64,000 nt of DNA from Parapedobacter defluvii (GTDB lineage Bacteria; Bacteroidota; Bacteroidia; Sphingobacteriales; Sphingobacteriaceae). Below, piece after piece: positions 1-64,000 of the stretch. Under the pieces are notes generated by a model that did not search any database, was not told the DNA's origin, and saw only the letters and a program-made list of their open reading frames with translations. A program made the position numbers and the translations under genes. The first letter of the stretch is position 1, and every line of letters starts with the position of its first letter. The stretch spans positions 1-64,000 of the forward strand of contig NZ_BMIK01000012.1 of the NCBI RefSeq assembly GCF_014642075.1, in the 5' to 3' direction.

Positions 1-83
1 AATATCTGGTAGTGCAATCCGAAAAAATGAAAATAATATATTAGGTTTGAAATTAGTTGTCCAACAAAAGGGCAGTATCATAA

Positions 84-2900
84 AACAACCAGCTTGCAAA
101 GCGGAAAGGCTTCATAAGTGTTTCATCGTTAACTGACATTCTTGCCAAGAAGTTGTTAAATATTGGAGTAAATCCTGGTGGTCCAAAAGCATCTTTACTA
201 AAAAGTCAATACGGACATAATTGGTTTGAGGAATATGTTTTTGATGACGGAGAAGTTCAATTCAAATGTAAAGAGGATGACGAATTACATGGGAAGATAA
301 AAAGTTCTTTACAATCTGAAATATTATCCAGTCTATTCTCAGGTCGAAATAGATCCCTTGAAGCATTGGGCATCGGCTATGTTGTGGCAGATATTAGCGA
401 TTATAAAAGTTATCCTAAAGAATTTATACAAAACAGTATTAGAATATTGGGAGAGTGTGGAAGGATTTATGGGAAATATGAGAATGAACAATCTTCTATT
501 CCTGAAGGACTATGGAAATACTGGCGAAAATGTTATGGTTTCGGGCGATATCGTTCAAATGGATTAAAGGATAATTTTGAAGAAATCTTGCTCGAAAATC
601 GCCTAATAAAAAGTCAGGATGATATTCGACTTACTGGGTATGGATTGAAACTAAAGTATTACAACAGCGGTGATCCAATTTACGAATGTAGTGTGTGCGG
701 TAATATACAATTGGTTAATTTCAAGAATATATGTACACATTGTTGTAATGAAGCGGTTGAAGAAAGAAACTATGGGGAGCTATCAGAACAATTAGAAAAT
801 AACTATTACCGGTATAATGCAGGCCTGCTGAAAGGTAATCCCACTCGTTTGCACTGTGAAGAGCTTACCGGACAAACAGGTGCTGCGGAAGCCAGCACAC
901 GTCAAAGAAGATTTCAAAGCCGGTTTTTGAAAGACGAAAATAATCTTGTGGAGGAAATTGATTTGCTGAATGTGACCACAACAATGGAAGCTGGCGTTGA
1001 CATTGGTTCGTTAATGGCAGTGATGTTGGGCAATGTCCCTCCTCAACGGTTCAATTATCAGCAGCGGGTTGGACGTGCGGGAAGAAGGAATGCGTCGTTA
1101 TCCATTGCATTAACGATAGCCAAGGGAAATTCGCATGATCAAGCACATTATAACCAGTCTTTTCGGATGGTGTCTGCAACCCCAACCGACCCTTATCTCG
1201 AAATGGGCCAAATAGACATCATGCTGCGTTTTGTTTATAAGGAAATATTCCACCAAAGTCTAAAGGGTAAAGATATCGGCGGATCGGACGTACATGGTGC
1301 TTTTGGCAATGTGGAAGATTGGCCATCAAGACGCTCCCTCATAGAGGGGTTTATTGAGGACGAGAGTGCTATCTGCGAAATCATCGATGCCTTTAAAACG
1401 GAAACAAGAATCTCCCTTAGTACAAAAGAGATTTATCAAAGGCGGGTTAAAAATGAGTTTCTAGTCAAAGTTGACAGAGTAGTTAAAGATGATACGTCGT
1501 ATCCGCAAAATGAATTAGGAGAACGACTTGCAAATGCTGGTTTGTTTCCTATGTTCGGTTTTCCGACGCAAGTGAGAACATTATACGAAGAAAAGCCAAA
1601 CAGAAATAACAATAATACGATTCAACGAGAATTGGATTTGGCAATTTCCGAATTTGCCCCAGGGAGTGAGATTGTAAAAGATAAAAAAGTGTTGACTGCG
1701 GTTGGGGTACTTGGCTATAAAATAGAAAAAGGACGCTATGTTGAGGTAGATGGTAGAGGGAATTTAAGATCATTAAACAGGTGTATGAATTGTAAAACAG
1801 TTTATACTGAACCTGTTGACGATACATGTAAAGTGTGCGACTCAAGCGATATTGAAGCATTTGAAGCAATTGCTCCAATAGGTTTCTATATTGAGAAAGA
1901 TAGGGAGCCTCGTGATTTCGACGGTAGATTTGAATTTAATAACCGTGCAGGAGAAGTTACTCTGGATCCTAATTCAAAACTGGAGACCACAAGAGAAATT
2001 AGAAATTTGGTAATAAAATCAAATGCTGATCCTGAAAGTGGAATCGTGCATATGGTCAATGATAATGGAGGTGAGCTATTCTCGATGGGTAATTTGGAAG
2101 GTAGCAAGGCCTGGGTCGTAAAAGACCTTTTGAAAGAGAAGAATAGACGGGTTATTGGTCAAGGGGAATACGCATTTATTTCATCTAAACACACAGGCGT
2201 TATTACTCTTTCTTTAAAAGGTGTCGACAAAAACAAATATGAATTCAAGTCTGGAGACATATATCAGCAAGCTGCGTTCTTGTCATGGGGCTACTTGATT
2301 CGTAAGGCGATATGCAGTATCTTAGATATTGAAACCAATGAATTTGATATCGGATATCGGATTTCGCCTGAAACGAAATTCCATGAAATTTATATGGTTG
2401 AGAGGGCTGTGAACGGCGCGGGTTATTGCTCTTACCTTAATGGTAAAGAAGATGAAAATATCGCAGCAGAAGTTTTTATCAGTCAGCTAATTCAAAATGG
2501 GGCCGATAATAATCTGTACTCTTTCTTATTAAACAGTAATCACAAAGATTGCACTTCCTCATGCTATGACTGTTTGAGGGATTATTATAATCAGAAGTAT
2601 CATAATTTGTTGAACTGGCGATTGGCATTAGACTTAGCGGGTTTGGCTAATGATGAACGTTTTGAATTGAATTTTAGGCAAGAATATTGGCAAAATTTTT
2701 TTAATGGGGATTTGAGAACTATATTGAAAAATAAGGATAATTATACTTTGGAAGAGGATAATGGGGTTTTCTATTTGAATTCAGATGTTCGCCGGACATT
2801 GATTGCTCATCCGTTTTGGAGCGAGTCTTTTATTGAAAGGATTTTGAAATCAAGTGGAGCTGATGTCGACAGTAAATATATCAATGACATTATTTCTTAG
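84..2900 (+). CDS. DUF1998-type superfamily 2 helicase, C-terminal part (5' end broken or outside window)
   Basis: C-terminal part of a large helicase. Counting from the TTG at 153, it shows a CxxC zinc pair region (about residues 179-198), helicase-C motif V (TTTMEAGVDIGSL, about 275) and motif VI (QQRVGRAGRR, about 303), a second zinc ribbon (CMNC and CKVC, about 544-562), and a terminal CTSSCYDCL segment (about 800) typical of the DUF1998 family (DruE, DrmB, MrfA-like). Walker A and the DExH box are absent, so the N-terminal RecA domain must lie upstream. The frame is open from 84, before the TTG, and reads like protein there (SLTDILAKK, then NPGGPKA). A different frame is open from base 2 to about 134, which suggests a frameshift at the left edge. 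Codons are clearly richer in A+T than in the core genes. Likely anti-phage or DNA repair; the exact system is not identifiable from this fragment. Confidence 0.75.
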   Translation, partial: NNQLAKRKGFISVSSLTDILAKKLLNIGVNPGGPKASLLKSQYGHNWFEEYVFDDGEVQFKCKEDDELHGKIKSSLQSEILSSLFSGRNRSLEALGIGYVVADISDYKSYPKEFIQNSIRILGECGRIYGKYENEQSSIPEGLWKYWRKCYGFGRYRSNGLKDNFEEILLENRLIKSQDDIRLTGYGLKLKYYNSGDPIYECSVCGNIQLVNFKNICTHCCNEAVEERNYGELSEQLENNYYRYNAGLLKGNPTRLHCEELTGQTGAAEASTRQRRFQSRFLKDENNLVEEIDLLNVTTTMEAGVDIGSLMAVMLGNVPPQRFNYQQRVGRAGRRNASLSIALTIAKGNSHDQAHYNQSFRMVSATPTDPYLEMGQIDIMLRFVYKEIFHQSLKGKDIGGSDVHGAFGNVEDWPSRRSLIEGFIEDESAICEIIDAFKTETRISLSTKEIYQRRVKNEFLVKVDRVVKDDTSYPQNELGERLANAGLFPMFGFPTQVRTLYEEKPNRNNNNTIQRELDLAISEFAPGSEIVKDKKVLTAVGVLGYKIEKGRYVEVDGRGNLRSLNRCMNCKTVYTEPVDDTCKVCDSSDIEAFEAIAPIGFYIEKDREPRDFDGRFEFNNRAGEVTLDPNSKLETTREIRNLVIKSNADPESGIVHMVNDNGGELFSMGNLEGSKAWVVKDLLKEKNRRVIGQGEYAFISSKHTGVITLSLKGVDKNKYEFKSGDIYQQAAFLSWGYLIRKAICSILDIETNEFDIGYRISPETKFHEIYMVERAVNGAGYCSYLNGKEDENIAAEVFISQLIQNGADNNLYSFLLNSNHKDCTSSCYDCLRDYYNQKYHNLLNWRLALDLAGLANDERFELNFRQEYWQNFFNGDLRTILKNKDNYTLEEDNGVFYLNSDVRRTLIAHPFWSESFIERILKSSGADVDSKYINDIIS

Positions 2901-2918
2901 TTAAAAAACGATTACAAA

Positions 2919-4259
2919 ATGCCCGAAACCAATCGCATAGAATACAAACGCGAGCCCCATACCGATGTGGATATTGAAAAGGAGGTAATCGCCTTTTTGA
3001 ATTACTACGAAGGCGGTGTGATTTATATCGGTGTTGACAAGACAGGTAACGTAATTGGTGTCGCGGATGCGGACGGTGATGCGCTAAAGATCAAAGACCG
3101 TATCAAAAACAATATTTCCCCATCGGCCATGGGCTTATTTGATGTGGTGGTTGAGGAGCGCGAGGGTAAGGAAATTGTCAAAATCACTGTGGCCAGTGGC
3201 AGTGAAAAGCCGTACTTCAAAAAGAAATATGGGATGACCGAGAAAGGTTGCTTCATCCGTATCGGTACAGCAGTGGAGCCAATGCCGCAGGGTATGATTG
3301 ATAAACTGTTCTCCACCCGTCCCCGTAATCCCATTGGCAAAATCCGATCGAACCGTCAGGACTTGACCTTTGAGCAGCTTCGTATTTATTATGAGGAAAA
3401 GCGCAAGCCGCTCAACAATCAATTTAAAAAGAGCTTGGAGTTACTCACTGAAGATGGTACGCTCAATTATGCAGCTTATCTGTTGGCTGATGAAAACGGT
3501 GTTTCCATCAAAGTAGCGAAATATCGCGGTACGAACCGGGTAGACCTCATTGAAAACAATGAATACGGCTATTGCTCGCTTATCAAAGCCACGAAAAGCG
3601 TATTGGATAAAATTGAATTGGAAAACCGGACGGCGACTCAAATCACGTCCAAAGAACGGATAGACCGCAGGCTTTGGAATCCGGTGGCCATCCGCGAGGC
3701 CGTGATAAATTCGATTGTGCATAACGACTTTACCCGAGAGGTGCCACCCAAATTCGAGCTATTTGCCGATCGTATCGAAATTACTTCCGCAGGTACATTG
3801 CCGGAGAACCTCAATGAAGATGATTTTTTTGATGGTGTTTCTATCCCAAGGAATCGGGAACTGATGCGGGTGTATCGGGATCTGGAATTGGTGGAACAGC
3901 TTGGTTCTGGCGTGCCACGGATTTTGGAAAGTTATGGAAAGGAATGCTTCCGGTTTATGGGTAACTTTATCCGGATGACGTTTCCGGCATCGGAGTCGGT
4001 CACCCCCCAAGTCACCCCCCAAGTCACCCCCCAAGTCACCCCCCAAGTAGAGCGATTGTTGGCGGTATTTACGGGAGAGCACAACAGGCAGGAATTGCAG
4101 GACTTTATTGGGTTATCAGATAGAAAAAATTTCCGGGAGAATTATTTGAATCCGGCCATTCAAGCGGGGCTTGTAGAATTGGTCGACCCTAATAATCCGA
4201 CAAGCAGCAAGCAGCGTTACGTATTGACGGCGTTGGGAAAGCGGATAGTAAGTCAGTGA
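2919..4259 (+). CDS. AlbA_2/Schlafen-type ATP-binding regulator
   Basis: 446 aa protein starting 18 bp after the helicase stop. Residues 1-125 match the AlbA_2 (divergent AAA_4, Schlafen-like) fold: IEYKRE near the start, then GGVIYIGVD. Residues 250-350 match a GHKL-type ATPase module: the N-box-like EAVINSIVHNDF at about 259, DRIEITSAG, then SIPRNREL and EQLGSGVPRI. A repeated TPQV linker (361-376) leads to a C-terminal winged-helix-like domain (380-446) of the kind attached to Fic-related proteins. Such proteins are usually called ATP-binding or putative transcriptional regulators and are common in accessory islands. Its position between a helicase and a Fic-fusion gene suggests a regulatory or sensor role in the same operon; this is inference. 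Confidence 0.85.
   Translation: MPETNRIEYKREPHTDVDIEKEVIAFLNYYEGGVIYIGVDKTGNVIGVADADGDALKIKDRIKNNISPSAMGLFDVVVEEREGKEIVKITVASGSEKPYFKKKYGMTEKGCFIRIGTAVEPMPQGMIDKLFSTRPRNPIGKIRSNRQDLTFEQLRIYYEEKRKPLNNQFKKSLELLTEDGTLNYAAYLLADENGVSIKVAKYRGTNRVDLIENNEYGYCSLIKATKSVLDKIELENRTATQITSKERIDRRLWNPVAIREAVINSIVHNDFTREVPPKFELFADRIEITSAGTLPENLNEDDFFDGVSIPRNRELMRVYRDLELVEQLGSGVPRILESYGKECFRFMGNFIRMTFPASESVTPQVTPQVTPQVTPQVERLLAVFTGEHNRQELQDFIGLSDRKNFRENYLNPAIQAGLVELVDPNNPTSSKQRYVLTALGKRIVSQ
3999..4046 (+). repeat. 12-bp in-frame minisatellite (4 units)
   Basis: Four identical consecutive copies of gtcaccccccaa inside the ATP-binding regulator gene, encoding the repeated VTPQ linker. Each unit contains a run of six C. 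Gain or loss of whole units keeps the frame and changes linker length. Slippage within a C6 run would break the frame before the winged-helix domain. Confidence 0.95.
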
Positions 4260-4275
4260 GCTAAGCGAATAGGAA

Positions 4276-5247
4276 ATGAAAAGCCAAATCGAAATATACC
4301 AAGCCAGCGATGGCCAAACGCAGATTGAAGTAACGTTCGAGAAAGATACTGTGTGGCTTACACAAAAAATGATGGCTACCCTTTTCCAGACTACCGTTCC
4401 AAATATTAATATGCATATTAAGAATGTCTATGAGGAGAAAGAATTAGCCGAAGCGGCAACTATTAAGGATTTCTTAATAGTTCGAAAAGAAGGACAACGG
4501 GAGGTTAGGCGGAATCAGAAATTCTATAACCTTGATGTCATCATTTCCATTGGATATCGTATTAAATCACAGGTAGCTACGAGATTCCGCCAATGGGCTA
4601 CCCAACGTTTAAAAGATTACCTTGTGCAGGGTTACGCCATCAACAAAAAACGTTTGGCACAGAAGCAGCAGGAGGTGCAAACGCTGAAAGACGGCATTCG
4701 TATCTTAAGCCGGGCCATCGAAGGCAAAATAGGGGATGCGGGCTTGGAGTGGTTGAACCAATTTGCCAGCGGGTTGGAACTGCTGGATGACTATGACCAC
4801 GAACAATTGGATGCCAAAGGTGCGACCAAACGCCCGGCCGTTTATCCTGAAATGGACGATTACCAACAGGTTATCGATACGATGAAAGCGGATTTCGAAT
4901 CTGCCGTGTTTGGTAAGCAGAAGGATGGCAGCTTCCAAAGTGCCATCGCACAGATAGCCAAAGGTTTCGGAGACGAGGATTTCTACCCGTCTATTGAAGA
5001 AAAAGCGGCCACGTTGCTCTACCTCATTGTAAAAAACCACGGTTTTGTAGATGGCAATAAGCGCATTGCCGCGACCTGTTTCCTGCTGTTTCTGGAAAAA
5101 AACGGATTGCTGTATACAAAGGACGGGCAGACAATCATTAGCAACGAGGCGTTAGCCAGCCTCACACTGTTTATAGCGGCAAGTAAACCTGAGGAGATGG
5201 AAACAGTAAAAAAATTGGTTATCAGTGTGCTGAATAGAAATCAATAG
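4276..5247 (+). CDS. RhuM-family protein fused to Doc-like Fic domain
   Basis: 323 aa protein, 16 bp after the previous gene. Residues 10-115 are the virulence-RhuM domain (VWLTQKMMATLF, then RNQKFYNLDVIISIGYRI and RFRQWATQ). Residues 118-145 form a charged, probably coiled segment. The rest is a Fic/Doc fold with the active loop HGFVDGNKR at 255-263. The NKR ending is the Doc form rather than the GNGR form of AMP-transferring Fic proteins; Doc phosphorylates EF-Tu, so kinase-type chemistry is possible here (inference). No inhibitory (S/T)xxxE(G/N) motif was seen in the protein. The RhuM half looks more A+T-rich than the Fic half, as if the gene were a mosaic. Confidence 0.85.
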   Translation: MKSQIEIYQASDGQTQIEVTFEKDTVWLTQKMMATLFQTTVPNINMHIKNVYEEKELAEAATIKDFLIVRKEGQREVRRNQKFYNLDVIISIGYRIKSQVATRFRQWATQRLKDYLVQGYAINKKRLAQKQQEVQTLKDGIRILSRAIEGKIGDAGLEWLNQFASGLELLDDYDHEQLDAKGATKRPAVYPEMDDYQQVIDTMKADFESAVFGKQKDGSFQSAIAQIAKGFGDEDFYPSIEEKAATLLYLIVKNHGFVDGNKRIAATCFLLFLEKNGLLYTKDGQTIISNEALASLTLFIAASKPEEMETVKKLVISVLNRNQ

Positions 5248-5251
5248 CGAT

Positions 5252-5611
5252 ATGGAAGAAATGGAAGATGAGTTGGAATACTACGAAATGCTCAACCGTG
5301 ATGCGATTGTGGTGAAGCCGAAGAAACCGCTTTTCGATTGGGCAAACAGTCTGACACCCGATGAAGATCCGGTGCCGGAGTCGAAAAGAGGGAAAATTTA
5401 CCTTATTAAGGAGAAGGATACGGAAGAAGCCGTGGATCGTTGGCTCCGCAGGAATTTCGACAGGATTTTCACGGCCGAGCTAGCCGATTGGTGGCTGGAT
5501 GAAAACGACTGGCCGGAGAAGCGGACGTTCAAGCTTTTTAAGGAATGGTTCGATTACGAAATAGACCAGTTGGTGCTGGATATGGAATCGGAAGATATTT
5601 TGAAGGATTGA
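5252..5611 (+). CDS. Conserved acidic hypothetical protein
   Basis: 119 aa acidic protein beginning 4 bp after the RhuM-Fic stop, so probably translated from the same message. No signal peptide or membrane segment. It is rich in Trp, Asp and Glu (WLRRNFDRIF, then LADWWLDENDWP), with alternating charged helices. I believe similar small proteins occur across Bacteroidota, but I know of no function. It is acidic and small enough to be a binding partner or antitoxin, but nothing in the sequence proves that. Confidence 0.7.
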   Translation: MEEMEDELEYYEMLNRDAIVVKPKKPLFDWANSLTPDEDPVPESKRGKIYLIKEKDTEEAVDRWLRRNFDRIFTAELADWWLDENDWPEKRTFKLFKEWFDYEIDQLVLDMESEDILKD

Positions 5612-5650
5612 CCGTGGAAGAGTTTTATATAGCATCATTTATGAGTGTAG

Positions 5651-7237
5651 ATGGAATTATCATATGTTAGTAAAGAGTGGTTTCTCGCACGGAAACCATA
5701 TCACAGGCTCACGGCATACGACCAGTTTTACCTGAAAATCTGCCGCGACCTTTATCGCATCATCCGAAGGGCGATCGGCAACCATGAGTCCAGCAATTCG
5801 GAAAGCCGCGAACTGGCCTACCGGATTACTGCCTATTTTGAAGACGTGGTAAATGGTATCGGCTTCTGGGAAGTGGTGGTGGGCCATTTCAAAAACGTAT
5901 ATGGCAAACGCATTCCCTTCTTCAGCAAAGTGCAACTCGATGAGTGGGAAGAGGATTATGAGGATATCAATCCCGCAGATATCCACTTCTTGATCTACCA
6001 GCATTTTGCCGTGCTTCACCGCGAAAATTATAAGGTGTCCTATGTCGATGTGCTTTGCATAGACATGCTTCGCGAGGAAATCGTGGATTACCTCGATGCC
6101 ATTGAAGAAGTGAAGCTCACGGATTTCTACAGCACTTTTTTGCAGGTGCCCGATGATTTTTTCGAACTGAAGGATGTGCTTAGCTGGCTGGTTTACGAGA
6201 GTTATCTTTTTGGAAACGAGTTTTCAGCCCGGCTCATTGATTTTGAAGAGAAGTTACTTGAGGAGGCCGATCCATCCATGTTGGAACGCATCAATATGCT
6301 TCGGTATGCCGAAAAGGATCGCCTGATGTTTACCGTCCCATCCGCCCTTGGCGCGCTGCACCCGTTGGATATATGGGCTGGGGCACTTAAGGATAAGCCA
6401 AGCGATAGGGCATTGCTGCTTGGTTTGAAAGAACAGGTCTACGGGGTGTTCGAAATAGAAAACGAAACGGATACGCATTACCAGTTTCGGCATACGTATA
6501 CCCACGAGCGCTATGCGGTAGCTAAATCATCCTTCGGCAGCCCTTATGACGCCAAATACGCACAAACCAAGCTTGTTAATTTCAGGGGGGAGTATTTGAT
6601 AACCGGTTTGATTTTCGAACCATTCGATTTCTCCAAGCCCGTGGATATTTCCGCCTATAATGAGCGGTATCAATACCCCTTCCTCAGGCACCATGGAGGC
6701 TTCCGCCAAAAGCTTGCCGAAACCCTGAAACAGCAATACCATACGGCCGTGGAGTTTTTTGGCACGCCGTGGAATGTATTCCCGAGCAAAAAGATATTTG
6801 CCGAGCGTATGGATGCCTTTCTTAAGTGGCAGTATCAACGCGCAAAAGAGGAAAATGATGAGCTCAACGATGAGCCGGGAAGCTTTCCCATGCCAGACGA
6901 TACGGAAGAGTCTACCGTGCTTTACTTTGTGTCGGACGACTGGACGGTGGAGGTCATCTATTCCCCGGAAGAGATGGATGAATGTGTAGCGGGGTTCAAG
7001 ACAGTTTATGAGTATTTCTATAGTGATTTACTTACCCGTGGATTTGCCACTACGCGGCTGCTCCGATACATATTCAAACATAGGCGTATTCATCAACCAC
7101 AGCGCAACGGGGCAGATTTCGGGTGGCTGGACGATATCATTGATTTTGAAGCTTTACTGCATATTTATTTTCCGGAAGAATTTTCCACCTACCTGCCGCC
7201 AAGGATGACGGTAAAGGGGTTTGAGGTGCATCGATAA
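5651..7237 (+). CDS. Hypothetical protein, possibly DUF3843-like
   Basis: 528 aa soluble protein, 39 bp after the 119-aa gene. No signal peptide, membrane helix or catalytic motif that I can name. The N-terminus (AYDQFYLKICRDLY, then AYRITAYFEDVV) resembles what I recall of the DUF3843 family of Bacteroidota proteins, but I cannot confirm this. A stretch of Asp/Glu (about residues 400-420) separates a C-terminal region of about 110 aa. Tight spacing with both neighbours suggests one operon. Function unknown. Confidence 0.65.
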   Translation: MELSYVSKEWFLARKPYHRLTAYDQFYLKICRDLYRIIRRAIGNHESSNSESRELAYRITAYFEDVVNGIGFWEVVVGHFKNVYGKRIPFFSKVQLDEWEEDYEDINPADIHFLIYQHFAVLHRENYKVSYVDVLCIDMLREEIVDYLDAIEEVKLTDFYSTFLQVPDDFFELKDVLSWLVYESYLFGNEFSARLIDFEEKLLEEADPSMLERINMLRYAEKDRLMFTVPSALGALHPLDIWAGALKDKPSDRALLLGLKEQVYGVFEIENETDTHYQFRHTYTHERYAVAKSSFGSPYDAKYAQTKLVNFRGEYLITGLIFEPFDFSKPVDISAYNERYQYPFLRHHGGFRQKLAETLKQQYHTAVEFFGTPWNVFPSKKIFAERMDAFLKWQYQRAKEENDELNDEPGSFPMPDDTEESTVLYFVSDDWTVEVIYSPEEMDECVAGFKTVYEYFYSDLLTRGFATTRLLRYIFKHRRIHQPQRNGADFGWLDDIIDFEALLHIYFPEEFSTYLPPRMTVKGFEVHR

Positions 7238-7248
7238 ATTACTCGCTT

Positions 7249-7764
7249 ATGTCTTTTACCACCGTAAAGAAAGAATTGAACAAGCTTGACAAGGCCAAGC
7301 TCATTGCCCTAATGGGAGATTTGTATAAGAAGCACAAAAATGTGCAGGAGTATCTCGACCATTTCGCTAATCCGGATGAGGATGCGTTGTTTGAAAAATA
7401 TAAAGAGCGGGTTATCCAGGCATTCTTTCCGTTAAGGGGATGGGATTATGATTTGCGAAAAGGTAAGCAGGCCATTTCCGATTTCAGGAAGTTGGAGCCG
7501 TTACCGTGGCAACTGGCGGATTTGATGTTGGTCTATGTGGAAACGGGAGTTGAATTTACCAATCAATTTGGCGATATCAATGAAACGTTCTACAATAGCT
7601 TGGAAAGCGTTTACCATCAAACGTTGAAGCTGCTCAAAAAAGAACGGCTGTTGCCGAAATTTGAGAAGCGACTGCGTAAAGTGTTGACCGATACGAGTGA
7701 TATGGGGTGGGGCTTTCACGACACGCTGTCTGATTATTTCTTTGAGTATTTCGATGAAGCTTGA
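7249..7764 (+). CDS. Hypothetical protein, DUF6155-like
   Basis: 171 aa, all-helical-looking soluble protein, 11 bp after the 528-aa gene. The N-terminus (VKKELNKLDKAKLIALMGDLY, then KNVQEYLDHFANP) resembles the DUF6155 family, whose members begin with a short Leu/Lys-rich helical pair. No enzymatic motif is visible. It is probably the last gene of the unit that starts at or before the helicase; 110 bp and a new promoter follow. Function unknown. Confidence 0.7.
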   Translation: MSFTTVKKELNKLDKAKLIALMGDLYKKHKNVQEYLDHFANPDEDALFEKYKERVIQAFFPLRGWDYDLRKGKQAISDFRKLEPLPWQLADLMLVYVETGVEFTNQFGDINETFYNSLESVYHQTLKLLKKERLLPKFEKRLRKVLTDTSDMGWGFHDTLSDYFFEYFDEA

Positions 7765-7802
7765 CAAAAGATGTTCCATACCCTCACGTTGTCCAGCAGT
7801 AG

Positions 7803-7875
7803 TGAGCCGAATAAAACTTGTAATCGGCTCAATTTATATTTATATTTGAGCCGATTAAGAAATGCAATCGGCTCA
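7803..7875 (+). promoter_or_regulatory. Twin-palindrome operator around the Fic promoter
   Basis: Two inverted repeats with identical geometry (10-bp arm, 9-bp spacer, 10-bp arm): 7803-7812 with 7822-7831, and 7847-7856 with 7866-7875. The arms are TGAGCCGATT and its complement; only the first arm deviates, by one base. Equivalent arms lie exactly 44 bp apart. A Bacteroidota promoter sits inside: TTG at 7818-7820, 20 bp, TATATTTG at 7841-7848. Palindrome 1 covers the -33 side, and palindrome 2 covers the -7 box, the likely start of transcription and the A of the Fic start codon. Binding would therefore block both transcription and initiation. Confidence 0.85.
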
Positions 7876-8984
7876 TGGTGTATAATTGGCAACTACAGGG
7901 ATGGCCTGACTTTACTTACGACGTCACGGAAGTGCAGCCGTCTATTCTTGCATTTGCGCAGGAAACGGGGGAAGTCAATGGCCTTATCCAGGGATTGCCG
8001 GATACGCTCAAGCAAGAGACACTGCTCCAGCTCATGCTTTCGGAAGCGGTGAAAACCTCCGAGATCGAGGGAGAGTACCTAAGCCGCGAGGACGTGATGT
8101 CCTCCATCCGGAATAATTTGGGCTTAAATGATACGCCTGTTTTTGTAAAAGACCAGCGGGCATCGGGCGTAGCCCAATTGATGGTGGCAGTAAGGAAAGA
8201 CTTTCGGGAACCGCTTACACCGGATATGCTAAAAGCGTGGCACCGATTACTTTTTGCGGGCACTACAAGCCGTGTCAATCCGGGCGAGTGGCGGCAGGGA
8301 GATGCCCCCATGCAGGTGATTTCCGGTGCTTATGGGCGCGAAATCATCCATTACGAAGCACCACCATCGCTGCGGGTACCGGAGGAGATGGAACGCTTTG
8401 TAGGGTGGTACAATTCAGCGACGTTCTCACGACACGGACAAGTGCCCGAGGCCATACTGAAGTCGGCAATCGCTCACCTGTATTTCGAATCCATCCATCC
8501 GTTTGAAGACGGTAACGGGCGCATCGGACGGGCGATAGCGGAGAAAGCACTTTCGCAATCGCTTGGCCGTCCTGTCATGCTGAGTTTATCCAAAACCATC
8601 GAGGCCAATAAGAAAGCCTATTACGATGCGTTGAAGGAAGCACAGCGCGGGTTAGACATTACAGCATGGATGGTTTATTTTGCAAGCGTGATCCTAGATG
8701 CACAGCGCGATGCCAAAGCCATGGTGCTATTTACGTTGAAGAAGGCGCAGTTTTGTGATCGGTATAAAACCCAGCTTGACGAGCGGCAATGGAAGGCCAT
8801 CAACAAAATGCTGGATAAAGGAACCGAGGGTTTTGAAGGCGGGATGACAGCCAAAAAGTATATGGGCATTACCAAGGTTTCCAAAGCCACAGCTACGCGC
8901 GATTTGCAGCAATTACATGAGATGGGTGTGCTGGTGCAGGAAGGGGCGGGGCGTTCCGTGCGTTATCAGTTGAACCTACCATAG
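7875..8984 (+). CDS. Fic family protein with winged-helix C-terminus
   Basis: 369 aa. N-terminal DUF4172-type region, then the class II inhibitory motif SEIEG (about 62-66), then the complete Fic active loop HPFEDGNGR (208-216), which normally transfers AMP to a target hydroxyl. The C-terminal 80 residues look like a winged helix (TAKKYMGITKVSKATATRDL, then VLVQEGAGRSVRYQL), so the protein may bind DNA. The start is the ATG directly at the edge of the second palindrome; the predicted transcript leader is only about 20 nt. Both the inhibitory Glu and the catalytic His are present, so an autoinhibited active enzyme is expected. Autoregulation through the palindromes is inference. Confidence 0.9.
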   Translation: MVYNWQLQGWPDFTYDVTEVQPSILAFAQETGEVNGLIQGLPDTLKQETLLQLMLSEAVKTSEIEGEYLSREDVMSSIRNNLGLNDTPVFVKDQRASGVAQLMVAVRKDFREPLTPDMLKAWHRLLFAGTTSRVNPGEWRQGDAPMQVISGAYGREIIHYEAPPSLRVPEEMERFVGWYNSATFSRHGQVPEAILKSAIAHLYFESIHPFEDGNGRIGRAIAEKALSQSLGRPVMLSLSKTIEANKKAYYDALKEAQRGLDITAWMVYFASVILDAQRDAKAMVLFTLKKAQFCDRYKTQLDERQWKAINKMLDKGTEGFEGGMTAKKYMGITKVSKATATRDLQQLHEMGVLVQEGAGRSVRYQLNLP

Positions 8985-9199
8985 CCATTTGGCTCCCGTT
9001 TGTACCTTATTCCATTAAATCATTATAAATCAATACAAATTACATATTGCATCGGGAAAATAATGCGTGTCTCAAAAGTTCAATGGCTGCGATCGGGGTT
9101 GTTATTCGTAAAAGTATATCGGCCATTCCTGCGATGATCATTGCCATTGAAAATTAAAATGTTCAATGAAAACGTTCCGGCACAGTGAAGCGAGGCATA

Positions 9200-12100
9200 C
9201 TAGTTTTCTTCTTCTTCCGTCTTCCGCTTTACCGTAAACAGCCTCCGCAGAAACTCGTCGAATGTGTAGAACTCCTGACGGTAAACCAAACCCAATGCAC
9301 TGACGTAATTTTCGTTGATGGTAAGTGGTAGAAAATTTCGGCTGTTCAGCCGATTGGATCCACGCAGCACCAAACGCCCGTCTTTGCGGATCAGGTAAAG
9401 CAGTTCGGCATCGGTTACCACACGGTCGCTGAACACGTTAAGGTCATTGAGATTACGCTGGTCGGTAACACCTCCCGTAAAAATCAACCGGTCGTTGAAA
9501 AGCCGGACAGATGCACTTGCATCGTTTAATGAGCGGATATTCAGGTCGACAAATTTCAGGTTCAACGATTGAGAAATGAGGTTGTTCAGTTGGTTGAAAG
9601 CTAATTCTGTGCCCGCGCTCAGCAGGGTATTATTCAGCTCCCGGCTGAAATCTGCAGCAGATCCGGGAACGAAGCTGCGCCGAACAATCAAACTCAGCGC
9701 CTGTTGGTTTACATTGTTGGCATCGCTGAGGTAACTCTGTAATTCGTCTTTTACGTAGGGGTCGTTAGGGAAGTTAAGTGCAAAGGTAATATCCGGGCGC
9801 ATGAGGTTGCCGCTTAGGTTCATCACCGCATGGGCAAGTACCCGTTGTTCAACGGGTTCCCTTCCGGCAGCATTGTAAAGTGGGCTGAGGCTCGTACGTT
9901 GACCGTATACAGCAGCCAGGTTGATGGTTGCATCGCTTGGCTGCCCTGTCCAACGGATATTACCTCCCTGGTTGATATCAAATATCTTGTTGATAAAGTC
10001 CTGCGCCGTAAACGTGAACTTTCCACTGTTAAATGTATAATCACCGAACATTTCGAAATCACCAAGGCTTGATACCCGTAGTGAAAGCAACCCTTCACCA
10101 CGGCCGCTCAATTCACCTAAATCTGTGTATAAACTGGTTTCCGCAGCGGGTGTGATTTGTAAATCCATGTTCATACTTAAGCCGCTGAGTAAACGAGATT
10201 GGGGGTGCTGCGTATTCAGGGTGTCATGGTTTACAAAATGAATAAAATCGTTGTCGCTTACAGTACCCGTGGCATTCAATGGGATATAAAAATGCGTGTT
10301 TTCTTCGGTACGGGCTTGTATGGCTATATTCATACCATCTGTTGGTCCATTGAACACAAATTTTCCCGTACCATAAGCGGTGCCATAATACAACGGATTG
10401 TCCCGGAACGTGGTATTGAGAACCAGAAAATTGGTGGCATCGATGTCTATCTGGATATTTGGAATCAGTGGGTTGCGCATATCTACGGTTCCATTGGCAA
10501 TGGCTTTATTGTTTTTTGGATCTGTAACGGTCAGGTTTTTAAGCACAAGAGTGCTATTGGATAAAGATACCTGATCATTAATCCGATAAGGTGTCCGCAG
10601 ATAGTTTACGGTAAAACCCGCGTTGTGTAAATAGCAGGTTCCGTTGATTCGCGGTTCCGACATCGATCCCGCGATGTTAATATCGGCTGAAACTGTTCCG
10701 CTGATATTCGAAACAAGTTTAGTAAGAAAGGGCTGGAAAAGTATCAGTTCGGTTTCATGGAGGCTGGCGTCTATGGCCAACTGATCGGTTTCGGCGGTTG
10801 CATCATAAGTGCCCGTTGCCATTAAGGTGGTGGTTTCACCACGTGTGGTTTCCAATTTTACGTTAACCAGCTCCCGCACACGATCAAAATCAGCCTGCAA
10901 AATCATGTCTCCGATTTCAGTGCGGTTCACATAGACATCGGAGGCAGTTATATCTGCCAGCAAATACGGATTCTTTAAAACCGATGATACTTCCATTTGA
11001 CCATTAAGTACCCCGCTTAGCTCGACACCCGACGGCGAAGTAGCTGAATTGAAAGCGGCAAGGTTGAAATTCTGGAATGTCAATAATGCCTTGTCATCCG
11101 CACTATTGGATATCAGGCCTTCTAAGCGGGCAACTTGCCGGTTGTTAGATATATTAAGGTCTTGTACTTCGAGTTTTCCGTTATCTAAGTAAAATAAGGC
11201 CTTTTCGTCGAGCTGCCAAAACTCGTGGTTCAATACCAGGGTGGAGGGAAGTACGCGCATTTTAATGGGCCTGTCTTTTTCGAAGCTTACCAACCCGTTG
11301 AAATCAAGTTGGTTCCCCGCGGTCACATCGGCCAATTTTAGATTAGTATAGAGACTATCATTCGCCAAGGTATGCGAGAGGTTAACATTGTTGATATATA
11401 GACTGTCTGAGATACTGATCCGGTCGGCGGTAAGAAATAGGCGCAGTGCGCCCGAATGGGTTGACTCGTCGATGATCAATCGGTCTACCACGATGGCATC
11501 GTGAGACAGCTTGGGTACCAGTAAGTTGATATTGGCTGTATTGTTAGCAGTAGAAAAATGCCCATTCATAGACGCTCCTTCCGGTAACAGTAATTTAGGT
11601 GCCCAAAGGGCTGTTACCGCTTCAACATTTTTGAGTCTCAAATCGAAATCAAAAGCTTGTTTTCCCAATGGTCCAACCTCCAAATCCATGGAAGGAGCAT
11701 ATTGCATCACTACCGATTTAAAATAGCTGTCCAAGCTGGTTAGATCTATCTCTCCATGTAGCGTCGCAGTTGCGATATCCGACTGGATGTGTAAGGTACG
11801 GTGTTCCTGACTACCGTTGGCAGACAACGTCAACGAATCTATCAAATACCGGTCTGTATTGGTTAGAAACTGTACATCGCGTATCGCAATGTCTCCCTGA
11901 ATGTCATTGATGGTGCTTCCTTTGAAATTGCTGATCACCGAAGCATTCTCTACAGTGATCGGCGTTTTTTTATATAAGTGAATGGGGTAGAGGTTTGCGT
12001 AACCCACTTCCGCGGTGAAGGTATACTCTGGAAATTTAGGATTGAAATTGACATCTCCGTCAAAATGCAGTTGTAAATTGGGGTCATCGATCGCTACGTC

Positions 12101-13576
12101 GCCTGCAAATTGCATTTCTGCAAAAGTTCCTTCGAGGTCAATGTTGCGATACCCGTAGTCTCGGAAGTCCAAATAGTCAACTTTGCCGGTTACGGTGCTA
12201 TTGATCTCCTTTACGGCAAAGCCGTTCCCTTCAATCGATATATCAAATCCGCTGTTTCCAAATTGTGGCAATTGCAAGAGGGTGCCTAACTCAAATGCTG
12301 TCGTAGAAAGCTGGCCAGCATAACGTATTCCGTCACGGATATTAAGATCGATATCGGTTATAACCGTGCCTAATTCCGTTTCCAACAATCCATTGGCGGC
12401 GAAGTGATAATAATGTCCCTGAAGGGTACCTTCGTACGTAAGATTGCCCATGTGGTCAAAAATTGCGGGTAGCTTTAACACAGGAGAATTACCCAACTGG
12501 GGCACCAGGGTTTCGATATCGTGACTATTGGTAGAGAGACGGCTTAATTGCATGTCGAACAGGGTGTGGTCAATGTCCGGTAAACCATGAATCGTGAAAT
12601 TGCCCGCCAAATAGGTGTTTCCACTTGCGCGTAATGTAACGTGCCTTGCATGGATGGCCGGTATTTTTCCGAAAAATGACCCGGATAAGGTGACGTCGAA
12701 CAGTGTGGTCGCTACATCAGGGGCAAAAAATTCGATGTCTTTCGAGTGGACCCGTGCGCCGTTCAGATTTAATTCAATATCGACTGCATCTATAAATTTG
12801 CGGAACGACGAAAAGTCATCGTATCCAAGGCGGATGTAATCGCGGAGTCGGCTCCGGTTAGTCTCCAGGTATAACTCACGGAGTTCAATGGAGTTTGTGT
12901 CGACCAATGCCAGCGTATTCATTTCCCGGACCCGGAATCCGCTTTGTTCACGGAATCGGAGATTTTTGACGGTTGATTTAAATAAATGATTGACGAAATC
13001 GATGTCTGTGAAATCACCGTTGAGTTCGGTGAGCTGAATGTTGTTGAAATCGATACCCTGACGTACGGTAGGTGCCCCAATACGTTTATATCCAACTGAA
13101 GTATTGGAAAGTGTTACGGTACGAATGTCGAGTTTCATTCGTTTTCCTTGTTTTTTGGGGGTCGGTTCAGTTCGAAAATAATCGATTAAAAAGGAAAGAT
13201 TGGTATGCTCTTGTTGGCGTTCCATAAAAAACCGACCATCGGTAATACCTATTTTTTTCACAATGATTTGCCCCTCGCGTAATTTCCAGAGATCTACCGC
13301 TGCCGTCAATTTGTTGGCGTATAATAGCGTGTCGCCTTCTTGGTCTGCTATGTAAAGGCCATTGAGTACAAGTGAGGAAAACGGTTGGAAATACAAGCCA
13401 TCCAATGAGATCGTTGTATGAAGCTCATTAGCGAGGTAGGCAGCTGCTTTTTTTGCGAAATAGGTTTGGACAGGTTTATATCGCAACGCAAAGACGAGGC
13501 TCGCCGAAAGCAATAAGATTCCGGTTGCAGTCCATAACAATATCTTTAATATTTTTTTGATATTTTTGCCTCTCAA
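9200..13576 (-). CDS. tamB: Translocation/assembly module TamB-like protein (DUF490)
   Basis: 1458 aa, periplasm-spanning protein of the AsmA/TamB superfamily. One membrane anchor at about residues 8-30 (ILKILLWTATGILLL) is followed by a very long beta-rich body and the C-terminal TamB domain (ending in LVLRGSNRLNSRNFLPLTIN and YRQEFYTFDEFLRRLF). Members form a hydrophobic groove that carries phospholipids or assists outer-membrane protein assembly. The start is a TTG directly after an in-frame stop; no upstream ATG is possible. It faces tsaD with only 22 bp between the two starts. This head-to-head tamB/tsaD order is, as I recall, common in Bacteroidota. Confidence 0.9.
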   Translation of the reverse strand: MRGKNIKKILKILLWTATGILLLSASLVFALRYKPVQTYFAKKAAAYLANELHTTISLDGLYFQPFSSLVLNGLYIADQEGDTLLYANKLTAAVDLWKLREGQIIVKKIGITDGRFFMERQQEHTNLSFLIDYFRTEPTPKKQGKRMKLDIRTVTLSNTSVGYKRIGAPTVRQGIDFNNIQLTELNGDFTDIDFVNHLFKSTVKNLRFREQSGFRVREMNTLALVDTNSIELRELYLETNRSRLRDYIRLGYDDFSSFRKFIDAVDIELNLNGARVHSKDIEFFAPDVATTLFDVTLSGSFFGKIPAIHARHVTLRASGNTYLAGNFTIHGLPDIDHTLFDMQLSRLSTNSHDIETLVPQLGNSPVLKLPAIFDHMGNLTYEGTLQGHYYHFAANGLLETELGTVITDIDLNIRDGIRYAGQLSTTAFELGTLLQLPQFGNSGFDISIEGNGFAVKEINSTVTGKVDYLDFRDYGYRNIDLEGTFAEMQFAGDVAIDDPNLQLHFDGDVNFNPKFPEYTFTAEVGYANLYPIHLYKKTPITVENASVISNFKGSTINDIQGDIAIRDVQFLTNTDRYLIDSLTLSANGSQEHRTLHIQSDIATATLHGEIDLTSLDSYFKSVVMQYAPSMDLEVGPLGKQAFDFDLRLKNVEAVTALWAPKLLLPEGASMNGHFSTANNTANINLLVPKLSHDAIVVDRLIIDESTHSGALRLFLTADRISISDSLYINNVNLSHTLANDSLYTNLKLADVTAGNQLDFNGLVSFEKDRPIKMRVLPSTLVLNHEFWQLDEKALFYLDNGKLEVQDLNISNNRQVARLEGLISNSADDKALLTFQNFNLAAFNSATSPSGVELSGVLNGQMEVSSVLKNPYLLADITASDVYVNRTEIGDMILQADFDRVRELVNVKLETTRGETTTLMATGTYDATAETDQLAIDASLHETELILFQPFLTKLVSNISGTVSADINIAGSMSEPRINGTCYLHNAGFTVNYLRTPYRINDQVSLSNSTLVLKNLTVTDPKNNKAIANGTVDMRNPLIPNIQIDIDATNFLVLNTTFRDNPLYYGTAYGTGKFVFNGPTDGMNIAIQARTEENTHFYIPLNATGTVSDNDFIHFVNHDTLNTQHPQSRLLSGLSMNMDLQITPAAETSLYTDLGELSGRGEGLLSLRVSSLGDFEMFGDYTFNSGKFTFTAQDFINKIFDINQGGNIRWTGQPSDATINLAAVYGQRTSLSPLYNAAGREPVEQRVLAHAVMNLSGNLMRPDITFALNFPNDPYVKDELQSYLSDANNVNQQALSLIVRRSFVPGSAADFSRELNNTLLSAGTELAFNQLNNLISQSLNLKFVDLNIRSLNDASASVRLFNDRLIFTGGVTDQRNLNDLNVFSDRVVTDAELLYLIRKDGRLVLRGSNRLNSRNFLPLTINENYVSALGLVYRQEFYTFDEFLRRLFTVKRKTEEEEN
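13561..13568 (+). promoter_or_regulatory. Probable tsaD -7 element (TATTTTTG)
   Basis: Perfect match to the Bacteroidota TAnnTTTG box, 30 bp before the tsaD ATG. It lies inside the first codons of the divergent tamB, so tsaD transcription would begin over the start of tamB. No convincing -33 TTTG was found at the right distance. Confidence 0.45.
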
Positions 13577-13598
13577 TTAAGCATTCAAAATAGGATCC

Positions 13599-14600
13599 AT
13601 GTCCATTATTCTCGGCATTGAATCGTCATGCGACGAAACGTCTGCTGCTATTTGTATAGACGGAAAAATCTGCTCAAATATTATTGCAAATCAAACCGTC
13701 CATGAAAAATTTGGTGGAGTAGTGCCTGAGCTGGCTTCACGCGCACATCAACAAAACATCATTCCTACCGTAGGACAGGCTATCCGCGAGGCAAAAATAC
13801 ATAAAAATGACATAGATGCGGTAGCCTTTACGCGAGGGCCCGGTTTATTGGGATCGTTGCTGGTAGGAACCTCCTTCGCGAAGGCGTTTGCACTGGCCCG
13901 GAATATCCCGCTGATTGACGTCAATCACATGCAAGCGCATATCCTTGCGCATTTTATCGAAGCCCCGGTTCCTGACTTTCCGTTTTTATGTCTCACTGTT
14001 TCGGGAGGACATACACAACTGGTGCTGGTAAAAGATTATTTTCAAATGGAGCTGGTAGGGCAGACATTGGATGACGCGGCGGGAGAAGCTTTTGATAAAA
14101 CCGCGAAGATCCTGGGGCTGCCATATCCCGGTGGTCCGCTGATCGATCGTTATGCCCAGTTGGGTAACGCGGATGCATTTACGTTTCCCGAACCACAGAT
14201 TCCGGGACTGAATTTCAGCTTCAGCGGCCTGAAAACATCGATTCTTTATTTTGTGCAGCAAAGGGAAGCAGAGCAGCCGGGTTTCGTTCAAAATCATCTG
14301 AACGATATATGTGCATCCGTACAGGCACGTATTGTATCCATTTTAATCAATAAACTGAAGCGTGCGGCGAGAGAAAACAGCGTAGCGGACATCGCGATTG
14401 CTGGAGGGGTTTCTGCCAACTCCGGATTGCGCGCAGCGGTGAACAAGTTGGGAGAAGAACAGGGATGGCGCATATTTATCCCCCGGTTTGAGTATTGTAC
14501 AGATAATGCGGCTATGATTGCTATCGCTGGACACTACAAGTACTTCGCCCGCGATTTTGTAGGACAGGACGTGGCCCCGCTCGCCCGGTATAGTTTGTGA
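13599..14600 (+). CDS. tsaD: tRNA N6-adenosine threonylcarbamoyltransferase TsaD
   Basis: 333 aa, standard length for the Kae1/Qri7/TsaD family. It transfers the threonylcarbamoyl group to A37 of ANN-decoding tRNAs, together with TsaB and TsaE. Visible are the ASKHA start GIESSCDETSAA, the metal-binding HMQAH (about 110-114), the GPGLLGSLLVG loop and SGGHTQLVLV. The partner tsaB is in this window at 45971, in a different operon. Cytoplasmic and essential in most bacteria. Confidence 0.97.
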   Translation: MSIILGIESSCDETSAAICIDGKICSNIIANQTVHEKFGGVVPELASRAHQQNIIPTVGQAIREAKIHKNDIDAVAFTRGPGLLGSLLVGTSFAKAFALARNIPLIDVNHMQAHILAHFIEAPVPDFPFLCLTVSGGHTQLVLVKDYFQMELVGQTLDDAAGEAFDKTAKILGLPYPGGPLIDRYAQLGNADAFTFPEPQIPGLNFSFSGLKTSILYFVQQREAEQPGFVQNHLNDICASVQARIVSILINKLKRAARENSVADIAIAGGVSANSGLRAAVNKLGEEQGWRIFIPRFEYCTDNAAMIAIAGHYKYFARDFVGQDVAPLARYSL

Positions 14601-14613
14601 AAAAGTAAAAAAT

Positions 14614-14631
14614 CTGATAGCCGATAACTAA
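14614..14631 (+). repeat. Dispersed GATAGC-type leader repeat, copy 1
   Basis: The sequence gatagccgataactaa lies 13 bp before the aldo/keto reductase start. Nearly the same word (gatagctgataactaa) occurs 7-8 bp before ftsW at 28601-28616. Confidence 0.55.
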
Positions 14632-14643
14632 AAATCAAAATAA

Positions 14644-15678
14644 ATGAGCTGGAAACCCAAGGAAGATCGTTACGACCACATGATATTTAACCGGTGCGGC
14701 CGGAGCGGACTGAAGCTCCCGGCAATCTCGCTCGGCTTATGGAATAATTTTGGAGATAATGTCCCACACCGCACAAAGCAAGCGATATGTAGACAGGCGT
14801 TTGATTTAGGGATTACGCACTTCGATTTGGCTAATAACTACGGTCCTCCCCCCGGTAGTGCCGAACAGGTTTTTGGCCAGATTCTTAAAGAAGATTTCGC
14901 TGGCTACCGCGACCAACTGGTTATTTCCTCGAAAGCAGGATATGACATGTGGCCCGGGCCTTATGGCGAATGGGGCAGCCGGAAATATCTAATCGCAAGC
15001 TGTGACCAAAGTCTGAAAAGGCTAGGGGTTGATTACGTTGATATTTTCTATTCCCATCGGTTTGATCCGGAAACACCTTTGGAAGAAACCATGATGGCAT
15101 TAGATCACATCGTGCGGTCGGGTAGAGCATTATACGTAGGCATCTCCTCCTATAATTCAAAACGTACCCGGGAGGCAGCGGCCATTCTGAAAGAATTAGG
15201 TACTCCTTGTCTCATTCATCAGCCTAGCTATTCGTTACTCAATCGTTGGGTGGAAACAGATGGGCTGCTGGATGCTTTGGACGAGTTAGGCATCGGGTCG
15301 ATCGTTTTTTCGCCATTGGCGCAGGGGTTGCTAACCGACAAATACCTGAACGGAGTGCCTGCTGACAGCCGGGCAAAGAATATCAAACAATTTTTTCATA
15401 CGGACTTTCTGAGCGAACAAAACTTGGCTAACGTAAAGGGACTTAATGCGATTGCACAGCAACGTGGACAGACACTTGCACAGATGGCCATCGCCTGGGT
15501 ACTAAGGGGCAGGCGTGTTACTTCTGCATTGATTGGCGCCAGCAGGCCGGAGCAGGTCGCAGATTGTGTGGGCGCGTTGCGTAATCCGGATTTTTCCACG
15601 GATGAATTAGCAGAAATTGACAAGTATGCCAAAGATGGCGATATTAACATCTGGGCCAAGTCGGCCGAACTGGAATAA
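14644..15678 (+). CDS. Aldo/keto reductase, YghZ/Gpr (L-glyceraldehyde 3-phosphate reductase) type
   Basis: 344 aa NADPH-dependent TIM-barrel oxidoreductase. It has the catalytic tetrad regions of the AKR family: THFDLANNYGPPPGSAE (Asp and Tyr, about 58-66), SSKAG (Lys, about 98) and FYSHRFDPETPLEET. The start MSWKPKEDRYDHMIFNRCGRSG and WPGPYGEWGSRKYL are typical of the AKR14/YghZ group, which reduces L-glyceraldehyde 3-phosphate and methylglyoxal. Probably co-transcribed with or read through from tsaD (43 bp). It converges with lutB, with a single base between the two stop codons. Confidence 0.9.
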   Translation: MSWKPKEDRYDHMIFNRCGRSGLKLPAISLGLWNNFGDNVPHRTKQAICRQAFDLGITHFDLANNYGPPPGSAEQVFGQILKEDFAGYRDQLVISSKAGYDMWPGPYGEWGSRKYLIASCDQSLKRLGVDYVDIFYSHRFDPETPLEETMMALDHIVRSGRALYVGISSYNSKRTREAAAILKELGTPCLIHQPSYSLLNRWVETDGLLDALDELGIGSIVFSPLAQGLLTDKYLNGVPADSRAKNIKQFFHTDFLSEQNLANVKGLNAIAQQRGQTLAQMAIAWVLRGRRVTSALIGASRPEQVADCVGALRNPDFSTDELAEIDKYAKDGDINIWAKSAELE

Positions 15679-15679
15679 G

Positions 15680-17059
15680 TCATTTGGACCGCTCTTTCCA
15701 TTGTTGACTAAAAGATTTTTCCGCAAGCTGGGGCAAATTCCGATGTTTGCCCCACGCTTTCCTAAAAATGCGGCGGAGAAAGAAATTTTTGGCTTTTCCA
15801 CCAAAAAGATCAATAATCCGGCGTTTGGTGATTGCGAAAGTAAACCCCTTCCAGGCTAATTTTTCTGTTTTGGAGACGATACCATTGCTCACTGCATCCC
15901 GACGGTTGAGCAATAATAGCTGATGGATGTCTATTTTGACCGGGCAGACTTCAGAGCATTTGCCACATAAACTTGAAGCATAGCTAAGGTGCTTAAAATC
16001 TTCCATGCCCCGCAGGTGGGGCGTAATAAGTGACCCAATGGGTCCGCTGTAGGTCGTGTTGTAAGTATGTCCGCCTACATTTTTATAAATAGGGCACGCA
16101 TTCAGACAGGCACCGCACCGGATGCAGTATAAGCCTTGGCGTTGGTCCTTCTGCGCCAGGAGATTGGTACGTCCATTGTCCAATAGAACCACATACATTT
16201 CTTCTGGTCCATCCGTCTCGTCCGCTTGCCTTGGGCCACCGATAATGCTGTTGTATACCGTAAGACGCTGTCCCGTCCCATGACTGGCCAACAGGGGCCA
16301 GAACAAATCAAGGTCCCCCAGCGAAGGAATAATTTTCTCGATACCTACAATCGCAATATGTATTTTGGGAAAGGTTGTAGACAGCCGGGCATTGCCCTCA
16401 TTTTCTGTAATCGCAATGCTGCCGGTATCGGCAATGAGAAAATTGCCTCCCGTAATGCCTACATCGGCCGACGTATACGGTTCGCGGAGCAGCTCCCTTG
16501 CTTTCAGCGTAAGTTCCTGTGCGCTCGCATCAATCGGCGTACCGAAACGCTCATGGAAGAGCGCTGCGATGTCCGGTAGGCTGAGGTGCATGGCGGGCGT
16601 GACGATGTGATAAGGCTTTTGACCGAGGAGTTGCACAATATATTCACCCAAATCTGTTTCAAGGGTGTTTACGCCTTTTTCTTCCAAAAAGTGATTCAGC
16701 TCGATTTCTTCCGTGGTCATTGATTTGGATTTTACCACGGTCTTTGCGCCGGCACGCTGCATGATTTTCCAGATTTCCTCCCGTGCTTCTTCCGCATCGT
16801 TGGCCCAGATAACTTTCCCGCCCTTTTGGATGAAATTCGATTCAAACTCCGGCAGCAGCTTATCCAGGTTTTCCATCATCCGCCACTTAATGATATGCGC
16901 TTTGCGCTTGGAATTTTCAATGTGGTGGAAAGAAGTAAGCCCGATTTGGACCGCAGCATCGTATTTGTCAATATTATAATTGATGATCTGCCGATGGCGC
17001 GGTTCGAAAGCCTTGGTCGCACTGTCTTTCAGGAAAGCGGTTTCTTGTACAGACGGCAT
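15680..17059 (-). CDS. lutB: Lactate utilisation iron-sulfur protein LutB
   Basis: 459 aa. The N-terminal half is the LutB/YkgF domain (ITGGNFLIADTGSI, then HGTGQRLTVYNSIIGG). The C-terminal half carries two 4Fe-4S motifs, CIRCGACLNACP (about 312) and CGKCSEVCP (about 364). In the LutABC system it oxidises L-lactate to pyruvate with LutA and LutC; neither partner is visible in this window, so they are either elsewhere or the protein serves another electron-transfer step. It lies 48 bp downstream of aspS on the same strand and may be read from the aspS promoter. Confidence 0.9.
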   Translation of the reverse strand: MPSVQETAFLKDSATKAFEPRHRQIINYNIDKYDAAVQIGLTSFHHIENSKRKAHIIKWRMMENLDKLLPEFESNFIQKGGKVIWANDAEEAREEIWKIMQRAGAKTVVKSKSMTTEEIELNHFLEEKGVNTLETDLGEYIVQLLGQKPYHIVTPAMHLSLPDIAALFHERFGTPIDASAQELTLKARELLREPYTSADVGITGGNFLIADTGSIAITENEGNARLSTTFPKIHIAIVGIEKIIPSLGDLDLFWPLLASHGTGQRLTVYNSIIGGPRQADETDGPEEMYVVLLDNGRTNLLAQKDQRQGLYCIRCGACLNACPIYKNVGGHTYNTTYSGPIGSLITPHLRGMEDFKHLSYASSLCGKCSEVCPVKIDIHQLLLLNRRDAVSNGIVSKTEKLAWKGFTFAITKRRIIDLFGGKAKNFFLRRIFRKAWGKHRNLPQLAEKSFSQQWKERSK

Positions 17060-17107
17060 ATGCAGCGTATTTCTATACTAAATAACGTATAAAAATCAAA
17101 AGTGTTG

Positions 17108-18856
17108 TTATGGGCGCTTTGTGGCAATGGCCAATTCTGCCAACTGCTCATCAGAAATGGTCGCTGGCGAGTCAATCATCACATCTCTTCCCGAATTATT
17201 TTTGGGGAAGGCGATCACGTCCCGGATGCTGTCTAATTCGGCAAATATTGAAACCAACCGGTCAAAACCAAAAGCAATACCTCCATGCGGGGGTGCCCCG
17301 TAGGTGAATGCTTCCAAAAGGAAACCGAACTGCTTTTGTGCCTCTTCCGAGCTAAAACCAAGATGCTTGAACAGCAACGATTGCAACGGACGGTCGTGTA
17401 TACGGATGGAACCACCGCCCACTTCCGTGCCGTTGATTACCAGATCATATGCATTGGCCCGTACTTCGCCCGGTTGACTATCCAACAGTGGGATATCTTC
17501 GGGTTTAGGGGAAGTGAAGGGATGGTGCATCGCATGATAGCGCCCGCTTTCTTCGTCCCACTCCAACAGCGGAAAATCCACCACCCACAGCGGCGAGTAG
17601 GTACCTTTATCCCGTAACCCCTGTTGAGCGGCCACTTCGAGTCGGAGCTCACACAGCTGTTTTCTTACTTTATCCGTTTGTCCGGCCATCACCAGTAAGA
17701 GATCACCCGGCTTCGCGTTAAAAGCCGCGGCCCATTGTTCGAGTTGTTGGGGTGTATAAAATTTGTCGACCGACGACTTCAATGTACCATCCTCGTTGTA
17801 GCGGAGGTATACCAATCCACTGGCCCCAATTTGAGGCCGCTTTACAAAATCCGTCAGGGCATCCAGTTGTTTACGGGTGTACATGGCACATCCTTCGGCT
17901 TTGATGCCAACAACCAGTTCAGCTTGGTCAAATACCGGAAATCCTGCACCTTTGAGCACACTGTTCAGCTCGACGAACGCCATACCGAAACGAAGATCAG
18001 GTTTATCGGAACCATAAAGGCGCATCGCCTGTTGGTAAGGCATCCGCGGAATATCACCCAGATCAATGCCTTTCACGGCTTTGAAAAGGTGTTTGATTAA
18101 GCCCTCAAAAATCTGGAGGATATCTTCTTGTTCTACGAACGCCATTTCGCAGTCTATCTGCGTAAATTCGGGCTGTCTGTCTGCACGCAGGTCTTCGTCG
18201 CGGAAACATTTTACGATTTGGAAATACCGGTCAAAGCCCGCAACCATCAGCAATTGCTTGAAGGTTTGCGGCGATTGGGGAAGTGCATAAAACTCTCCCG
18301 GGTTCATGCGGCTCGGTACCACAAAATCACGCGCGCCTTCCGGCGTGGATTTGATCAGTACCGGGGTTTCCACTTCCAGGAAGTCCTGCCCATCAAGGTA
18401 CTTACGGGTTTCCTGTGCGAGTTTGTGCCGCAATATCAAATTGTTACGTACCGGATTGCGCCGAAGATCCAAGTAGCGGTATTTCATCCGTAGATCGTCG
18501 CCGCCGTCAGTATCGTCCTCAATTGTAAAAGGCGGAAGTTTTGCCGGATTCAATACTTCAAGCGACGAAACCTTTAACTCGATATCACCGGTAGCTAACT
18601 TCGGGTTTTTATTTTCCCGCTCAATGACGCGTCCGGTGACCTTAATAACGTATTCTCTTCCCAGTTCCCGGGCTTTGCTCCGTAGCGCCTCGTCATCAGC
18701 CGCGTCAAACACTAATTGGGTGATTCCGTAGCGGTCCCGTACATCGATAAAGGTCATTCCACCCAGATCACGGGACTTTTGGACCCATCCACTCAAAACA
18801 ACCGTCTTACCCAAATCTGAAAGGGTCAATTCGCCGCACGTATGTGTTCTATGCAT
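17108..18856 (-). CDS. aspS: Aspartate-tRNA ligase
   Basis: 582 aa class IIb aminoacyl-tRNA synthetase. N-terminal OB fold ([19 protein letters not shown]), class II motif 2 ([18 protein letters not shown]), the bacterial GAD insertion domain in the middle, and motif 3 ([14 protein letters not shown]). I chose the ATG at 18856 ([10 protein letters not shown]), not an in-frame ATG 45 bp upstream: the shorter start matches family N-termini, and the promoter box at 18876-18883 lies between the two. Charges tRNA-Asp; whether it also acts on tRNA-Asn cannot be told here. Confidence 0.96.
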
Positions 18857-18875
18857 TTTTCGTTGTGTTAAGCGG

Positions 18876-18907
18876 CAAAAATAGCGGTTTTTTCGGAACA
18901 ACTACAA
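18876..18907 (-). promoter_or_regulatory. aspS promoter
   Basis: On the minus strand: TTG at 18905-18907, 21 bp, then TATTTTTG at 18876-18883, about 20 bp before the aspS start. Good fit to the Bacteroidota primary sigma consensus, giving a leader of about 14 nt. Confidence 0.6.
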
Positions 18908-18931
18908 TACATCCGCATAACTAGCACAGCA

Positions 18932-19615
18932 TCAACATAGGCATCCGGCATATGCACGACCCAATGGTAAATTCTCACCATTGTTAAGTAAAATATTGGA
19001 TGCACTGCGTGCCCGGATCGCGTCTTTGTTGATGAGGTACGACTTGTGGATCCGGATGAATTTCTTATTGTTTAAGATGGTTTCAGAAACTTCCTTCAGG
19101 CATTTGCGGAGTACGATTTTTCTACTGGTTGTAATAAATGTCGTGTAGTTTCCCTCCGCATGTGCATAGAGCATTTCATCTACAGGGATTTTTGTTTTGT
19201 GCTTTCCGTCCGGAAGAAAGATGTTCTGATCCTCTTCCTTGGTTTCAGCATGGTTGAAAGCAATCTCAACAGAAGCATATACATCATTCCGGTTAAATGG
19301 TTTGACGATATACCCCGCTGGCTTGGTTGATTTTGCTGCCTCAATGGTACCGCGATCTGCATGTGAGGTAAGGAAAATAAAAGGCATATGGTAGCTCCGG
19401 TTAATCTCATGAGCGAGATCTATTCCGGTTTTCTCACCCGAAAGAATGATGTCAATCAAAATCAGATCGGGTTGACCGCTATCTATAGCGGCGATAGCAT
19501 CTTCATATGTCGTAGAAATTCCGCATACCTGATAGCCTAACTCCTCAAGCATATATTCCAAATCCATGGTGATGATAAGCTGGTCTTCTACGATGAGTAT
19601 CTTTTTTCGTCTCAT
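18932..19615 (-). CDS. LytTR-family response regulator
   Basis: 227 aa. Receiver domain at 1-120 (ILIVEDQ acidic pocket, phospho-acceptor Asp in LILIDIIL, Thr/Ser in FLTSHAD, Lys in GYIVKPF). C-terminal LytTR DNA-binding domain at about 130-227 (YAHAEGNYTTF, then FIRIHKSYLIN). No histidine kinase is adjacent, so it is an orphan here. The last residues (GRAYAGCLC) are unusual: removing 13 bases from the gene would give GRAYVDAVL, a more usual LytTR ending, so a small insertion may have changed the tail. Confidence 0.9.
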   Translation of the reverse strand: MRRKKILIVEDQLIITMDLEYMLEELGYQVCGISTTYEDAIAAIDSGQPDLILIDIILSGEKTGIDLAHEINRSYHMPFIFLTSHADRGTIEAAKSTKPAGYIVKPFNRNDVYASVEIAFNHAETKEEDQNIFLPDGKHKTKIPVDEMLYAHAEGNYTTFITTSRKIVLRKCLKEVSETILNNKKFIRIHKSYLINKDAIRARSASNILLNNGENLPLGRAYAGCLC

Positions 19616-19772
19616 GTGATCGATAGAGGTTACAATGACTTGTTATTTTATTTCAGTACCATAACGGCGGAACTAAAGTAAAAAGGTTGTTCCAATTTTG
19701 TTGTAGGAATTTGCCTACATTGTTTCAATTGGTTCAAAATCAATAATTTGTATGGTTTATTTTCCGGCCAAT

Positions 19773-20177
19773 TTATTGGCAGGTACCATCTTTTAGTATC
19801 CACACCCTGGAAGCGGTGCTACTATTGGGGTATGGGCGGTCCTTTTCTTTGATTTCATATCCCAAAATAATACTCCCCTTTTTCGGATTGCCCACGGCTG
19901 TCAGCGCGACGGTATCTCCCTTATCCAGTTGGATCGTTGTTTCAAACGGCAGTGATTCGGGTTCAATGGTAACCTTACCCTTACTCGTCTTGTAGGTGAT
20001 TGTCGACACCGATGCATTCTCGTAGGCAGCTACTTGGTAGGTTACCAGACTGGGTTCAGAAATGCGTAATGCTTCAATGTCGCAATTGCATTGCGAGGGA
20101 TATAACTCCTGACTTTTATCGCAAGATAAAAGAGGGAGAAGAATAAATAACATTCTGACGACATCGGCTAAATGCAT
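19773..20177 (-). CDS. Small lipoprotein of unknown function
   Basis: 134 aa. Short hydrophobic signal followed by the lipobox LLSC at about residue 19, so probably lipid-anchored. The body of about 115 aa is beta-rich and threonine-rich, with two further cysteines near the N-terminus (CNCD) and one just before the end. No family recognised. It lies alone between the LytTR regulator and the mraZ leader. Confidence 0.65.
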   Translation of the reverse strand: MHLADVVRMLFILLPLLSCDKSQELYPSQCNCDIEALRISEPSLVTYQVAAYENASVSTITYKTSKGKVTIEPESLPFETTIQLDKGDTVALTAVGNPKKGSIILGYEIKEKDRPYPNSSTASRVWILKDGTCQ

Positions 20178-20583
20178 AACAGCTTTTAATAGGTATTTTA
20201 ATTAATTAAAGGCAAAGATGCCTATAAAACATGCGGGAAAGGGATAAAACACACCGTTATTTTTGGTTTTGTAGAAATTCCACTACAAACGTGTCGCCGA
20301 TTGCCTTTACATGCGTAACCTGTCCCCGTTTTCGGGGGAGGACAAAGCTTTTCGCGTGGCGGGGTCTCCTGCCTTGAACTTGTTTCGGGATAAATTGCTT
20401 TTCAAATGGCGAAAACTTGCTTCCTGAGCGAGAATTTGATTCCGTTAGATATCCGTGATTTTCGTTGTGTTTCCATTCAAATATGAGGTGATTTGGATGT
20501 GGAAAACTTTTTTGTGGGAAAAAGTGGGAGAAAGTGGAGTAAATTTCTACTTTTACATCACATTTATTGGGTAAAGTGTTGAT
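20178..20583. other. Intergenic region between lipoprotein gene and mraZ
   Basis: About 400 bp without a convincing gene. It contains a short perfect hairpin (CCCCG, TTTT, CGGGG at 20324-20337), a TGTGGAAAA word at 20498-20506, the MraZ-type repeats at 20514-20539 and a TACTTTTA box at 20548-20555 that may be the -7 element for mraZ. Confidence 0.6.
20514..20539 (+). promoter_or_regulatory. MraZ-type operator repeats
   Basis: Three direct repeats at exactly 10-bp spacing: GTGGGA at 20514, GTGGGA at 20524 and GTGGAG at 20534. MraZ is known to bind TGGGN repeats separated by 5 bp upstream of its own operon, which matches this period. The repeats end 45 bp before the mraZ ATG. Confidence 0.8.
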
Positions 20584-21057
20584 ATGGGTCACCTCATAGG
20601 CGAATTTGATTGCAAGTTAGACACCAAAGGACGGATGGTGTTGCCAGCTGCGCTCAAAAGGCAAATGCCTGAAGTAGAGCAGCATGGGCTTGTAATTAAT
20701 CGCGGTTTTGAGAAGCATTTGGTTATTTACCCAAGAGGTGAGTGGGACAAGATCACGAATAAGCTTGCGAAATTGAATCAATACGTGGCAAGGAACAGGA
20801 AGTTTATACGTGATTTTACCCGGGGGGCCACAGAGCTGGCGTTGGACTCGGCTGGGCGCGTACTGCTGCCTAAATCGTTGCTTGAGTATGGAGGGATTGA
20901 AACTGAAATTGTGCTTTCCTGTCAGTTTAATAAAATTGAGGTGTGGTCTAAGGATGCCTATAATAAGTTGTGGGAAGATGAAGAGGATGACGATTTTGCG
21001 GCACTGGCGGAAGAAGTGATGGGGGGAGGGAATATAGACATGGAAGACGATGGATAG
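20584..21057 (+). CDS. mraZ: Transcriptional regulator MraZ
   Basis: 157 aa with two AbrB/SpoVT-like halves, each with the DxxGR signature: LDTKGRMVLPAAL (about 12-24) and LDSAGRVLLPKSL. Acidic C-terminal tail. Forms ring-shaped oligomers that bind repeated TGGG elements and repress the division/cell-wall cluster. First gene of the cluster; its stop overlaps the rsmH start by 8 bp. Confidence 0.97.
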   Translation: MGHLIGEFDCKLDTKGRMVLPAALKRQMPEVEQHGLVINRGFEKHLVIYPRGEWDKITNKLAKLNQYVARNRKFIRDFTRGATELALDSAGRVLLPKSLLEYGGIETEIVLSCQFNKIEVWSKDAYNKLWEDEEDDDFAALAEEVMGGGNIDMEDDG

Positions 21058-21955
21058 TGTGTACCATGTGCCTGTAATGCTCCGCGAATGCATGGATGCA
21101 TTGGTAATAAAGCCCGATGGAGTATATGTAGACGTGACATTTGGTGGTGGTGGGCATTCAAGAGAAATATTAAAACAATTGGGGCCGGGTGGAAAGCTGT
21201 ATGCATTTGATCAGGATCCCGATGCGTTGCGAAACGCAGTGGTAGATGAGCGGTTCGTGCTCATTCATCAGAACTTCAGGTTTTTGAAAAATAATTTGCG
21301 CCTTCACGGTGTCAGGGAAGTTGACGGAATTCTGGCAGATCTAGGGGTTTCTTCTCATCAGTTTGACAGTGCCGGGCGGGGATTTTCTACCCGTTTTGAT
21401 GCGGCGCTGGATATGCGTATGGATCAATCCGGGGAACGGGATGCCAAATACGTGCTGAACACGTATCCGGAGCCGGAGCTTCACCGCATCTTCGGGATGT
21501 ATGGCGAGGTGCATAATGCGCGTACGTTGGCAAAAACAATTGTGGCCGCTCGTGCGATCCAGCCGATTCATACGGTTGAAGAGTTGAAAAACCTGGTGAA
21601 AAACCTAGTGCCACGCGGTAAGGAGCATAAATATTATGCGCAGTTGTTTCAGGCTTTGCGCATTGAAGTGAATGGCGAACTGGAAGCATTGCAGGAGTTT
21701 CTTCAGCAGAGTATATTGTTGCTGAAACCAAAGGGCAGGCTGGTTGTGATGTCCTATCATTCGCTGGAAGATCGATTGGTAAAGAGTTTTATGGCAAAAG
21801 GTAAATTTAAAGGTGAGGTGGAGAAAGATTTTTTCGGGCATGAGATTAAGCCGTTTAAGGTGATTAGCCGGAAGGCGATCACGGCAGGCGGGGACGAATT
21901 GGCTCGTAACAGCAGGGCGCGGAGCGCAAAGTTGAGGGTGGCAGAAAAGATATAG
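21050..21955 (+). CDS. rsmH: 16S rRNA m4C1402 methyltransferase RsmH (MraW)
   Basis: 301 aa, normal length. N-terminal YHVPVMLRECMDAL, SAM-binding VDVTFGGGGHSREIL, the DLGVSSHQFD motif and the C-terminal YHSLEDRLVKSFM are all present. Methylates N4 of C1402 in 16S rRNA. Translationally coupled to mraZ by an 8-bp overlap; 6 bp separate it from ftsL. Confidence 0.97.
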   Translation: MDSVYHVPVMLRECMDALVIKPDGVYVDVTFGGGGHSREILKQLGPGGKLYAFDQDPDALRNAVVDERFVLIHQNFRFLKNNLRLHGVREVDGILADLGVSSHQFDSAGRGFSTRFDAALDMRMDQSGERDAKYVLNTYPEPELHRIFGMYGEVHNARTLAKTIVAARAIQPIHTVEELKNLVKNLVPRGKEHKYYAQLFQALRIEVNGELEALQEFLQQSILLLKPKGRLVVMSYHSLEDRLVKSFMAKGKFKGEVEKDFFGHEIKPFKVISRKAITAGGDELARNSRARSAKLRVAEKI

Positions 21956-21961
21956 CGAAGA

Positions 21962-22369
21962 ATGGCAAGGAACGCATACAAACAACAAGAGTTGAGTGAA
22001 GAGCAGCAGGTGGAGCTGCAGGAAACCGTGGAAGAAAAGGCCGATGCGACACGCACGTTCTTTCAATCGTTGTTTGCTTCCAACCGGTTTTCATCATCGG
22101 TGTTTGTGGGATACATTCCTTTCATCGCTTTTGTTGGCTTGTTAGCCATTATCTATATTGCTAATCGGCATTACGCTGAACGGACCGTGCGGGAGATCGA
22201 CCGTCTGGGAAAAGAAGTCAAAGAGATGAATTGGGATTACAAATCCTTATCGGCAGATTTAATGAAGTTGACTACCCAAACAGAGATTGCTAAACGTGTG
22301 GATAGTATGGGGTTGAAAGAGCGGACGGAGCCGCCAAAAAAAATTAGGGTTGTCAAACCAAAAAAATAG
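21962..22369 (+). CDS. ftsL: FtsL-like cell division protein
   Basis: 135 aa bitopic protein. Charged cytoplasmic N-terminus (about 45 aa), one membrane helix (about 46-66, FIAFVGLLAIIYIA), then a coiled-coil periplasmic part ending in a basic tail (RVVKPKK). Sequence similarity among FtsL proteins is low, so the call rests on topology, size and position between rsmH and ftsI. Confidence 0.85.
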   Translation: MARNAYKQQELSEEQQVELQETVEEKADATRTFFQSLFASNRFSSSVFVGYIPFIAFVGLLAIIYIANRHYAERTVREIDRLGKEVKEMNWDYKSLSADLMKLTTQTEIAKRVDSMGLKERTEPPKKIRVVKPKK

Positions 22370-22391
22370 CAGGGAACAAATCTACACATAC

Positions 22392-24485
22392 ATGAATATC
22401 AGAACCGACATATTACTAAGAGTCTATCTGTCTTTCGGACTGATTGTGTTGGTCGCAGTCGCTGTGCTGGTCAAGCTTTTCCACCTGCAGTATGTAGAAG
22501 GTGATGTTTGGCGGGCCAAGGCCGATAGCCTGTCTACGCGTTATGTGGATGTTGAAGCGGTGCGTGGTAATATCTTTTCAAACGATGGCAGTTTGTTGGC
22601 CACTTCGGTACCTGAATATGATCTGCGGATGGATTTGCTGGCGCCGGGTATAGAAGATAATGATATTTTCTATTCCAAAGTGGACTCACTGGCCGCTAAG
22701 CTGTCGGCATTTTTTGGTGATAAATCATCGGCCCAATACTCACGGCTGCTGAAAGAAGCACGTGGTAAAAAGAACCGCTATTATTTGATTAAGCGGGATG
22801 TTGGTCACCAGGAGTTAAAGCAGATACGGGAATTTCCGATTTTCAACTTGGGTAAATATAAAGGCGGGTTGATTGCTGAACGTAAAAATAAACGGATTTT
22901 GCCATTCACTAATCTGGCGGCGCGGACCATTGGGTACAAGATACCTACCGAAAACGTGCATGTAGGACTCGAGGGTGCATATGGCGAATACATCGACGGT
23001 AGGAGCGGAAAGCGGTTGGTGCAGCGCATAGCCGGAGGTGTGTGGATGCCGGTAAACCGGGAAATTGAGGTGGCGCCTGTCGATGGTTCGGATATCATCT
23101 CGACCATTGACGTCAATATGCAGGACATGGCTCAGCGCGCATTGGAAAAGCAGCTGATTGCGAGCGATGCAGACAACGGCTGTGTGGTGTTAATGGAAGT
23201 GGCTACCGGCGAAATCCGGGCAATTGCCAATTTTACGAAGGATACCGACGGTAAATACCGGGAAAAATTTAACTATGCGATCGCGCAAAGTGCTGAGCCG
23301 GGTTCGACTTTCAAACTCGCATCTTACCTGGTGGCATTGGATGATGGTAAAATTGATACAAACACCATCATCGAAACTGGGAATGGCACCTACCAGGTGC
23401 ATCGGCACACCATTAAGGATACGCACGCTTATGGCACCGTTACGGTGAAGAAAGCATTTGAAGTATCCTCCAATGTGGCAATTACCAAAATTATCAATAC
23501 GTATTACAAGAACAACCCGGCGGCGTTCACCAAGCGCCTGCATGCGTTGCACCTGAATGAGCCGCTTGGTCTCCAGATTCCCGGAGAAGGCAACCCGTTG
23601 ATCAAAACGCCGGAGAGCAAAAGTTGGAGCGGGCTTTCTCTTCCACAGATGGCGTATGGATATGAGTTGAAGCTCACGCCATTGCAAACGCTTACCTTAT
23701 ACAACGCCGTTGCGAATAACGGTAAAATGGTAGCACCACTGTTTGTAAAGGAAATCCGGCACTTGGGTAATACCATCGAACGTTTCGAGCCACGGGTAAT
23801 CGAAGAACAGATTGCTTCGCCGAGTACCATCGGTAAATTGAGGGCCATGCTGGAAGGCGTAATGATCGAAGGGACCGGTAAGCGATTGCATAACCCGCTC
23901 TTCCCAACCGCCGGTAAAACCGGTACGGCACAGATGGCCGACGGTGCTGCCGGTTACCGTAACCGTAAGTATCAGTCGTCATTTGCGGGATATTTCCCCG
24001 CAGACAACCCGAAATATTCGATGATAGTGGTCGTCCGGAATCCGCGTAACGGTTACTACGGCGCTTCCATAGCGGGCCCGGTATTCCGCGAATTAGCGGA
24101 TATGGTTTATGCCAATGACCTCAACCTGCAGGACGATTTTGGTCAGATGCGGTTTGTCGGTAATACCGAACCGCCTCCTTCACTGAAAGGTTCCAAGGCA
24201 GCAACACTGCGGGTTTTTGAAGCATTGGGGGTTAAGACCACTTATGCTTCTGCCGAACCGCTGCAGACGATAGATACAATCAAGGGAATCGCATTCTCGG
24301 ATGAAGAAATCAAAGAGGGTGTCGTGCCTGATGTGAGGGGCATGGGACTCATCGACGCATTGTATGCACTCGAAAATTCAGGTTGCCGCGCGCAGGTGAA
24401 AGGCAAGGGAAAGGTAATAGCTCAATCCTTAACTGCCGGACAAAAGATCAAAATAGGAACTCCCATATCGATTGAACTGCAATGA
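22392..24485 (+). CDS. ftsI: Division transpeptidase FtsI (PBP3) with PASTA domain
   Basis: 697 aa class B penicillin-binding protein. N-terminal membrane anchor (about 10-30), dimerisation region (VRGNIFSNDGSLLA), and transpeptidase domain with S-x-x-K as STFK (305-308), SSN (359-361) and KTG (509-511). One C-terminal PASTA domain starts at VVPDVRGMGLIDAL. Cross-links septal peptidoglycan with FtsW. I prefer the ATG at 22392; an in-frame TTG at 22350 would overlap ftsL. Overlaps murE by ATGA. Confidence 0.96.
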   Translation: MNIRTDILLRVYLSFGLIVLVAVAVLVKLFHLQYVEGDVWRAKADSLSTRYVDVEAVRGNIFSNDGSLLATSVPEYDLRMDLLAPGIEDNDIFYSKVDSLAAKLSAFFGDKSSAQYSRLLKEARGKKNRYYLIKRDVGHQELKQIREFPIFNLGKYKGGLIAERKNKRILPFTNLAARTIGYKIPTENVHVGLEGAYGEYIDGRSGKRLVQRIAGGVWMPVNREIEVAPVDGSDIISTIDVNMQDMAQRALEKQLIASDADNGCVVLMEVATGEIRAIANFTKDTDGKYREKFNYAIAQSAEPGSTFKLASYLVALDDGKIDTNTIIETGNGTYQVHRHTIKDTHAYGTVTVKKAFEVSSNVAITKIINTYYKNNPAAFTKRLHALHLNEPLGLQIPGEGNPLIKTPESKSWSGLSLPQMAYGYELKLTPLQTLTLYNAVANNGKMVAPLFVKEIRHLGNTIERFEPRVIEEQIASPSTIGKLRAMLEGVMIEGTGKRLHNPLFPTAGKTGTAQMADGAAGYRNRKYQSSFAGYFPADNPKYSMIVVVRNPRNGYYGASIAGPVFRELADMVYANDLNLQDDFGQMRFVGNTEPPPSLKGSKAATLRVFEALGVKTTYASAEPLQTIDTIKGIAFSDEEIKEGVVPDVRGMGLIDALYALENSGCRAQVKGKGKVIAQSLTAGQKIKIGTPISIELQ

Positions 24486-25939
24486 GGGCACTGAAAGACA
24501 TACTCCACGGCATACCGGTACGGCAGGTGATCGGAAATCTGAACGTAACGGTGCAAAATCTGTGCTTTGATTCGCGCAGCGTGGTGCCCGGTGGTGTATT
24601 TGTTGCAGTGGTGGGTACGCATACAGATGGGCATGCTTACATCGATGGTGCAATTGCAGCGGGTGCATCTGTTGTGCTCTGTGAGCGGTTGCCGGAAATA
24701 AACCGCGATGATGTTACCTATATACAGGTGGATGATACGGCGTTTGCTTTAGGTGTTTCGGCTTCCAACTACTACGGAAACCCCTCTAGACGACTGCGAC
24801 TGGTGGGGATTACGGGTACCAATGGGAAGACTACCATCGCAACATTGTTGTACAAGCTTTTTCGGAAACTTGGTTATGAAGCCGGGTTGTTATCCACGGT
24901 TCAGAATCAGGTAGGTGATCGTGTCGTGGCCGCTACACACACAACACCTGATCCCATCGCACTTAATAAACTCCTGCACGAAATGGTGGAGGCCGGTTGT
25001 GATTATTGTTTCATGGAAGTCAGTTCGCACGCTATTGTACAGCAGCGGATCGCGGGACTTAATTTTGCTGGCGGAATTTTCTCAAATATTACACACGATC
25101 ATTTAGATTTCCATAAAACTTTCGACGGATACATCAAAGCTAAAAAGACTTTTTTCGATGGACTTGACCGATTTGCTTTTGCACTTTCCAACGCCGATGA
25201 TAAAAATGGAAAGGTCATGCTCCAGAATACATTTGCCCATAAGAAGACCTATGGGATCAAAAGCATGGCCGATTTCAAAGCAAAGATCATCGAAAGCCAT
25301 TTTGATGGAATGATGCTTTACCTGGATGGTCAGGAAGTGTGGGTAAAGCTGGTGGGAAGTTTCAATGCATACAACATATTAGCGGTGTACGGTGCGGCAA
25401 TCCTGTTAGAACAGGAAACTGTAAAGGTACTTACCGCACTAAGTAACATTACCGGCGCAGAGGGTCGTTTTGATACCATGATTTCGCCGAAAGGGGTTGT
25501 CGGTATCGTGGATTATGCGCACACGCCGGATGCGGTACTGAACGTGTTGGAAACCATCAACGATCTACGGAAAAAGAATGAACAGATCATTACCGTGCTT
25601 GGATGTGGAGGGGATCGGGATAAGGCAAAGCGGCCCCAGATGGCAGCCGTTGCTGTGAACAACAGCGATAAGGTGATCATCACGTCAGATAATCCGCGTA
25701 CGGAAGATCCCCTGCAAATTATCCGCGAAATGGAAACCGGCATTCCCGAAGATGGGAAGCGGAAGGTATTTTCCATTGCCGATAGAAGGGAAGCGATACG
25801 GGCTGCTTGCCATTTGGCACAACCAGGAGACATTATTTTGGTAGCAGGAAAAGGTCACGAAAAATATCAGGAGATCAACGGTGAGCGTTTTGATTTTGAT
25901 GATAAACAGGTTTTAAGCAACGCATTTAACGAACAATAA
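24482..25939 (+). CDS. murE: UDP-MurNAc-tripeptide synthetase MurE (DAP type)
   Basis: 485 aa cytoplasmic Mur ligase. N-terminal UDP-binding domain, ATP loop [10 protein letters not shown] (about 107-116), and SDNPRTEDP (about 402). The DNPR signature is the form that selects meso-diaminopimelate rather than lysine. Start overlaps the ftsI stop by 4 bp. Confidence 0.97.
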
Positions 25940-25946
25940 CGCCTAT

Positions 25947-27191
25947 ATGCTCTATTATTTATTTACTTGGATAGAACAGTACGTACATATTCCCGGGTCG
26001 GGTCTGTTTCAATACATCTCGTTCCGTACAGCTGTGGCGGTTATTGTCTCGTTGATCATCACGACGGGGTATGGCAGTCGCCTGATCCGTGTTTTGCGGG
26101 CCAAGCAGGTAGGGGAAACCATCCGGGATCTGGGACTTGAGGGCGAGAAGAAAAAGCAGGGTACACCAACCATGGGCGGCTTGATTATTATAGCCGGTAT
26201 CATGATCCCAACGTTATTATTTGCCAAACTGGAGAATATTTACGTGATCTTGATGCTGATTACCACTGTTTGGATGGGAGCCATCGGTTTTCTGGATGAT
26301 TATATCAAAGTATTCCGGAAGAATAAAGAAGGGTTGGCAGGCCGCTTCAAAGTCGTCGGACAGGTAGGCTTGGGAATCATCATTGCCTGTACGATGTATT
26401 TTCACCCGCAGATCGTCGTACGTGAAACCGTAAAGAACCCTGCGCCGGGTAGCCAGGTCGAGGCGCATATTCAGGAGGGGACCGGACAGAAATACTACAC
26501 ACGGGATGTCAAGTCAACAAAAACGAATATCCCGTTTTATAAGAATAATGAGTTTGACTACGCAAAAGTATTAAGCGCATTTGGCCTAAATGGTCCTGTC
26601 CTTACGTTTATCGTTTTCCTGTTGGTGGTCGTTGTGATCGTGACAGCGGTATCCAATGGAGCCAATATCACAGATGGTATCGACGGGTTGGCAACGGGTA
26701 CGTCGGCTACCATCGGTGGCACACTCGCAATTTTGGCATATGTATCCGGCAACGTAATCTTTTCCGATTACCTCAACATCATGTATATCCCCAATTCCGG
26801 CGAGCTGGTTATCTTCGCCGGCGCATTCGTCGGGGCCTGCACCGGATTTCTCTGGTACAATTCCTATCCGGCACAGGTATTTATGGGGGATACCGGGAGT
26901 CTCGCCATCGGTGGTATTATTGCGGCGTTTGCCGTTTTAATACGAAAAGAACTGCTCATTCCCATCTTATGCGGCGTCTTTCTCATTGAAAACTTATCCG
27001 TAATCATGCAGGTATCCTATTTCAAATATACCAAGCGTAAATACGGAGAGGGGAAACGGATATTCCGGATGGCTCCCCTGCATCATCATTATCAGAAAAA
27101 AGGATATCACGAAGCCAAGATTGTTACGCGGTTCTGGATATTGGGTGTTATCCTGGCAGTACTTACCATCGTAACCTTAAAAGTAAGATAG
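25947..27191 (+). CDS. mraY: Phospho-MurNAc-pentapeptide transferase MraY
   Basis: 414 aa polytopic inner-membrane enzyme that makes lipid I. Conserved GTPTMGGL, the DDYIKVF metal motif, the [10 protein letters not shown] loop, [10 protein letters not shown] and the [11 protein letters not shown] histidine motif are all present. A roughly 60-aa segment after YFHPQ ([12 protein letters not shown] to NEFDYAK) is longer than in E. coli MraY and is typical of Bacteroidota. Stop overlaps the following gene. Confidence 0.97.
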
Positions 27192-27193
27192 TG

Positions 27194-28567
27194 ATGGCGG
27201 CAATACCTACATATCATTATCCGCAGCAAGGCAAGCTGACCGTATTAGGCGCCGGCGAAAGCGGTGTGGGTACCGCCATACTTGCTCAGAAAAAGGGATT
27301 TGACGTATGGGTGTCAGATAGTGGAAAGATTGCTGAACGCTACAAAAAAGAGCTACAGGAGACGGGTATCCGGTATGAAGAAGGCAAGCACAGCGAACAG
27401 GAAATAATCAGCTCAGACTTGGTGGTAAAAAGTCCGGGAATACCGCAAAACGTGCCCATCGTGCAACGGCTTAAAGCCGTAGGTATACCGGTAATTGCTG
27501 AAATCGAATTTGCCGCGCAATATACCGATGCCAGGCTGATTTGCATTACCGGGTCCAATGGAAAATCGACCACGACGATGCTCACCTGGCACCTATTGAA
27601 CCACGCGGGGCTCAATGTCGGACTGGCGGGCAATATCGGCCGGAGTTTCGCTTTACAGGTAGCGCGTGAGCAATACGATTACTACGTGCTGGAATTAAGC
27701 AGTTTTATGTTGGATGATATGGAACATTTCCGTGCCAATGTGGCGGTATTGCTGAACATTACACCCGATCACCTTGACCGATACGATTACAAGCTCGAAA
27801 ATTATGTCGATTCTAAATTCCGGATCATCCGGAACCAACAACCGGAAGACCTGTTTATCTACTGCGCGGACGATCCCGTTACCGTGCAGGGTTTAGAGAA
27901 ACATCATCCAATCGCTAAAATGCTCCCATTCAGTATCGTCAAGCATGTCGAGCCTGGGGCATACCTAACTAGCAACAATGAAATAGTGATTAACATACCA
28001 CATCAAGATACATTTACAATGGATATCAACGAACTTTCGCTTCAGGGCAAACACAACGTGTACAACAATATGGCTTCCGGTTTGGTGGCCAAAGCGCAGG
28101 AACTTCGCAATGCTACCATGAAGGAAAGCATGGGATCGTTTAAGAACATCCCTCACCGCCTTGAATTTGTAGCCTGCATTGCAGGGGTCAATTACATTAA
28201 CGATTCCAAAGCAACCAACGTGAATGCAGTATGGTATGCACTGGAAAGCCTCGCTCCGCAGGTTGTACTGATCATGGGCGGTGTAGATAAAGGCAATGAT
28301 TACGAGATGCTCCGTGACCTGGTACGTACCAAGGTGCGGGCAATCGTCTGCATCGGAAAAGACAATTCGCGGATCTATGACTCGTTGGAGGAAGACGCAC
28401 AAATCATCGTGAACAGCTCCAGCATGCGCGATGCGGTCGAGATCGCTTCCCATCTTGCCCAAAAGGGTGATACTGTGCTGTTGTCGCCTGCCTGTGCAAG
28501 TTTCGACTGGTTTAAGAATTTTGAGGATCGGGGAGAGCAGTTCAAGGAAGCCGTAATGGATTTATAG
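27194..28567 (+). CDS. murD: UDP-MurNAc-alanine:D-glutamate ligase MurD
   Basis: 457 aa Mur ligase adding D-Glu. N-terminal Rossmann fold (LTVLGAGESGVGTAIL), ATP loop CITGSNGKSTTTML, NITPDHLDRYD, the conserved NDSKATNVNA and the C-terminal LLSPACASFDWFKNFEDRG. I use the ATG at 27194; a GTG one codon earlier overlaps the last base of the mraY stop codon, so coupling is likely either way. Confidence 0.96.
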   Translation: MAAIPTYHYPQQGKLTVLGAGESGVGTAILAQKKGFDVWVSDSGKIAERYKKELQETGIRYEEGKHSEQEIISSDLVVKSPGIPQNVPIVQRLKAVGIPVIAEIEFAAQYTDARLICITGSNGKSTTTMLTWHLLNHAGLNVGLAGNIGRSFALQVAREQYDYYVLELSSFMLDDMEHFRANVAVLLNITPDHLDRYDYKLENYVDSKFRIIRNQQPEDLFIYCADDPVTVQGLEKHHPIAKMLPFSIVKHVEPGAYLTSNNEIVINIPHQDTFTMDINELSLQGKHNVYNNMASGLVAKAQELRNATMKESMGSFKNIPHRLEFVACIAGVNYINDSKATNVNAVWYALESLAPQVVLIMGGVDKGNDYEMLRDLVRTKVRAIVCIGKDNSRIYDSLEEDAQIIVNSSSMRDAVEIASHLAQKGDTVLLSPACASFDWFKNFEDRGEQFKEAVMDL

Positions 28568-28616
28568 TAGCCGATAGCTGACAGCCAACAGCTGACAGCC
28601 GATAGCTGATAACTAA
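28568..28616 (+). repeat. AGCTGACAGCC-type repeat cluster, copy 2 of leader repeat
   Basis: Between murD and ftsW. Built from near-repeats of agccgatagctgacagcc and caacagctgacagcc, rich in the CAGCTG palindrome, and ending in gatagctgataacta, which matches the leader before the aldo/keto reductase. No coding capacity or T-tract. Confidence 0.65.
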
Positions 28617-28623
28617 CAAAAAC

Positions 28624-29799
28624 ATGGAAAAGGCATTTTCGAAACTAAAAGGAGACCGCTGGTTATGGATCATTATTATTATCCTGTCGGTTTGGTCGTT
28701 GTTAGCCGTATATAGTTCGGTTGGAACACTGGCTTATAAAGAGGGCAAGGGTACGGAGGTATACCTGATTAAACATACTTTATTGATATTCGGTGGTTTT
28801 GCGCTGATGTATTTTTCACATTTGCTGGACTACCGTTGGTATGCGGGCATTTCCAAAATTCTGATGGCTGTCACCATTCCGCTATTACTATACACACTTA
28901 TTTTCGGAGATACCATCAACGATGCAAACCGTTGGGTGACGATCCCGGTAATCAACCAGACATTCCAGACGTCCGATTTGGCAAAGTTGGCACTCATTAC
29001 GTTTCTCGCCCGGACGCTGACCCGTAAACAGGAAAACATCAAAGACGTAAAAAAAGCGTTCCTGCCCATTATGGGGTCTGTCTGCCTCATCTTTGCATTG
29101 ATAGCCCCAGCCAACCTTTCCACGGCACTGATGCTGTTTGGCGTGAGTGTGTTGTTGTTAATCATCGGTCGTATCAGCATCAAGCAGATCGCTTACGTTT
29201 GCCTGGGGGTTTTTGTATTGTTGGTTTTGGTGGTTTCGCTAGGGCCAAGAAAGCAGACTTATATGTCGCGCGTGCAAACATATATGAGTGGCGAAGCTGC
29301 CGATGACGACAAGTCGTTTCAGTCCGATCATGCCAAGATAGCCATTGCAACCGGCGGATTGTTTGGCAAAGGGCCTGGCAATAGTTCCCAACGGAACGTG
29401 CTGCCTCATCCGTATTCAGATTTTATCTTCGCCATTATTGTTGAAGAATATGGCGCGATTGGCGGCTTCGTGCTGGTATGTCTATACGTAGCCCTCATGT
29501 TCCGGTGTATCCGTATCGTAACGCTTAGTCCCAAGGCTTTCGGTGCCTTACTGGCCGCCGGTTTGGGTTTCAGCCTTACCTTGCAGGCGCTTGGAAATAT
29601 GGCGGTAGCTGTAGGGCTCGGTCCGGTTACGGGAATCCCGTTACCGTTAGTGAGTATGGGGGGGACCTCAATATTGTTTACCAGCGTAGCTTTTGGGATT
29701 ATCTTAAGTGTGAGCCGGAACATTGACGAACTGAAAGAGAAGGGAACGGAACGCACAGCCAGAAAAGTGGTAATTGGCGAAATTCCAGCGATGGGATAA
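28624..29799 (+). CDS. ftsW: Septal peptidoglycan glycosyltransferase FtsW
   Basis: 391 aa SEDS-family membrane protein with about ten hydrophobic segments. Conserved blocks: NRWVTIPVINQTFQTSDLAK, QSDHAKIAIATGGLFGKGPG, then SDFIFAIIVEEYG and PLPLVSMGGTS. Polymerises lipid II at the septum with FtsI. Confidence 0.95.
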   Translation: MEKAFSKLKGDRWLWIIIIILSVWSLLAVYSSVGTLAYKEGKGTEVYLIKHTLLIFGGFALMYFSHLLDYRWYAGISKILMAVTIPLLLYTLIFGDTINDANRWVTIPVINQTFQTSDLAKLALITFLARTLTRKQENIKDVKKAFLPIMGSVCLIFALIAPANLSTALMLFGVSVLLLIIGRISIKQIAYVCLGVFVLLVLVVSLGPRKQTYMSRVQTYMSGEAADDDKSFQSDHAKIAIATGGLFGKGPGNSSQRNVLPHPYSDFIFAIIVEEYGAIGGFVLVCLYVALMFRCIRIVTLSPKAFGALLAAGLGFSLTLQALGNMAVAVGLGPVTGIPLPLVSMGGTSILFTSVAFGIILSVSRNIDELKEKGTERTARKVVIGEIPAMG

Positions 29800-29831
29800 G
29801 TTTGAAGAATAAATAAAATCAGGTAAAAGAC

Positions 29832-30947
29832 ATGGCAAAGCGGATTATCATCAGCGGCGGGGGTACCGGAGGGCATATCTTTCCTGCTATTGCTATTGCC
29901 CATGCAGTGAAACGACTGGCCCCCGATACTCAGTTTCTTTTTGTGGGGGCCAACGGGCGGATGGAAATGGATAAGGTACCTGCAGCAGGATATGAGATCG
30001 TAGGGCTGGACATTCAGGGAATTGATCGGAAATCAATATGGAAAAATCTCACGCTGCCCTTCAAACTTTACAAAAGTATCAGCAAAGCACGGCAGATTGT
30101 CCGGGATTTTAAGCCGGATGTTGCCGTGGGAGTAGGAGGATATGCATCGGGACCGCTGCTTCATACCGCTGCACAAATGGGTATTCCCTGTTTGATTCAG
30201 GAGCAGAATTCCTACGCTGGTGTCACCAATAAGCGTTTGGGAAAGAAGGTTAATAAGATATGCGTCGCTTTTGACGGAATGGAACGGTTCTTTCCCAAGG
30301 AAAAAATTCTATTTACGGGAAATCCAATCCGGCGGGAGTCGGTGGAGATTTATAATAAACGATTCGAGGCGGCCGAATTGCTGAGCCTTTCTCCACACCG
30401 AAAGACCGTTTTGTTAACCGGTGGAAGTTTGGGCGCACGCACGTTAAACGAATGCATGCTGGCTGGCCTTGATAAACTCGTCAACGCAGAGGCACAGGTA
30501 ATTTGGCAATGCGGTGCATATTATTACGACGAGCTGAACCGCGTTGTAGCAGATAGGTATAAAGACCAGGTGAAACTGACGGCCTTCCTTCATCGGATGG
30601 ATTTGGCGTATGCAGCTGCCGATATCATCATTGCGCGGGCAGGCGCAGGCACCATCGCAGAGCTCTGTGTGGTAGGCAAGCCAGCCATTCTGGTGCCTTC
30701 GCCGAATGTCGCCGAAGATCATCAGACCAAAAATGCGCTGGCATTGGTAACTAAAAATGCAGCACTGATGGTGAGCGATGCGGAAGCTCCCCAGAAATTG
30801 ATCGATACGGCGTTGAATCTGTTAAATGACCGGAAACAGGGCGCCATATTGGAGGCGAATATTAAACAACTTGCCATTTTGGATGCAGACGAAGTGATTG
30901 CACGGGAAGTGCTGAAACTGGCGGGAGAACATCACACGAAAAAATAG
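29832..30947 (+). CDS. murG: Lipid II-forming GlcNAc transferase MurG
   Basis: 371 aa peripheral membrane GT28 enzyme. N-terminal GGGTGGHIFPAIAIA, GVGGYASGP, LIQEQNSYAGVTNK, LLTGGSLGA and the UDP-GlcNAc site RAGAGTIAELCVVGKPAIL are present. Adds GlcNAc to lipid I. 32 bp after ftsW, 13 bp before murC. Confidence 0.97.
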   Translation: MAKRIIISGGGTGGHIFPAIAIAHAVKRLAPDTQFLFVGANGRMEMDKVPAAGYEIVGLDIQGIDRKSIWKNLTLPFKLYKSISKARQIVRDFKPDVAVGVGGYASGPLLHTAAQMGIPCLIQEQNSYAGVTNKRLGKKVNKICVAFDGMERFFPKEKILFTGNPIRRESVEIYNKRFEAAELLSLSPHRKTVLLTGGSLGARTLNECMLAGLDKLVNAEAQVIWQCGAYYYDELNRVVADRYKDQVKLTAFLHRMDLAYAAADIIIARAGAGTIAELCVVGKPAILVPSPNVAEDHQTKNALALVTKNAALMVSDAEAPQKLIDTALNLLNDRKQGAILEANIKQLAILDADEVIAREVLKLAGEHHTKK

Positions 30948-30960
30948 GTATAAGACAAAT

Positions 30961-32316
30961 ATGAACGTAGATAACATCAGACAGGTATACCTTATCGGGA
31001 TTGGCGGCATCGGCATGAGTGCCTTGGCACGGTATTTCCGTCACCTGGGCTGTTTGGTGGGAGGGTATGACAAGACGGAAACCATATTGACGAAACAACT
31101 GGTTGCCGAAGGTATCCCCGTTACCTATACCGATGATTTTACATTGGTAGATGATTCCTTCAAGGCTACCGATGAACATACATTGATTATTTATACGCCG
31201 GCGGTCCCAAGTGAATTAGGTATCCTTAATCAATTTCAACAACTGGGACATACCCTATTTAAACGTTCGCAGGTGCTTGGATTGATCAGTCAGAAACGGT
31301 TTACAATAGCCGTGGCAGGTACACATGGCAAAACGACTACTTCTACACTTATTGCACACATCCTGACCGACAGTGGGTATGGATGCGCTGCATTTTTGGG
31401 TGGAATCAGTACCAATTATAACAGCAATGTGCTTTTCTCTGACAGCAAGGTTGTGGTGGTAGAAGCGGATGAATACGATCGGTCATTTCTGACGCTGTAT
31501 CCTGATATTGCCGTGGTGACATCGGCAGATGCAGATCATTTGGACATCTATGGAGATAAAAATCAGCTGCGCGAATCTTTTTCGCTGTTTCTGAATCAAT
31601 TGCACCCAGATGGAATAAGTATTGTAAAAACGGGATTGCCGTTTGAAGCGGATATACGATATGCTGCCGGTATACCAACGGACGCTTATGCCGATCGGAT
31701 TCGTGTGGAAGGAGACGCGTTCTTTTTTGACTACATCGGGCAGGGAGGGAAGTTGGCAAATGTGCATTTGGGAATACCGGGTAAACACAACGTCGAAAAT
31801 GCGGTCGCTGCTATTACGGTCGCGCGGCAATTGGGAATTCCCGATGCGAAGATCGTTCAGGCACTGTCGTCGTTTTCCGGCGTAAAACGTCGTTTTGAAT
31901 ACATTGTAAAGACAGATGATACCATCTATATTGATGATTATGCGCATCATCCCGAAGAATTAAGGGCTTTTCTATCGGCAGTGAGACAACTGTATCCCGA
32001 GAAGAAATTAACAGCGGTTTTCCAACCCCATTTATTCACCCGGACGCGCGACTTTGCAGATGGATTTGCGGAAGTACTTTCCGAGGTGGATACGTTGCTG
32101 CTATTGGAGATTTACCCCGCAAGGGAATTGCCGATAAAGGGCGTCGATTCACGGATGTTGCTTGACAAAATAACGATAACCGATAAACACATTGTAACGC
32201 CAGACAACGTAAAGGATTATGTACGCAAATGCAGGCCGGAACTGCTGGTAACCATTGGGGCGGGAGACATCGATTTATTAGTGGAACCCTTGAAAGCGAT
32301 TTTAAAAGATGCTTAA
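30961..32316 (+). CDS. murC: UDP-MurNAc:L-alanine ligase MurC
   Basis: 451 aa Mur ligase adding L-Ala. N-terminal YLIGIGGIGMSALARYF, ATP loop VAGTHGKTTTSTL, EADEYDRSFL, YIDDYAHHPEELRAFL and FQPHLFTRTRDF are all in place. Overlaps the ftsQ start by 8 bp. It comes late in the cluster, after murG, as in E. coli. Confidence 0.97.
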   Translation: MNVDNIRQVYLIGIGGIGMSALARYFRHLGCLVGGYDKTETILTKQLVAEGIPVTYTDDFTLVDDSFKATDEHTLIIYTPAVPSELGILNQFQQLGHTLFKRSQVLGLISQKRFTIAVAGTHGKTTTSTLIAHILTDSGYGCAAFLGGISTNYNSNVLFSDSKVVVVEADEYDRSFLTLYPDIAVVTSADADHLDIYGDKNQLRESFSLFLNQLHPDGISIVKTGLPFEADIRYAAGIPTDAYADRIRVEGDAFFFDYIGQGGKLANVHLGIPGKHNVENAVAAITVARQLGIPDAKIVQALSSFSGVKRRFEYIVKTDDTIYIDDYAHHPEELRAFLSAVRQLYPEKKLTAVFQPHLFTRTRDFADGFAEVLSEVDTLLLLEIYPARELPIKGVDSRMLLDKITITDKHIVTPDNVKDYVRKCRPELLVTIGAGDIDLLVEPLKAILKDA

Positions 32317-33166
32317 ACAACTCGCATATCAATTCAATTGGCGCGGTTTGCTGTATGCCGTGACGGGGCTTCTTGTATTGGCAGGATTGGTGTTGCTCAT
32401 GGGATTTATCGGCACAAAAAGCAGTGAACAAGGCTGCTCCGACGTACAGGTTGTTGTGTTGGGTAATGAATCATTTATTGAACAGAAGGACATTATGGCA
32501 CTACTGGTTGAAAAGTACGGCGAACTGGTAGGACGTACGTTGGAATCGATTCCCATTCACGAGATGGAAACGGATTTGCGGCAGATTCCATTTGTCTTTT
32601 CCGCTATCGTGACCATTGATATGGATGGCGTATTGACTGTGCGGGTTAAGCAACGGGAAGCTGTGGTACGGGTCATCAATGAAAAAGGACTGGATTTTTA
32701 TATCGATATGCAGGGGCATAAAATGCCTGTGTCACTCAAGTATGTGCCACATGTACCGGTTGTGAATGGATACATTTCCGAGCCTTATAACGGTGCACTT
32801 GATAGTATCGAGAGTCAATTGGTTAAGGATATATTCAAAACGGCGCAATTTATCAGTAATGACAGTATTTGGAATAGCCAGGTGGTACAGCTATACGTCA
32901 ACGAACAGCGCGATATCGAACTCATACCCCGGGTGGGCAACCAGCAGATCATTTTGGGCAATGCAGACTCGCTGGAGCGAAAATTTGATAAATTGAAATT
33001 ATTTTACAGCAAAATCGTACCGAAAACGGGCATCGGAGCGTATAAATCAGTTAATTTAAAATTTGCGGGGCAGCTTGTTTGCGAACGAAGCGAACACTTC
33101 AAACCCGAGGATATCATCGTTCAGGATTCAACACAACAAAATAATAGTAGCAACAATACACAATAG
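32309..33166 (+). CDS. ftsQ: Cell division protein FtsQ/DivIB
   Basis: 285 aa bitopic protein: short basic cytoplasmic start, membrane helix at about 12-32 (GLLYAVTGLLVLAGLVLLMG), then a periplasmic POTRA-like and beta domain (IHEMETDLRQIPFVFSA, then VRVKQREAVVRV). The C-terminus is Asn/Ser/Gln-rich. Connects early divisome proteins to FtsI/FtsW. Confidence 0.9.
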   Translation: MLKQLAYQFNWRGLLYAVTGLLVLAGLVLLMGFIGTKSSEQGCSDVQVVVLGNESFIEQKDIMALLVEKYGELVGRTLESIPIHEMETDLRQIPFVFSAIVTIDMDGVLTVRVKQREAVVRVINEKGLDFYIDMQGHKMPVSLKYVPHVPVVNGYISEPYNGALDSIESQLVKDIFKTAQFISNDSIWNSQVVQLYVNEQRDIELIPRVGNQQIILGNADSLERKFDKLKLFYSKIVPKTGIGAYKSVNLKFAGQLVCERSEHFKPEDIIVQDSTQQNNSSNNTQ

Positions 33167-33170
33167 CGTT

Positions 33171-34517
33171 ATGAAAACCAAAATGAAAACCGAAAGAGAC
33201 TCGCCAATCGTAGTGGGACTTGATATTGGTACCACTAAAATATGCGTCACAGTGGGAAGACGCAGCGGGACGAATAAGATTGAAATCCTTGGCGTGGGTA
33301 AAGCCGAATCATCAGGTGTAAGCCGCGGAGTAGTGGCCAATATCCAAAAGACGGTCAACAGCATTGTCCAAGCCGTGGAAGAGGCGGGGGGGCAATCCAA
33401 TGTGGATGTGAAAGTCGTCAATGTGGGTATCGCCGGACAGCATATTAAAAGTATTCAGCATCGGGGCATTCTTACCCGGAAAGACGACAACGAAATCAGC
33501 CGCTGGGATATTGAACGGTTGATCGAAGACATGTATAAACTCGTGCTGCCTCCGGGTGAGGAAATTATCCATGTGCTTCCACAGGAGTTTACCATAGACA
33601 ATGAGCCGGGTATCAAAGATCCCATCGGGATGGCAGGCCGGCGGATGGAAGCCAATTTCCACATCATTTCAGGACATGTAAGCGCAATCAAGAACATCAA
33701 AAAATGCATCGATAACGCTTCTTTGGAAGTGCAGGATCTTATCCTCGAACCATTGGCATCTTCCGAAGCCGTATTGGATGAGGCCGATAAAGATGCCGGC
33801 GTCGTGTTAGTGGATATCGGTGGAGGGACAACAGACGTTGCGATCTTCCACGAGGGAATTATCCGCCATACCGCAGTAATTCCATTAGGAGGCAACATCG
33901 TAACGGAAGATATCAAACAAGGGTGCGCCGTATTACGTAACCAGGCCGAGTTATTGAAAATCCGGTTCGGCTCAGCATTGGCCGATGAGAATAAGGAGAA
34001 TGAGGTCATCTGCGTGCCGGGACTCCGGGGGCGTGAACCCAAAGAAATTTCTGTAAAAAATCTTGCCTATATTATCCAGGCACGGATGGAGGAGATTATT
34101 GAGCACGTTTATTACGAAATTAAATCTTCGGGATACGAAAATAAACTGATCGGTGGAATTGTCATTACAGGTGGAGGAGCGCAGCTGAAGCACCTCGTGC
34201 AGTTAGTGGAATACATCACCGGCATCGATTGCCGCGTCGGATTCCCCAACGAGCATTTGGCGAAAAACGAAGTGCTGCCTAAAAATGTGTATGACGAGCT
34301 GAAAAGCCCATTGTACGCAACCGGCATCGGCCTGTTAATTAAGGGAATACAAGCAGAAGAAGAGCAGGCTGAGCTGAATGAAAAACCCGGAAGCCAGGTG
34401 TCTGTGAAGGATATTACAGAGAAGGGCTATAAAGAAAAAGGGCTTTTCAAGTGGTTTAAAGACATCATTAAGGACGGAAACGAAATTGATGACGAAAGTT
34501 ATTTAGGCAAGAAATAA
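33171..34517 (+). CDS. ftsA: Cell division protein FtsA
   Basis: 448 aa actin-like ATPase that tethers FtsZ to the membrane. ASKHA blocks: VVGLDIGTTKICVTVG near the start, VVLVDIGGGTTDVAIF, IIRHTAVIPLGGNIVTEDI and GIVITGGGAQLKHL. I chose the ATG at 33171, 4 bp after ftsQ; a longer in-frame start would overlap ftsQ. C-terminal GLFKWFKDIIKDG fits the amphipathic membrane-binding helix. Confidence 0.95.
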   Translation: MKTKMKTERDSPIVVGLDIGTTKICVTVGRRSGTNKIEILGVGKAESSGVSRGVVANIQKTVNSIVQAVEEAGGQSNVDVKVVNVGIAGQHIKSIQHRGILTRKDDNEISRWDIERLIEDMYKLVLPPGEEIIHVLPQEFTIDNEPGIKDPIGMAGRRMEANFHIISGHVSAIKNIKKCIDNASLEVQDLILEPLASSEAVLDEADKDAGVVLVDIGGGTTDVAIFHEGIIRHTAVIPLGGNIVTEDIKQGCAVLRNQAELLKIRFGSALADENKENEVICVPGLRGREPKEISVKNLAYIIQARMEEIIEHVYYEIKSSGYENKLIGGIVITGGGAQLKHLVQLVEYITGIDCRVGFPNEHLAKNEVLPKNVYDELKSPLYATGIGLLIKGIQAEEEQAELNEKPGSQVSVKDITEKGYKEKGLFKWFKDIIKDGNEIDDESYLGKK

Positions 34518-34535
34518 TTTTCAACAATTGCTGTT

Positions 34536-34564
34536 TTTTCCACATTATTAACAATTGTGGAAAA
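34536..34564. promoter_or_regulatory. TTTTCCACA inverted pair upstream of ftsZ
   Basis: Perfect 9-bp arms TTTTCCACA (34536-34544) and TGTGGAAAA (34556-34564), separated by 11 bp, in the 139-bp ftsA-ftsZ gap. The arms resemble DnaA boxes (TTATCCACA). The same word also occurs upstream of mraZ and of the Hc1-like gene. A regulatory role is inference. Confidence 0.5.
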
Positions 34565-34656
34565 CTATTGTGTAAAAAGTGCTATTATTACGCTACGATT
34601 ATAGTGTAGAATTGAGTTTTGTATACCGCTCTGTTCGAGCAAAATACGATTGAGTT

Positions 34657-36354
34657 ATGTCTTTTAAGTTTGAAATGTTAAAGGAACAGTCGGCAATTAT
34701 CAAGGTAATTGGCGTTGGTGGAGGCGGTGGAAATGCAGTCAACCACATGTATAAGCAAGGGATCAGTGGTGTAGATTTCATTGTCTGCAACACAGATGCG
34801 CAAGCACTTGAACTGAGCCCCATTCCCAACAAAGTACAGTTAGGAGCAAGCCTAACAGAAGGGATGGGAGCCGGGGCAGATCCCACCGTAGGGGAGAACT
34901 CAGCCATCGAGAGTATCGAAGATATCAAACGCATGTTGGGCTCGAACACCAAAATGCTGTTTATCACGGCCGGGATGGGTGGCGGTACCGGTACAGGTGC
35001 GAGTCCCGTGTTGGCCAAGGCGGCAAAAGAATTGGGAATCCTTACGGTAGCTATTGTCACCACGCCATTTGCTTTTGAAGGCAAAAGGAGGCGTGTGCAG
35101 GCGGAGGAAGGTTTGGGCGAATTAAGGAAATATGTAGATTCCTATCTGGTTATTTCCAACGACCGGCTCCGGGATATCTTTGGAAACCTCACCATGACAG
35201 CAGCTTTCGCAAAAGCAGATGATATCCTCACTACCGCGGCAAAAGGCATTGCTGAAATTATCACCATTCCCGGGTATGTGAATGTGGATTTCAAGGATGT
35301 ACGGACCGTGATGAACGATAGCGGTGTAGCCATCATGGGCAATGCGGTTGCCGAGGGCGAACAACGGGCATTACGAGCGGTGGAAGGAGCGTTGGCATCG
35401 CCACTCCTGAAGGACAACGAGATCGAAGGCGCACGCTATATTTTGCTTAATATCACTTCCGGCAAGCAGGAAGTAACCATGGATGAGGTGACCATCATTA
35501 CGGATTACATCCAGGATAAAGCGGGTTTATCAGCCGATTTGATCTGGGGTAATTGTATCAATGAATCCTTTGAGAACGAATTGTCGGTAACCATTATCGC
35601 GACCGGTTTCCAAACCTCTGAAGAACGGATAAAGGAAAAGGAAAACGAGCGGATTGAAATTCCCCTTACCCCCGAAGAGTCAAAAGCTCCTTATGTAAAG
35701 CCGATTAATCGCTTTGTTCAACGGGAAACCGCAGCAACCGACAGCGAACCGGTTCTCAAATCCGATGTGGAAGAACACAGCGAACCGAAGTCCACTGTAC
35801 AGCAAGTCGATCTATTCAGCAATCCGGTATCAAAACCCCAGTTGCGGAACAGCACGCCTGATAAGGATGGAATCATCCGTCACACATTGGCCCCCCAAGA
35901 GCAGCAGGCCGAGGAAAAAGAGACAGACGATGGGTACGAGGTGAAAACCACACCGTCTGCTTTTCATTTTGAGTTGCCTTCGGTAGTTGATGACAAGGCA
36001 CCCGAAGTTGACGATACGCCCACCAATGATAAGGATTATCCGGCTGCGGCAGCACCCGCACCGGTAGAATCCACTTACAAGGCGGATGAACATAAAACTC
36101 CGGATTACGTGGAAAAAGAATTGCTCAAAACCAAAGAACGCATTTTACGGCTTAAGGAGCTGAGCATGAAATTGAAATCGGCAAACGGTCTGCAGGAACT
36201 GGAAACGGAACCGGCCTACCGCCGGAAACAGATGGCATTGGACGATGTACCGCACTCATCGGAGTCTCAGGTTTCAAGATTTACGTTATCGACCGATGAG
36301 GGCATTACGGAAATCCGACCAAACAACTCTTTTTTACATGACAATGTAGATTAG
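34657..36354 (+). CDS. ftsZ: Cell division GTPase FtsZ
   Basis: 565 aa tubulin homologue that forms the Z ring. GTP-binding blocks GVGGGGGNAVNHM, NTDAQAL and the tubulin signature GGGTGTGASP (about 108-117) are present; the core ends near residue 325. A long acidic, Pro/Glu/Lys-rich linker (about 330-540) follows, much longer than in E. coli (383 aa total) but usual for Bacteroidota. The conserved C-terminal peptide ends in EIRPNNSFLHDNVD. A terminator follows. Confidence 0.97.
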   Translation: MSFKFEMLKEQSAIIKVIGVGGGGGNAVNHMYKQGISGVDFIVCNTDAQALELSPIPNKVQLGASLTEGMGAGADPTVGENSAIESIEDIKRMLGSNTKMLFITAGMGGGTGTGASPVLAKAAKELGILTVAIVTTPFAFEGKRRRVQAEEGLGELRKYVDSYLVISNDRLRDIFGNLTMTAAFAKADDILTTAAKGIAEIITIPGYVNVDFKDVRTVMNDSGVAIMGNAVAEGEQRALRAVEGALASPLLKDNEIEGARYILLNITSGKQEVTMDEVTIITDYIQDKAGLSADLIWGNCINESFENELSVTIIATGFQTSEERIKEKENERIEIPLTPEESKAPYVKPINRFVQRETAATDSEPVLKSDVEEHSEPKSTVQQVDLFSNPVSKPQLRNSTPDKDGIIRHTLAPQEQQAEEKETDDGYEVKTTPSAFHFELPSVVDDKAPEVDDTPTNDKDYPAAAAPAPVESTYKADEHKTPDYVEKELLKTKERILRLKELSMKLKSANGLQELETEPAYRRKQMALDDVPHSSESQVSRFTLSTDEGITEIRPNNSFLHDNVD

Positions 36355-36382
36355 GCACCGGTTGCCTAGTTGTGAATCATAA

Positions 36383-36428
36383 CTGTTTGGTGGAAGTTCG
36401 TTAGAATGGAACACCAAGCAGTTTTTTT
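36383..36428 (+). terminator. Rho-independent terminator after ftsZ
   Basis: Stem CTGTTTGGTG (36383-36392) with CACCAAGCAG (36412-36421), one mismatch, followed by seven T. It ends the division cluster transcript. Confidence 0.75.
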
Positions 36429-36506
36429 ATACCCATTACGGATAGCAGTTATGTAAATTTAGTGTAAACAACCGGGGTGTATGCCAACAGTTATGAACGC
36501 CTTGTA

Positions 36507-36537
36507 TTGGTAACATTTGATTTAAAGTTTATCTTTG
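36507..36537 (+). promoter_or_regulatory. Promoter of the alpha-oxoamine synthase gene
   Basis: TTG at 36507-36509, 20 bp, TATCTTTG at 36530-36537; full match to the Bacteroidota consensus, about 39 bp before the TTG start. Confidence 0.65.
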
Positions 36538-36575
36538 CAACAATTTTTTTGTACAAATTATATTGAAACACGATA

Positions 36576-37820
36576 TTGGACTTATTTGATAAAATCGCAA
36601 AAAATTTCGGGCCAATCGGGCAACACTATGAATGGTCACACGGCTATTTTTCATTTCCAAAACTGGAAGGGGAAATAGCACCCCGCATGCTATTCCAGGG
36701 AAAGGAACATCTGGTTTGGAGCCTGAATAACTACCTCGGACTGGCAAACCACCCGGAAATAAGAGAGGTGGACGCACAAGCAGCGGCAGATTACGGATTA
36801 GCCTACCCCATGGGCGCTCGGATGATGTCCGGAAACAGCATACACCACGAAGAGCTGGAACAGGATCTGGCTACCTTCGTCGGTAAAGAGGACGCATTCT
36901 TGCTCAATTACGGTTATCAGGGGATGGTCTCTATCATTGATGCCTTGTTAGACCGTAACGATGTGGTAGTTTACGATGCCGAATCACACGCTTGCATCGT
37001 AGACGGTGTGCGGTTGCATCTGGGGAAGCGTTTTGTCTATCGGCATAACGATATTGAAAGCTGTGAAAAACAGCTGGCAAGGGCCAGCAAATTAGCCAAT
37101 GCCAACGGCGGGTCGGTTCTACTGATCACAGAAGGTGTTTTCGGAATGTCCGGTGCCCAGGGGCACCTGAAAAAGATTGCTGCGTTGAAGAAGCAATATG
37201 GATTCCGGATGCTGGTAGATGATGCCCACGGATTTGGTACCATGGGCCCAACGGGGGCCGGTACCCACGAAGCCCAGGATTGTGTAGAAGATATTGACAT
37301 ATATTTCGGGACATTTGCGAAATCAATGGCCGGGATCGGTGCATTTGTGGCTTCCACCCGGGAAGTAATTACCTACCTGCGATATAACATGCGCTCCCAG
37401 ACATTTGCAAAGTCACTGCCCATGCCGATGGTAATCGGATTAAAAAAGCGGTTTGAATTGTTAAAAAACAGTCCTGAATTACGGGAGAAGCTGTGGAACA
37501 TCGCACTGACTTTGCAAAAAGGGCTCACTGAGCGCGGGTTTGACATTGGGGCTACCAATACCATGGTGACCCCCGTATTCCTTAAGGGTGATCTTAACGA
37601 AGCAACGGCCCTCACGCGCGATTTAAGAGAAATACACGGTGTATTTTGTTCCATTGTGGTATATCCTGTTATACCCAAAGGGCTCATCGAGCTAAGACTC
37701 ATCCCCACGGCCGTCCATACGGCAGAAGATGTTGCATATACATTGGACGCCTTTACCGCCATCAGCGAAAAATTGCAAGCAGGTTATTATAAACAGGCGG
37801 TTTCTTTACAATCGGAATAG
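36576..37820 (+). CDS. PLP-dependent alpha-oxoamine synthase (serine palmitoyltransferase-like)
   Basis: 414 aa fold-type I PLP enzyme. NNYLGLANHPE, AYPMGARMMSGNS, VDDAHGFGTMGP and the PLP lysine region TFAKSMAGIGAF are typical of the group with KBL, BioF and serine palmitoyltransferase. Bacteroidota members make the first sphingolipid or sulfonolipid base from an acyl-CoA or acyl-ACP and an amino acid; the amino-acid choice cannot be read here. The start is a TTG: the frame is closed by a stop at 36564 and no ATG lies between. It has its own promoter and terminator. Confidence 0.85.
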   Translation: MDLFDKIAKNFGPIGQHYEWSHGYFSFPKLEGEIAPRMLFQGKEHLVWSLNNYLGLANHPEIREVDAQAAADYGLAYPMGARMMSGNSIHHEELEQDLATFVGKEDAFLLNYGYQGMVSIIDALLDRNDVVVYDAESHACIVDGVRLHLGKRFVYRHNDIESCEKQLARASKLANANGGSVLLITEGVFGMSGAQGHLKKIAALKKQYGFRMLVDDAHGFGTMGPTGAGTHEAQDCVEDIDIYFGTFAKSMAGIGAFVASTREVITYLRYNMRSQTFAKSLPMPMVIGLKKRFELLKNSPELREKLWNIALTLQKGLTERGFDIGATNTMVTPVFLKGDLNEATALTRDLREIHGVFCSIVVYPVIPKGLIELRLIPTAVHTAEDVAYTLDAFTAISEKLQAGYYKQAVSLQSE

Positions 37821-37848
37821 TTTAAATCTATATAATCACAAAAAAGGG

Positions 37849-37886
37849 GTCAAAAAGCGATTTTATAAGCTTTTTGACTCTTTTTG
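37849..37886 (+). terminator. Terminator after the alpha-oxoamine synthase gene
   Basis: Perfect 10-bp stem GTCAAAAAGC (37849-37858) and GCTTTTTGAC (37869-37878), followed by a T-rich tract. Confidence 0.85.
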
Positions 37887-38105
37887 TTTTGTTGGTTGAT
37901 TTTTAAGTTATTTTATTGTAAATCAGTTAGATATAGTCTTTATCGCACTGTCCGTTGTATGGATGTGGTGTTGATTGTGGAAAAAAAAGTGCATTTAGAG
38001 CTTGTTTTGCGCGTTTTTTAGTTTTTTTTTCCGAAAAAAGATTCTACTTTTAACGCACTGTAGATTATTAACTTAATTAAATTTTAAACTAAAGGAGTAT
38101 TTATT

Positions 38106-38291
38106 ATGGCAAGTATTCAAAAATTCAATGAGCTTAAAAGCTTGATCGAGGGATTAGATGGGGATGCTGACAAATTCTTCAACAAAGGCAATAACGCTGC
38201 CGGAACACGGGTACGGAAAGGCTTACAGGATGTGAAAAACCTGGCACAGGCAATTCGCTTGGAAATCCAAGAAGCAAAAAACGCGAAATAG
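38106..38291 (+). CDS. Histone H1-like nucleoid protein (Hc1 type)
   Basis: 61 aa. FNELKSLIEGLDGDADKFF followed by KGNNAAGTRVRKGLQDVKNL matches the short Bacteroidota histone H1-like (Hc1) proteins. Small and helical, lacking the long Lys/Ala tail of eukaryotic H1. A clear ribosome-binding site (aaaggag) lies 8 bp before the ATG, which is rare in this phylum and suggests high expression. The 285-bp upstream region is T-rich, with TACTTTTA about 60 bp before the gene, similar to the box before mraZ. Confidence 0.85.
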   Translation: MASIQKFNELKSLIEGLDGDADKFFNKGNNAAGTRVRKGLQDVKNLAQAIRLEIQEAKNAK

Positions 38292-38324
38292 GCATAACCG
38301 TAACGATACGTCAAACGTTCGTTG

Positions 38325-38353
38325 AGCCCTGGTAACCTCCGGGGCTTTTTTAT
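38325..38353 (+). terminator. Terminator after the Hc1-like gene
   Basis: Stem AGCCC (38325-38329) with GGGCT (38342-38346), followed by a run of T. Confidence 0.7.
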
Positions 38354-38400
38354 TTTTTGTCGAATAAAATATATAGCTTAGTATTCCAATTACTTGTGCC

Positions 38401-39336
38401 ATGTTGAATTATGGGAAAGTGCTGTTGTTATTCATTGCCTGTTTGCCGATGCGGGTGATGGCACAACAACATCCCCATTATACCATGTACATGGCCAACA
38501 ATTTTGTACTTAACCCTGCTTTGGCAGGGATCGAATCTTATACGGACCTTAAATTAGCAGCCCGTTCACAATGGACAGGCATCGCCGATGCACCCAAAAC
38601 CATATATGCTACCGTTAATTCTCCGTTGAATGCGCAGGATCCCAGAAAGAATAGGATTGGGATTGGCGGCAAGGTCATTGCGGATCAGACCGGTCCGATT
38701 TCACTTTCTTCGGCTGAGCTGAACGGTGCTTATCACCTGCCTCTGAATCAAACATATCGGCTGTCTTTCGGAGTGGGCGCAGGGGTGAATTATCACCGGC
38801 TTGATGTTCAAAAAGTGCAATTAGACGACCCAAGCGATCCCTTATATAACCAAGGTGATTTTAAGCAATTAACACCCGCGGTAAGTGCCGGATTGTGGTT
38901 TTATTCGGAGGACGTATATGTGGGTATCTCCGTCCAAAATTTGCTGGAAAATGATTTTGGCTTTTCAGAGACTGAAAATTTACGAATGCCCATACGTCGA
39001 CATTATTTTGCAACCGCAGGCTATCGGTTTGCATTTAGCGATTTTTATCTGACCCCATCGGCGATGCTGAAATTTGTGTCTCCTGCACCCATGGCTTACG
39101 ATGTCAATCTTAAAGGGCAGTTTTCGGATACATTCTGGGCGGGTCTTACGTGGCGACACCGTAACGGTGTAGCCGCAATGGCCGGATTTTTCATTAGCTC
39201 GACGTTGAATGTGGCATATGCCTACGATTTTGTTGACGCCGATCTACGCAGGCATTCGATGGGGTCACACGAAATCATTCTGGGAATTAATATAAATAAT
39301 CAATGGGGGCCGAAATGCCCGACAATCGTATGGTAA
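38401..39336 (+). CDS. PorP/SprF family type IX secretion outer-membrane protein
   Basis: 311 aa. Signal peptide to about residue 21 (MRVMAQQ), then the family start PHYTMYMANNFVLNPALAGIE and QWTGIADAPKT, followed by a beta-barrel with GIGGKVIADQTGP and an aromatic C-terminal region. PorP/SprF proteins work with type B CHU_C adhesins exported by the type IX system; the next gene is exactly such a protein. Confidence 0.93.
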   Translation: MLNYGKVLLLFIACLPMRVMAQQHPHYTMYMANNFVLNPALAGIESYTDLKLAARSQWTGIADAPKTIYATVNSPLNAQDPRKNRIGIGGKVIADQTGPISLSSAELNGAYHLPLNQTYRLSFGVGAGVNYHRLDVQKVQLDDPSDPLYNQGDFKQLTPAVSAGLWFYSEDVYVGISVQNLLENDFGFSETENLRMPIRRHYFATAGYRFAFSDFYLTPSAMLKFVSPAPMAYDVNLKGQFSDTFWAGLTWRHRNGVAAMAGFFISSTLNVAYAYDFVDADLRRHSMGSHEIILGININNQWGPKCPTIVW

Positions 39337-39338
39337 AC

Positions 39339-39407
39339 CAATGAAACCTGCATGAGCTGCCGTTCAAAAAAAGGATACGAATAAATCCGCTCATGCAAGT
39401 TTCATTG
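39339..39407 (+). repeat. 19-bp inverted repeat between porP/sprF-like and CHU_C genes
   Basis: Left arm 39339-39357 and right arm 39389-39407 are complementary over 19 bp with one mismatch, around a 31-nt loop. No T-tract follows, so it is not a standard terminator. It may stabilise the upstream message or attenuate read-through. Confidence 0.75.
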
Positions 39408-39441
39408 CTACTTAAAAGCAAGTTATTCAAATAAAAAAAGC

Positions 39442-41415
39442 ATGATCTCTAATTACCTTACGGGAATAGGTGGTCTGATCGCGGCTCTGTTTATCAGTTT
39501 GACTGGATATGCACAAAGCGGTTCAGTGGGTGATCCGATTATCAACATTACCTTTGGAACGGCAACAGATCCGAATTTCGGTGGAGGAACCACGACGTAT
39601 TTCCACAATCAGACCAGCGAACTGAATGATGGTGAATACCGGCTGGGTAGCAATATCAATCAGGGCCGCACGGGTTGGCATAATCTCCGTGACCATACAA
39701 ATGGGCAGGGTGAAGGCATGATGCTGATTGTGAATGCCAGTTACGATGCGGGAGAGTTTTATCGCATTCGTGTATCGGGATTGTGCCAAGATACCCGCTT
39801 CCGGTTTAGCGCGTGGATTGCAAATGCAAACCGTGCAGAGGAATGTGATGGAAATCCGATACCCCCGAATGTACGGTTTGTTGTTGAAGATCTGAATGGC
39901 AATGTGGTAAGTTCACCTTATGCCACAGGGAACATACAGGCTACGTCTTCCCCATTATGGCAGCAGTACGGCTTTGAATTCGATACGGGAAACCAATCCG
40001 AGTTCGACCTGGTACTTATCAATGACAATCCGGGTGGCTGTGGCAATGATCTCGCTATCGATGATATCCAGTTCAGGCCCTATGGTCCACAGCTCTCGTT
40101 AATCATGGATGAGACCTTTAGGCAAGCGGATACCTTGTTTTTCTGCGAAGATGACGTCTCGCCGATTACGCTCAGTGCCAAAATCATTTCCGACGACAGC
40201 TATGCAACGGCTCCTGCGTACCAATGGCAGACCCGGCAGGAGGGACAGGTATCGTGGATAGATATGCCCGGTAAAAATGATCCACAGCTCAGCATCACAC
40301 CCACACCTAACCAATGGTACCGGCTCACCGTAGCGGCAACGACGGGTAACCTTGATAACTTGCTTTGCCGGATTTCCTCCGATTCCATTCGGCTTGCACG
40401 GATTGTGCCGCAGGCAGATATTGCCGATATAGAAATGCCGGGGCCGATATGCGACGATAGTTCCATCCAGTTGGATCCACCTGAATATACAGGAGCTGGT
40501 CCCCTCACTTATCAATGGCTCTTGGATGATGGCAACGGGGTGAGTGAGTTGCCGGGAGCCACGTCAACTGACTATGAGTTCCAAGCCCGTGCAGCAGGCA
40601 CTGTCCGATTGTTGCGGCAAGCCGTTAATGGCTGTGGTGACCCCTTCATCACACATATTTTCGAGGTTGAGGTGACGGAAACCATTCATACTGCCCTTAC
40701 GCTGCCCCAAGATGTGATCTGTGTGGATGACGGATTCTTATTGCTTTCCGGTGGGATCCTTATCAATAGCGATGGTGAAGGTGTCTACAGTGGCAATGGG
40801 GTTGTTGATGGCCGTTTCTACCCGACTTTGGCAGGTGTCGGTGAGCATGCGATTACCTTTTCGCCGCCACCGGGCACATTATGTGCGGTCCCCTCACAGG
40901 CGACCATCACCGTGTTAGACTCGATATACCTTGAGCCAATGGCAGAGATCGTACTATTGCGAGGCCAACACATTACGCTGCGCGCTCAAACTGATGCGTC
41001 ACAATTCCGTTGGAGCAACGAGCCCGGACTGGATAATTATCATATCCAAAACCCGGTTGCATCTCCCGATGAAACCACAACCTACACGCTTACCGCAGCG
41101 AATTCTGCTGGATGCGAGAAGACAGTCAACGTCACGGTTACCGTGTTGAAAGACCTCAGCGTGCCCAATAGTTTTACTCCCAATGGCGATGGGTTCAACG
41201 ATACCTGGCAAATCAACGGACTGGAGGAATATCCCAACGTTGTTATTCAGGTGTTTAATAGATGGGGGACCCTGGTGTTTTCGTCAAAAGGCTATTCGAT
41301 ACCATGGGACGGCTCTTTCAATGGTGCCCCACTGCCGGTGGCCACCTATTATTATACGCTGTCATCCGATGTGTTGCCGCGGCCTATATCCGGATCGATA
41401 TCCATTTTAAAGTAG
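39442..41415 (+). CDS. Secreted protein with CHU_C (gliding motility-associated) C-terminal domain
   Basis: 657 aa. Signal peptide to about residue 24 (GYAQS). N-terminal region includes a carbohydrate-binding-like beta-sandwich (GNDLAIDDIQFRPYGP at about 205), Ig-like or PKD-like segments follow, and the last 90 residues are the type B sorting domain (SVPNSFTPNGDGFNDTW, then VFNRWGTLVF and PVATYYYTL). Exported by the type IX secretion system to the cell surface; pairs with the PorP/SprF protein just upstream. Confidence 0.92.
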   Translation: MISNYLTGIGGLIAALFISLTGYAQSGSVGDPIINITFGTATDPNFGGGTTTYFHNQTSELNDGEYRLGSNINQGRTGWHNLRDHTNGQGEGMMLIVNASYDAGEFYRIRVSGLCQDTRFRFSAWIANANRAEECDGNPIPPNVRFVVEDLNGNVVSSPYATGNIQATSSPLWQQYGFEFDTGNQSEFDLVLINDNPGGCGNDLAIDDIQFRPYGPQLSLIMDETFRQADTLFFCEDDVSPITLSAKIISDDSYATAPAYQWQTRQEGQVSWIDMPGKNDPQLSITPTPNQWYRLTVAATTGNLDNLLCRISSDSIRLARIVPQADIADIEMPGPICDDSSIQLDPPEYTGAGPLTYQWLLDDGNGVSELPGATSTDYEFQARAAGTVRLLRQAVNGCGDPFITHIFEVEVTETIHTALTLPQDVICVDDGFLLLSGGILINSDGEGVYSGNGVVDGRFYPTLAGVGEHAITFSPPPGTLCAVPSQATITVLDSIYLEPMAEIVLLRGQHITLRAQTDASQFRWSNEPGLDNYHIQNPVASPDETTTYTLTAANSAGCEKTVNVTVTVLKDLSVPNSFTPNGDGFNDTWQINGLEEYPNVVIQVFNRWGTLVFSSKGYSIPWDGSFNGAPLPVATYYYTLSSDVLPRPISGSISILK

Positions 41416-41471
41416 GAACTGCCTTTTCCGTTTCTGGTATTTTTTGTATTATCGCTGCAAACATACACACG

Positions 41472-42614
41472 ATGACCAATAAACGAAATAATCCGATATG
41501 GGTGATGAGTTCGGCGTTCGATACCCTTGGGTTGCCCGAACTAGTCAAGGCAACGCAATCTATTGGTGCTCAGGGCATCGATCTGTGCGTTTTCCGCCGC
41601 GATGGGACACGGCAGGATCACGTAGCCACCCATTTGGATTACGACCGCTTCACTCCTGACACGGCAATGCAACTCATCGATGAGTTTAATGCTGCAGGTT
41701 TGCGGCTATCGGTAGGGTCTTTTGAAAACCTCATCGGTGGCGATCCGGCGGAACGGATCAGGAATCAGAACCACCTGCTGAAACTGATCCGGATCGCTTA
41801 TTTGCTGGGCGGCAATGCCAACGATGTGAAGGTTGGGACATTTGTGGGTTATAACCATGAACTCGGTGCAGAAGATGGCGGGTTCCAGAAGAACCTGGAT
41901 GAGTATAAAAAGGTTTTTGCACCGATCGTCTCTTACGCAGAAGACCATGGAGTGACCATATTGTATGAAAATTGCCCGATGGAGGGATGGCGTCCAGCAT
42001 CGTATACCACTACTTATAACAATCTGCCGGGAGTATTGGCAGCCCGCAAACTCATGTATGCGCTTATTCCCAGCAAAGCACACGGCGAAATCTACGATCC
42101 TTCGCACGATGTCTGGCAGCATACAAATCCGGTTGATGTGATTGCGCAGAGTGATATCTCACGTATCCACCGCATCCATGTAAAGGCCACACGTAACCTG
42201 AAAACCCGGGCACGAATAGATTGGGGAGGCATGTACCCGATGCAGTTGGTGGATGCGGGTTTAGCGGAGCGGGCTGGCGTCGACGTGCCGAAAAGCGACT
42301 GGGACCGCCACCATTACGAGGCGATGCTACCCGGTTTCGGTGGATCAGATAGTATGGATTGGCGTGCATTTGTCGACCTGCTTTCCGATCGGGGCTTTTC
42401 CGGTCCGTATGAGATTGAAAATGAAGCAAGCAATTCAAAAGACACCGGTAATCCGGCGGCTATCATACAGGGCTTTCAAACAGCTACTGCTTTTTTAGCA
42501 CCCATGCTATGGGAGATAGATCCCCAAAAAGGGTATCAGCACCGGGATATTGCTCCGTTGTCTCAGCCTGCACTGCCCGATGTGCCGGTTGTGACCATCG
42601 ACAGGCTATCGTGA
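41472..42614 (+). CDS. Sugar phosphate isomerase/epimerase (AP endonuclease 2-like TIM barrel)
   Basis: 380 aa. WVMSSAFDTLGLPELV, GAQGIDLCVFRRDG, ILYENCPMEGW, and the metal-ligand regions EIYDPSHDVWQ and HRIHVKATRNLK fit the xylose-isomerase-like TIM-barrel family. No signal peptide with the ATG at 41472; a longer in-frame start would lie inside the CHU_C gene and is rejected. Substrate unknown. Confidence 0.85.
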   Translation: MTNKRNNPIWVMSSAFDTLGLPELVKATQSIGAQGIDLCVFRRDGTRQDHVATHLDYDRFTPDTAMQLIDEFNAAGLRLSVGSFENLIGGDPAERIRNQNHLLKLIRIAYLLGGNANDVKVGTFVGYNHELGAEDGGFQKNLDEYKKVFAPIVSYAEDHGVTILYENCPMEGWRPASYTTTYNNLPGVLAARKLMYALIPSKAHGEIYDPSHDVWQHTNPVDVIAQSDISRIHRIHVKATRNLKTRARIDWGGMYPMQLVDAGLAERAGVDVPKSDWDRHHYEAMLPGFGGSDSMDWRAFVDLLSDRGFSGPYEIENEASNSKDTGNPAAIIQGFQTATAFLAPMLWEIDPQKGYQHRDIAPLSQPALPDVPVVTIDRLS

Positions 42615-42616
42615 TA

Positions 42617-43258
42617 TCAAACGCCGGAGTGCAGGCGGAATTTTTCGATCAATTCAGCGATGTTATCGACCTGTAGCTTTTCGAAAATACGTGTTTTATA
42701 GGTGCTTACCGTAGATGTGCTGAGATTTAATGCCTTAGATACTTCCATAATGCCCATGCCCTGCACCAGGTATTTGGCAACGTCCACTTCCCGATTGGAA
42801 AGTTTATTCAGGGGGTTGTCTGCTCTAAGGACGGATTTTCCCATGGTCAGCGTGTTGTAATACAACTCTCTTACTTCCGGGCTCATGTATTTGCCCCGTT
42901 GGATAACCGCGAGTATTGCTTCTTTTAAATCGGCCTTTGACGTGTTTTTGTTTAAGTAACCTGCCGCACCAGCCTGCAGGTAACGGAGCGCATATAAGGT
43001 TTCATCATACGAAGAAAACACCAATATTTTAATGTTGGGCTGTACAACCAACACTTTTTCAATCATTTTGATGTTATTTCCGCCCGGCATATTGATGTCG
43101 AGAAGCAGTAAGTCGTACGGCCGCTCAGATAACAGTTTGATCATCTCATTAAAATCCTCGGCTTGGGTTACCTTTGCTAAAGGCAAGGCTTCCTTTACGA
43201 CGATTGATGTGCCCAGCCTAACGATGCCGTGATCATCTGCTATCAAGATCTCTGTCAT
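42617..43258 (-). CDS. NarL/LuxR-family response regulator
   Basis: 213 aa. Receiver domain (ILIADDHGIVRLG, phospho-Asp in LLLLDINMPGG, Lys in AGYLNKNTSK) and C-terminal LuxR helix-turn-helix (LSNREVDVAKYLVQG, then STSTVSTYKTRIFEKL). No kinase is next to it, so it is an orphan. A TATATTTG box lies on this strand at 43345-43352. It converges with the isomerase gene, 2 bp apart. Confidence 0.93.
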   Translation of the reverse strand: MTEILIADDHGIVRLGTSIVVKEALPLAKVTQAEDFNEMIKLLSERPYDLLLLDINMPGGNNIKMIEKVLVVQPNIKILVFSSYDETLYALRYLQAGAAGYLNKNTSKADLKEAILAVIQRGKYMSPEVRELYYNTLTMGKSVLRADNPLNKLSNREVDVAKYLVQGMGIMEVSKALNLSTSTVSTYKTRIFEKLQVDNIAELIEKFRLHSGV

Positions 43259-43623
43259 TTGTAATAAATGTTTGTCATAGACGCACCGTATTCACGGCGC
43301 TTGGTTATTTCATAAGTAATGAATGTCAACATCCACAAACTTTGCAAATATAGCGCAAAATATATTTGCATTAACCTTTTAGGTTAAATTTAATGGATTG
43401 TCGGTAAAAATATGTGCCGAACGGTTAATTTATGCGGTAGATAAATGTTACATTCGGCCGATGGACTGAAGCCTGCGTGGGTTGCTACTGAAAAAGATAC
43501 TTGCTAACTCAAACAGGCCTGTTGCCTTTTATGAACAATGATAAAAAAAAATTTGATTAAACGCTAAAAATGTCCAATTTAGGGTTTAGAAAATATTTAA
43601 TTAAAAATTTAACCTTATTGTTT
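43259..43623. other. Divergent intergenic region between LuxR-type regulator and mscL
   Basis: 365 bp, no gene. It holds back-to-back -7-like boxes, TATATTTG on the minus strand (43345-43352) and on the plus strand (43361-43368), and next to them a perfect short palindrome TTAACCT, TTT, AGGTTAA (43371-43387). This could be a shared control site for both genes. Confidence 0.55.
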
Positions 43624-44034
43624 ATGGGATTTTTAAAGGAGTTTAAGGAGTTTGCCATGCGCGGAAGCGTAGTCGATCTCGCCGTGGGTGTGGTTATCGG
43701 CGGAGCCTTTGGCAAAATCGTCACCTCATTGGTAGATGATATCATCATGCCTCCTATCGGATATCTGACCGGGGGAATCGATTTCTCGCAGATGCGATAT
43801 GTGATCCAGCCCGGAGACGAGGCAAGTGGTGCGGCTGAGGTTGCGATCGCTTATGGAAACTTCATCAACGTCGTTATCCAATTTATCATTGTCGCTTTCT
43901 GTATCTTCTTGGTGATAAAAGGGATCAATGCACTGAAGCGGAAAGAAGAAGAAGTTCCGGCAGCTCCGCCAGCGCCCTCAAACGAGGAAGTGTTGCTGAC
44001 AGAAATCAGGGACTTACTCCGAACAAAACAGTAA
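43624..44034 (+). CDS. mscL: Large-conductance mechanosensitive channel MscL
   Basis: 136 aa, two membrane helices. [21 protein letters not shown] and the pore-lining [21 protein letters not shown] are hallmark MscL; the C-terminal helix ends in [10 protein letters not shown] use the ATG at 43624, which gives the canonical N-terminal S1 helix; an ATG 54 bp upstream would add a hydrophobic tail not seen in the family. Releases solutes under osmotic downshock. Confidence 0.95.
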
Positions 44035-44044
44035 TAAAAACATG

Positions 44045-44066
44045 GGCGCCCCACGGCGCCTTTTTT
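44045..44066 (+). terminator. Terminator after mscL
   Basis: Perfect GGCGCC (44045-44050) and GGCGCC (44055-44060) stem with a 4-nt loop and six T. It lies between the convergent mscL and ChaN-like genes. Confidence 0.9.
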
Positions 44067-44067
44067 A

Positions 44068-44946
44068 TTAAAAGGTCTTAGCGATATCCGGACGGGTGAG
44101 AATGACAAAATGCGCCAAATGGCTGAAGGCGGCCCAGTCCGGATCAGGAAACGAATCGTGTGGGAAACAGGAGATGTTGGATACAGTCATGCGCCGAGCA
44201 TAGTTATGCAATTGGGCAATGGTGCCCAGTTGTTCATCGCTGTGAAAACGGCCGTTTAGGTGCAGGATTTTTTTTACCGACTTCTTTTTTGCCAATTTGC
44301 TGATCCGATAAGCCATAGTGGCATCCCATAAATTCTGGCTTTGGTATATTTTTAGATTGCCCATCCCTTCATGACCGCCCATGAGGCCTGCGAATTTGTC
44401 AAAGTAGGCGCCGGTCAGGGTGTCTATCGGAAGGGGAGCAAGCAAGGATCTGGCGGATTTATCCAATGCCTGGAGGCTTTCCAGGCCTTCGCGGGTTACC
44501 CGGTTGGTATAACGGCTCGGTGCATTTGCCGCCAGTACCGGCAAATGATGCGTTTTGGCATACTCGACCATCGGACGGTAATCCGTATAGTTGTTCCATA
44601 GCACAGCGTCTTTTGAGAGGTTGCGCTCGGTAACGATATTGGATAGGTATTCATCCAATACCAGTTGATCATCACTGACAAACATTTCCATAGAAAGTGC
44701 TATCCCTTCGTAGCGTTCATCCATTGCCTTCAACAGTTCGTATTCCAGTACATGAGCCACAGAATCGTTGTGCTCTTCGCCGAAGAATACAACATCGGTA
44801 TTTTGTAAGGCATCTGTCAGTTGCTGCAAGGTAATTTCCCGTTGCGCGCGGGTGTCGTATATGCGATATAAGGCACTGTCTAGTTGAAAGGCGAGCGCTG
44901 CTGAAGGCAACAGACCGATCAAGCAGCAAAACATCCATTTTGTCAT
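44068..44946 (-). CDS. ChaN-like (DUF399) exported protein
   Basis: 292 aa with a signal peptide (LLPSAALA) and the ChaN/Tiki-like core: VVFFGEEHNDSVAHVLEYELL, the conserved NAPSRYTNRVTREGL, and LNGRFHSDEQLG. ChaN proteins bind heme at the outer membrane in some bacteria; here there is no lipobox Cys and no heme-uptake neighbour, so the role is open. Confidence 0.85.
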   Translation of the reverse strand: MTKWMFCCLIGLLPSAALAFQLDSALYRIYDTRAQREITLQQLTDALQNTDVVFFGEEHNDSVAHVLEYELLKAMDERYEGIALSMEMFVSDDQLVLDEYLSNIVTERNLSKDAVLWNNYTDYRPMVEYAKTHHLPVLAANAPSRYTNRVTREGLESLQALDKSARSLLAPLPIDTLTGAYFDKFAGLMGGHEGMGNLKIYQSQNLWDATMAYRISKLAKKKSVKKILHLNGRFHSDEQLGTIAQLHNYARRMTVSNISCFPHDSFPDPDWAAFSHLAHFVILTRPDIAKTF

Positions 44947-45005
44947 GTTGCGAATATACAGCTTTTCGGAGGCTTGGTGTCATGTGAAAAAATATCAATG
45001 ATAAA

Positions 45006-45037
45006 TTTGATATTTATCTGATTAACCTGTACATTTG
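45006..45037 (+). promoter_or_regulatory. rpmH promoter
   Basis: TTTG (45006-45009), 20 bp, TACATTTG (45030-45037); perfect fit to the Bacteroidota consensus, 43 bp before the rpmH ATG. Confidence 0.8.
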
Positions 45038-45079
45038 CGCTCTCATTTTCGAGGGTTATTACTAAAGATATTAAGCGTC

Positions 45080-45238
45080 ATGAAGAGAACATTTCAGCCG
45101 TCGCTACGGAAAAGAAGAAATAAGCATGGGTTCAGAGAGCGCATGAGCACCGCAAATGGCCGCCGGGTATTGGCTGCAAGGCGCGCGAAAGGCCGCAAGC
45201 GTTTGACCGTATCGGACGAAGGCCGTCACAAAGCCTAA
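45080..45238 (+). CDS. rpmH: 50S ribosomal protein L34
   Basis: 52 aa, basic. [20 protein letters not shown] and [14 protein letters not shown] are diagnostic. A longer in-frame start at 45035 overlaps the promoter and is rejected. First gene of rpmH-rnpA-yidD-tsaB. Confidence 0.97.
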
Positions 45239-45300
45239 TTTCCGCATTACCGGTGACTGCTTGCGTCCGGAGCCTTCAACCGGTTTCGGATAGGTCATCG

Positions 45301-45687
45301 ATGATGAAAAAGCATACATTTCCAAAAGAAGAACGATTGTGTAGTAAAAGGCTGATCGATAGCCTTTTCCGGGATGGTTCTTCTTTTTTCATTTATCCCT
45401 ATCGGATTACATACCTCCGCGTGGAAGGATTGCAACCCCCTGTTCAGGTATTGCTCTCGGTATCCAAGCGACGGTTTCGTCATGCGGTGCATCGGAACCT
45501 ACTGAAACGCCGCATGCGGGAAGCCTATCGTCTCCAGAAAAATGAACGGTTGTATCCGGTTTTTGAAAGCCAGCCTTTGGGGCTAGTTTTGGCCATACAA
45601 TACGTGGGAAAGGAAGTGCTCGATTATGCATTCCTGTATAAACGGATGACCGATGTATTGAAAAGACTGGAGGAAGAAATGCAATGA
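45301..45687 (+). CDS. rnpA: Ribonuclease P protein component
   Basis: 128 aa basic protein that assists the RNase P RNA in 5' tRNA maturation. The RNR signature region [14 protein letters not shown] (about 63-76) and the start [17 protein letters not shown] are present. Start at the first of two adjacent ATGs. Overlaps yidD by 4 bp. Confidence 0.93.
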
Positions 45688-45938
45688 ATCCGCTACGGTT
45701 TGTCTGGAAAAAAATAATCGGACCTGCGTTAGGAGGTGTCTTTCTGGTGTTGATCCGGGCATATCAGCTGTTATTGTCGCCTATGCTCGGTGCCTCCTGC
45801 CGTTATACACCCACCTGCTCACAATATGCCGTAGAAGCTATTCGCAAATATGGCCCGTTCAAAGGTGGGTGGCTTGCCATAAAACGGATTGCCCGCTGTC
45901 ATCCCTGGGGAGGGCATGGTCATGATCCAGTTCCCTAA
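45684..45938 (+). CDS. yidD: Membrane protein insertion efficiency factor YidD
   Basis: 84 aa. Amphipathic start, then [34 protein letters not shown] and [13 protein letters not shown], all hallmarks of YidD. Start overlaps the rnpA stop (ATGA). The usual neighbour yidC is not in the window. Confidence 0.96.
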
Positions 45939-45970
45939 CTCCGCAAAATTCATTACTTTCGCATTCAGCT

Positions 45971-46669
45971 ATGTCCAACCATCATATCCTTCAATTCGAA
46001 ACGGCTACGCAGGTATGTTCCGCGGCATTATCTACCAATGGGGAAACGATTGCCTTCCGGGATGTCAACGAACCCAATATACATGCTTCACGCCTGACCT
46101 TACTGATTGAGGAAATACTCCGGGAGACAGGTCTATCATTCCCCGATCTTTCCGCTGTGGCCGTCAGCAAAGGCCCCGGATCGTATACGGGCCTGCGGAT
46201 AGGCGTTTCCACCGCTAAGGGACTGTGTTATGCAACGGACCTTCCACTCATCGGCATCGATACGCTAGCGGGTATGGCAGCGGGGTTTAAGGAACTCCAT
46301 AAAAGTTCATTGGACGCAGATACATGGCTGTGCCCCATGATCGATGCCCGTCGCATGGAAGTTTATAGGGCCATTTACGATCAGGCGCTCCGTCCACTTG
46401 CACCCGTTTCCGCTACCATCATTGACGCTCAGTCATTCGATACATTGAAATCCGGCCAGCGGATTGTCCTGTTTGGTAGCGGTGCAGATAAATTGAATAC
46501 GTTGTTTTCGGGCAATGAACGTGTAGAAATCATTGCAGATTTTAAAAATTCAGCCCAACACTTAAGTCATAACGCATACCGGAAATTTTTGGCCGGCGAA
46601 TTTGTTGATGTGGCCTATTTTGAACCTTACTATCTAAAGGATTTTGTGACTACCACTCCCAAAAAGTAG
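45971..46669 (+). CDS. tsaB: tRNA threonylcarbamoyladenosine biosynthesis protein TsaB
   Basis: 232 aa ASKHA protein: ILQFETATQVCSAAL at the start, then VSKGPGSYTGLRIGVSTAKGL. Pseudo-enzyme partner of TsaD in t6A formation; TsaD is at 13599. Lies 32 bp after yidD. A short GC hairpin (46677-46691) follows but lacks a T-tract. Confidence 0.93.
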   Translation: MSNHHILQFETATQVCSAALSTNGETIAFRDVNEPNIHASRLTLLIEEILRETGLSFPDLSAVAVSKGPGSYTGLRIGVSTAKGLCYATDLPLIGIDTLAGMAAGFKELHKSSLDADTWLCPMIDARRMEVYRAIYDQALRPLAPVSATIIDAQSFDTLKSGQRIVLFGSGADKLNTLFSGNERVEIIADFKNSAQHLSHNAYRKFLAGEFVDVAYFEPYYLKDFVTTTPKK

Positions 46670-47163
46670 CACAACGAGCGGGAGACCCGCTGTAATGTTG
46701 ATTTTCCCATCCCCATCAAACCTGAAATATAAGCTGTTGCGGAACCTATATTAAACAATCGATTGTTTTGTAAGAAATAAAATTACGCAAACGGTTGATG
46801 TTAATAAAAGATTGCAGAAATGTCTATTTAAATTTAAGTTTGTTTAAAACACAAGGGATTTTGTAGATAAATTTCAATTTTTTCAGGTGTGAAAGTGAAA
46901 AATACCTAATTCCTGTTTTTATAAATTGTGAAAAGAAAGATTTGTTCGCCCGTAAGAATAAACTGCCACTTTTTTTTAATCAATAGCACTGCAATTTGGG
47001 TCAATGTGACGAGTATTTGCGACATGGAAGTGTAAATGTGTTGGTTTGGTGTTGCCTTTACCGCGGTTGACAACGAAACAAAGTTGAATACTAAAGGAAC
47101 ATTTTTTACACTCGCACTTCCAACCGGGCGCAATTAGTCTTACGAAGTGCCTTAACATGACGT
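46670..47163. other. Long leader region upstream of the SusC-like gene
   Basis: About 490 bp, A+T-rich, no gene. It holds a GC hairpin AGCGGG, AGA, CCCGCT (46677-46691) and a distant inverted pair TGGAAGTG (47025-47032) and CACTTCCA (47115-47122) just before the SusC start. No clear promoter box. It probably carries the control signals for the SusC/SusD pair. Confidence 0.5.
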
Positions 47164-50100
47164 ATGATTATGAAACAAACTCCAACAAACTCCAGCATTG
47201 TCCGGCTATGCATATGCATAGCCGTGATATGCAGCGCGACGCCGAAACAGGCAGCGGCAGGTGGCGCAACAAAAGAGGCACAATCGGCACAGCAAAGCGG
47301 GTTCAGCCAGCAAGTAGTAACGGGTACGGTAACGGATAAGACCGGTCCGTTGCCCGGCGTGACAATTACGATCAAAGACGATCCGAGAACCAGCGTAGCG
47401 ACCGACGGAAACGGTCATTTCACGATCAGGGCTCCGGAAAATGGAACATTGGTTTTTAAAACCATCGGTTACAAAACGATGGAAATTCCGATCAACGGGG
47501 CGTCTTCACTAAACGTCACCATGGAGGAAGAAGTAGCTAACCTGGATGAAGTGGTGGTAGTCGGTTACGGTGTCCAAAAGAAAGTAGATGTAACCGGAGC
47601 GATTTCCTCCGTTAAAGGAGCTGATTTAAAGCAAAGCCCCGCTGCCAATCTCTCGAATTCCATTGTTGGGCGCACGCCGGGAGTTATTATTAGCAATCGT
47701 TCGGGCGAACCTGGCCGCGACGCTTCCGAGATATTGATCCGCGGTAAAGGTACATTGAATGACAATAGTCCCCTCATTGTCATAGATGGTATTGCCAATA
47801 GGGGCGATTTTGACCGCATCAATCCTGAGGATATAGAAAGTGTGACGATCCTGAAAGATGCGTCAGCAGCGATCTACGGTGCACAGGCGGCAAATGGTGT
47901 AATCCTCGTCACCACAAAAAGAGGTATGACGGGTAAGCCCACCATCACATATACCGGAAACTATGGATTGACACAGCCAACGCGCATACCCAAACTGATC
48001 GATTCATACCAATTTGTTCTATACAAGAATGAAATCAGTGACAGACTGGGAGTTCCCCGCCAATTTTCCGATGCCGACGTGGAAGGATATAAAAATGGAA
48101 ATGACGCACTTAATTTCCCGAATACAAATTGGTACGAAGCCGTCGTTAAAGATCTTTCTTCGCAAACCCGTCATGCCCTTTCGTTAACCGGAGGCGGAGA
48201 AAAAGTTAACTATTTCCTTTCCGGCGGATATTTGTACCAGGATGGCATTTTTCATAATTCCGGCACCAACTTTAATCAATATAATCTCCGCTCCAATACG
48301 GACGCACAGGTGACCGATAATCTCAAGATTTCCGTTGACCTTGCTGGCCGGATCGAAGACCGGAAATACTCCAATTTCGACTCGGAAGAAATTTTCGGAA
48401 GAACCTTGATAACGTTTCCAACGCTGGCAGCCTATTATCCGAATGGCCTGCCCGGAGCTGGGGTAGAAGGTGGCTTGAACCCAGCCCTGATGGCAACGGG
48501 TGTGACAGGCTATGAGCGGGAGAAGGATTATTTTCTTCAGTCCAATTTGTCCGTCGAATGGAAATTGCCATTTATCACCGAAGGTTTGTCGCTAACGGGG
48601 ATTGCCGCGTACGATTTTCGTTTTAATAACAATAAAACACTCAATAACAATTGGGATGCTTACAACTACGATAAGGTTTCCGGGGAATACATCAACCTTG
48701 TCAACAATGAGGGCCCCATCGACCTGACCGAAGCATTCCGGAACTATAAGCTTACGACCTATAACGTCAGGCTCGGCTATGACCGTACGTTTGGCGATCA
48801 TGCCATCGGTGCGTTTGTTGCGTATGAGCAAAGCGAAAGTTATGACGAAGGCATAAGTGCCTTTCGGACCGGGTACCAAACCGATCAAATCGATCAAATA
48901 ACCGTGGGAGGCAGTGCGGGCTTAAATAACGATGGAACGGCATTCCAGCTTGCGCGCCGGAATTTTTTCGGAAGGGTCACATATGGTTACAAAGACAAAT
49001 ACCTGGCTGAATTTATCCTGCGCCGCGATGGGTCTTTCAATTTTGCAAAAGGTAAGCAATGGGGTACGTTCCCCGGGGTATCACTCGGATGGCGGGTGTC
49101 GGAAGAACCATTCTTTGAAAGAAGCGTTGCTTTTATCAACGAATTGAAAATAAAGGCTTCCTGGGGAAGATTGGGTAACGATAAAATTGATGCTTATCAG
49201 CACCTGCTCCAGTTTAATCCGGACAATGGTTACTATTTTGGAACCGGCAATGACAGGGTACCGGGCCTTTCCATGGGAGTCGTTCCCAATGTCGATGTAA
49301 CATGGGAGGTAGCCGATAATAAAAACGTCGGAATCGAATCGTCTCTGTGGAATGGCTTGCTGAATGTGAATGCCGACTATTTCTATTCCAAACGATCCAA
49401 TATCCTGTTGCCGCGTAATGCTTCCATACCCACCAGTACCGGACTGAATAGCACCAATCTGTCTTCCGAAAATATAGGAAAGGTCAATAACCGGGGTTAC
49501 GAACTGGAAATCTCCCATCATAGAAATGTCAACGACAACTTTTCTTATCACGTCGGGGTCAATCTGACGCACGCTAAAAATAAAGTGGTTTACATGGATG
49601 AAGCAGCGAATATCCCCGATTGGCAAAGGATAGAGGGGCACCCGATGGATTCCTGGTTGCTTTATAAATCAGCTGGTATTTATCATACACAGGCAGAGGT
49701 AGACGAATCAGCACATCTGCCCGGTGCTATGCCTGGAGACATCCGCTACCTGGATATAAACGGTGATGGTAGGATCACTTCCAATGACCGGATACGGATC
49801 TACGACAGCCCAACCCCCATGAATATATACGGCGTTGTTCTGGGGGCAAACTTTAAGGGATTTGGTGTGAATATGCTGTGGCAAGGACAGGGGAGCGCGC
49901 AACAAGTCATTTTGCCGCAACAGATCAATGATAACGCAACCATACCCGTTTGGATGTTTGAGGATCGGTGGACGGCAGATCATACAAACGGCACAATGCC
50001 TGCATCTTTTGATCGCACCGATTCGAAGAATAACCTGGTGTCTGATTTTTGGATCAGGAATGCGGCGTTTATACGCCTTAAAACCGTTGAAGTATCTTAT

Positions 50101-50280
50101 ACAATTCCAAAGTCGGTCGTTTCGCAGCTAAATATGCAGGATTTAGGAGTCTTCGTAAGCGGATTTAATCTGTTTACAATCAGTGAAATAAAAGATTATG
50201 ACCCTGAGTTAAACGCGGTTAGCGGTAGTTATTACCCGCAAACCAGGATATTCAATTTAGGTGTTCGTGCTTCTCTGTAA
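47164..50280 (+). CDS. SusC/RagA-type TonB-linked outer-membrane transporter
   Basis: 1038 aa. Signal peptide to about residue 32, carboxypeptidase-regulatory-like domain (VVTGTVTDKTGPLPGV, about 51-125), TonB-box region (DEVVVVGYGVQKK), plug domain (GVIISNRSGEPGRDASEILIRG, then DRINPEDIESVTILKDASAA) and the 22-strand barrel ending in YPQTRIFNLGVRASL. Imports glycans or peptides together with the SusD-like lipoprotein 17 bp downstream. No STN domain, so it is not a FecA-type sensor. Start at ATG 47164, with a second ATG two codons later. Confidence 0.95.
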   Translation: MIMKQTPTNSSIVRLCICIAVICSATPKQAAAGGATKEAQSAQQSGFSQQVVTGTVTDKTGPLPGVTITIKDDPRTSVATDGNGHFTIRAPENGTLVFKTIGYKTMEIPINGASSLNVTMEEEVANLDEVVVVGYGVQKKVDVTGAISSVKGADLKQSPAANLSNSIVGRTPGVIISNRSGEPGRDASEILIRGKGTLNDNSPLIVIDGIANRGDFDRINPEDIESVTILKDASAAIYGAQAANGVILVTTKRGMTGKPTITYTGNYGLTQPTRIPKLIDSYQFVLYKNEISDRLGVPRQFSDADVEGYKNGNDALNFPNTNWYEAVVKDLSSQTRHALSLTGGGEKVNYFLSGGYLYQDGIFHNSGTNFNQYNLRSNTDAQVTDNLKISVDLAGRIEDRKYSNFDSEEIFGRTLITFPTLAAYYPNGLPGAGVEGGLNPALMATGVTGYEREKDYFLQSNLSVEWKLPFITEGLSLTGIAAYDFRFNNNKTLNNNWDAYNYDKVSGEYINLVNNEGPIDLTEAFRNYKLTTYNVRLGYDRTFGDHAIGAFVAYEQSESYDEGISAFRTGYQTDQIDQITVGGSAGLNNDGTAFQLARRNFFGRVTYGYKDKYLAEFILRRDGSFNFAKGKQWGTFPGVSLGWRVSEEPFFERSVAFINELKIKASWGRLGNDKIDAYQHLLQFNPDNGYYFGTGNDRVPGLSMGVVPNVDVTWEVADNKNVGIESSLWNGLLNVNADYFYSKRSNILLPRNASIPTSTGLNSTNLSSENIGKVNNRGYELEISHHRNVNDNFSYHVGVNLTHAKNKVVYMDEAANIPDWQRIEGHPMDSWLLYKSAGIYHTQAEVDESAHLPGAMPGDIRYLDINGDGRITSNDRIRIYDSPTPMNIYGVVLGANFKGFGVNMLWQGQGSAQQVILPQQINDNATIPVWMFEDRWTADHTNGTMPASFDRTDSKNNLVSDFWIRNAAFIRLKTVEVSYTIPKSVVSQLNMQDLGVFVSGFNLFTISEIKDYDPELNAVSGSYYPQTRIFNLGVRASL

Positions 50281-50297
50281 CGCTAAAAATACGAAAA

Positions 50298-51950
50298 ATG
50301 AAAAGGATAAAATTCTCGGTACAAATAGGGGTATTGATTGGTTTATTGATAACCGCCAGCTCCTGTGAACAGGATTTTCTCAATAGGAAATCTTTAAATG
50401 CCTATTCAGAGGAAGATGTATGGTCGAATTTGAATTTAGTGCAAACTTTTGTAAATTCCAAATACCGTAGTCTTCCGCATTTCTATTCATCATCCCGGGT
50501 CGTGCCCAGTGCATCAGGCCTTTCTGCTTCTTCCGATGAAGGATACTGCCAATGGAATTATGAATCGGTCTGGTTTTTTAATTTGGGTCAGATAACTCCT
50601 GACAATCTGAGCATGGATGCCTGGCAAGGCTACTATGGATTTATCAGAGACTGCAATACGTTTTTTGAGCACATCGATGCCGTTGAAGGAGACGAGGCGT
50701 TGAAAGAAAGGCTGATAGGGGAAATGAGATTTATCAGGGCATGGTGTTATTTTGACCTCATATCGCGTTATGGTGGTGTACCGCTGATCACCAAAGTGTA
50801 TAGCCTGTCCGACGATGATTACCTGGTTTCCCGCAACTCATATGATGAATGCATGGATTTTATTATAAAGGAACTGGATGAAGCGGCAGAAACGTTACCG
50901 GTCTCTTATAGCGGTGCAGACATCGGCCGGATCACCAAAGGCGCTGTGCTATCCTTGAAATCGCGTGCGTTACTGTATGCAGCCAGTCCACTCAATAATC
51001 CGGCTAACGACAGAAGTAAATGGCTGGATGCGGTTGATGCAGCAAAAGCAGTGGTTGATTTGGATGCATATACCCTGTATGAAGGTGCCGATTATAAACA
51101 GATTTTTCTCGAAAAATTTAATCCCGAAGTCATTTTGTCCTTTAACATCAATGCAACCCGGAATCCGAGTGGCAGTTTTGAATCCAGGTTGAACGTATTG
51201 ATAGGGCCGAACGGCCATCATGGATGGTCGGCGTATACTCCGTCGCAATCGCTGGTCGATCAATTCCCCATGAAGAACGGAAAAATGATCACCGAAGAAG
51301 GGTCCGGTTACGACGAGAATAACCCCTATGAAAACAGGGATCCAAGATTTTATGCAGATATCCTGTATAACGGAGCGGAATTTAGGGGCAGACCCTATGA
51401 GTCTTTTGTCGGTGGTCTCGATAGCCCACAAAGTCCGGTTGAGAATTGGAATGCGAGTTTAACCGGATATAACTGGAGGAAGTATTCGAATGATGCGCTG
51501 CCCATAGACGAAAACATCGGTACCGATCAAAATTGGATTATCTTTCGCTATGCGGAAATTTATCTGAACTATGCCGAAGCCGCTTATGAGACGGGGGACG
51601 AAGCTACTGCCCGTAAATACCTGAACCTCGTTCGTTCACGCACAAGTGTCGGAATGCCTGATGTTACCGCTTCTGGCAACGAGTTATCTGAGGCGATTAA
51701 ACTGGAACGGCAGATTGAGCTTTGCTTTGAAGGACATCGTTTTTTTGATGTACGTCGTTGGAAAATTGCGATGGAGACCGAAAACCGTCCACTGCGCGGT
51801 GTGACAATAGAGAAAAAGCCATCCGGCGGATTTTCCTATTCCTATTTCATACTGCAGGATAGGAAATTCGAAGAGAGAAACTATTGGTATCCGATTCCGA
51901 AATATGAAATGGATAAAAACGAGAATCTTGAACAAAATCCTCAATATTGA
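50298..51950 (+). CDS. SusD/RagB-type surface glycan-binding lipoprotein
   Basis: 550 aa. Signal peptide with lipobox SSC at residue 23, then the SusD N-terminal TPR-like region (EEDVWSNLNLVQTFVNSKYR, then MRFIRAWCYFDLISRYGG) and the C-terminal SusD/RagB domain (ERQIELCFEGHRFFDVRRWK). Forms the lid of the SusC channel. The pair has no adjacent glycoside hydrolase, so the substrate is unknown. Confidence 0.95.
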   Translation: MKRIKFSVQIGVLIGLLITASSCEQDFLNRKSLNAYSEEDVWSNLNLVQTFVNSKYRSLPHFYSSSRVVPSASGLSASSDEGYCQWNYESVWFFNLGQITPDNLSMDAWQGYYGFIRDCNTFFEHIDAVEGDEALKERLIGEMRFIRAWCYFDLISRYGGVPLITKVYSLSDDDYLVSRNSYDECMDFIIKELDEAAETLPVSYSGADIGRITKGAVLSLKSRALLYAASPLNNPANDRSKWLDAVDAAKAVVDLDAYTLYEGADYKQIFLEKFNPEVILSFNINATRNPSGSFESRLNVLIGPNGHHGWSAYTPSQSLVDQFPMKNGKMITEEGSGYDENNPYENRDPRFYADILYNGAEFRGRPYESFVGGLDSPQSPVENWNASLTGYNWRKYSNDALPIDENIGTDQNWIIFRYAEIYLNYAEAAYETGDEATARKYLNLVRSRTSVGMPDVTASGNELSEAIKLERQIELCFEGHRFFDVRRWKIAMETENRPLRGVTIEKKPSGGFSYSYFILQDRKFEERNYWYPIPKYEMDKNENLEQNPQY

Positions 51951-51966
51951 TAAAAGCAGCATCGGA

Positions 51967-52008
51967 GAAGCCGTCGAAAATAAACGAAAGACGGCTTCCC
52001 GTTTTTTT
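51967..52008 (+). terminator. Terminator after the SusC/SusD operon
   Basis: Perfect 9-bp stem GAAGCCGTC (51967-51975) with GACGGCTTC (51990-51998), followed by seven T. Confidence 0.9.
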
Positions 52009-52022
52009 CAACAGCCTTTCTC

Positions 52023-52925
52023 TCATAACCACCCCTTCCGCTTAAACCAAAAATAGATTCCGATGGAAATACCGACCATTAATACCATGACCGCCGGATA
52101 ACCGTAGTACCAGTCGAGCTCCGGCATGTGTCTGAAATTCATCCCATAGACGCCAACCACGAAGGTAAGCGGCATGAAAAACACGGAGAAAATAGTTAGC
52201 ACACGCATAATTTCATTGGTCCGCTGTGAAGCGATGGAAAAATACATGGATAGCAACTGGGCCGTGTTTTCCGAGAGGTTATCGAAAAATGTCTGTGTGC
52301 GCACGTAAAGATCGCGGAGGTCCCGCGTATAAACATCGCTTTTTTCAGGCGAGTCGATGTTATCCACAATCTCATAAGACAGCAGCATCACCCTGCGGAT
52401 CACGTCGATCTTCCGTTTTACGAAATAAAGACCGCGTAAAATGGGAGACGTTCGCTGGCGCAGAAATACCCGTTCCTCGTAGTAGTCCAATGATTCAGAG
52501 AGTTTGAAGCCCGGCTTTTCGAATGTAAGAATAGATTCCCGGATCAACGAGTTCAGCAGATACAATGTATTGTCACATTTACCCGTGTCGATCCGCTTGG
52601 TTTTCACCAAATCGATCAGATTGCCTTCCGCCCGGTGAATGGTAATGAGATAGTCGGCATTGAAAAATATGGAAATTTTGTTCGTTAGCTCCTGTATCGT
52701 GTCCGCCTCATGAGGAGGATTGGCGGCAAGTACCCTGAAAATTACGAAGGTGTAATTGTCAAATACTTCGTATTTAGGTAAGTGGTCCGGCTGCATGCAA
52801 TCTTTGATGGAAGCCTCGTGCAACGTGTATTTTGCAGCCACTTCCCTGATTTCCTCATCGCTCGGGGCAGACAGGTCTACCCAGTCAAAACCGTTTCTGT
52901 CCTTGGTCGCCAGCAATTGAACCAT
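52023..52925 (-). CDS. corA: CorA-type magnesium/cobalt transporter
   Basis: 300 aa. Long soluble alpha/beta N-terminal domain and two C-terminal membrane helices, with the conserved GMN loop (VYGMNFRHMPELDW) between them and a basic tail (WFKRKGWL). Forms pentamers in the inner membrane for Mg2+ uptake. Its own promoter on the minus strand was not identified. Confidence 0.94.
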   Translation of the reverse strand: MVQLLATKDRNGFDWVDLSAPSDEEIREVAAKYTLHEASIKDCMQPDHLPKYEVFDNYTFVIFRVLAANPPHEADTIQELTNKISIFFNADYLITIHRAEGNLIDLVKTKRIDTGKCDNTLYLLNSLIRESILTFEKPGFKLSESLDYYEERVFLRQRTSPILRGLYFVKRKIDVIRRVMLLSYEIVDNIDSPEKSDVYTRDLRDLYVRTQTFFDNLSENTAQLLSMYFSIASQRTNEIMRVLTIFSVFFMPLTFVVGVYGMNFRHMPELDWYYGYPAVMVLMVGISIGIYFWFKRKGWL

Positions 52926-53073
52926 TATTCGTTAACATTAGTCAGCCCGGCTCCGCATTGGCCGGATATACACAACCGAATGTCTAAAAAAAACTTGGCT
53001 TTTGTGCTATTTTTTCTGATAAAAATCCGTTTTTTGTCCCGACAGTGAAGAACATAACCAGTAATCAGACTAC

Positions 53074-54570
53074 ATGCCAGTACCAGTAATCAGAAAAGAA
53101 AAGATATTCGAACCGGATTCAAGTCGGGTCATTACGAGGTTCCTATATGCGGGGGAGGAACGGGCCAAGCGATTGATTATGGCGTTAATGGAACTTGCTG
53201 ACAGTCAGCAAAATGAGATACTTAACCAAGTGTTACGTAAGTATTCAAAACGCCACCGGAGTATCCAGAAGATATTTACCAATCATTTCAAGCGACTGCT
53301 TCCCGTAATGGAGTTGATGGAAATCGACCATGCCAAATTGCCGGAACATTCCAAGCAGCTCATCGGAGCATATTTCACCATGGAATATTCCATTGAAGCA
53401 GCGGCCTTTTTTAACCCCTCCATCATCGAACATCCCGACCAGTCATCACTGGCGCCGGGGCAAAAGCGGATCATCATCAGTTTCAGGGCAACCGGTGAAG
53501 GACATATTTCATCCATTGTTTTCAGGCAGGGTGTGCTGGACAACCACATGGATATCGATATCGAACCGCCGGGTAAGATGCTTGAAGTGCCGGAGCACGT
53601 CAAAAACCACACCTATCATAAAAAAGCTTTTCTCCGCAAATTGAGGGAAATGTGGAGCGATAGCGGCTACCGCAACGACGAGGCCTATGAGATCATCAGC
53701 GACCAACTCCACGATACGTTTACGTATGAAGAGCTGAAGCACGCACTCCGGGAAGTGCAGGTGAAGCTGGAGCCCCGCCAGGAAAACCTTGCCTTTCTAC
53801 AGGAAGTCCGCTGGTTGGCATCTTCGCATTATGAGATGACTTTTTCGCCGGATACCTCCGTATGTGAGCGGGTTATTTTCCCCATTGCTGATACCGAAAA
53901 AAACGGGATAGAAGATGCCCGGTTTGTACGGTTTGTAGGCGAAAAAGGGGCCGTTACCTATTACGCTACCTATACCGCTTACGATGGGATATCCATTCTT
54001 CCCAAGCTGTTAATGACCAAAGATTTCAGGCATTTCCGGGTCATGCCGATGCATGGCTATATCGCCCAGAACAAGGGGATGGCATTGTTTCCCAGGAAAA
54101 TTAAGGGCAAGTATGCCATGCTGTGCCGGATCGATGGCGTGAATAACTACATCGCCTATTCGGATTCGGTCAATGTGTGGCGGGAAGCCAAACTCATTCA
54201 GACACCAAACCAGCCCTGGGAATTGGTACAGATGGGCAATTGCGGCTCCCCGTTGGAAACCGAGGCCGGATGGCTGGTGCTGACCCACGGCGTAGGCCCT
54301 ATGAGGGAGTACGCGCTGGGGGCGTCATTGCTGGACTTAAACAACCCCGAGCGCGAGATCGGTCGGCTGAAACAGCCGTTGCTCACGCCCAACCGGAAGG
54401 AACGGGAAGGTTACGTGCCCAACGTCGTGTATTCCTGTGGCGCTTACATCCACCAGGGGCAGTTGGTTATTCCATACGCGATGTCGGATTATGCGTCAAC
54501 CTATGCCACGGTTGATCTCCGTGAACTGTTGGATGCACTGAAAAAAAGCGGTTCGTCTTCAGCGGTGTAA
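53074..54570 (+). CDS. GH130-family glycosidase/phosphorylase
   Basis: 498 aa, no signal peptide, so cytoplasmic. A helical N-terminus (about 1-115) is followed by the five-bladed propeller typical of GH130 (beta-mannoside phosphorylases and hydrolases). The general-acid region appears as GIEDARF (about 285); NCGSPLETEAGWLVLTHGVGPMREY is also typical. A helical insert of about 75 aa (about 175-250) lies within the propeller and is not in short GH130 enzymes. The last 12 bp overlap the convergent glycosyltransferase gene. The substrate is likely mannose-based (inference). Confidence 0.88.
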   Translation: MPVPVIRKEKIFEPDSSRVITRFLYAGEERAKRLIMALMELADSQQNEILNQVLRKYSKRHRSIQKIFTNHFKRLLPVMELMEIDHAKLPEHSKQLIGAYFTMEYSIEAAAFFNPSIIEHPDQSSLAPGQKRIIISFRATGEGHISSIVFRQGVLDNHMDIDIEPPGKMLEVPEHVKNHTYHKKAFLRKLREMWSDSGYRNDEAYEIISDQLHDTFTYEELKHALREVQVKLEPRQENLAFLQEVRWLASSHYEMTFSPDTSVCERVIFPIADTEKNGIEDARFVRFVGEKGAVTYYATYTAYDGISILPKLLMTKDFRHFRVMPMHGYIAQNKGMALFPRKIKGKYAMLCRIDGVNNYIAYSDSVNVWREAKLIQTPNQPWELVQMGNCGSPLETEAGWLVLTHGVGPMREYALGASLLDLNNPEREIGRLKQPLLTPNRKEREGYVPNVVYSCGAYIHQGQLVIPYAMSDYASTYATVDLRELLDALKKSGSSSAV

Positions 54571-55569
54571 CAGTTCCTTATATACTTCGATATAGCGGTC
54601 AACCATCCGATCCTGAGAGAACTGTTCGTGCGCCCATTGGGCACAGCGTGCCCTTGAAATCGACGGAAGCTGATCGATAAAACGGATTACCTGATCAACA
54701 TGCGATGAGAGGAATCCCGTTTCGCCGTGAAGAATCAGTTCGGACATGGAGCCTCTGTCAAACGCAATAACCGGCGTTCCGCAAAGCATCGCTTCCGCCA
54801 CACTGAGCCCGAAAGGCTCCTCAAAATTAATAAGGTGCAGCAGCGCCGCAGCATTGCCCAGAAGCTGGCTGCGTTCTTCGGGGCCTACATTGCCAACGTA
54901 CTGAATTTGGCTGCCGTCAATATACGGCGACACGTCCGTTGCAAAATAGTGTTCATCCTGCACGAGTCCGGCAAGGATAAGACGTCGGCCCGTACGCCTG
55001 GCCACTTCAATGGCGGTGTGCGCCCCTTTTTCCGGATGTATGCGTCCGAAGTACAGCAGGTAGTCATCGGGATGTTCCACGTATTCAAACTGCGAGACGT
55101 CAATTCCGTTGTATACCGTAGCCAGGTAATCCAGTTCGGGCGACCGGTCTGCGTTGCTGATCGAAACGTAGGCACAGGTGTCGTTGTATTTCTTATATAC
55201 AGGGATGATTTTCGGCGATGAAAATCCATGAATCGTAGTGATCATGGGTTTGGAAATCAACCGTGAAAAGGAAAGGGGAAGAAAATCAAAATGATTATGA
55301 ATAAGGTCAAATTCATCCGCACTTTCCATTACCTGACTGATGTGCAGGCATTCTTCCACTTTCGGATCCATGTCTGGATTTTCCGCATACCCCCGGGGTG
55401 CACTGTACCTGAGGTTGGCCTGCGTAAGGGAGTCGCCCGTCGCAAACAAGGTTACATCGATCCCCCGCTTCACTAGCCCTTCAGTGAGTGTGGACGCTAC
55501 CTGCTCCCACGGGCCGTATTTACGAGGCGGCGTGCGCCACGCTATGGGAGCCAGTATCGCTATTCTCAT
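54559..55569 (-). CDS. Family 4 glycosyltransferase
   Basis: 336 aa from the ATG at 55569 (MRIAILAPIAW); an ATG 39 bp upstream is possible. GT-B fold: N-terminal YGPWEQVASTLTEGLVKRG, then VYNGIDVSQF, LLYFGRIHPEKGAHTAI and the donor-binding EEPFGLSVAEAMLCGTPVIAF. The E-x7-E pattern marks a retaining GT4 enzyme. It overlaps the upstream fused glycosyltransferase by about 50 bp, so the two are co-translated. Confidence 0.9.
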   Translation of the reverse strand: MRIAILAPIAWRTPPRKYGPWEQVASTLTEGLVKRGIDVTLFATGDSLTQANLRYSAPRGYAENPDMDPKVEECLHISQVMESADEFDLIHNHFDFLPLSFSRLISKPMITTIHGFSSPKIIPVYKKYNDTCAYVSISNADRSPELDYLATVYNGIDVSQFEYVEHPDDYLLYFGRIHPEKGAHTAIEVARRTGRRLILAGLVQDEHYFATDVSPYIDGSQIQYVGNVGPEERSQLLGNAAALLHLINFEEPFGLSVAEAMLCGTPVIAFDRGSMSELILHGETGFLSSHVDQVIRFIDQLPSISRARCAQWAHEQFSQDRMVDRYIEVYKELLHR

Positions 55570-57808
55570 CGTTTTCGGAGCCTGATGGGCGGTTAACGGG
55601 TTTTTCAAACGTCTGTTGTACGGCCAGGTACGAAATCAGGTAAGCAAGTGTGCTCTCCGCCCCCTGATTGCGATTTACGCCGTCTTTTTCCAATCCGTCG
55701 CAGCACCCGCCGGTTTCAAAATCGTAAAGACTCATCCGCAGGTCATTTTCACCGAGAAACCACATAAAAGCGGTGTAAACCGATTGCAGATAGTGGGGGT
55801 CTCCGGTATCGTTGTAGGCCTGGAGAAACAGTAGCACCGTTGCCATGGCATCTACGGGCTGCTGGTCAAACCGGGAGAACATCCCGTTGCGTCTGAACCA
55901 CCCTTCGTTCCCAACCAGGCTCAGGTGGCCGCGTTGCATGGTATGCTTTTCAAGAAACGACATGCTTTCAAGCCCTACGCGGCGGAATAGGGCGTTATTC
56001 AGTAATTCACCTGCCCGCAGCATCGCAAGCGGTAGCAGGGCATTGTCATACGCGAGAAGTGACTCATACCAATGCCAGTCGTCGTGCCGGTGCGCCTCAT
56101 ATTCCTGCTGGAGCCGGAACGCCAGTCGGTGCATCATTTCCACCATGCCTTCGTCTGTGGGTTGGCTTTTCAGGTAGTGGTACAGTCCGAGGATGACATT
56201 AGCAATGCTCCGTATGGATTGCAACCGTTCAAATTGAGGCACCGCCTTGAAAAAAATCATGCGGGCCACTTGAAAATAGGCATCTTTGGGCGCGTGGGCG
56301 ATGGCATAACCGATGGCCCACATGGCCCGTCCAAATGCGTCTTCAGACCCGACCTCGTCCACGAACTTCCGGTCAAAGCTCATGAAATTCCGGAAGGTAC
56401 CATCTTCGTTCTGCGCATAATGGATATAAGCCAGGTAAATGGGAATATACTGCAATGCCGTTTCATCCTTCATCCTGCGGTACGCCATCAATGCCATCAG
56501 CAGTGCCCGCGCGTTGTCATCCAGGCAATACCCTTCGTGATAATTGGGGATACCATAGGTAGCATGCTGGAAGATGCCCGTGCTATCGGTAAGCCGCGCC
56601 ACATGGTCCAGTCGCAAGGGTGGTAAGATGCTTCGGTCAAATGCCGGATCTTTCTTCGGCGGATTGGAGGTCCGTTGCTTGTTCTCCTGAAAAAGCATAC
56701 TGTATAGCTCACCTATTTTGGGCCACGTGATGGTTTTTCCAAATTCAGCGGCTTTTATCTGCATCTGCCGGAGTTTTTCCGGCTGATTGAATAAGTCGAT
56801 CAAGATTTGCGATAGCCCCTGGTGATCGGCGAAGTCAAACAAAGCCCCCCTACCGCCTGAAAGCAGCTCCACGGCATGCCAATAGGGGGTCGAAACCACC
56901 GCAGAACCCACGCCCAAAGCGTAGGACAATGTCCCACTGGTGATCTGGACTTCGTTGAGGTAGGGGGTTATGTAAATATCGGACGCGATAAGGTACTTAA
57001 ATAAATCTTTCTGCGATGCATATTCGTTTATGAACACAACGTGCGATTCAAGGTCCAGTTTCTTGACCAGCCGGTGCAGGAACAACCGGTACTCTTCGCC
57101 CGAGTGTTTAATGACATTGGGATGCGTCTTTCCAAGGACAAGGTAAACCACATCCGGATGGTGGGCAACTATACTGGGTAACGCACAAATAACGGTTTCT
57201 ATCCCCTTATTACGTCCAATGAAACCGAACGTCAATAGCAGCTTTTTATCGGCGAATCCCAGTTCCCTTCGGACGGAATCGCGGTCGTAATGGATATCGG
57301 GTACGCCATGGTGAATCACGGAAATCTTGTCGGTGGGAATCGCATACACATCCCGGAGTAGTTCCACTGCCTTGCTGGCCATCACCACGATCCGTTGTGA
57401 CAGTTTGGTGATTTCTCTGGCGATGTATAATTCATTGTAAGAGGGTCTTTTAAGTACGGTATGGAATATCGTCACGACCGGGATTTCCAGGCTGTGCAAT
57501 AGTGAAAGTATGTAGACACCGTTTTGTCCGCCGAATATACCGTATTCGTGTTGGACGACGCAGATATCAGCACCGCTCCGGTTGATGAACTCGGCAGCTT
57601 TCAAGTAGGTGTCATGATCGTCCTGAAGAATGACAAACTGCACTTCCGGCGGATACGTATAGTCGCTTTCCGGATCGTTGATGGCCACAACAAAACTTTC
57701 GCTGCGGTTGATATCCCGGATGGGTAATGAATCGAAAAGATTTTTTGAAAATGAACCGATTCCACACTGGCGCGGTTGGTAGGTGCTGATTAACGCAATC
57801 TTCATCAT
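55520..57808 (-). CDS. GT4 glycosyltransferase fused to an (alpha/alpha)6-barrel-like domain
   Basis: 762 aa. Residues 1-390 are a GT4 domain (STYQPRQCGIGSFSKNL, then VVQHEYGIFGG, VIHHGVPDIHY, LLTFGFIGRNKGIETVI and EVQITSGTLSYALGVGSAVV). Residues 400-745 look like an alpha/alpha barrel of the glycosidase type (CLDDNARALLMALMAYRRM, then DAFGRAMWAIGYAIA and GNEGWFRRNG). A Ser/Asn-rich tail follows. Not secreted. Together with the second GT4 and the GH130 enzyme it may build and trim one glycan. Confidence 0.88.
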   Translation of the reverse strand: MMKIALISTYQPRQCGIGSFSKNLFDSLPIRDINRSESFVVAINDPESDYTYPPEVQFVILQDDHDTYLKAAEFINRSGADICVVQHEYGIFGGQNGVYILSLLHSLEIPVVTIFHTVLKRPSYNELYIAREITKLSQRIVVMASKAVELLRDVYAIPTDKISVIHHGVPDIHYDRDSVRRELGFADKKLLLTFGFIGRNKGIETVICALPSIVAHHPDVVYLVLGKTHPNVIKHSGEEYRLFLHRLVKKLDLESHVVFINEYASQKDLFKYLIASDIYITPYLNEVQITSGTLSYALGVGSAVVSTPYWHAVELLSGGRGALFDFADHQGLSQILIDLFNQPEKLRQMQIKAAEFGKTITWPKIGELYSMLFQENKQRTSNPPKKDPAFDRSILPPLRLDHVARLTDSTGIFQHATYGIPNYHEGYCLDDNARALLMALMAYRRMKDETALQYIPIYLAYIHYAQNEDGTFRNFMSFDRKFVDEVGSEDAFGRAMWAIGYAIAHAPKDAYFQVARMIFFKAVPQFERLQSIRSIANVILGLYHYLKSQPTDEGMVEMMHRLAFRLQQEYEAHRHDDWHWYESLLAYDNALLPLAMLRAGELLNNALFRRVGLESMSFLEKHTMQRGHLSLVGNEGWFRRNGMFSRFDQQPVDAMATVLLFLQAYNDTGDPHYLQSVYTAFMWFLGENDLRMSLYDFETGGCCDGLEKDGVNRNQGAESTLAYLISYLAVQQTFEKPVNRPSGSENDENSDTGSHSVAHAAS

Positions 57809-57929
57809 TTTTGGGTTATGGTAAAGTTAACTCGTTACTAAAACCTGTAAGAACCAATTTAGTTTCGATTATCATCAAAACTGACAAAAATTCAGTTAAT
57901 GGATAAATACCAACTTCATGCCAATCCAT

Positions 57930-57956
57930 AAAAAAAGCCGCCTTTTTGGGGCGACT
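57930..57956 (-). terminator. Terminator after the OmpH-like gene
   Basis: On the minus strand: AGTCGCC, loop, GGCGGCT with one G-T pair, then seven T. It ends the OmpH-like transcript before the glycosyltransferase pair. Confidence 0.75.
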
Positions 57957-57986
57957 TTTAAAATGTCTGTCACGGATTCAAAATGA

Positions 57987-58604
57987 TTACTTTTTCTCTT
58001 TTGCGTATTCCGCATTCAATGCGGTAAGCACTTCATTGGTGATTTCCAGGCTTTCATCGGCATATAACACAGCCGGATTGGAAGCAGAGTAGGTAAGTAC
58101 CAATTTGTAGCCATTTTGCTTGGCATGCTTTTTCAAGTATTCGGTGATACGTGAATACAGCTTTTCGTTTTCGGAAGCTTCCTCCTGGGCAAATGACGCA
58201 CTGGCGTTCTGATTGTGACGGGCCAGTTCATCCTGCTTACGGGCGAGCCGTTCTTCCGTACTTTGGCGGTCAGCTGCACTCATTGTCGGTGCCTTCTGTT
58301 GGTAATCCGCTACCTCCCGCTGAAATGCGGTACTGCGCGATTGAAGATCTGCCTGTGCCTTTTTAGCTTTATCTTCCAGCTTCACCCGTACGTCTTTGAA
58401 ATATTCATATTTTTCGAGTAACGTATCGGCATTTACATAGACGATTTTCTCAACCTTGGCTTGGGTGGAATCCCCACCTCCTGCGGTGGCCGCCGAAGGC
58501 TTCGTTCCGGGGTTGTTGCAAGACGCCACGGCAGCTGCCAGCAACACACATATTCCTGCCTTTGCAAAAAAGGCGAATGCATTGTTCATGTTTTTAGTAG
58601 TCAT
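57987..58604 (-). CDS. OmpH/Skp-family lipoprotein chaperone
   Basis: 205 aa from the ATG at 58604. Signal peptide and lipobox VASC (about residue 28), a short Gly/Ala linker, then the OmpH region: IVYVNADTLLEKYEYFKDV, a long helical arm rich in Lys/Gln (about 75-150), and GYKLVLTYSASNPAVLYAD. Skp-type chaperones escort outer-membrane proteins; the lipid anchor is common in Bacteroidota. Longer starts up to 58721 are rejected because a TAGGTTTG promoter box (58622-58629) lies between. Confidence 0.88.
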   Translation of the reverse strand: MTTKNMNNAFAFFAKAGICVLLAAAVASCNNPGTKPSAATAGGGDSTQAKVEKIVYVNADTLLEKYEYFKDVRVKLEDKAKKAQADLQSRSTAFQREVADYQQKAPTMSAADRQSTEERLARKQDELARHNQNASASFAQEEASENEKLYSRITEYLKKHAKQNGYKLVLTYSASNPAVLYADESLEITNEVLTALNAEYAKEKK

Positions 58605-58621
58605 TTTTCTCATACAAAGCG

Positions 58622-58629
58622 CAAACCTA
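58622..58629 (-). promoter_or_regulatory. Probable -7 element of the OmpH-like gene
   Basis: TAGGTTTG on the minus strand, matching TAnnTTTG, 18 bp before the chosen start. Confidence 0.45.
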
Positions 58630-58635
58630 CTATAA

Positions 58636-60810
<2,175 letters not shown>

Positions 60811-60887
60811 CCAGTGGTCAGTGATGGGTGATTAGTGATCGGTTTTTTACATGTCACCGATCACCCACCACCGATCACCCACCCCCA
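60811..60887. repeat. GTGATCGG repeat cluster and hairpin after gyrB
   Basis: GTGATCGGT (60835-60843) pairs perfectly with ACCGATCAC (60856-60864); the latter is repeated at 60870-60878. TTTTTT lies within the loop. Possible terminator for gyrB, and for the AraC-type gene converging from the other side. Confidence 0.6.
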
Positions 60888-61778
60888 TTACCCAACTGCG
60901 GGCAGCTGCTTGCTGAAAAGATATTTTTTCTTGTACTCCAACGGGGTCATATCCGTTACTTTTTTAAAGTGACGGTAGAAATTCGACACATTGTTGAATC
61001 CGCATTCAAAGCAGATTACTTCCGTAGGCAAAATGTCTTCTATCAGCAACCTACAGGCATGGCTGATGCGTATTTCAATCAGGAAATCGTAATACGTCTT
61101 TTTGGTCATCAACTTGAAATACCGGCAAAATGAGGTAACGCTCAAGTTGGCAATCGACGCAATTTCTTCGAGGCTGATTTCTTTCTTATAGTTGCTCAGC
61201 GTATATGTGCAGACTTTATTGATGCGTACCGCATCTACTTCATTGGATTTATAAAAGGCATGGGCAGAGGTGATCTGCGTGTATTCTTCCGATTCCGCAA
61301 CGGTTTTCAGGAGGGACAGCAGGATAATCAACCGCTCCATGTCAGTGGCCATCGTTGCCTTGTGCATTAAATCGATCAATTTAGCACGGCTCCTGCCTGT
61401 AAATTTCATCCCTTTCCGGGCCTTCTCAAACAGCTTGGGAACGAGATAAGTCTCCGGTAAATTCAGGAAATCCCGGCCCAGGCAGTCGGGTAGAAAATGG
61501 ATGACGATCGCCTCTACTTTACGGTCGGGGCGATTTTGATAGTACTCTTCGTTGCACTGCCACATGTGTGGAAGGTTGCTTCCCAGCAATAATACTTCGC
61601 CTTCGGAAAAGTTGCCGATATTATCACCAATGAAACGTACACCTTTGCCCCGGATAACATGATGGAGCTCCAGTTCCGGATGATAATGCCACAGCGATCC
61701 AAAGTTTGGCTGCACATCGTGCCGCGCGCTGAATGACGATTGAATTTGGGTCGGTACCTTGTGAAAAAGTGGTTTCAT
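60888..61778 (-). CDS. AraC-family transcriptional regulator
   Basis: 296 aa. N-terminal cupin sensor (SLWHYHPELELHHVIRGKG, then GEVLLLGSNLPHMW) and C-terminal double helix-turn-helix (ISLEEIASIANLSVTSFCRYF, then EVICFECGFNNVSNFYRHFKK). Divergent from the sugar isomerase and kinase genes; probably their sugar-responsive regulator. Confidence 0.93.
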   Translation of the reverse strand: MKPLFHKVPTQIQSSFSARHDVQPNFGSLWHYHPELELHHVIRGKGVRFIGDNIGNFSEGEVLLLGSNLPHMWQCNEEYYQNRPDRKVEAIVIHFLPDCLGRDFLNLPETYLVPKLFEKARKGMKFTGRSRAKLIDLMHKATMATDMERLIILLSLLKTVAESEEYTQITSAHAFYKSNEVDAVRINKVCTYTLSNYKKEISLEEIASIANLSVTSFCRYFKLMTKKTYYDFLIEIRISHACRLLIEDILPTEVICFECGFNNVSNFYRHFKKVTDMTPLEYKKKYLFSKQLPAVG

Positions 61779-62032
61779 AGTTCACAATCGTTACTTTTTC
61801 CTTTTCCTGGTTTGGGAAAAGAAAGGGTTTATAATTCGTTTTGTCCTCACCGGGAATACGCCATTCCCAACATGCCTACTAAATTAAGTAATAGAAATCC
61901 GATCTCCAAGGAAATGATAAGATTGTATAATAAGAAGGCAATAAGTTCCAATAATGCTCCATCCTTTCACCACACCTTTGTATCATGCCGGTCACATGTA
62001 TCCGGCAGCGACTTTTTGTAAACCAATAGACC

Positions 62033-63661
62033 ATGGATACGATCAATCATAAAAAGGAAATCTGGCTGGTAGCAAGCGGTGATTTGCGGCTGGCCGCGAA
62101 TCAGTTGTGCTGGAAAGCACAGGAGACAATGGAACAACAGTTAACCGCGGCCGTAGAGCGGCAGGGGTGGCGGTTAAGGCGGGCACATGCTTACGATTCC
62201 ACGAAACAGCACGGGTTTATCGATTCCCAGCGGATGGGCATTGAAGTATTTAAAAACATTCCACCGGATGCACCGCTGATTGCTGCCGAAAGCGTGTGGC
62301 AGTATACACACCATGTACTGGCGGGGCTCACCACACACCGTGGCCCCATCCTCACGGTAGCCAATTGGAGCGGGCAGTGGCCCGGTCTGGTGGGTATGCT
62401 CAACCTCAACGGCTCGCTTACCAAAGCCAATGTGGCGTACAGTACGCTTTGGAGCGCGGATTTTACGGACGGTTTTTTCAACAACGGCCTCGCTGAATGG
62501 TTGGAGAAAGGCTTTGTTAAGCACGATCTCCGCCATGTGACACCTTTTGATCTGGTAAAAATCCCGACCGCTGATGACGATACCGGGAGATCCTTTGCAC
62601 GCAGGCTTCGCCAGGCAAAGGCAATCATGGGCGTCTTTGACGAAGGCTGCATGGGCATGTACAACGCCATTGTTCCCGATGAGCTGCTCCATGCTACCGG
62701 CATCTTCAAGGAGCGGCTCAGCCAGTCGGCTTTGTATGCGCGGATGCGTACCGTCAGTGAGGCCGAAGCCGAAGCTGTGCTGCAATGGCTGGTCGATAGG
62801 GGAATGACATTCAAGTGGGGCGAAGACGAAGAAACCGAACTCACCCGGAACCAGACCCTCGAACAGTGCAAAATGTACATCGCTGCGGTGCGTATTGCGG
62901 CGGAGTTCGGGTGCGATACCATCGGCATCCAATATCAGCAAGGGCTGAAGGATTTGACGGTGGCCAGTGATCTCGTTGAAGGATTGCTCAATAACCGGGA
63001 GCGGCCGCCCGTCTATTTGGAAACCGGGCAGGAACTTTTTGCCGGGGAGGCAATTCCGCATTTCAATGAGGTAGATGAATGTGCGGGCATCGACGCGCTG
63101 GTGACGTACCGGCTGTGGAAAGAACTGGGTATGGACGGTGAAAATACGCTGCACGATATCCGTTGGGGCGAACACTATACCGATGGTGACCTGGACGATT
63201 TTGTATGGGTATTCCTCATCTCCGGTGCGGTGCCCGCGGCCCATTTTGAAGGTGGTTATGCCACGGCAAGCAGTTGGCGTCAGTCGCCGATGTATTTTCG
63301 GTTGGGGGGAGGCACCCTGCGGGGTGTAAGCAAACCCGGACCGATTGTTTGGAGCCGTATCTATGTAAAAAAGGGGCGGCTGCAGGCTGATCTCGGCGTC
63401 GGGCGGGCAGTAAGTCTGCCCGAAGTGGAAACGCAGCGGCGGTGGCAGCTAACCTCACCCGAATGGCCCATCATGCATGCAGTGCTTCATGGAGTCAATC
63501 GCGATCAGCTCATGGCCCGCCATGCCGCTAACCACATCCACGTGGTTTATGCTGCCAACGAGGAAGCTGCGCTCCGGGCATGCCGTATCAAGGCTGCGGC
63601 ACTGGATGAGCTGGGTATTGAAGTACATTTCTGTGGTGACGTAACTAGTTCGGACAAATGA
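62033..63661 (+). CDS. L-fucose/L-arabinose isomerase-like protein
   Basis: 542 aa cytoplasmic protein without signal peptide. Blocks such as [49 protein letters not shown] and the His-containing [16 protein letters not shown] fit the fucose/arabinose-isomerase superfamily, which swaps an aldose for a ketose with a Mn2+ at the active site. Its stop overlaps the ATG of a FGGY kinase, so the pair should perform isomerisation followed by phosphorylation. The exact sugar is not determined. Confidence 0.85.
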
Positions 63662-64000
63662 GCAAAGCGGGCGAAAATTGGGTAATCGGACTGGATTTCG
63701 GGACGGACTCCGTACGGGCGTTGCTGGTAGATGCCGCCACCGGCGAAGAACGGAAAAGTGCTGTGCGGATCTATCCGCGTTGGAACGACGGCCGTTATTG
63801 CGATAGCTTGCGGTCGCAGTTCCGCCAGCACCCGTTGGACTATATCGAGGCGATGGAAGCCGTTATCCGGGAAGTGCTTTCCGGTATTCCGGATGAGGTG
63901 GTAAACCGTATCCGGGGTTTGTCGGTAGACACGACCGGCTCTACGCCCGTTGCGGTGGATCGCCAGGGTACGCCGCTTGCACTGCATCCCGAATTTGCAG
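63658..64000 (+). CDS. FGGY carbohydrate kinase, ribulokinase-like (truncated by window end)
   Basis: First 114 codons only. [21 protein letters not shown] and [15 protein letters not shown] are characteristic of FGGY kinases and closest to L-ribulokinase (AraB). Starts within the stop codon of the isomerase gene (ATGA). It would phosphorylate the ketose made by the isomerase. The rest lies outside the window. Confidence 0.85.

Follow-up and report, generated by a model that had tools for sequence, protein, structure and literature searches.

Twin palindromes before a winged-helix fic gene in Parapedobacter defluvii as a candidate self-repression operator

The twin palindromes and the gene they precede

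A fic gene of Parapedobacter defluvii, found in the stretch of DNA analysed here (the window; 64,000 nucleotides at the start of contig NZ_BMIK01000012.1), is preceded by two palindromes of the same build, and its product appears to end in a DNA-binding domain. The locus therefore raises the question of which protein reads the palindromes, and whether the Fic protein could be regulating its own synthesis. The features that bear on this question are the following.

7803..7831, no strand: palindrome 1 (P1), 10-9-10, TGAGCCGAAT-N9-AATCGGCTCA, putative distal operator
7818..7820, + strand: TTG read as the -33 element, within the 9-nt spacer of P1; weakly supported
7841..7848, + strand: TATATTTG, -7 element, whose last two bases are the first two bases of P2
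7847..7875, no strand: palindrome 2 (P2), 10-9-10, TGAGCCGATT-N9-AATCGGCTCA, putative proximal operator whose last base is the A of the start codon
7875..8984, + strand: fic gene, 369 aa, with DUF4172, Fic domain and C-terminal winged helix
8055..8072, + strand: class II inhibitory motif TSEIEG, residues 61-66, from the sequence (motif class according to the available part of PMC10628234)
8496..8531, + strand: Fic active-site motif HPFEDGNGRIGR, residues 208-219, intact, from the sequence
8850..8921, + strand: helix-turn-helix, with a helix at 326-333, a turn and the recognition helix at 337-349, by DSSP on the AlphaFold2 model
8931..8972, + strand: wing, with strands at residues 353-356 and 363-366, by DSSP on the AlphaFold2 model

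P1 and P2 are 29 bp each and start 44 bp apart. When the 10-9-10 pattern was searched for in the 64-kb window with up to 3 mismatches allowed, four matches were obtained (the two sites, each on both strands), compared to a mean of 0.03 per 64 kb and a largest value of 1 in 100 dinucleotide shuffles. Both palindromes were thus located at the positions given in the initial annotation, 44 bp apart and far above the shuffled background. Across the whole 5.8-Mb genome no further place lay within 2 mismatches of the palindrome, and all matches within 3 mismatches other than P1 and P2 carried exactly 3. The two sites had been described as having identical arms and spacing. The 10-9-10 build is indeed the same in both, but one base of the P1 left arm differs, and the arms are therefore nearly, not fully, identical. 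P2 does end on the first base of the start codon, as had been proposed, since position 7875 is the A of the ATG.

The -7 consensus of Bacteroidota promoters is TAnnTTTG, and we take TATATTTG at 7841-7848 to be a -7 element of this type. The palindromes were earlier thought to enclose the -33 and -7 boxes; the -33-like TTG in fact lies inside the P1 spacer, and the -7 box overlaps P2. A sigma-70 scan recovered the -33/-7 pair, but promoter-like sites occurred at chance level (3, against a shuffle mean of 2.0). The putative core promoter is a consensus reading, and its -33 element is weakly supported.

Pfam analysis of the Fic protein identified DUF4172 (1.6e-24) and Fic (3.2e-18) domains, and DIP2311-like_C scored 24.1 at the C-terminus, below the cut-off of 27. 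The AlphaFold2 model had a mean pLDDT of 93.4, and its secondary structure, together with a fold match to 8cil, bore out the suggestion that the protein has a winged-helix domain of its own. Residues T61, S62, I64 and E65 of the inhibitory motif were invariant among 34 homologues, as were H208 to R216 and R219 of the active-site motif.

Genes upstream of fic include the following.

153-2900: open reading frame with Helicase_C
2919-4259: Schlafen AlbA_2 protein with a Fic-like_C domain
4276-5247: RhuM-Fic/Doc fusion matching PADLOC candidate PDC-S23 (8.8e-128)

The fusion gene is followed by DUF3843 and DUF6155 genes and then by fic, and the neighbourhood from 153 to 8984 is of a defence type.

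Conservation of the sites, arm classes and the recognition helix

The initial annotation had suggested a search for the palindrome before homologous fic genes. Homologues were taken from the best 80 of 551 relatives in named records and from genomes of the window's family; 8 of 127 proteins were shorter than 340 aa and were dropped, which left 119 rows in the operator-class set. The search found the palindromes in several phyla, and in most cases neither the spacing nor the end at the start codon differed: according to the records, 10-9-10 palindromes precede homologues in Bacteroidota, Nitrospirota, Verrucomicrobiota, Acidobacteriota and Proteobacteria. Using regular expressions on 130 bp upstream, the arms were assigned to classes A (TGAGCCGA), A2 (TGAGGC), A3 (TGGACCGA), B (TGAGYTAT) and C (TGCGGAGA and variants); after reading, two rows were set by hand to C (L145, L148) and one to A3 (L051), and L073, L089 and L149 were set aside. 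Site pairs were sought at spacings of 40-50 bp, and within this range all 41 class A pairs and all 32 class B pairs had a spacing of 44 or 45 bp, with no pair obtained from 13 of 54 class A rows and 6 of 38 class B rows. In 32 of the 41 resolved class A pairs and 31 of the 32 resolved class B pairs, the last base of P2 was the A of the start codon. Outside Bacteroidota, class A sites were found, by record titles, in metagenome-assembled genomes only, where a contig may be misplaced and the host is therefore less sure. Class B palindromes occur in named isolates of two phyla, as Alphaproteobacteria and Bacteroidota. Two loci (L197 of genome G079 and L212 of G488) have three palindromes, not two, at steps of about 44 bp before fic.

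We built a tree of the 119 proteins from their first 285 residues, a region that excludes the helix-turn-helix. The class labels required 7 changes on this tree, with three unassigned rows counted as their own label and a minimum possible of 5; label shuffles on the same tree required a mean of 54.7 changes, and none of 200 was as low as 7. For the 116 assigned rows, operator class required 4 changes as against 15 for host group, host labels being typed by hand from record titles and family-genome rows set to Bacteroidota. B arms are found with Bacteroidota proteins of clade B (L079, L104 and L114), and A arms with clade A proteins whose records name Gammaproteobacteria, Nitrospirota and Verrucomicrobiota. 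Where class A and class C paralogues are present in one genome, their arms differed in 8 of 9 genomes, the ninth being masked by N (the class A site of G124 was taken from the palindrome scan of family genomes). Class C paralogues (L135-L154 and the class C rows in L216-L252) show TGCGGAGA-type half-sites with variants such as TGCRACGA, and their layout differs, often with more half-sites located farther upstream.

The promoter elements were distributed differently from the arms. Among the resolved class A pairs of Bacteroidota, including the window, TAnnTTTG abutted P2 in 28 of 33, and a TTG was present in the P1 spacer in only 8 of 33; TAnnTTTG also abutted P2 in both of the two class B pairs from Bacteroidota. 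In the 25 alphaproteobacterial class B pairs, a Shine-Dalgarno-like motif was seen in the P2 spacer of 22 and the P1 spacer of none, and TTGAC was present in the P1 spacer of 12. The arms thus track the protein, and the promoter parts track the host. Since promoter elements are kept between and within the sites in both host groups, these counts suggest that a spacing of 44/45 bp suits a core promoter so placed.

The recognition helix of the model begins with residue 337. This residue is K in all 54 class A proteins, R in all 3 A2 proteins and N in A3. K337 was seen in none of 38 class B and 1 of 20 class C proteins, that is, in 1 of 62 proteins outside class A, and the exception is L145 (class C), whose array of C-type sites includes a TGAGCCGAAT half-site as well. 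A second sample of 46 proteins, from which L210, L222 and L231 were excluded as repeats and to which G217 (L253) was added, contained eight proteins of clade A, five with K337 and TGAGCCGA and three with R337 and TGAGGC. A one-residue code in which K337 specifies TGAGCCGA holds in clade A and breaks in class C, and was rejected. TGC(A/G)ACGA-type arms accompany K337 in four class C proteins, L227 and L228 have a GAGCCGA string upstream yet lack K337, and a sign test of K337 against TGAGCCGA gave p 0.25 with only 3 independent pairs.

Every protein column, with none preselected, was scanned for association with arm changes. The scan drew on 127 of 165 proteins, which gave 63 phylogenetically independent pairs, and included a correction for overall identity. 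The 38 rows dropped had either no called half-site (29) or a half-site that did not start with TG (9), and the dropped rows L217, L242 and L243 may hold real sites. Residues 328, 337 and 338 ranked 1-3 of 310, followed at ranks 4-5 by residues 70 and 80 outside the helix-turn-helix, with p values per column uncorrected and a single pairing used (50 repeat pairings were identical). None of 5000 permutations placed all of the top three inside 324-349. Six of the 25 counted arm changes consisted only of TGAGCTAT/TGAGTTAT, a degenerate pair, and the association between arms and helix is weaker once these are merged: residues 328, 337 and 338 then hold ranks 1, 2 and 4, and residue 202 takes rank 3. 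Of 5000 permutations, 58 then equal the observed two of the top three, and 7 the observed three of the top four. As the arms track both the clade and residues of the helix-turn-helix, and the arms of paralogues differ, the winged helix of the Fic protein itself appears to be the likeliest reader of the palindromes.

Palindromes without fic, and other readings of the sites

If the sites belong to fic, their occurrence elsewhere has to be accounted for. Of 300 genomes of the family, 110 carried the palindrome (up to 2 mismatches) and 52 a close Fic match, including two with internal stops (G071 and G110); a Fic homologue at E 1e-40 was present in 100. Palindrome and close Fic match were found together in 47 genomes, Fic only in 5, the palindrome only in 63 and neither in 185, a strong association (odds ratio 27.6, Fisher p 8.6e-19, kinship of genomes being ignored).

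We read 27 of the 63 loci at which the palindrome stood as an orphan (12 of L006-L034, together with L115-L127, L130 and L131). A tblastn search at E 0.01 of 26 of these (L014 excepted) detected fic fragments in six (L023, L029, L125, L127, L130 and L131), that of L029 being weak at E 0.002, and a degraded fic start was recognised by eye in L024 and L118. Eleven of the 27 adjoin a DUF1905/OmdA gene (L027, L028, L032, L117-L119, L121-L124 and L126); there the palindrome is often accompanied by one further half-site, and its spacer is unlike that of the fic promoter. The other flank, where read, is a DNA-polymerase-III-alpha-like or a 2H gene, identified by Pfam in L117 only and, for 2H, by tblastn in L028, L119, L121 and L123. 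Because L021, L022 and L030 keep a fic gene next to DUF1905, the orphans at this place probably derive from a fic gene that has been lost. The first 30 genomes of genus g3 contained 29 DUF1905 loci, 16 of them with dnaE, 2H or fic upstream, and these 16 comprised 3 with full-length fic, 6 with a palindrome (2 imperfect; G049 counted from the family genome scan), 2 with a half-site (1 imperfect) and 5 with none. In view of the fic fragments and this decay series, most of the orphan palindromes that we read look like remains of lost fic genes. We rejected the orphan sites as a second regulon, since 18 of the 27 either look like fic remains or lie at the DUF1905 place with its decay series. Beside a TamB gene (identified by Pfam) in the window's own genus, G685 has a full-length fic, G143 an inner-arm remnant and G157 a fic fragment.

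Nine of the 27 were not explained as remains (L008, L013, L014, L015, L016, L026, L115, L116 and L120). In L014 a class C Fic is present, and the palindrome is located 40 bp downstream of it. At L116 (about 1826-2497) a palindrome and a partial second one are directly upstream of a free-standing 2H gene, with its ATG about 25 bp away, and no fic was found at this place. Related free-standing 2H genes adjoin fic or fic remains elsewhere, one of them matching the 2'-5' RNA ligase family, and two Fic proteins (L025 and L133) have a C-terminal 2H-phosphoesterase-like extension. As a speculation, AMPylated targets might be the substrates of such a phosphoesterase, whether fused or coupled.

The orphans also raise the question whether some other transcription factor of the host recognises the palindromes, with fic as one of several target genes, as a palindrome without a close Fic match in 63 of 300 genomes, and 11 of 27 orphan loci beside one kind of gene, DUF1905, could suggest. 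However, the genome of P. defluvii itself has only the two fic sites, arm class tracks the Fic clade and differs between paralogues of one genome, and at the 16 DUF1905 loci the 3 that keep full-length fic and the decay series formed by the rest are what remains would give. We consider such a factor very unlikely. Translational control by P2, folded in the RNA as a hairpin over the start codon, with P1 as a by-product, is less probable again. RNA beginning at 7847 does fold into a 10-bp stem (-14.9 kcal/mol, z -2.6), but transcription presumably starts a few bases after the -7 box, which would leave most of the P2 left arm untranscribed, and RNA beginning at 7855 shows no unusual fold (z +1.4). 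Moreover, P1 is upstream of the -7 box and nevertheless has nearly the arms of P2, and the two change together by clade.

Least probable of all, in our estimate, is that fic forms a mobile cassette with the palindromes as its recombination or insertion ends, or that P1 is the terminator of the upstream gene. When the window was compared to L254-L257 (16-17-kb regions from four genomes of two other genera, 76-87% identity, with unrelated flanks), the main match ran only from 7800/7804 to 8980/8984, which is the palindromes with fic, as expected of a cassette, and L255 carries two truncated copies in addition. Yet G685, from the same genus, has fic at the same locus with homology that extends past both ends (7658-9059), and in L255 the copies have the appearance of decayed local duplications. 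Five T in the eight bases after P1 would suit a terminator, a side role that P1 may have; the terminator scan covered loops of 3-8 only and so gives no judgement on a 9-nt loop. Neither cassette ends nor a terminator explain the position of P2 at the start codon or the co-divergence of arms and helix. We rejected both the terminator and the hairpin as explanations of the palindromes.

A self-repression model and its relation to known Fic systems

Sequence comparison makes it highly probable, in our judgement, that the palindromes are a private fic operator, read by the winged helix of the Fic protein for negative feedback. The idea of a self-repressing circuit, advanced as plausible in the initial annotation, gains from conservation of the sites, co-divergence of arms, clade and helix, the differing arms of paralogues, and the precedent of CccR. 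A Fic dimer would bind each palindrome, each of its winged helices contacting one 10-bp arm. With both palindromes occupied, the -7 box, the transcription start and the region of the start codon would be covered and RNA polymerase blocked, which would hold a potentially toxic AMP-transferase at a low steady level. Repression rather than activation is what we infer from the position of the sites and from CccR. If DNA-bound dimers favour the deAMPylating state, as CbFic2 does in vitro, any drop in the amount of bound Fic would increase transcription as well as activity; this dependence on the state of Fic is inferred from the CbFic2 work. In its defence-type neighbourhood, the protein probably serves as a SoFic-like, single-gene enzyme of defence or growth control.

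The operator could, in addition, act as an antitoxin, which we regard as unlikely: Fic dimers on the palindromes would be repressors and at the same time be held harmless in the deAMPylating state. Were this DNA lost, for instance through degradation or shutdown of the host chromosome by a phage, monomeric, AMPylating Fic would at once be freed and the promoter opened. If true, fic and its operator would constitute a one-gene, DNA-guarded abortive-infection module across several phyla. A related idea is raised for CccR, as speculation, in the available part of PMC10628234.

The comparison indicates that the C-terminal domain of a large DUF4172-Fic group may be a sequence-specific DNA reader, and it supplies probable cognate sites. 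The CbFic2 study, in its available part, leaves the specificity of DNA binding open (PMC10628234), and the Sofic study, likewise in its available part, leaves open how toxicity is checked before infection (PMC12249575). Both questions can be tested directly in vitro with the operator classes and recognition helices that occur together in nature. A text search of the literature for the four arm 10-mers returned, among the matches listed, unrelated subjects only.

Phd-Doc type II toxin-antitoxin systems combine a Fic-fold toxin with a palindromic, autoregulated operator bound by the antitoxin. Unlike Phd-Doc, where the antitoxin is a separate DNA binder, the window Fic would have DNA-binding domain, inhibitory helix and catalytic domain in one protein. 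SoFic appears to be its nearest defence family: the PADLOC SoFic profile matched residues 15-363 at E 1.1e-50, but the NCBIfam SoFic equivalog scored 57.2 against a cut-off of 550 bits. The anti-phage SoFic/EcSofic resembles the window Fic in being a class II Fic that forms dimers, in having its toxicity controlled by a C-terminal domain and in its defence-type neighbourhood, and the terms helix-turn-helix and HTH are absent from the main text of that study as available (PMC12249575). EcSofic has a small antitoxin gene, AS1, downstream (PMC12249575, available part); around the gap between the window fic and the next gene, the open reading frames on both strands were only of 23-48 aa.

CbFic2 of Coxiella burnetii (8cil) has the same order of domains, DUF4172-Fic-winged helix. 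In the available part of PMC10628234, CbFic2 is described as binding DNA mainly via its winged helix; the assays used random DNA, with nanomolar affinity, and a specific site is only discussed. In vitro, DNA favours the dimer, stimulates deAMPylation and suppresses auto-AMPylation (same part of PMC10628234). The 8cil structure was the best structural match to the window Fic (TMq 0.86, 34% identity) and the best PDB sequence match (8e-65).

Chain 7xux, which we take to be CccR, matched residues 159-273 of the window Fic (E 2.8e-5, TM about 0.52), and CccR is a remote homologue. In literature on Fic autoregulation outside subscription papers and preprints, no demonstrated self-regulating Fic other than CccR was found among the matches listed. 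According to the available part of PMC9755527, CccR of Yersinia pseudotuberculosis is secreted by a T6SS, AMPylates FtsZ, and is a footprinted autorepressor that binds inverted repeats near its own -35/-10 boxes and requires dimerisation. Like CccR as described there (PMC9755527), the window Fic combines a class II Fic domain with a C-terminal DNA-binding domain and has inverted repeats at its own promoter. Three features taken to mark a CccR-type protein were found: class II motifs, a C-terminal winged helix-turn-helix, and inverted repeats over the predicted core promoter. The CccR footprint, however, is one inverted repeat of 10 bp-N26-10 bp (PMC9755527, available part), whereas the window has two 10-9-10 palindromes ending at the start codon, and the layout is therefore a variant one. 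In kind, the system thus appears to be a known one, a self-repressing Fic with a DNA-binding domain, and what appears new is a different and widely conserved operator layout.
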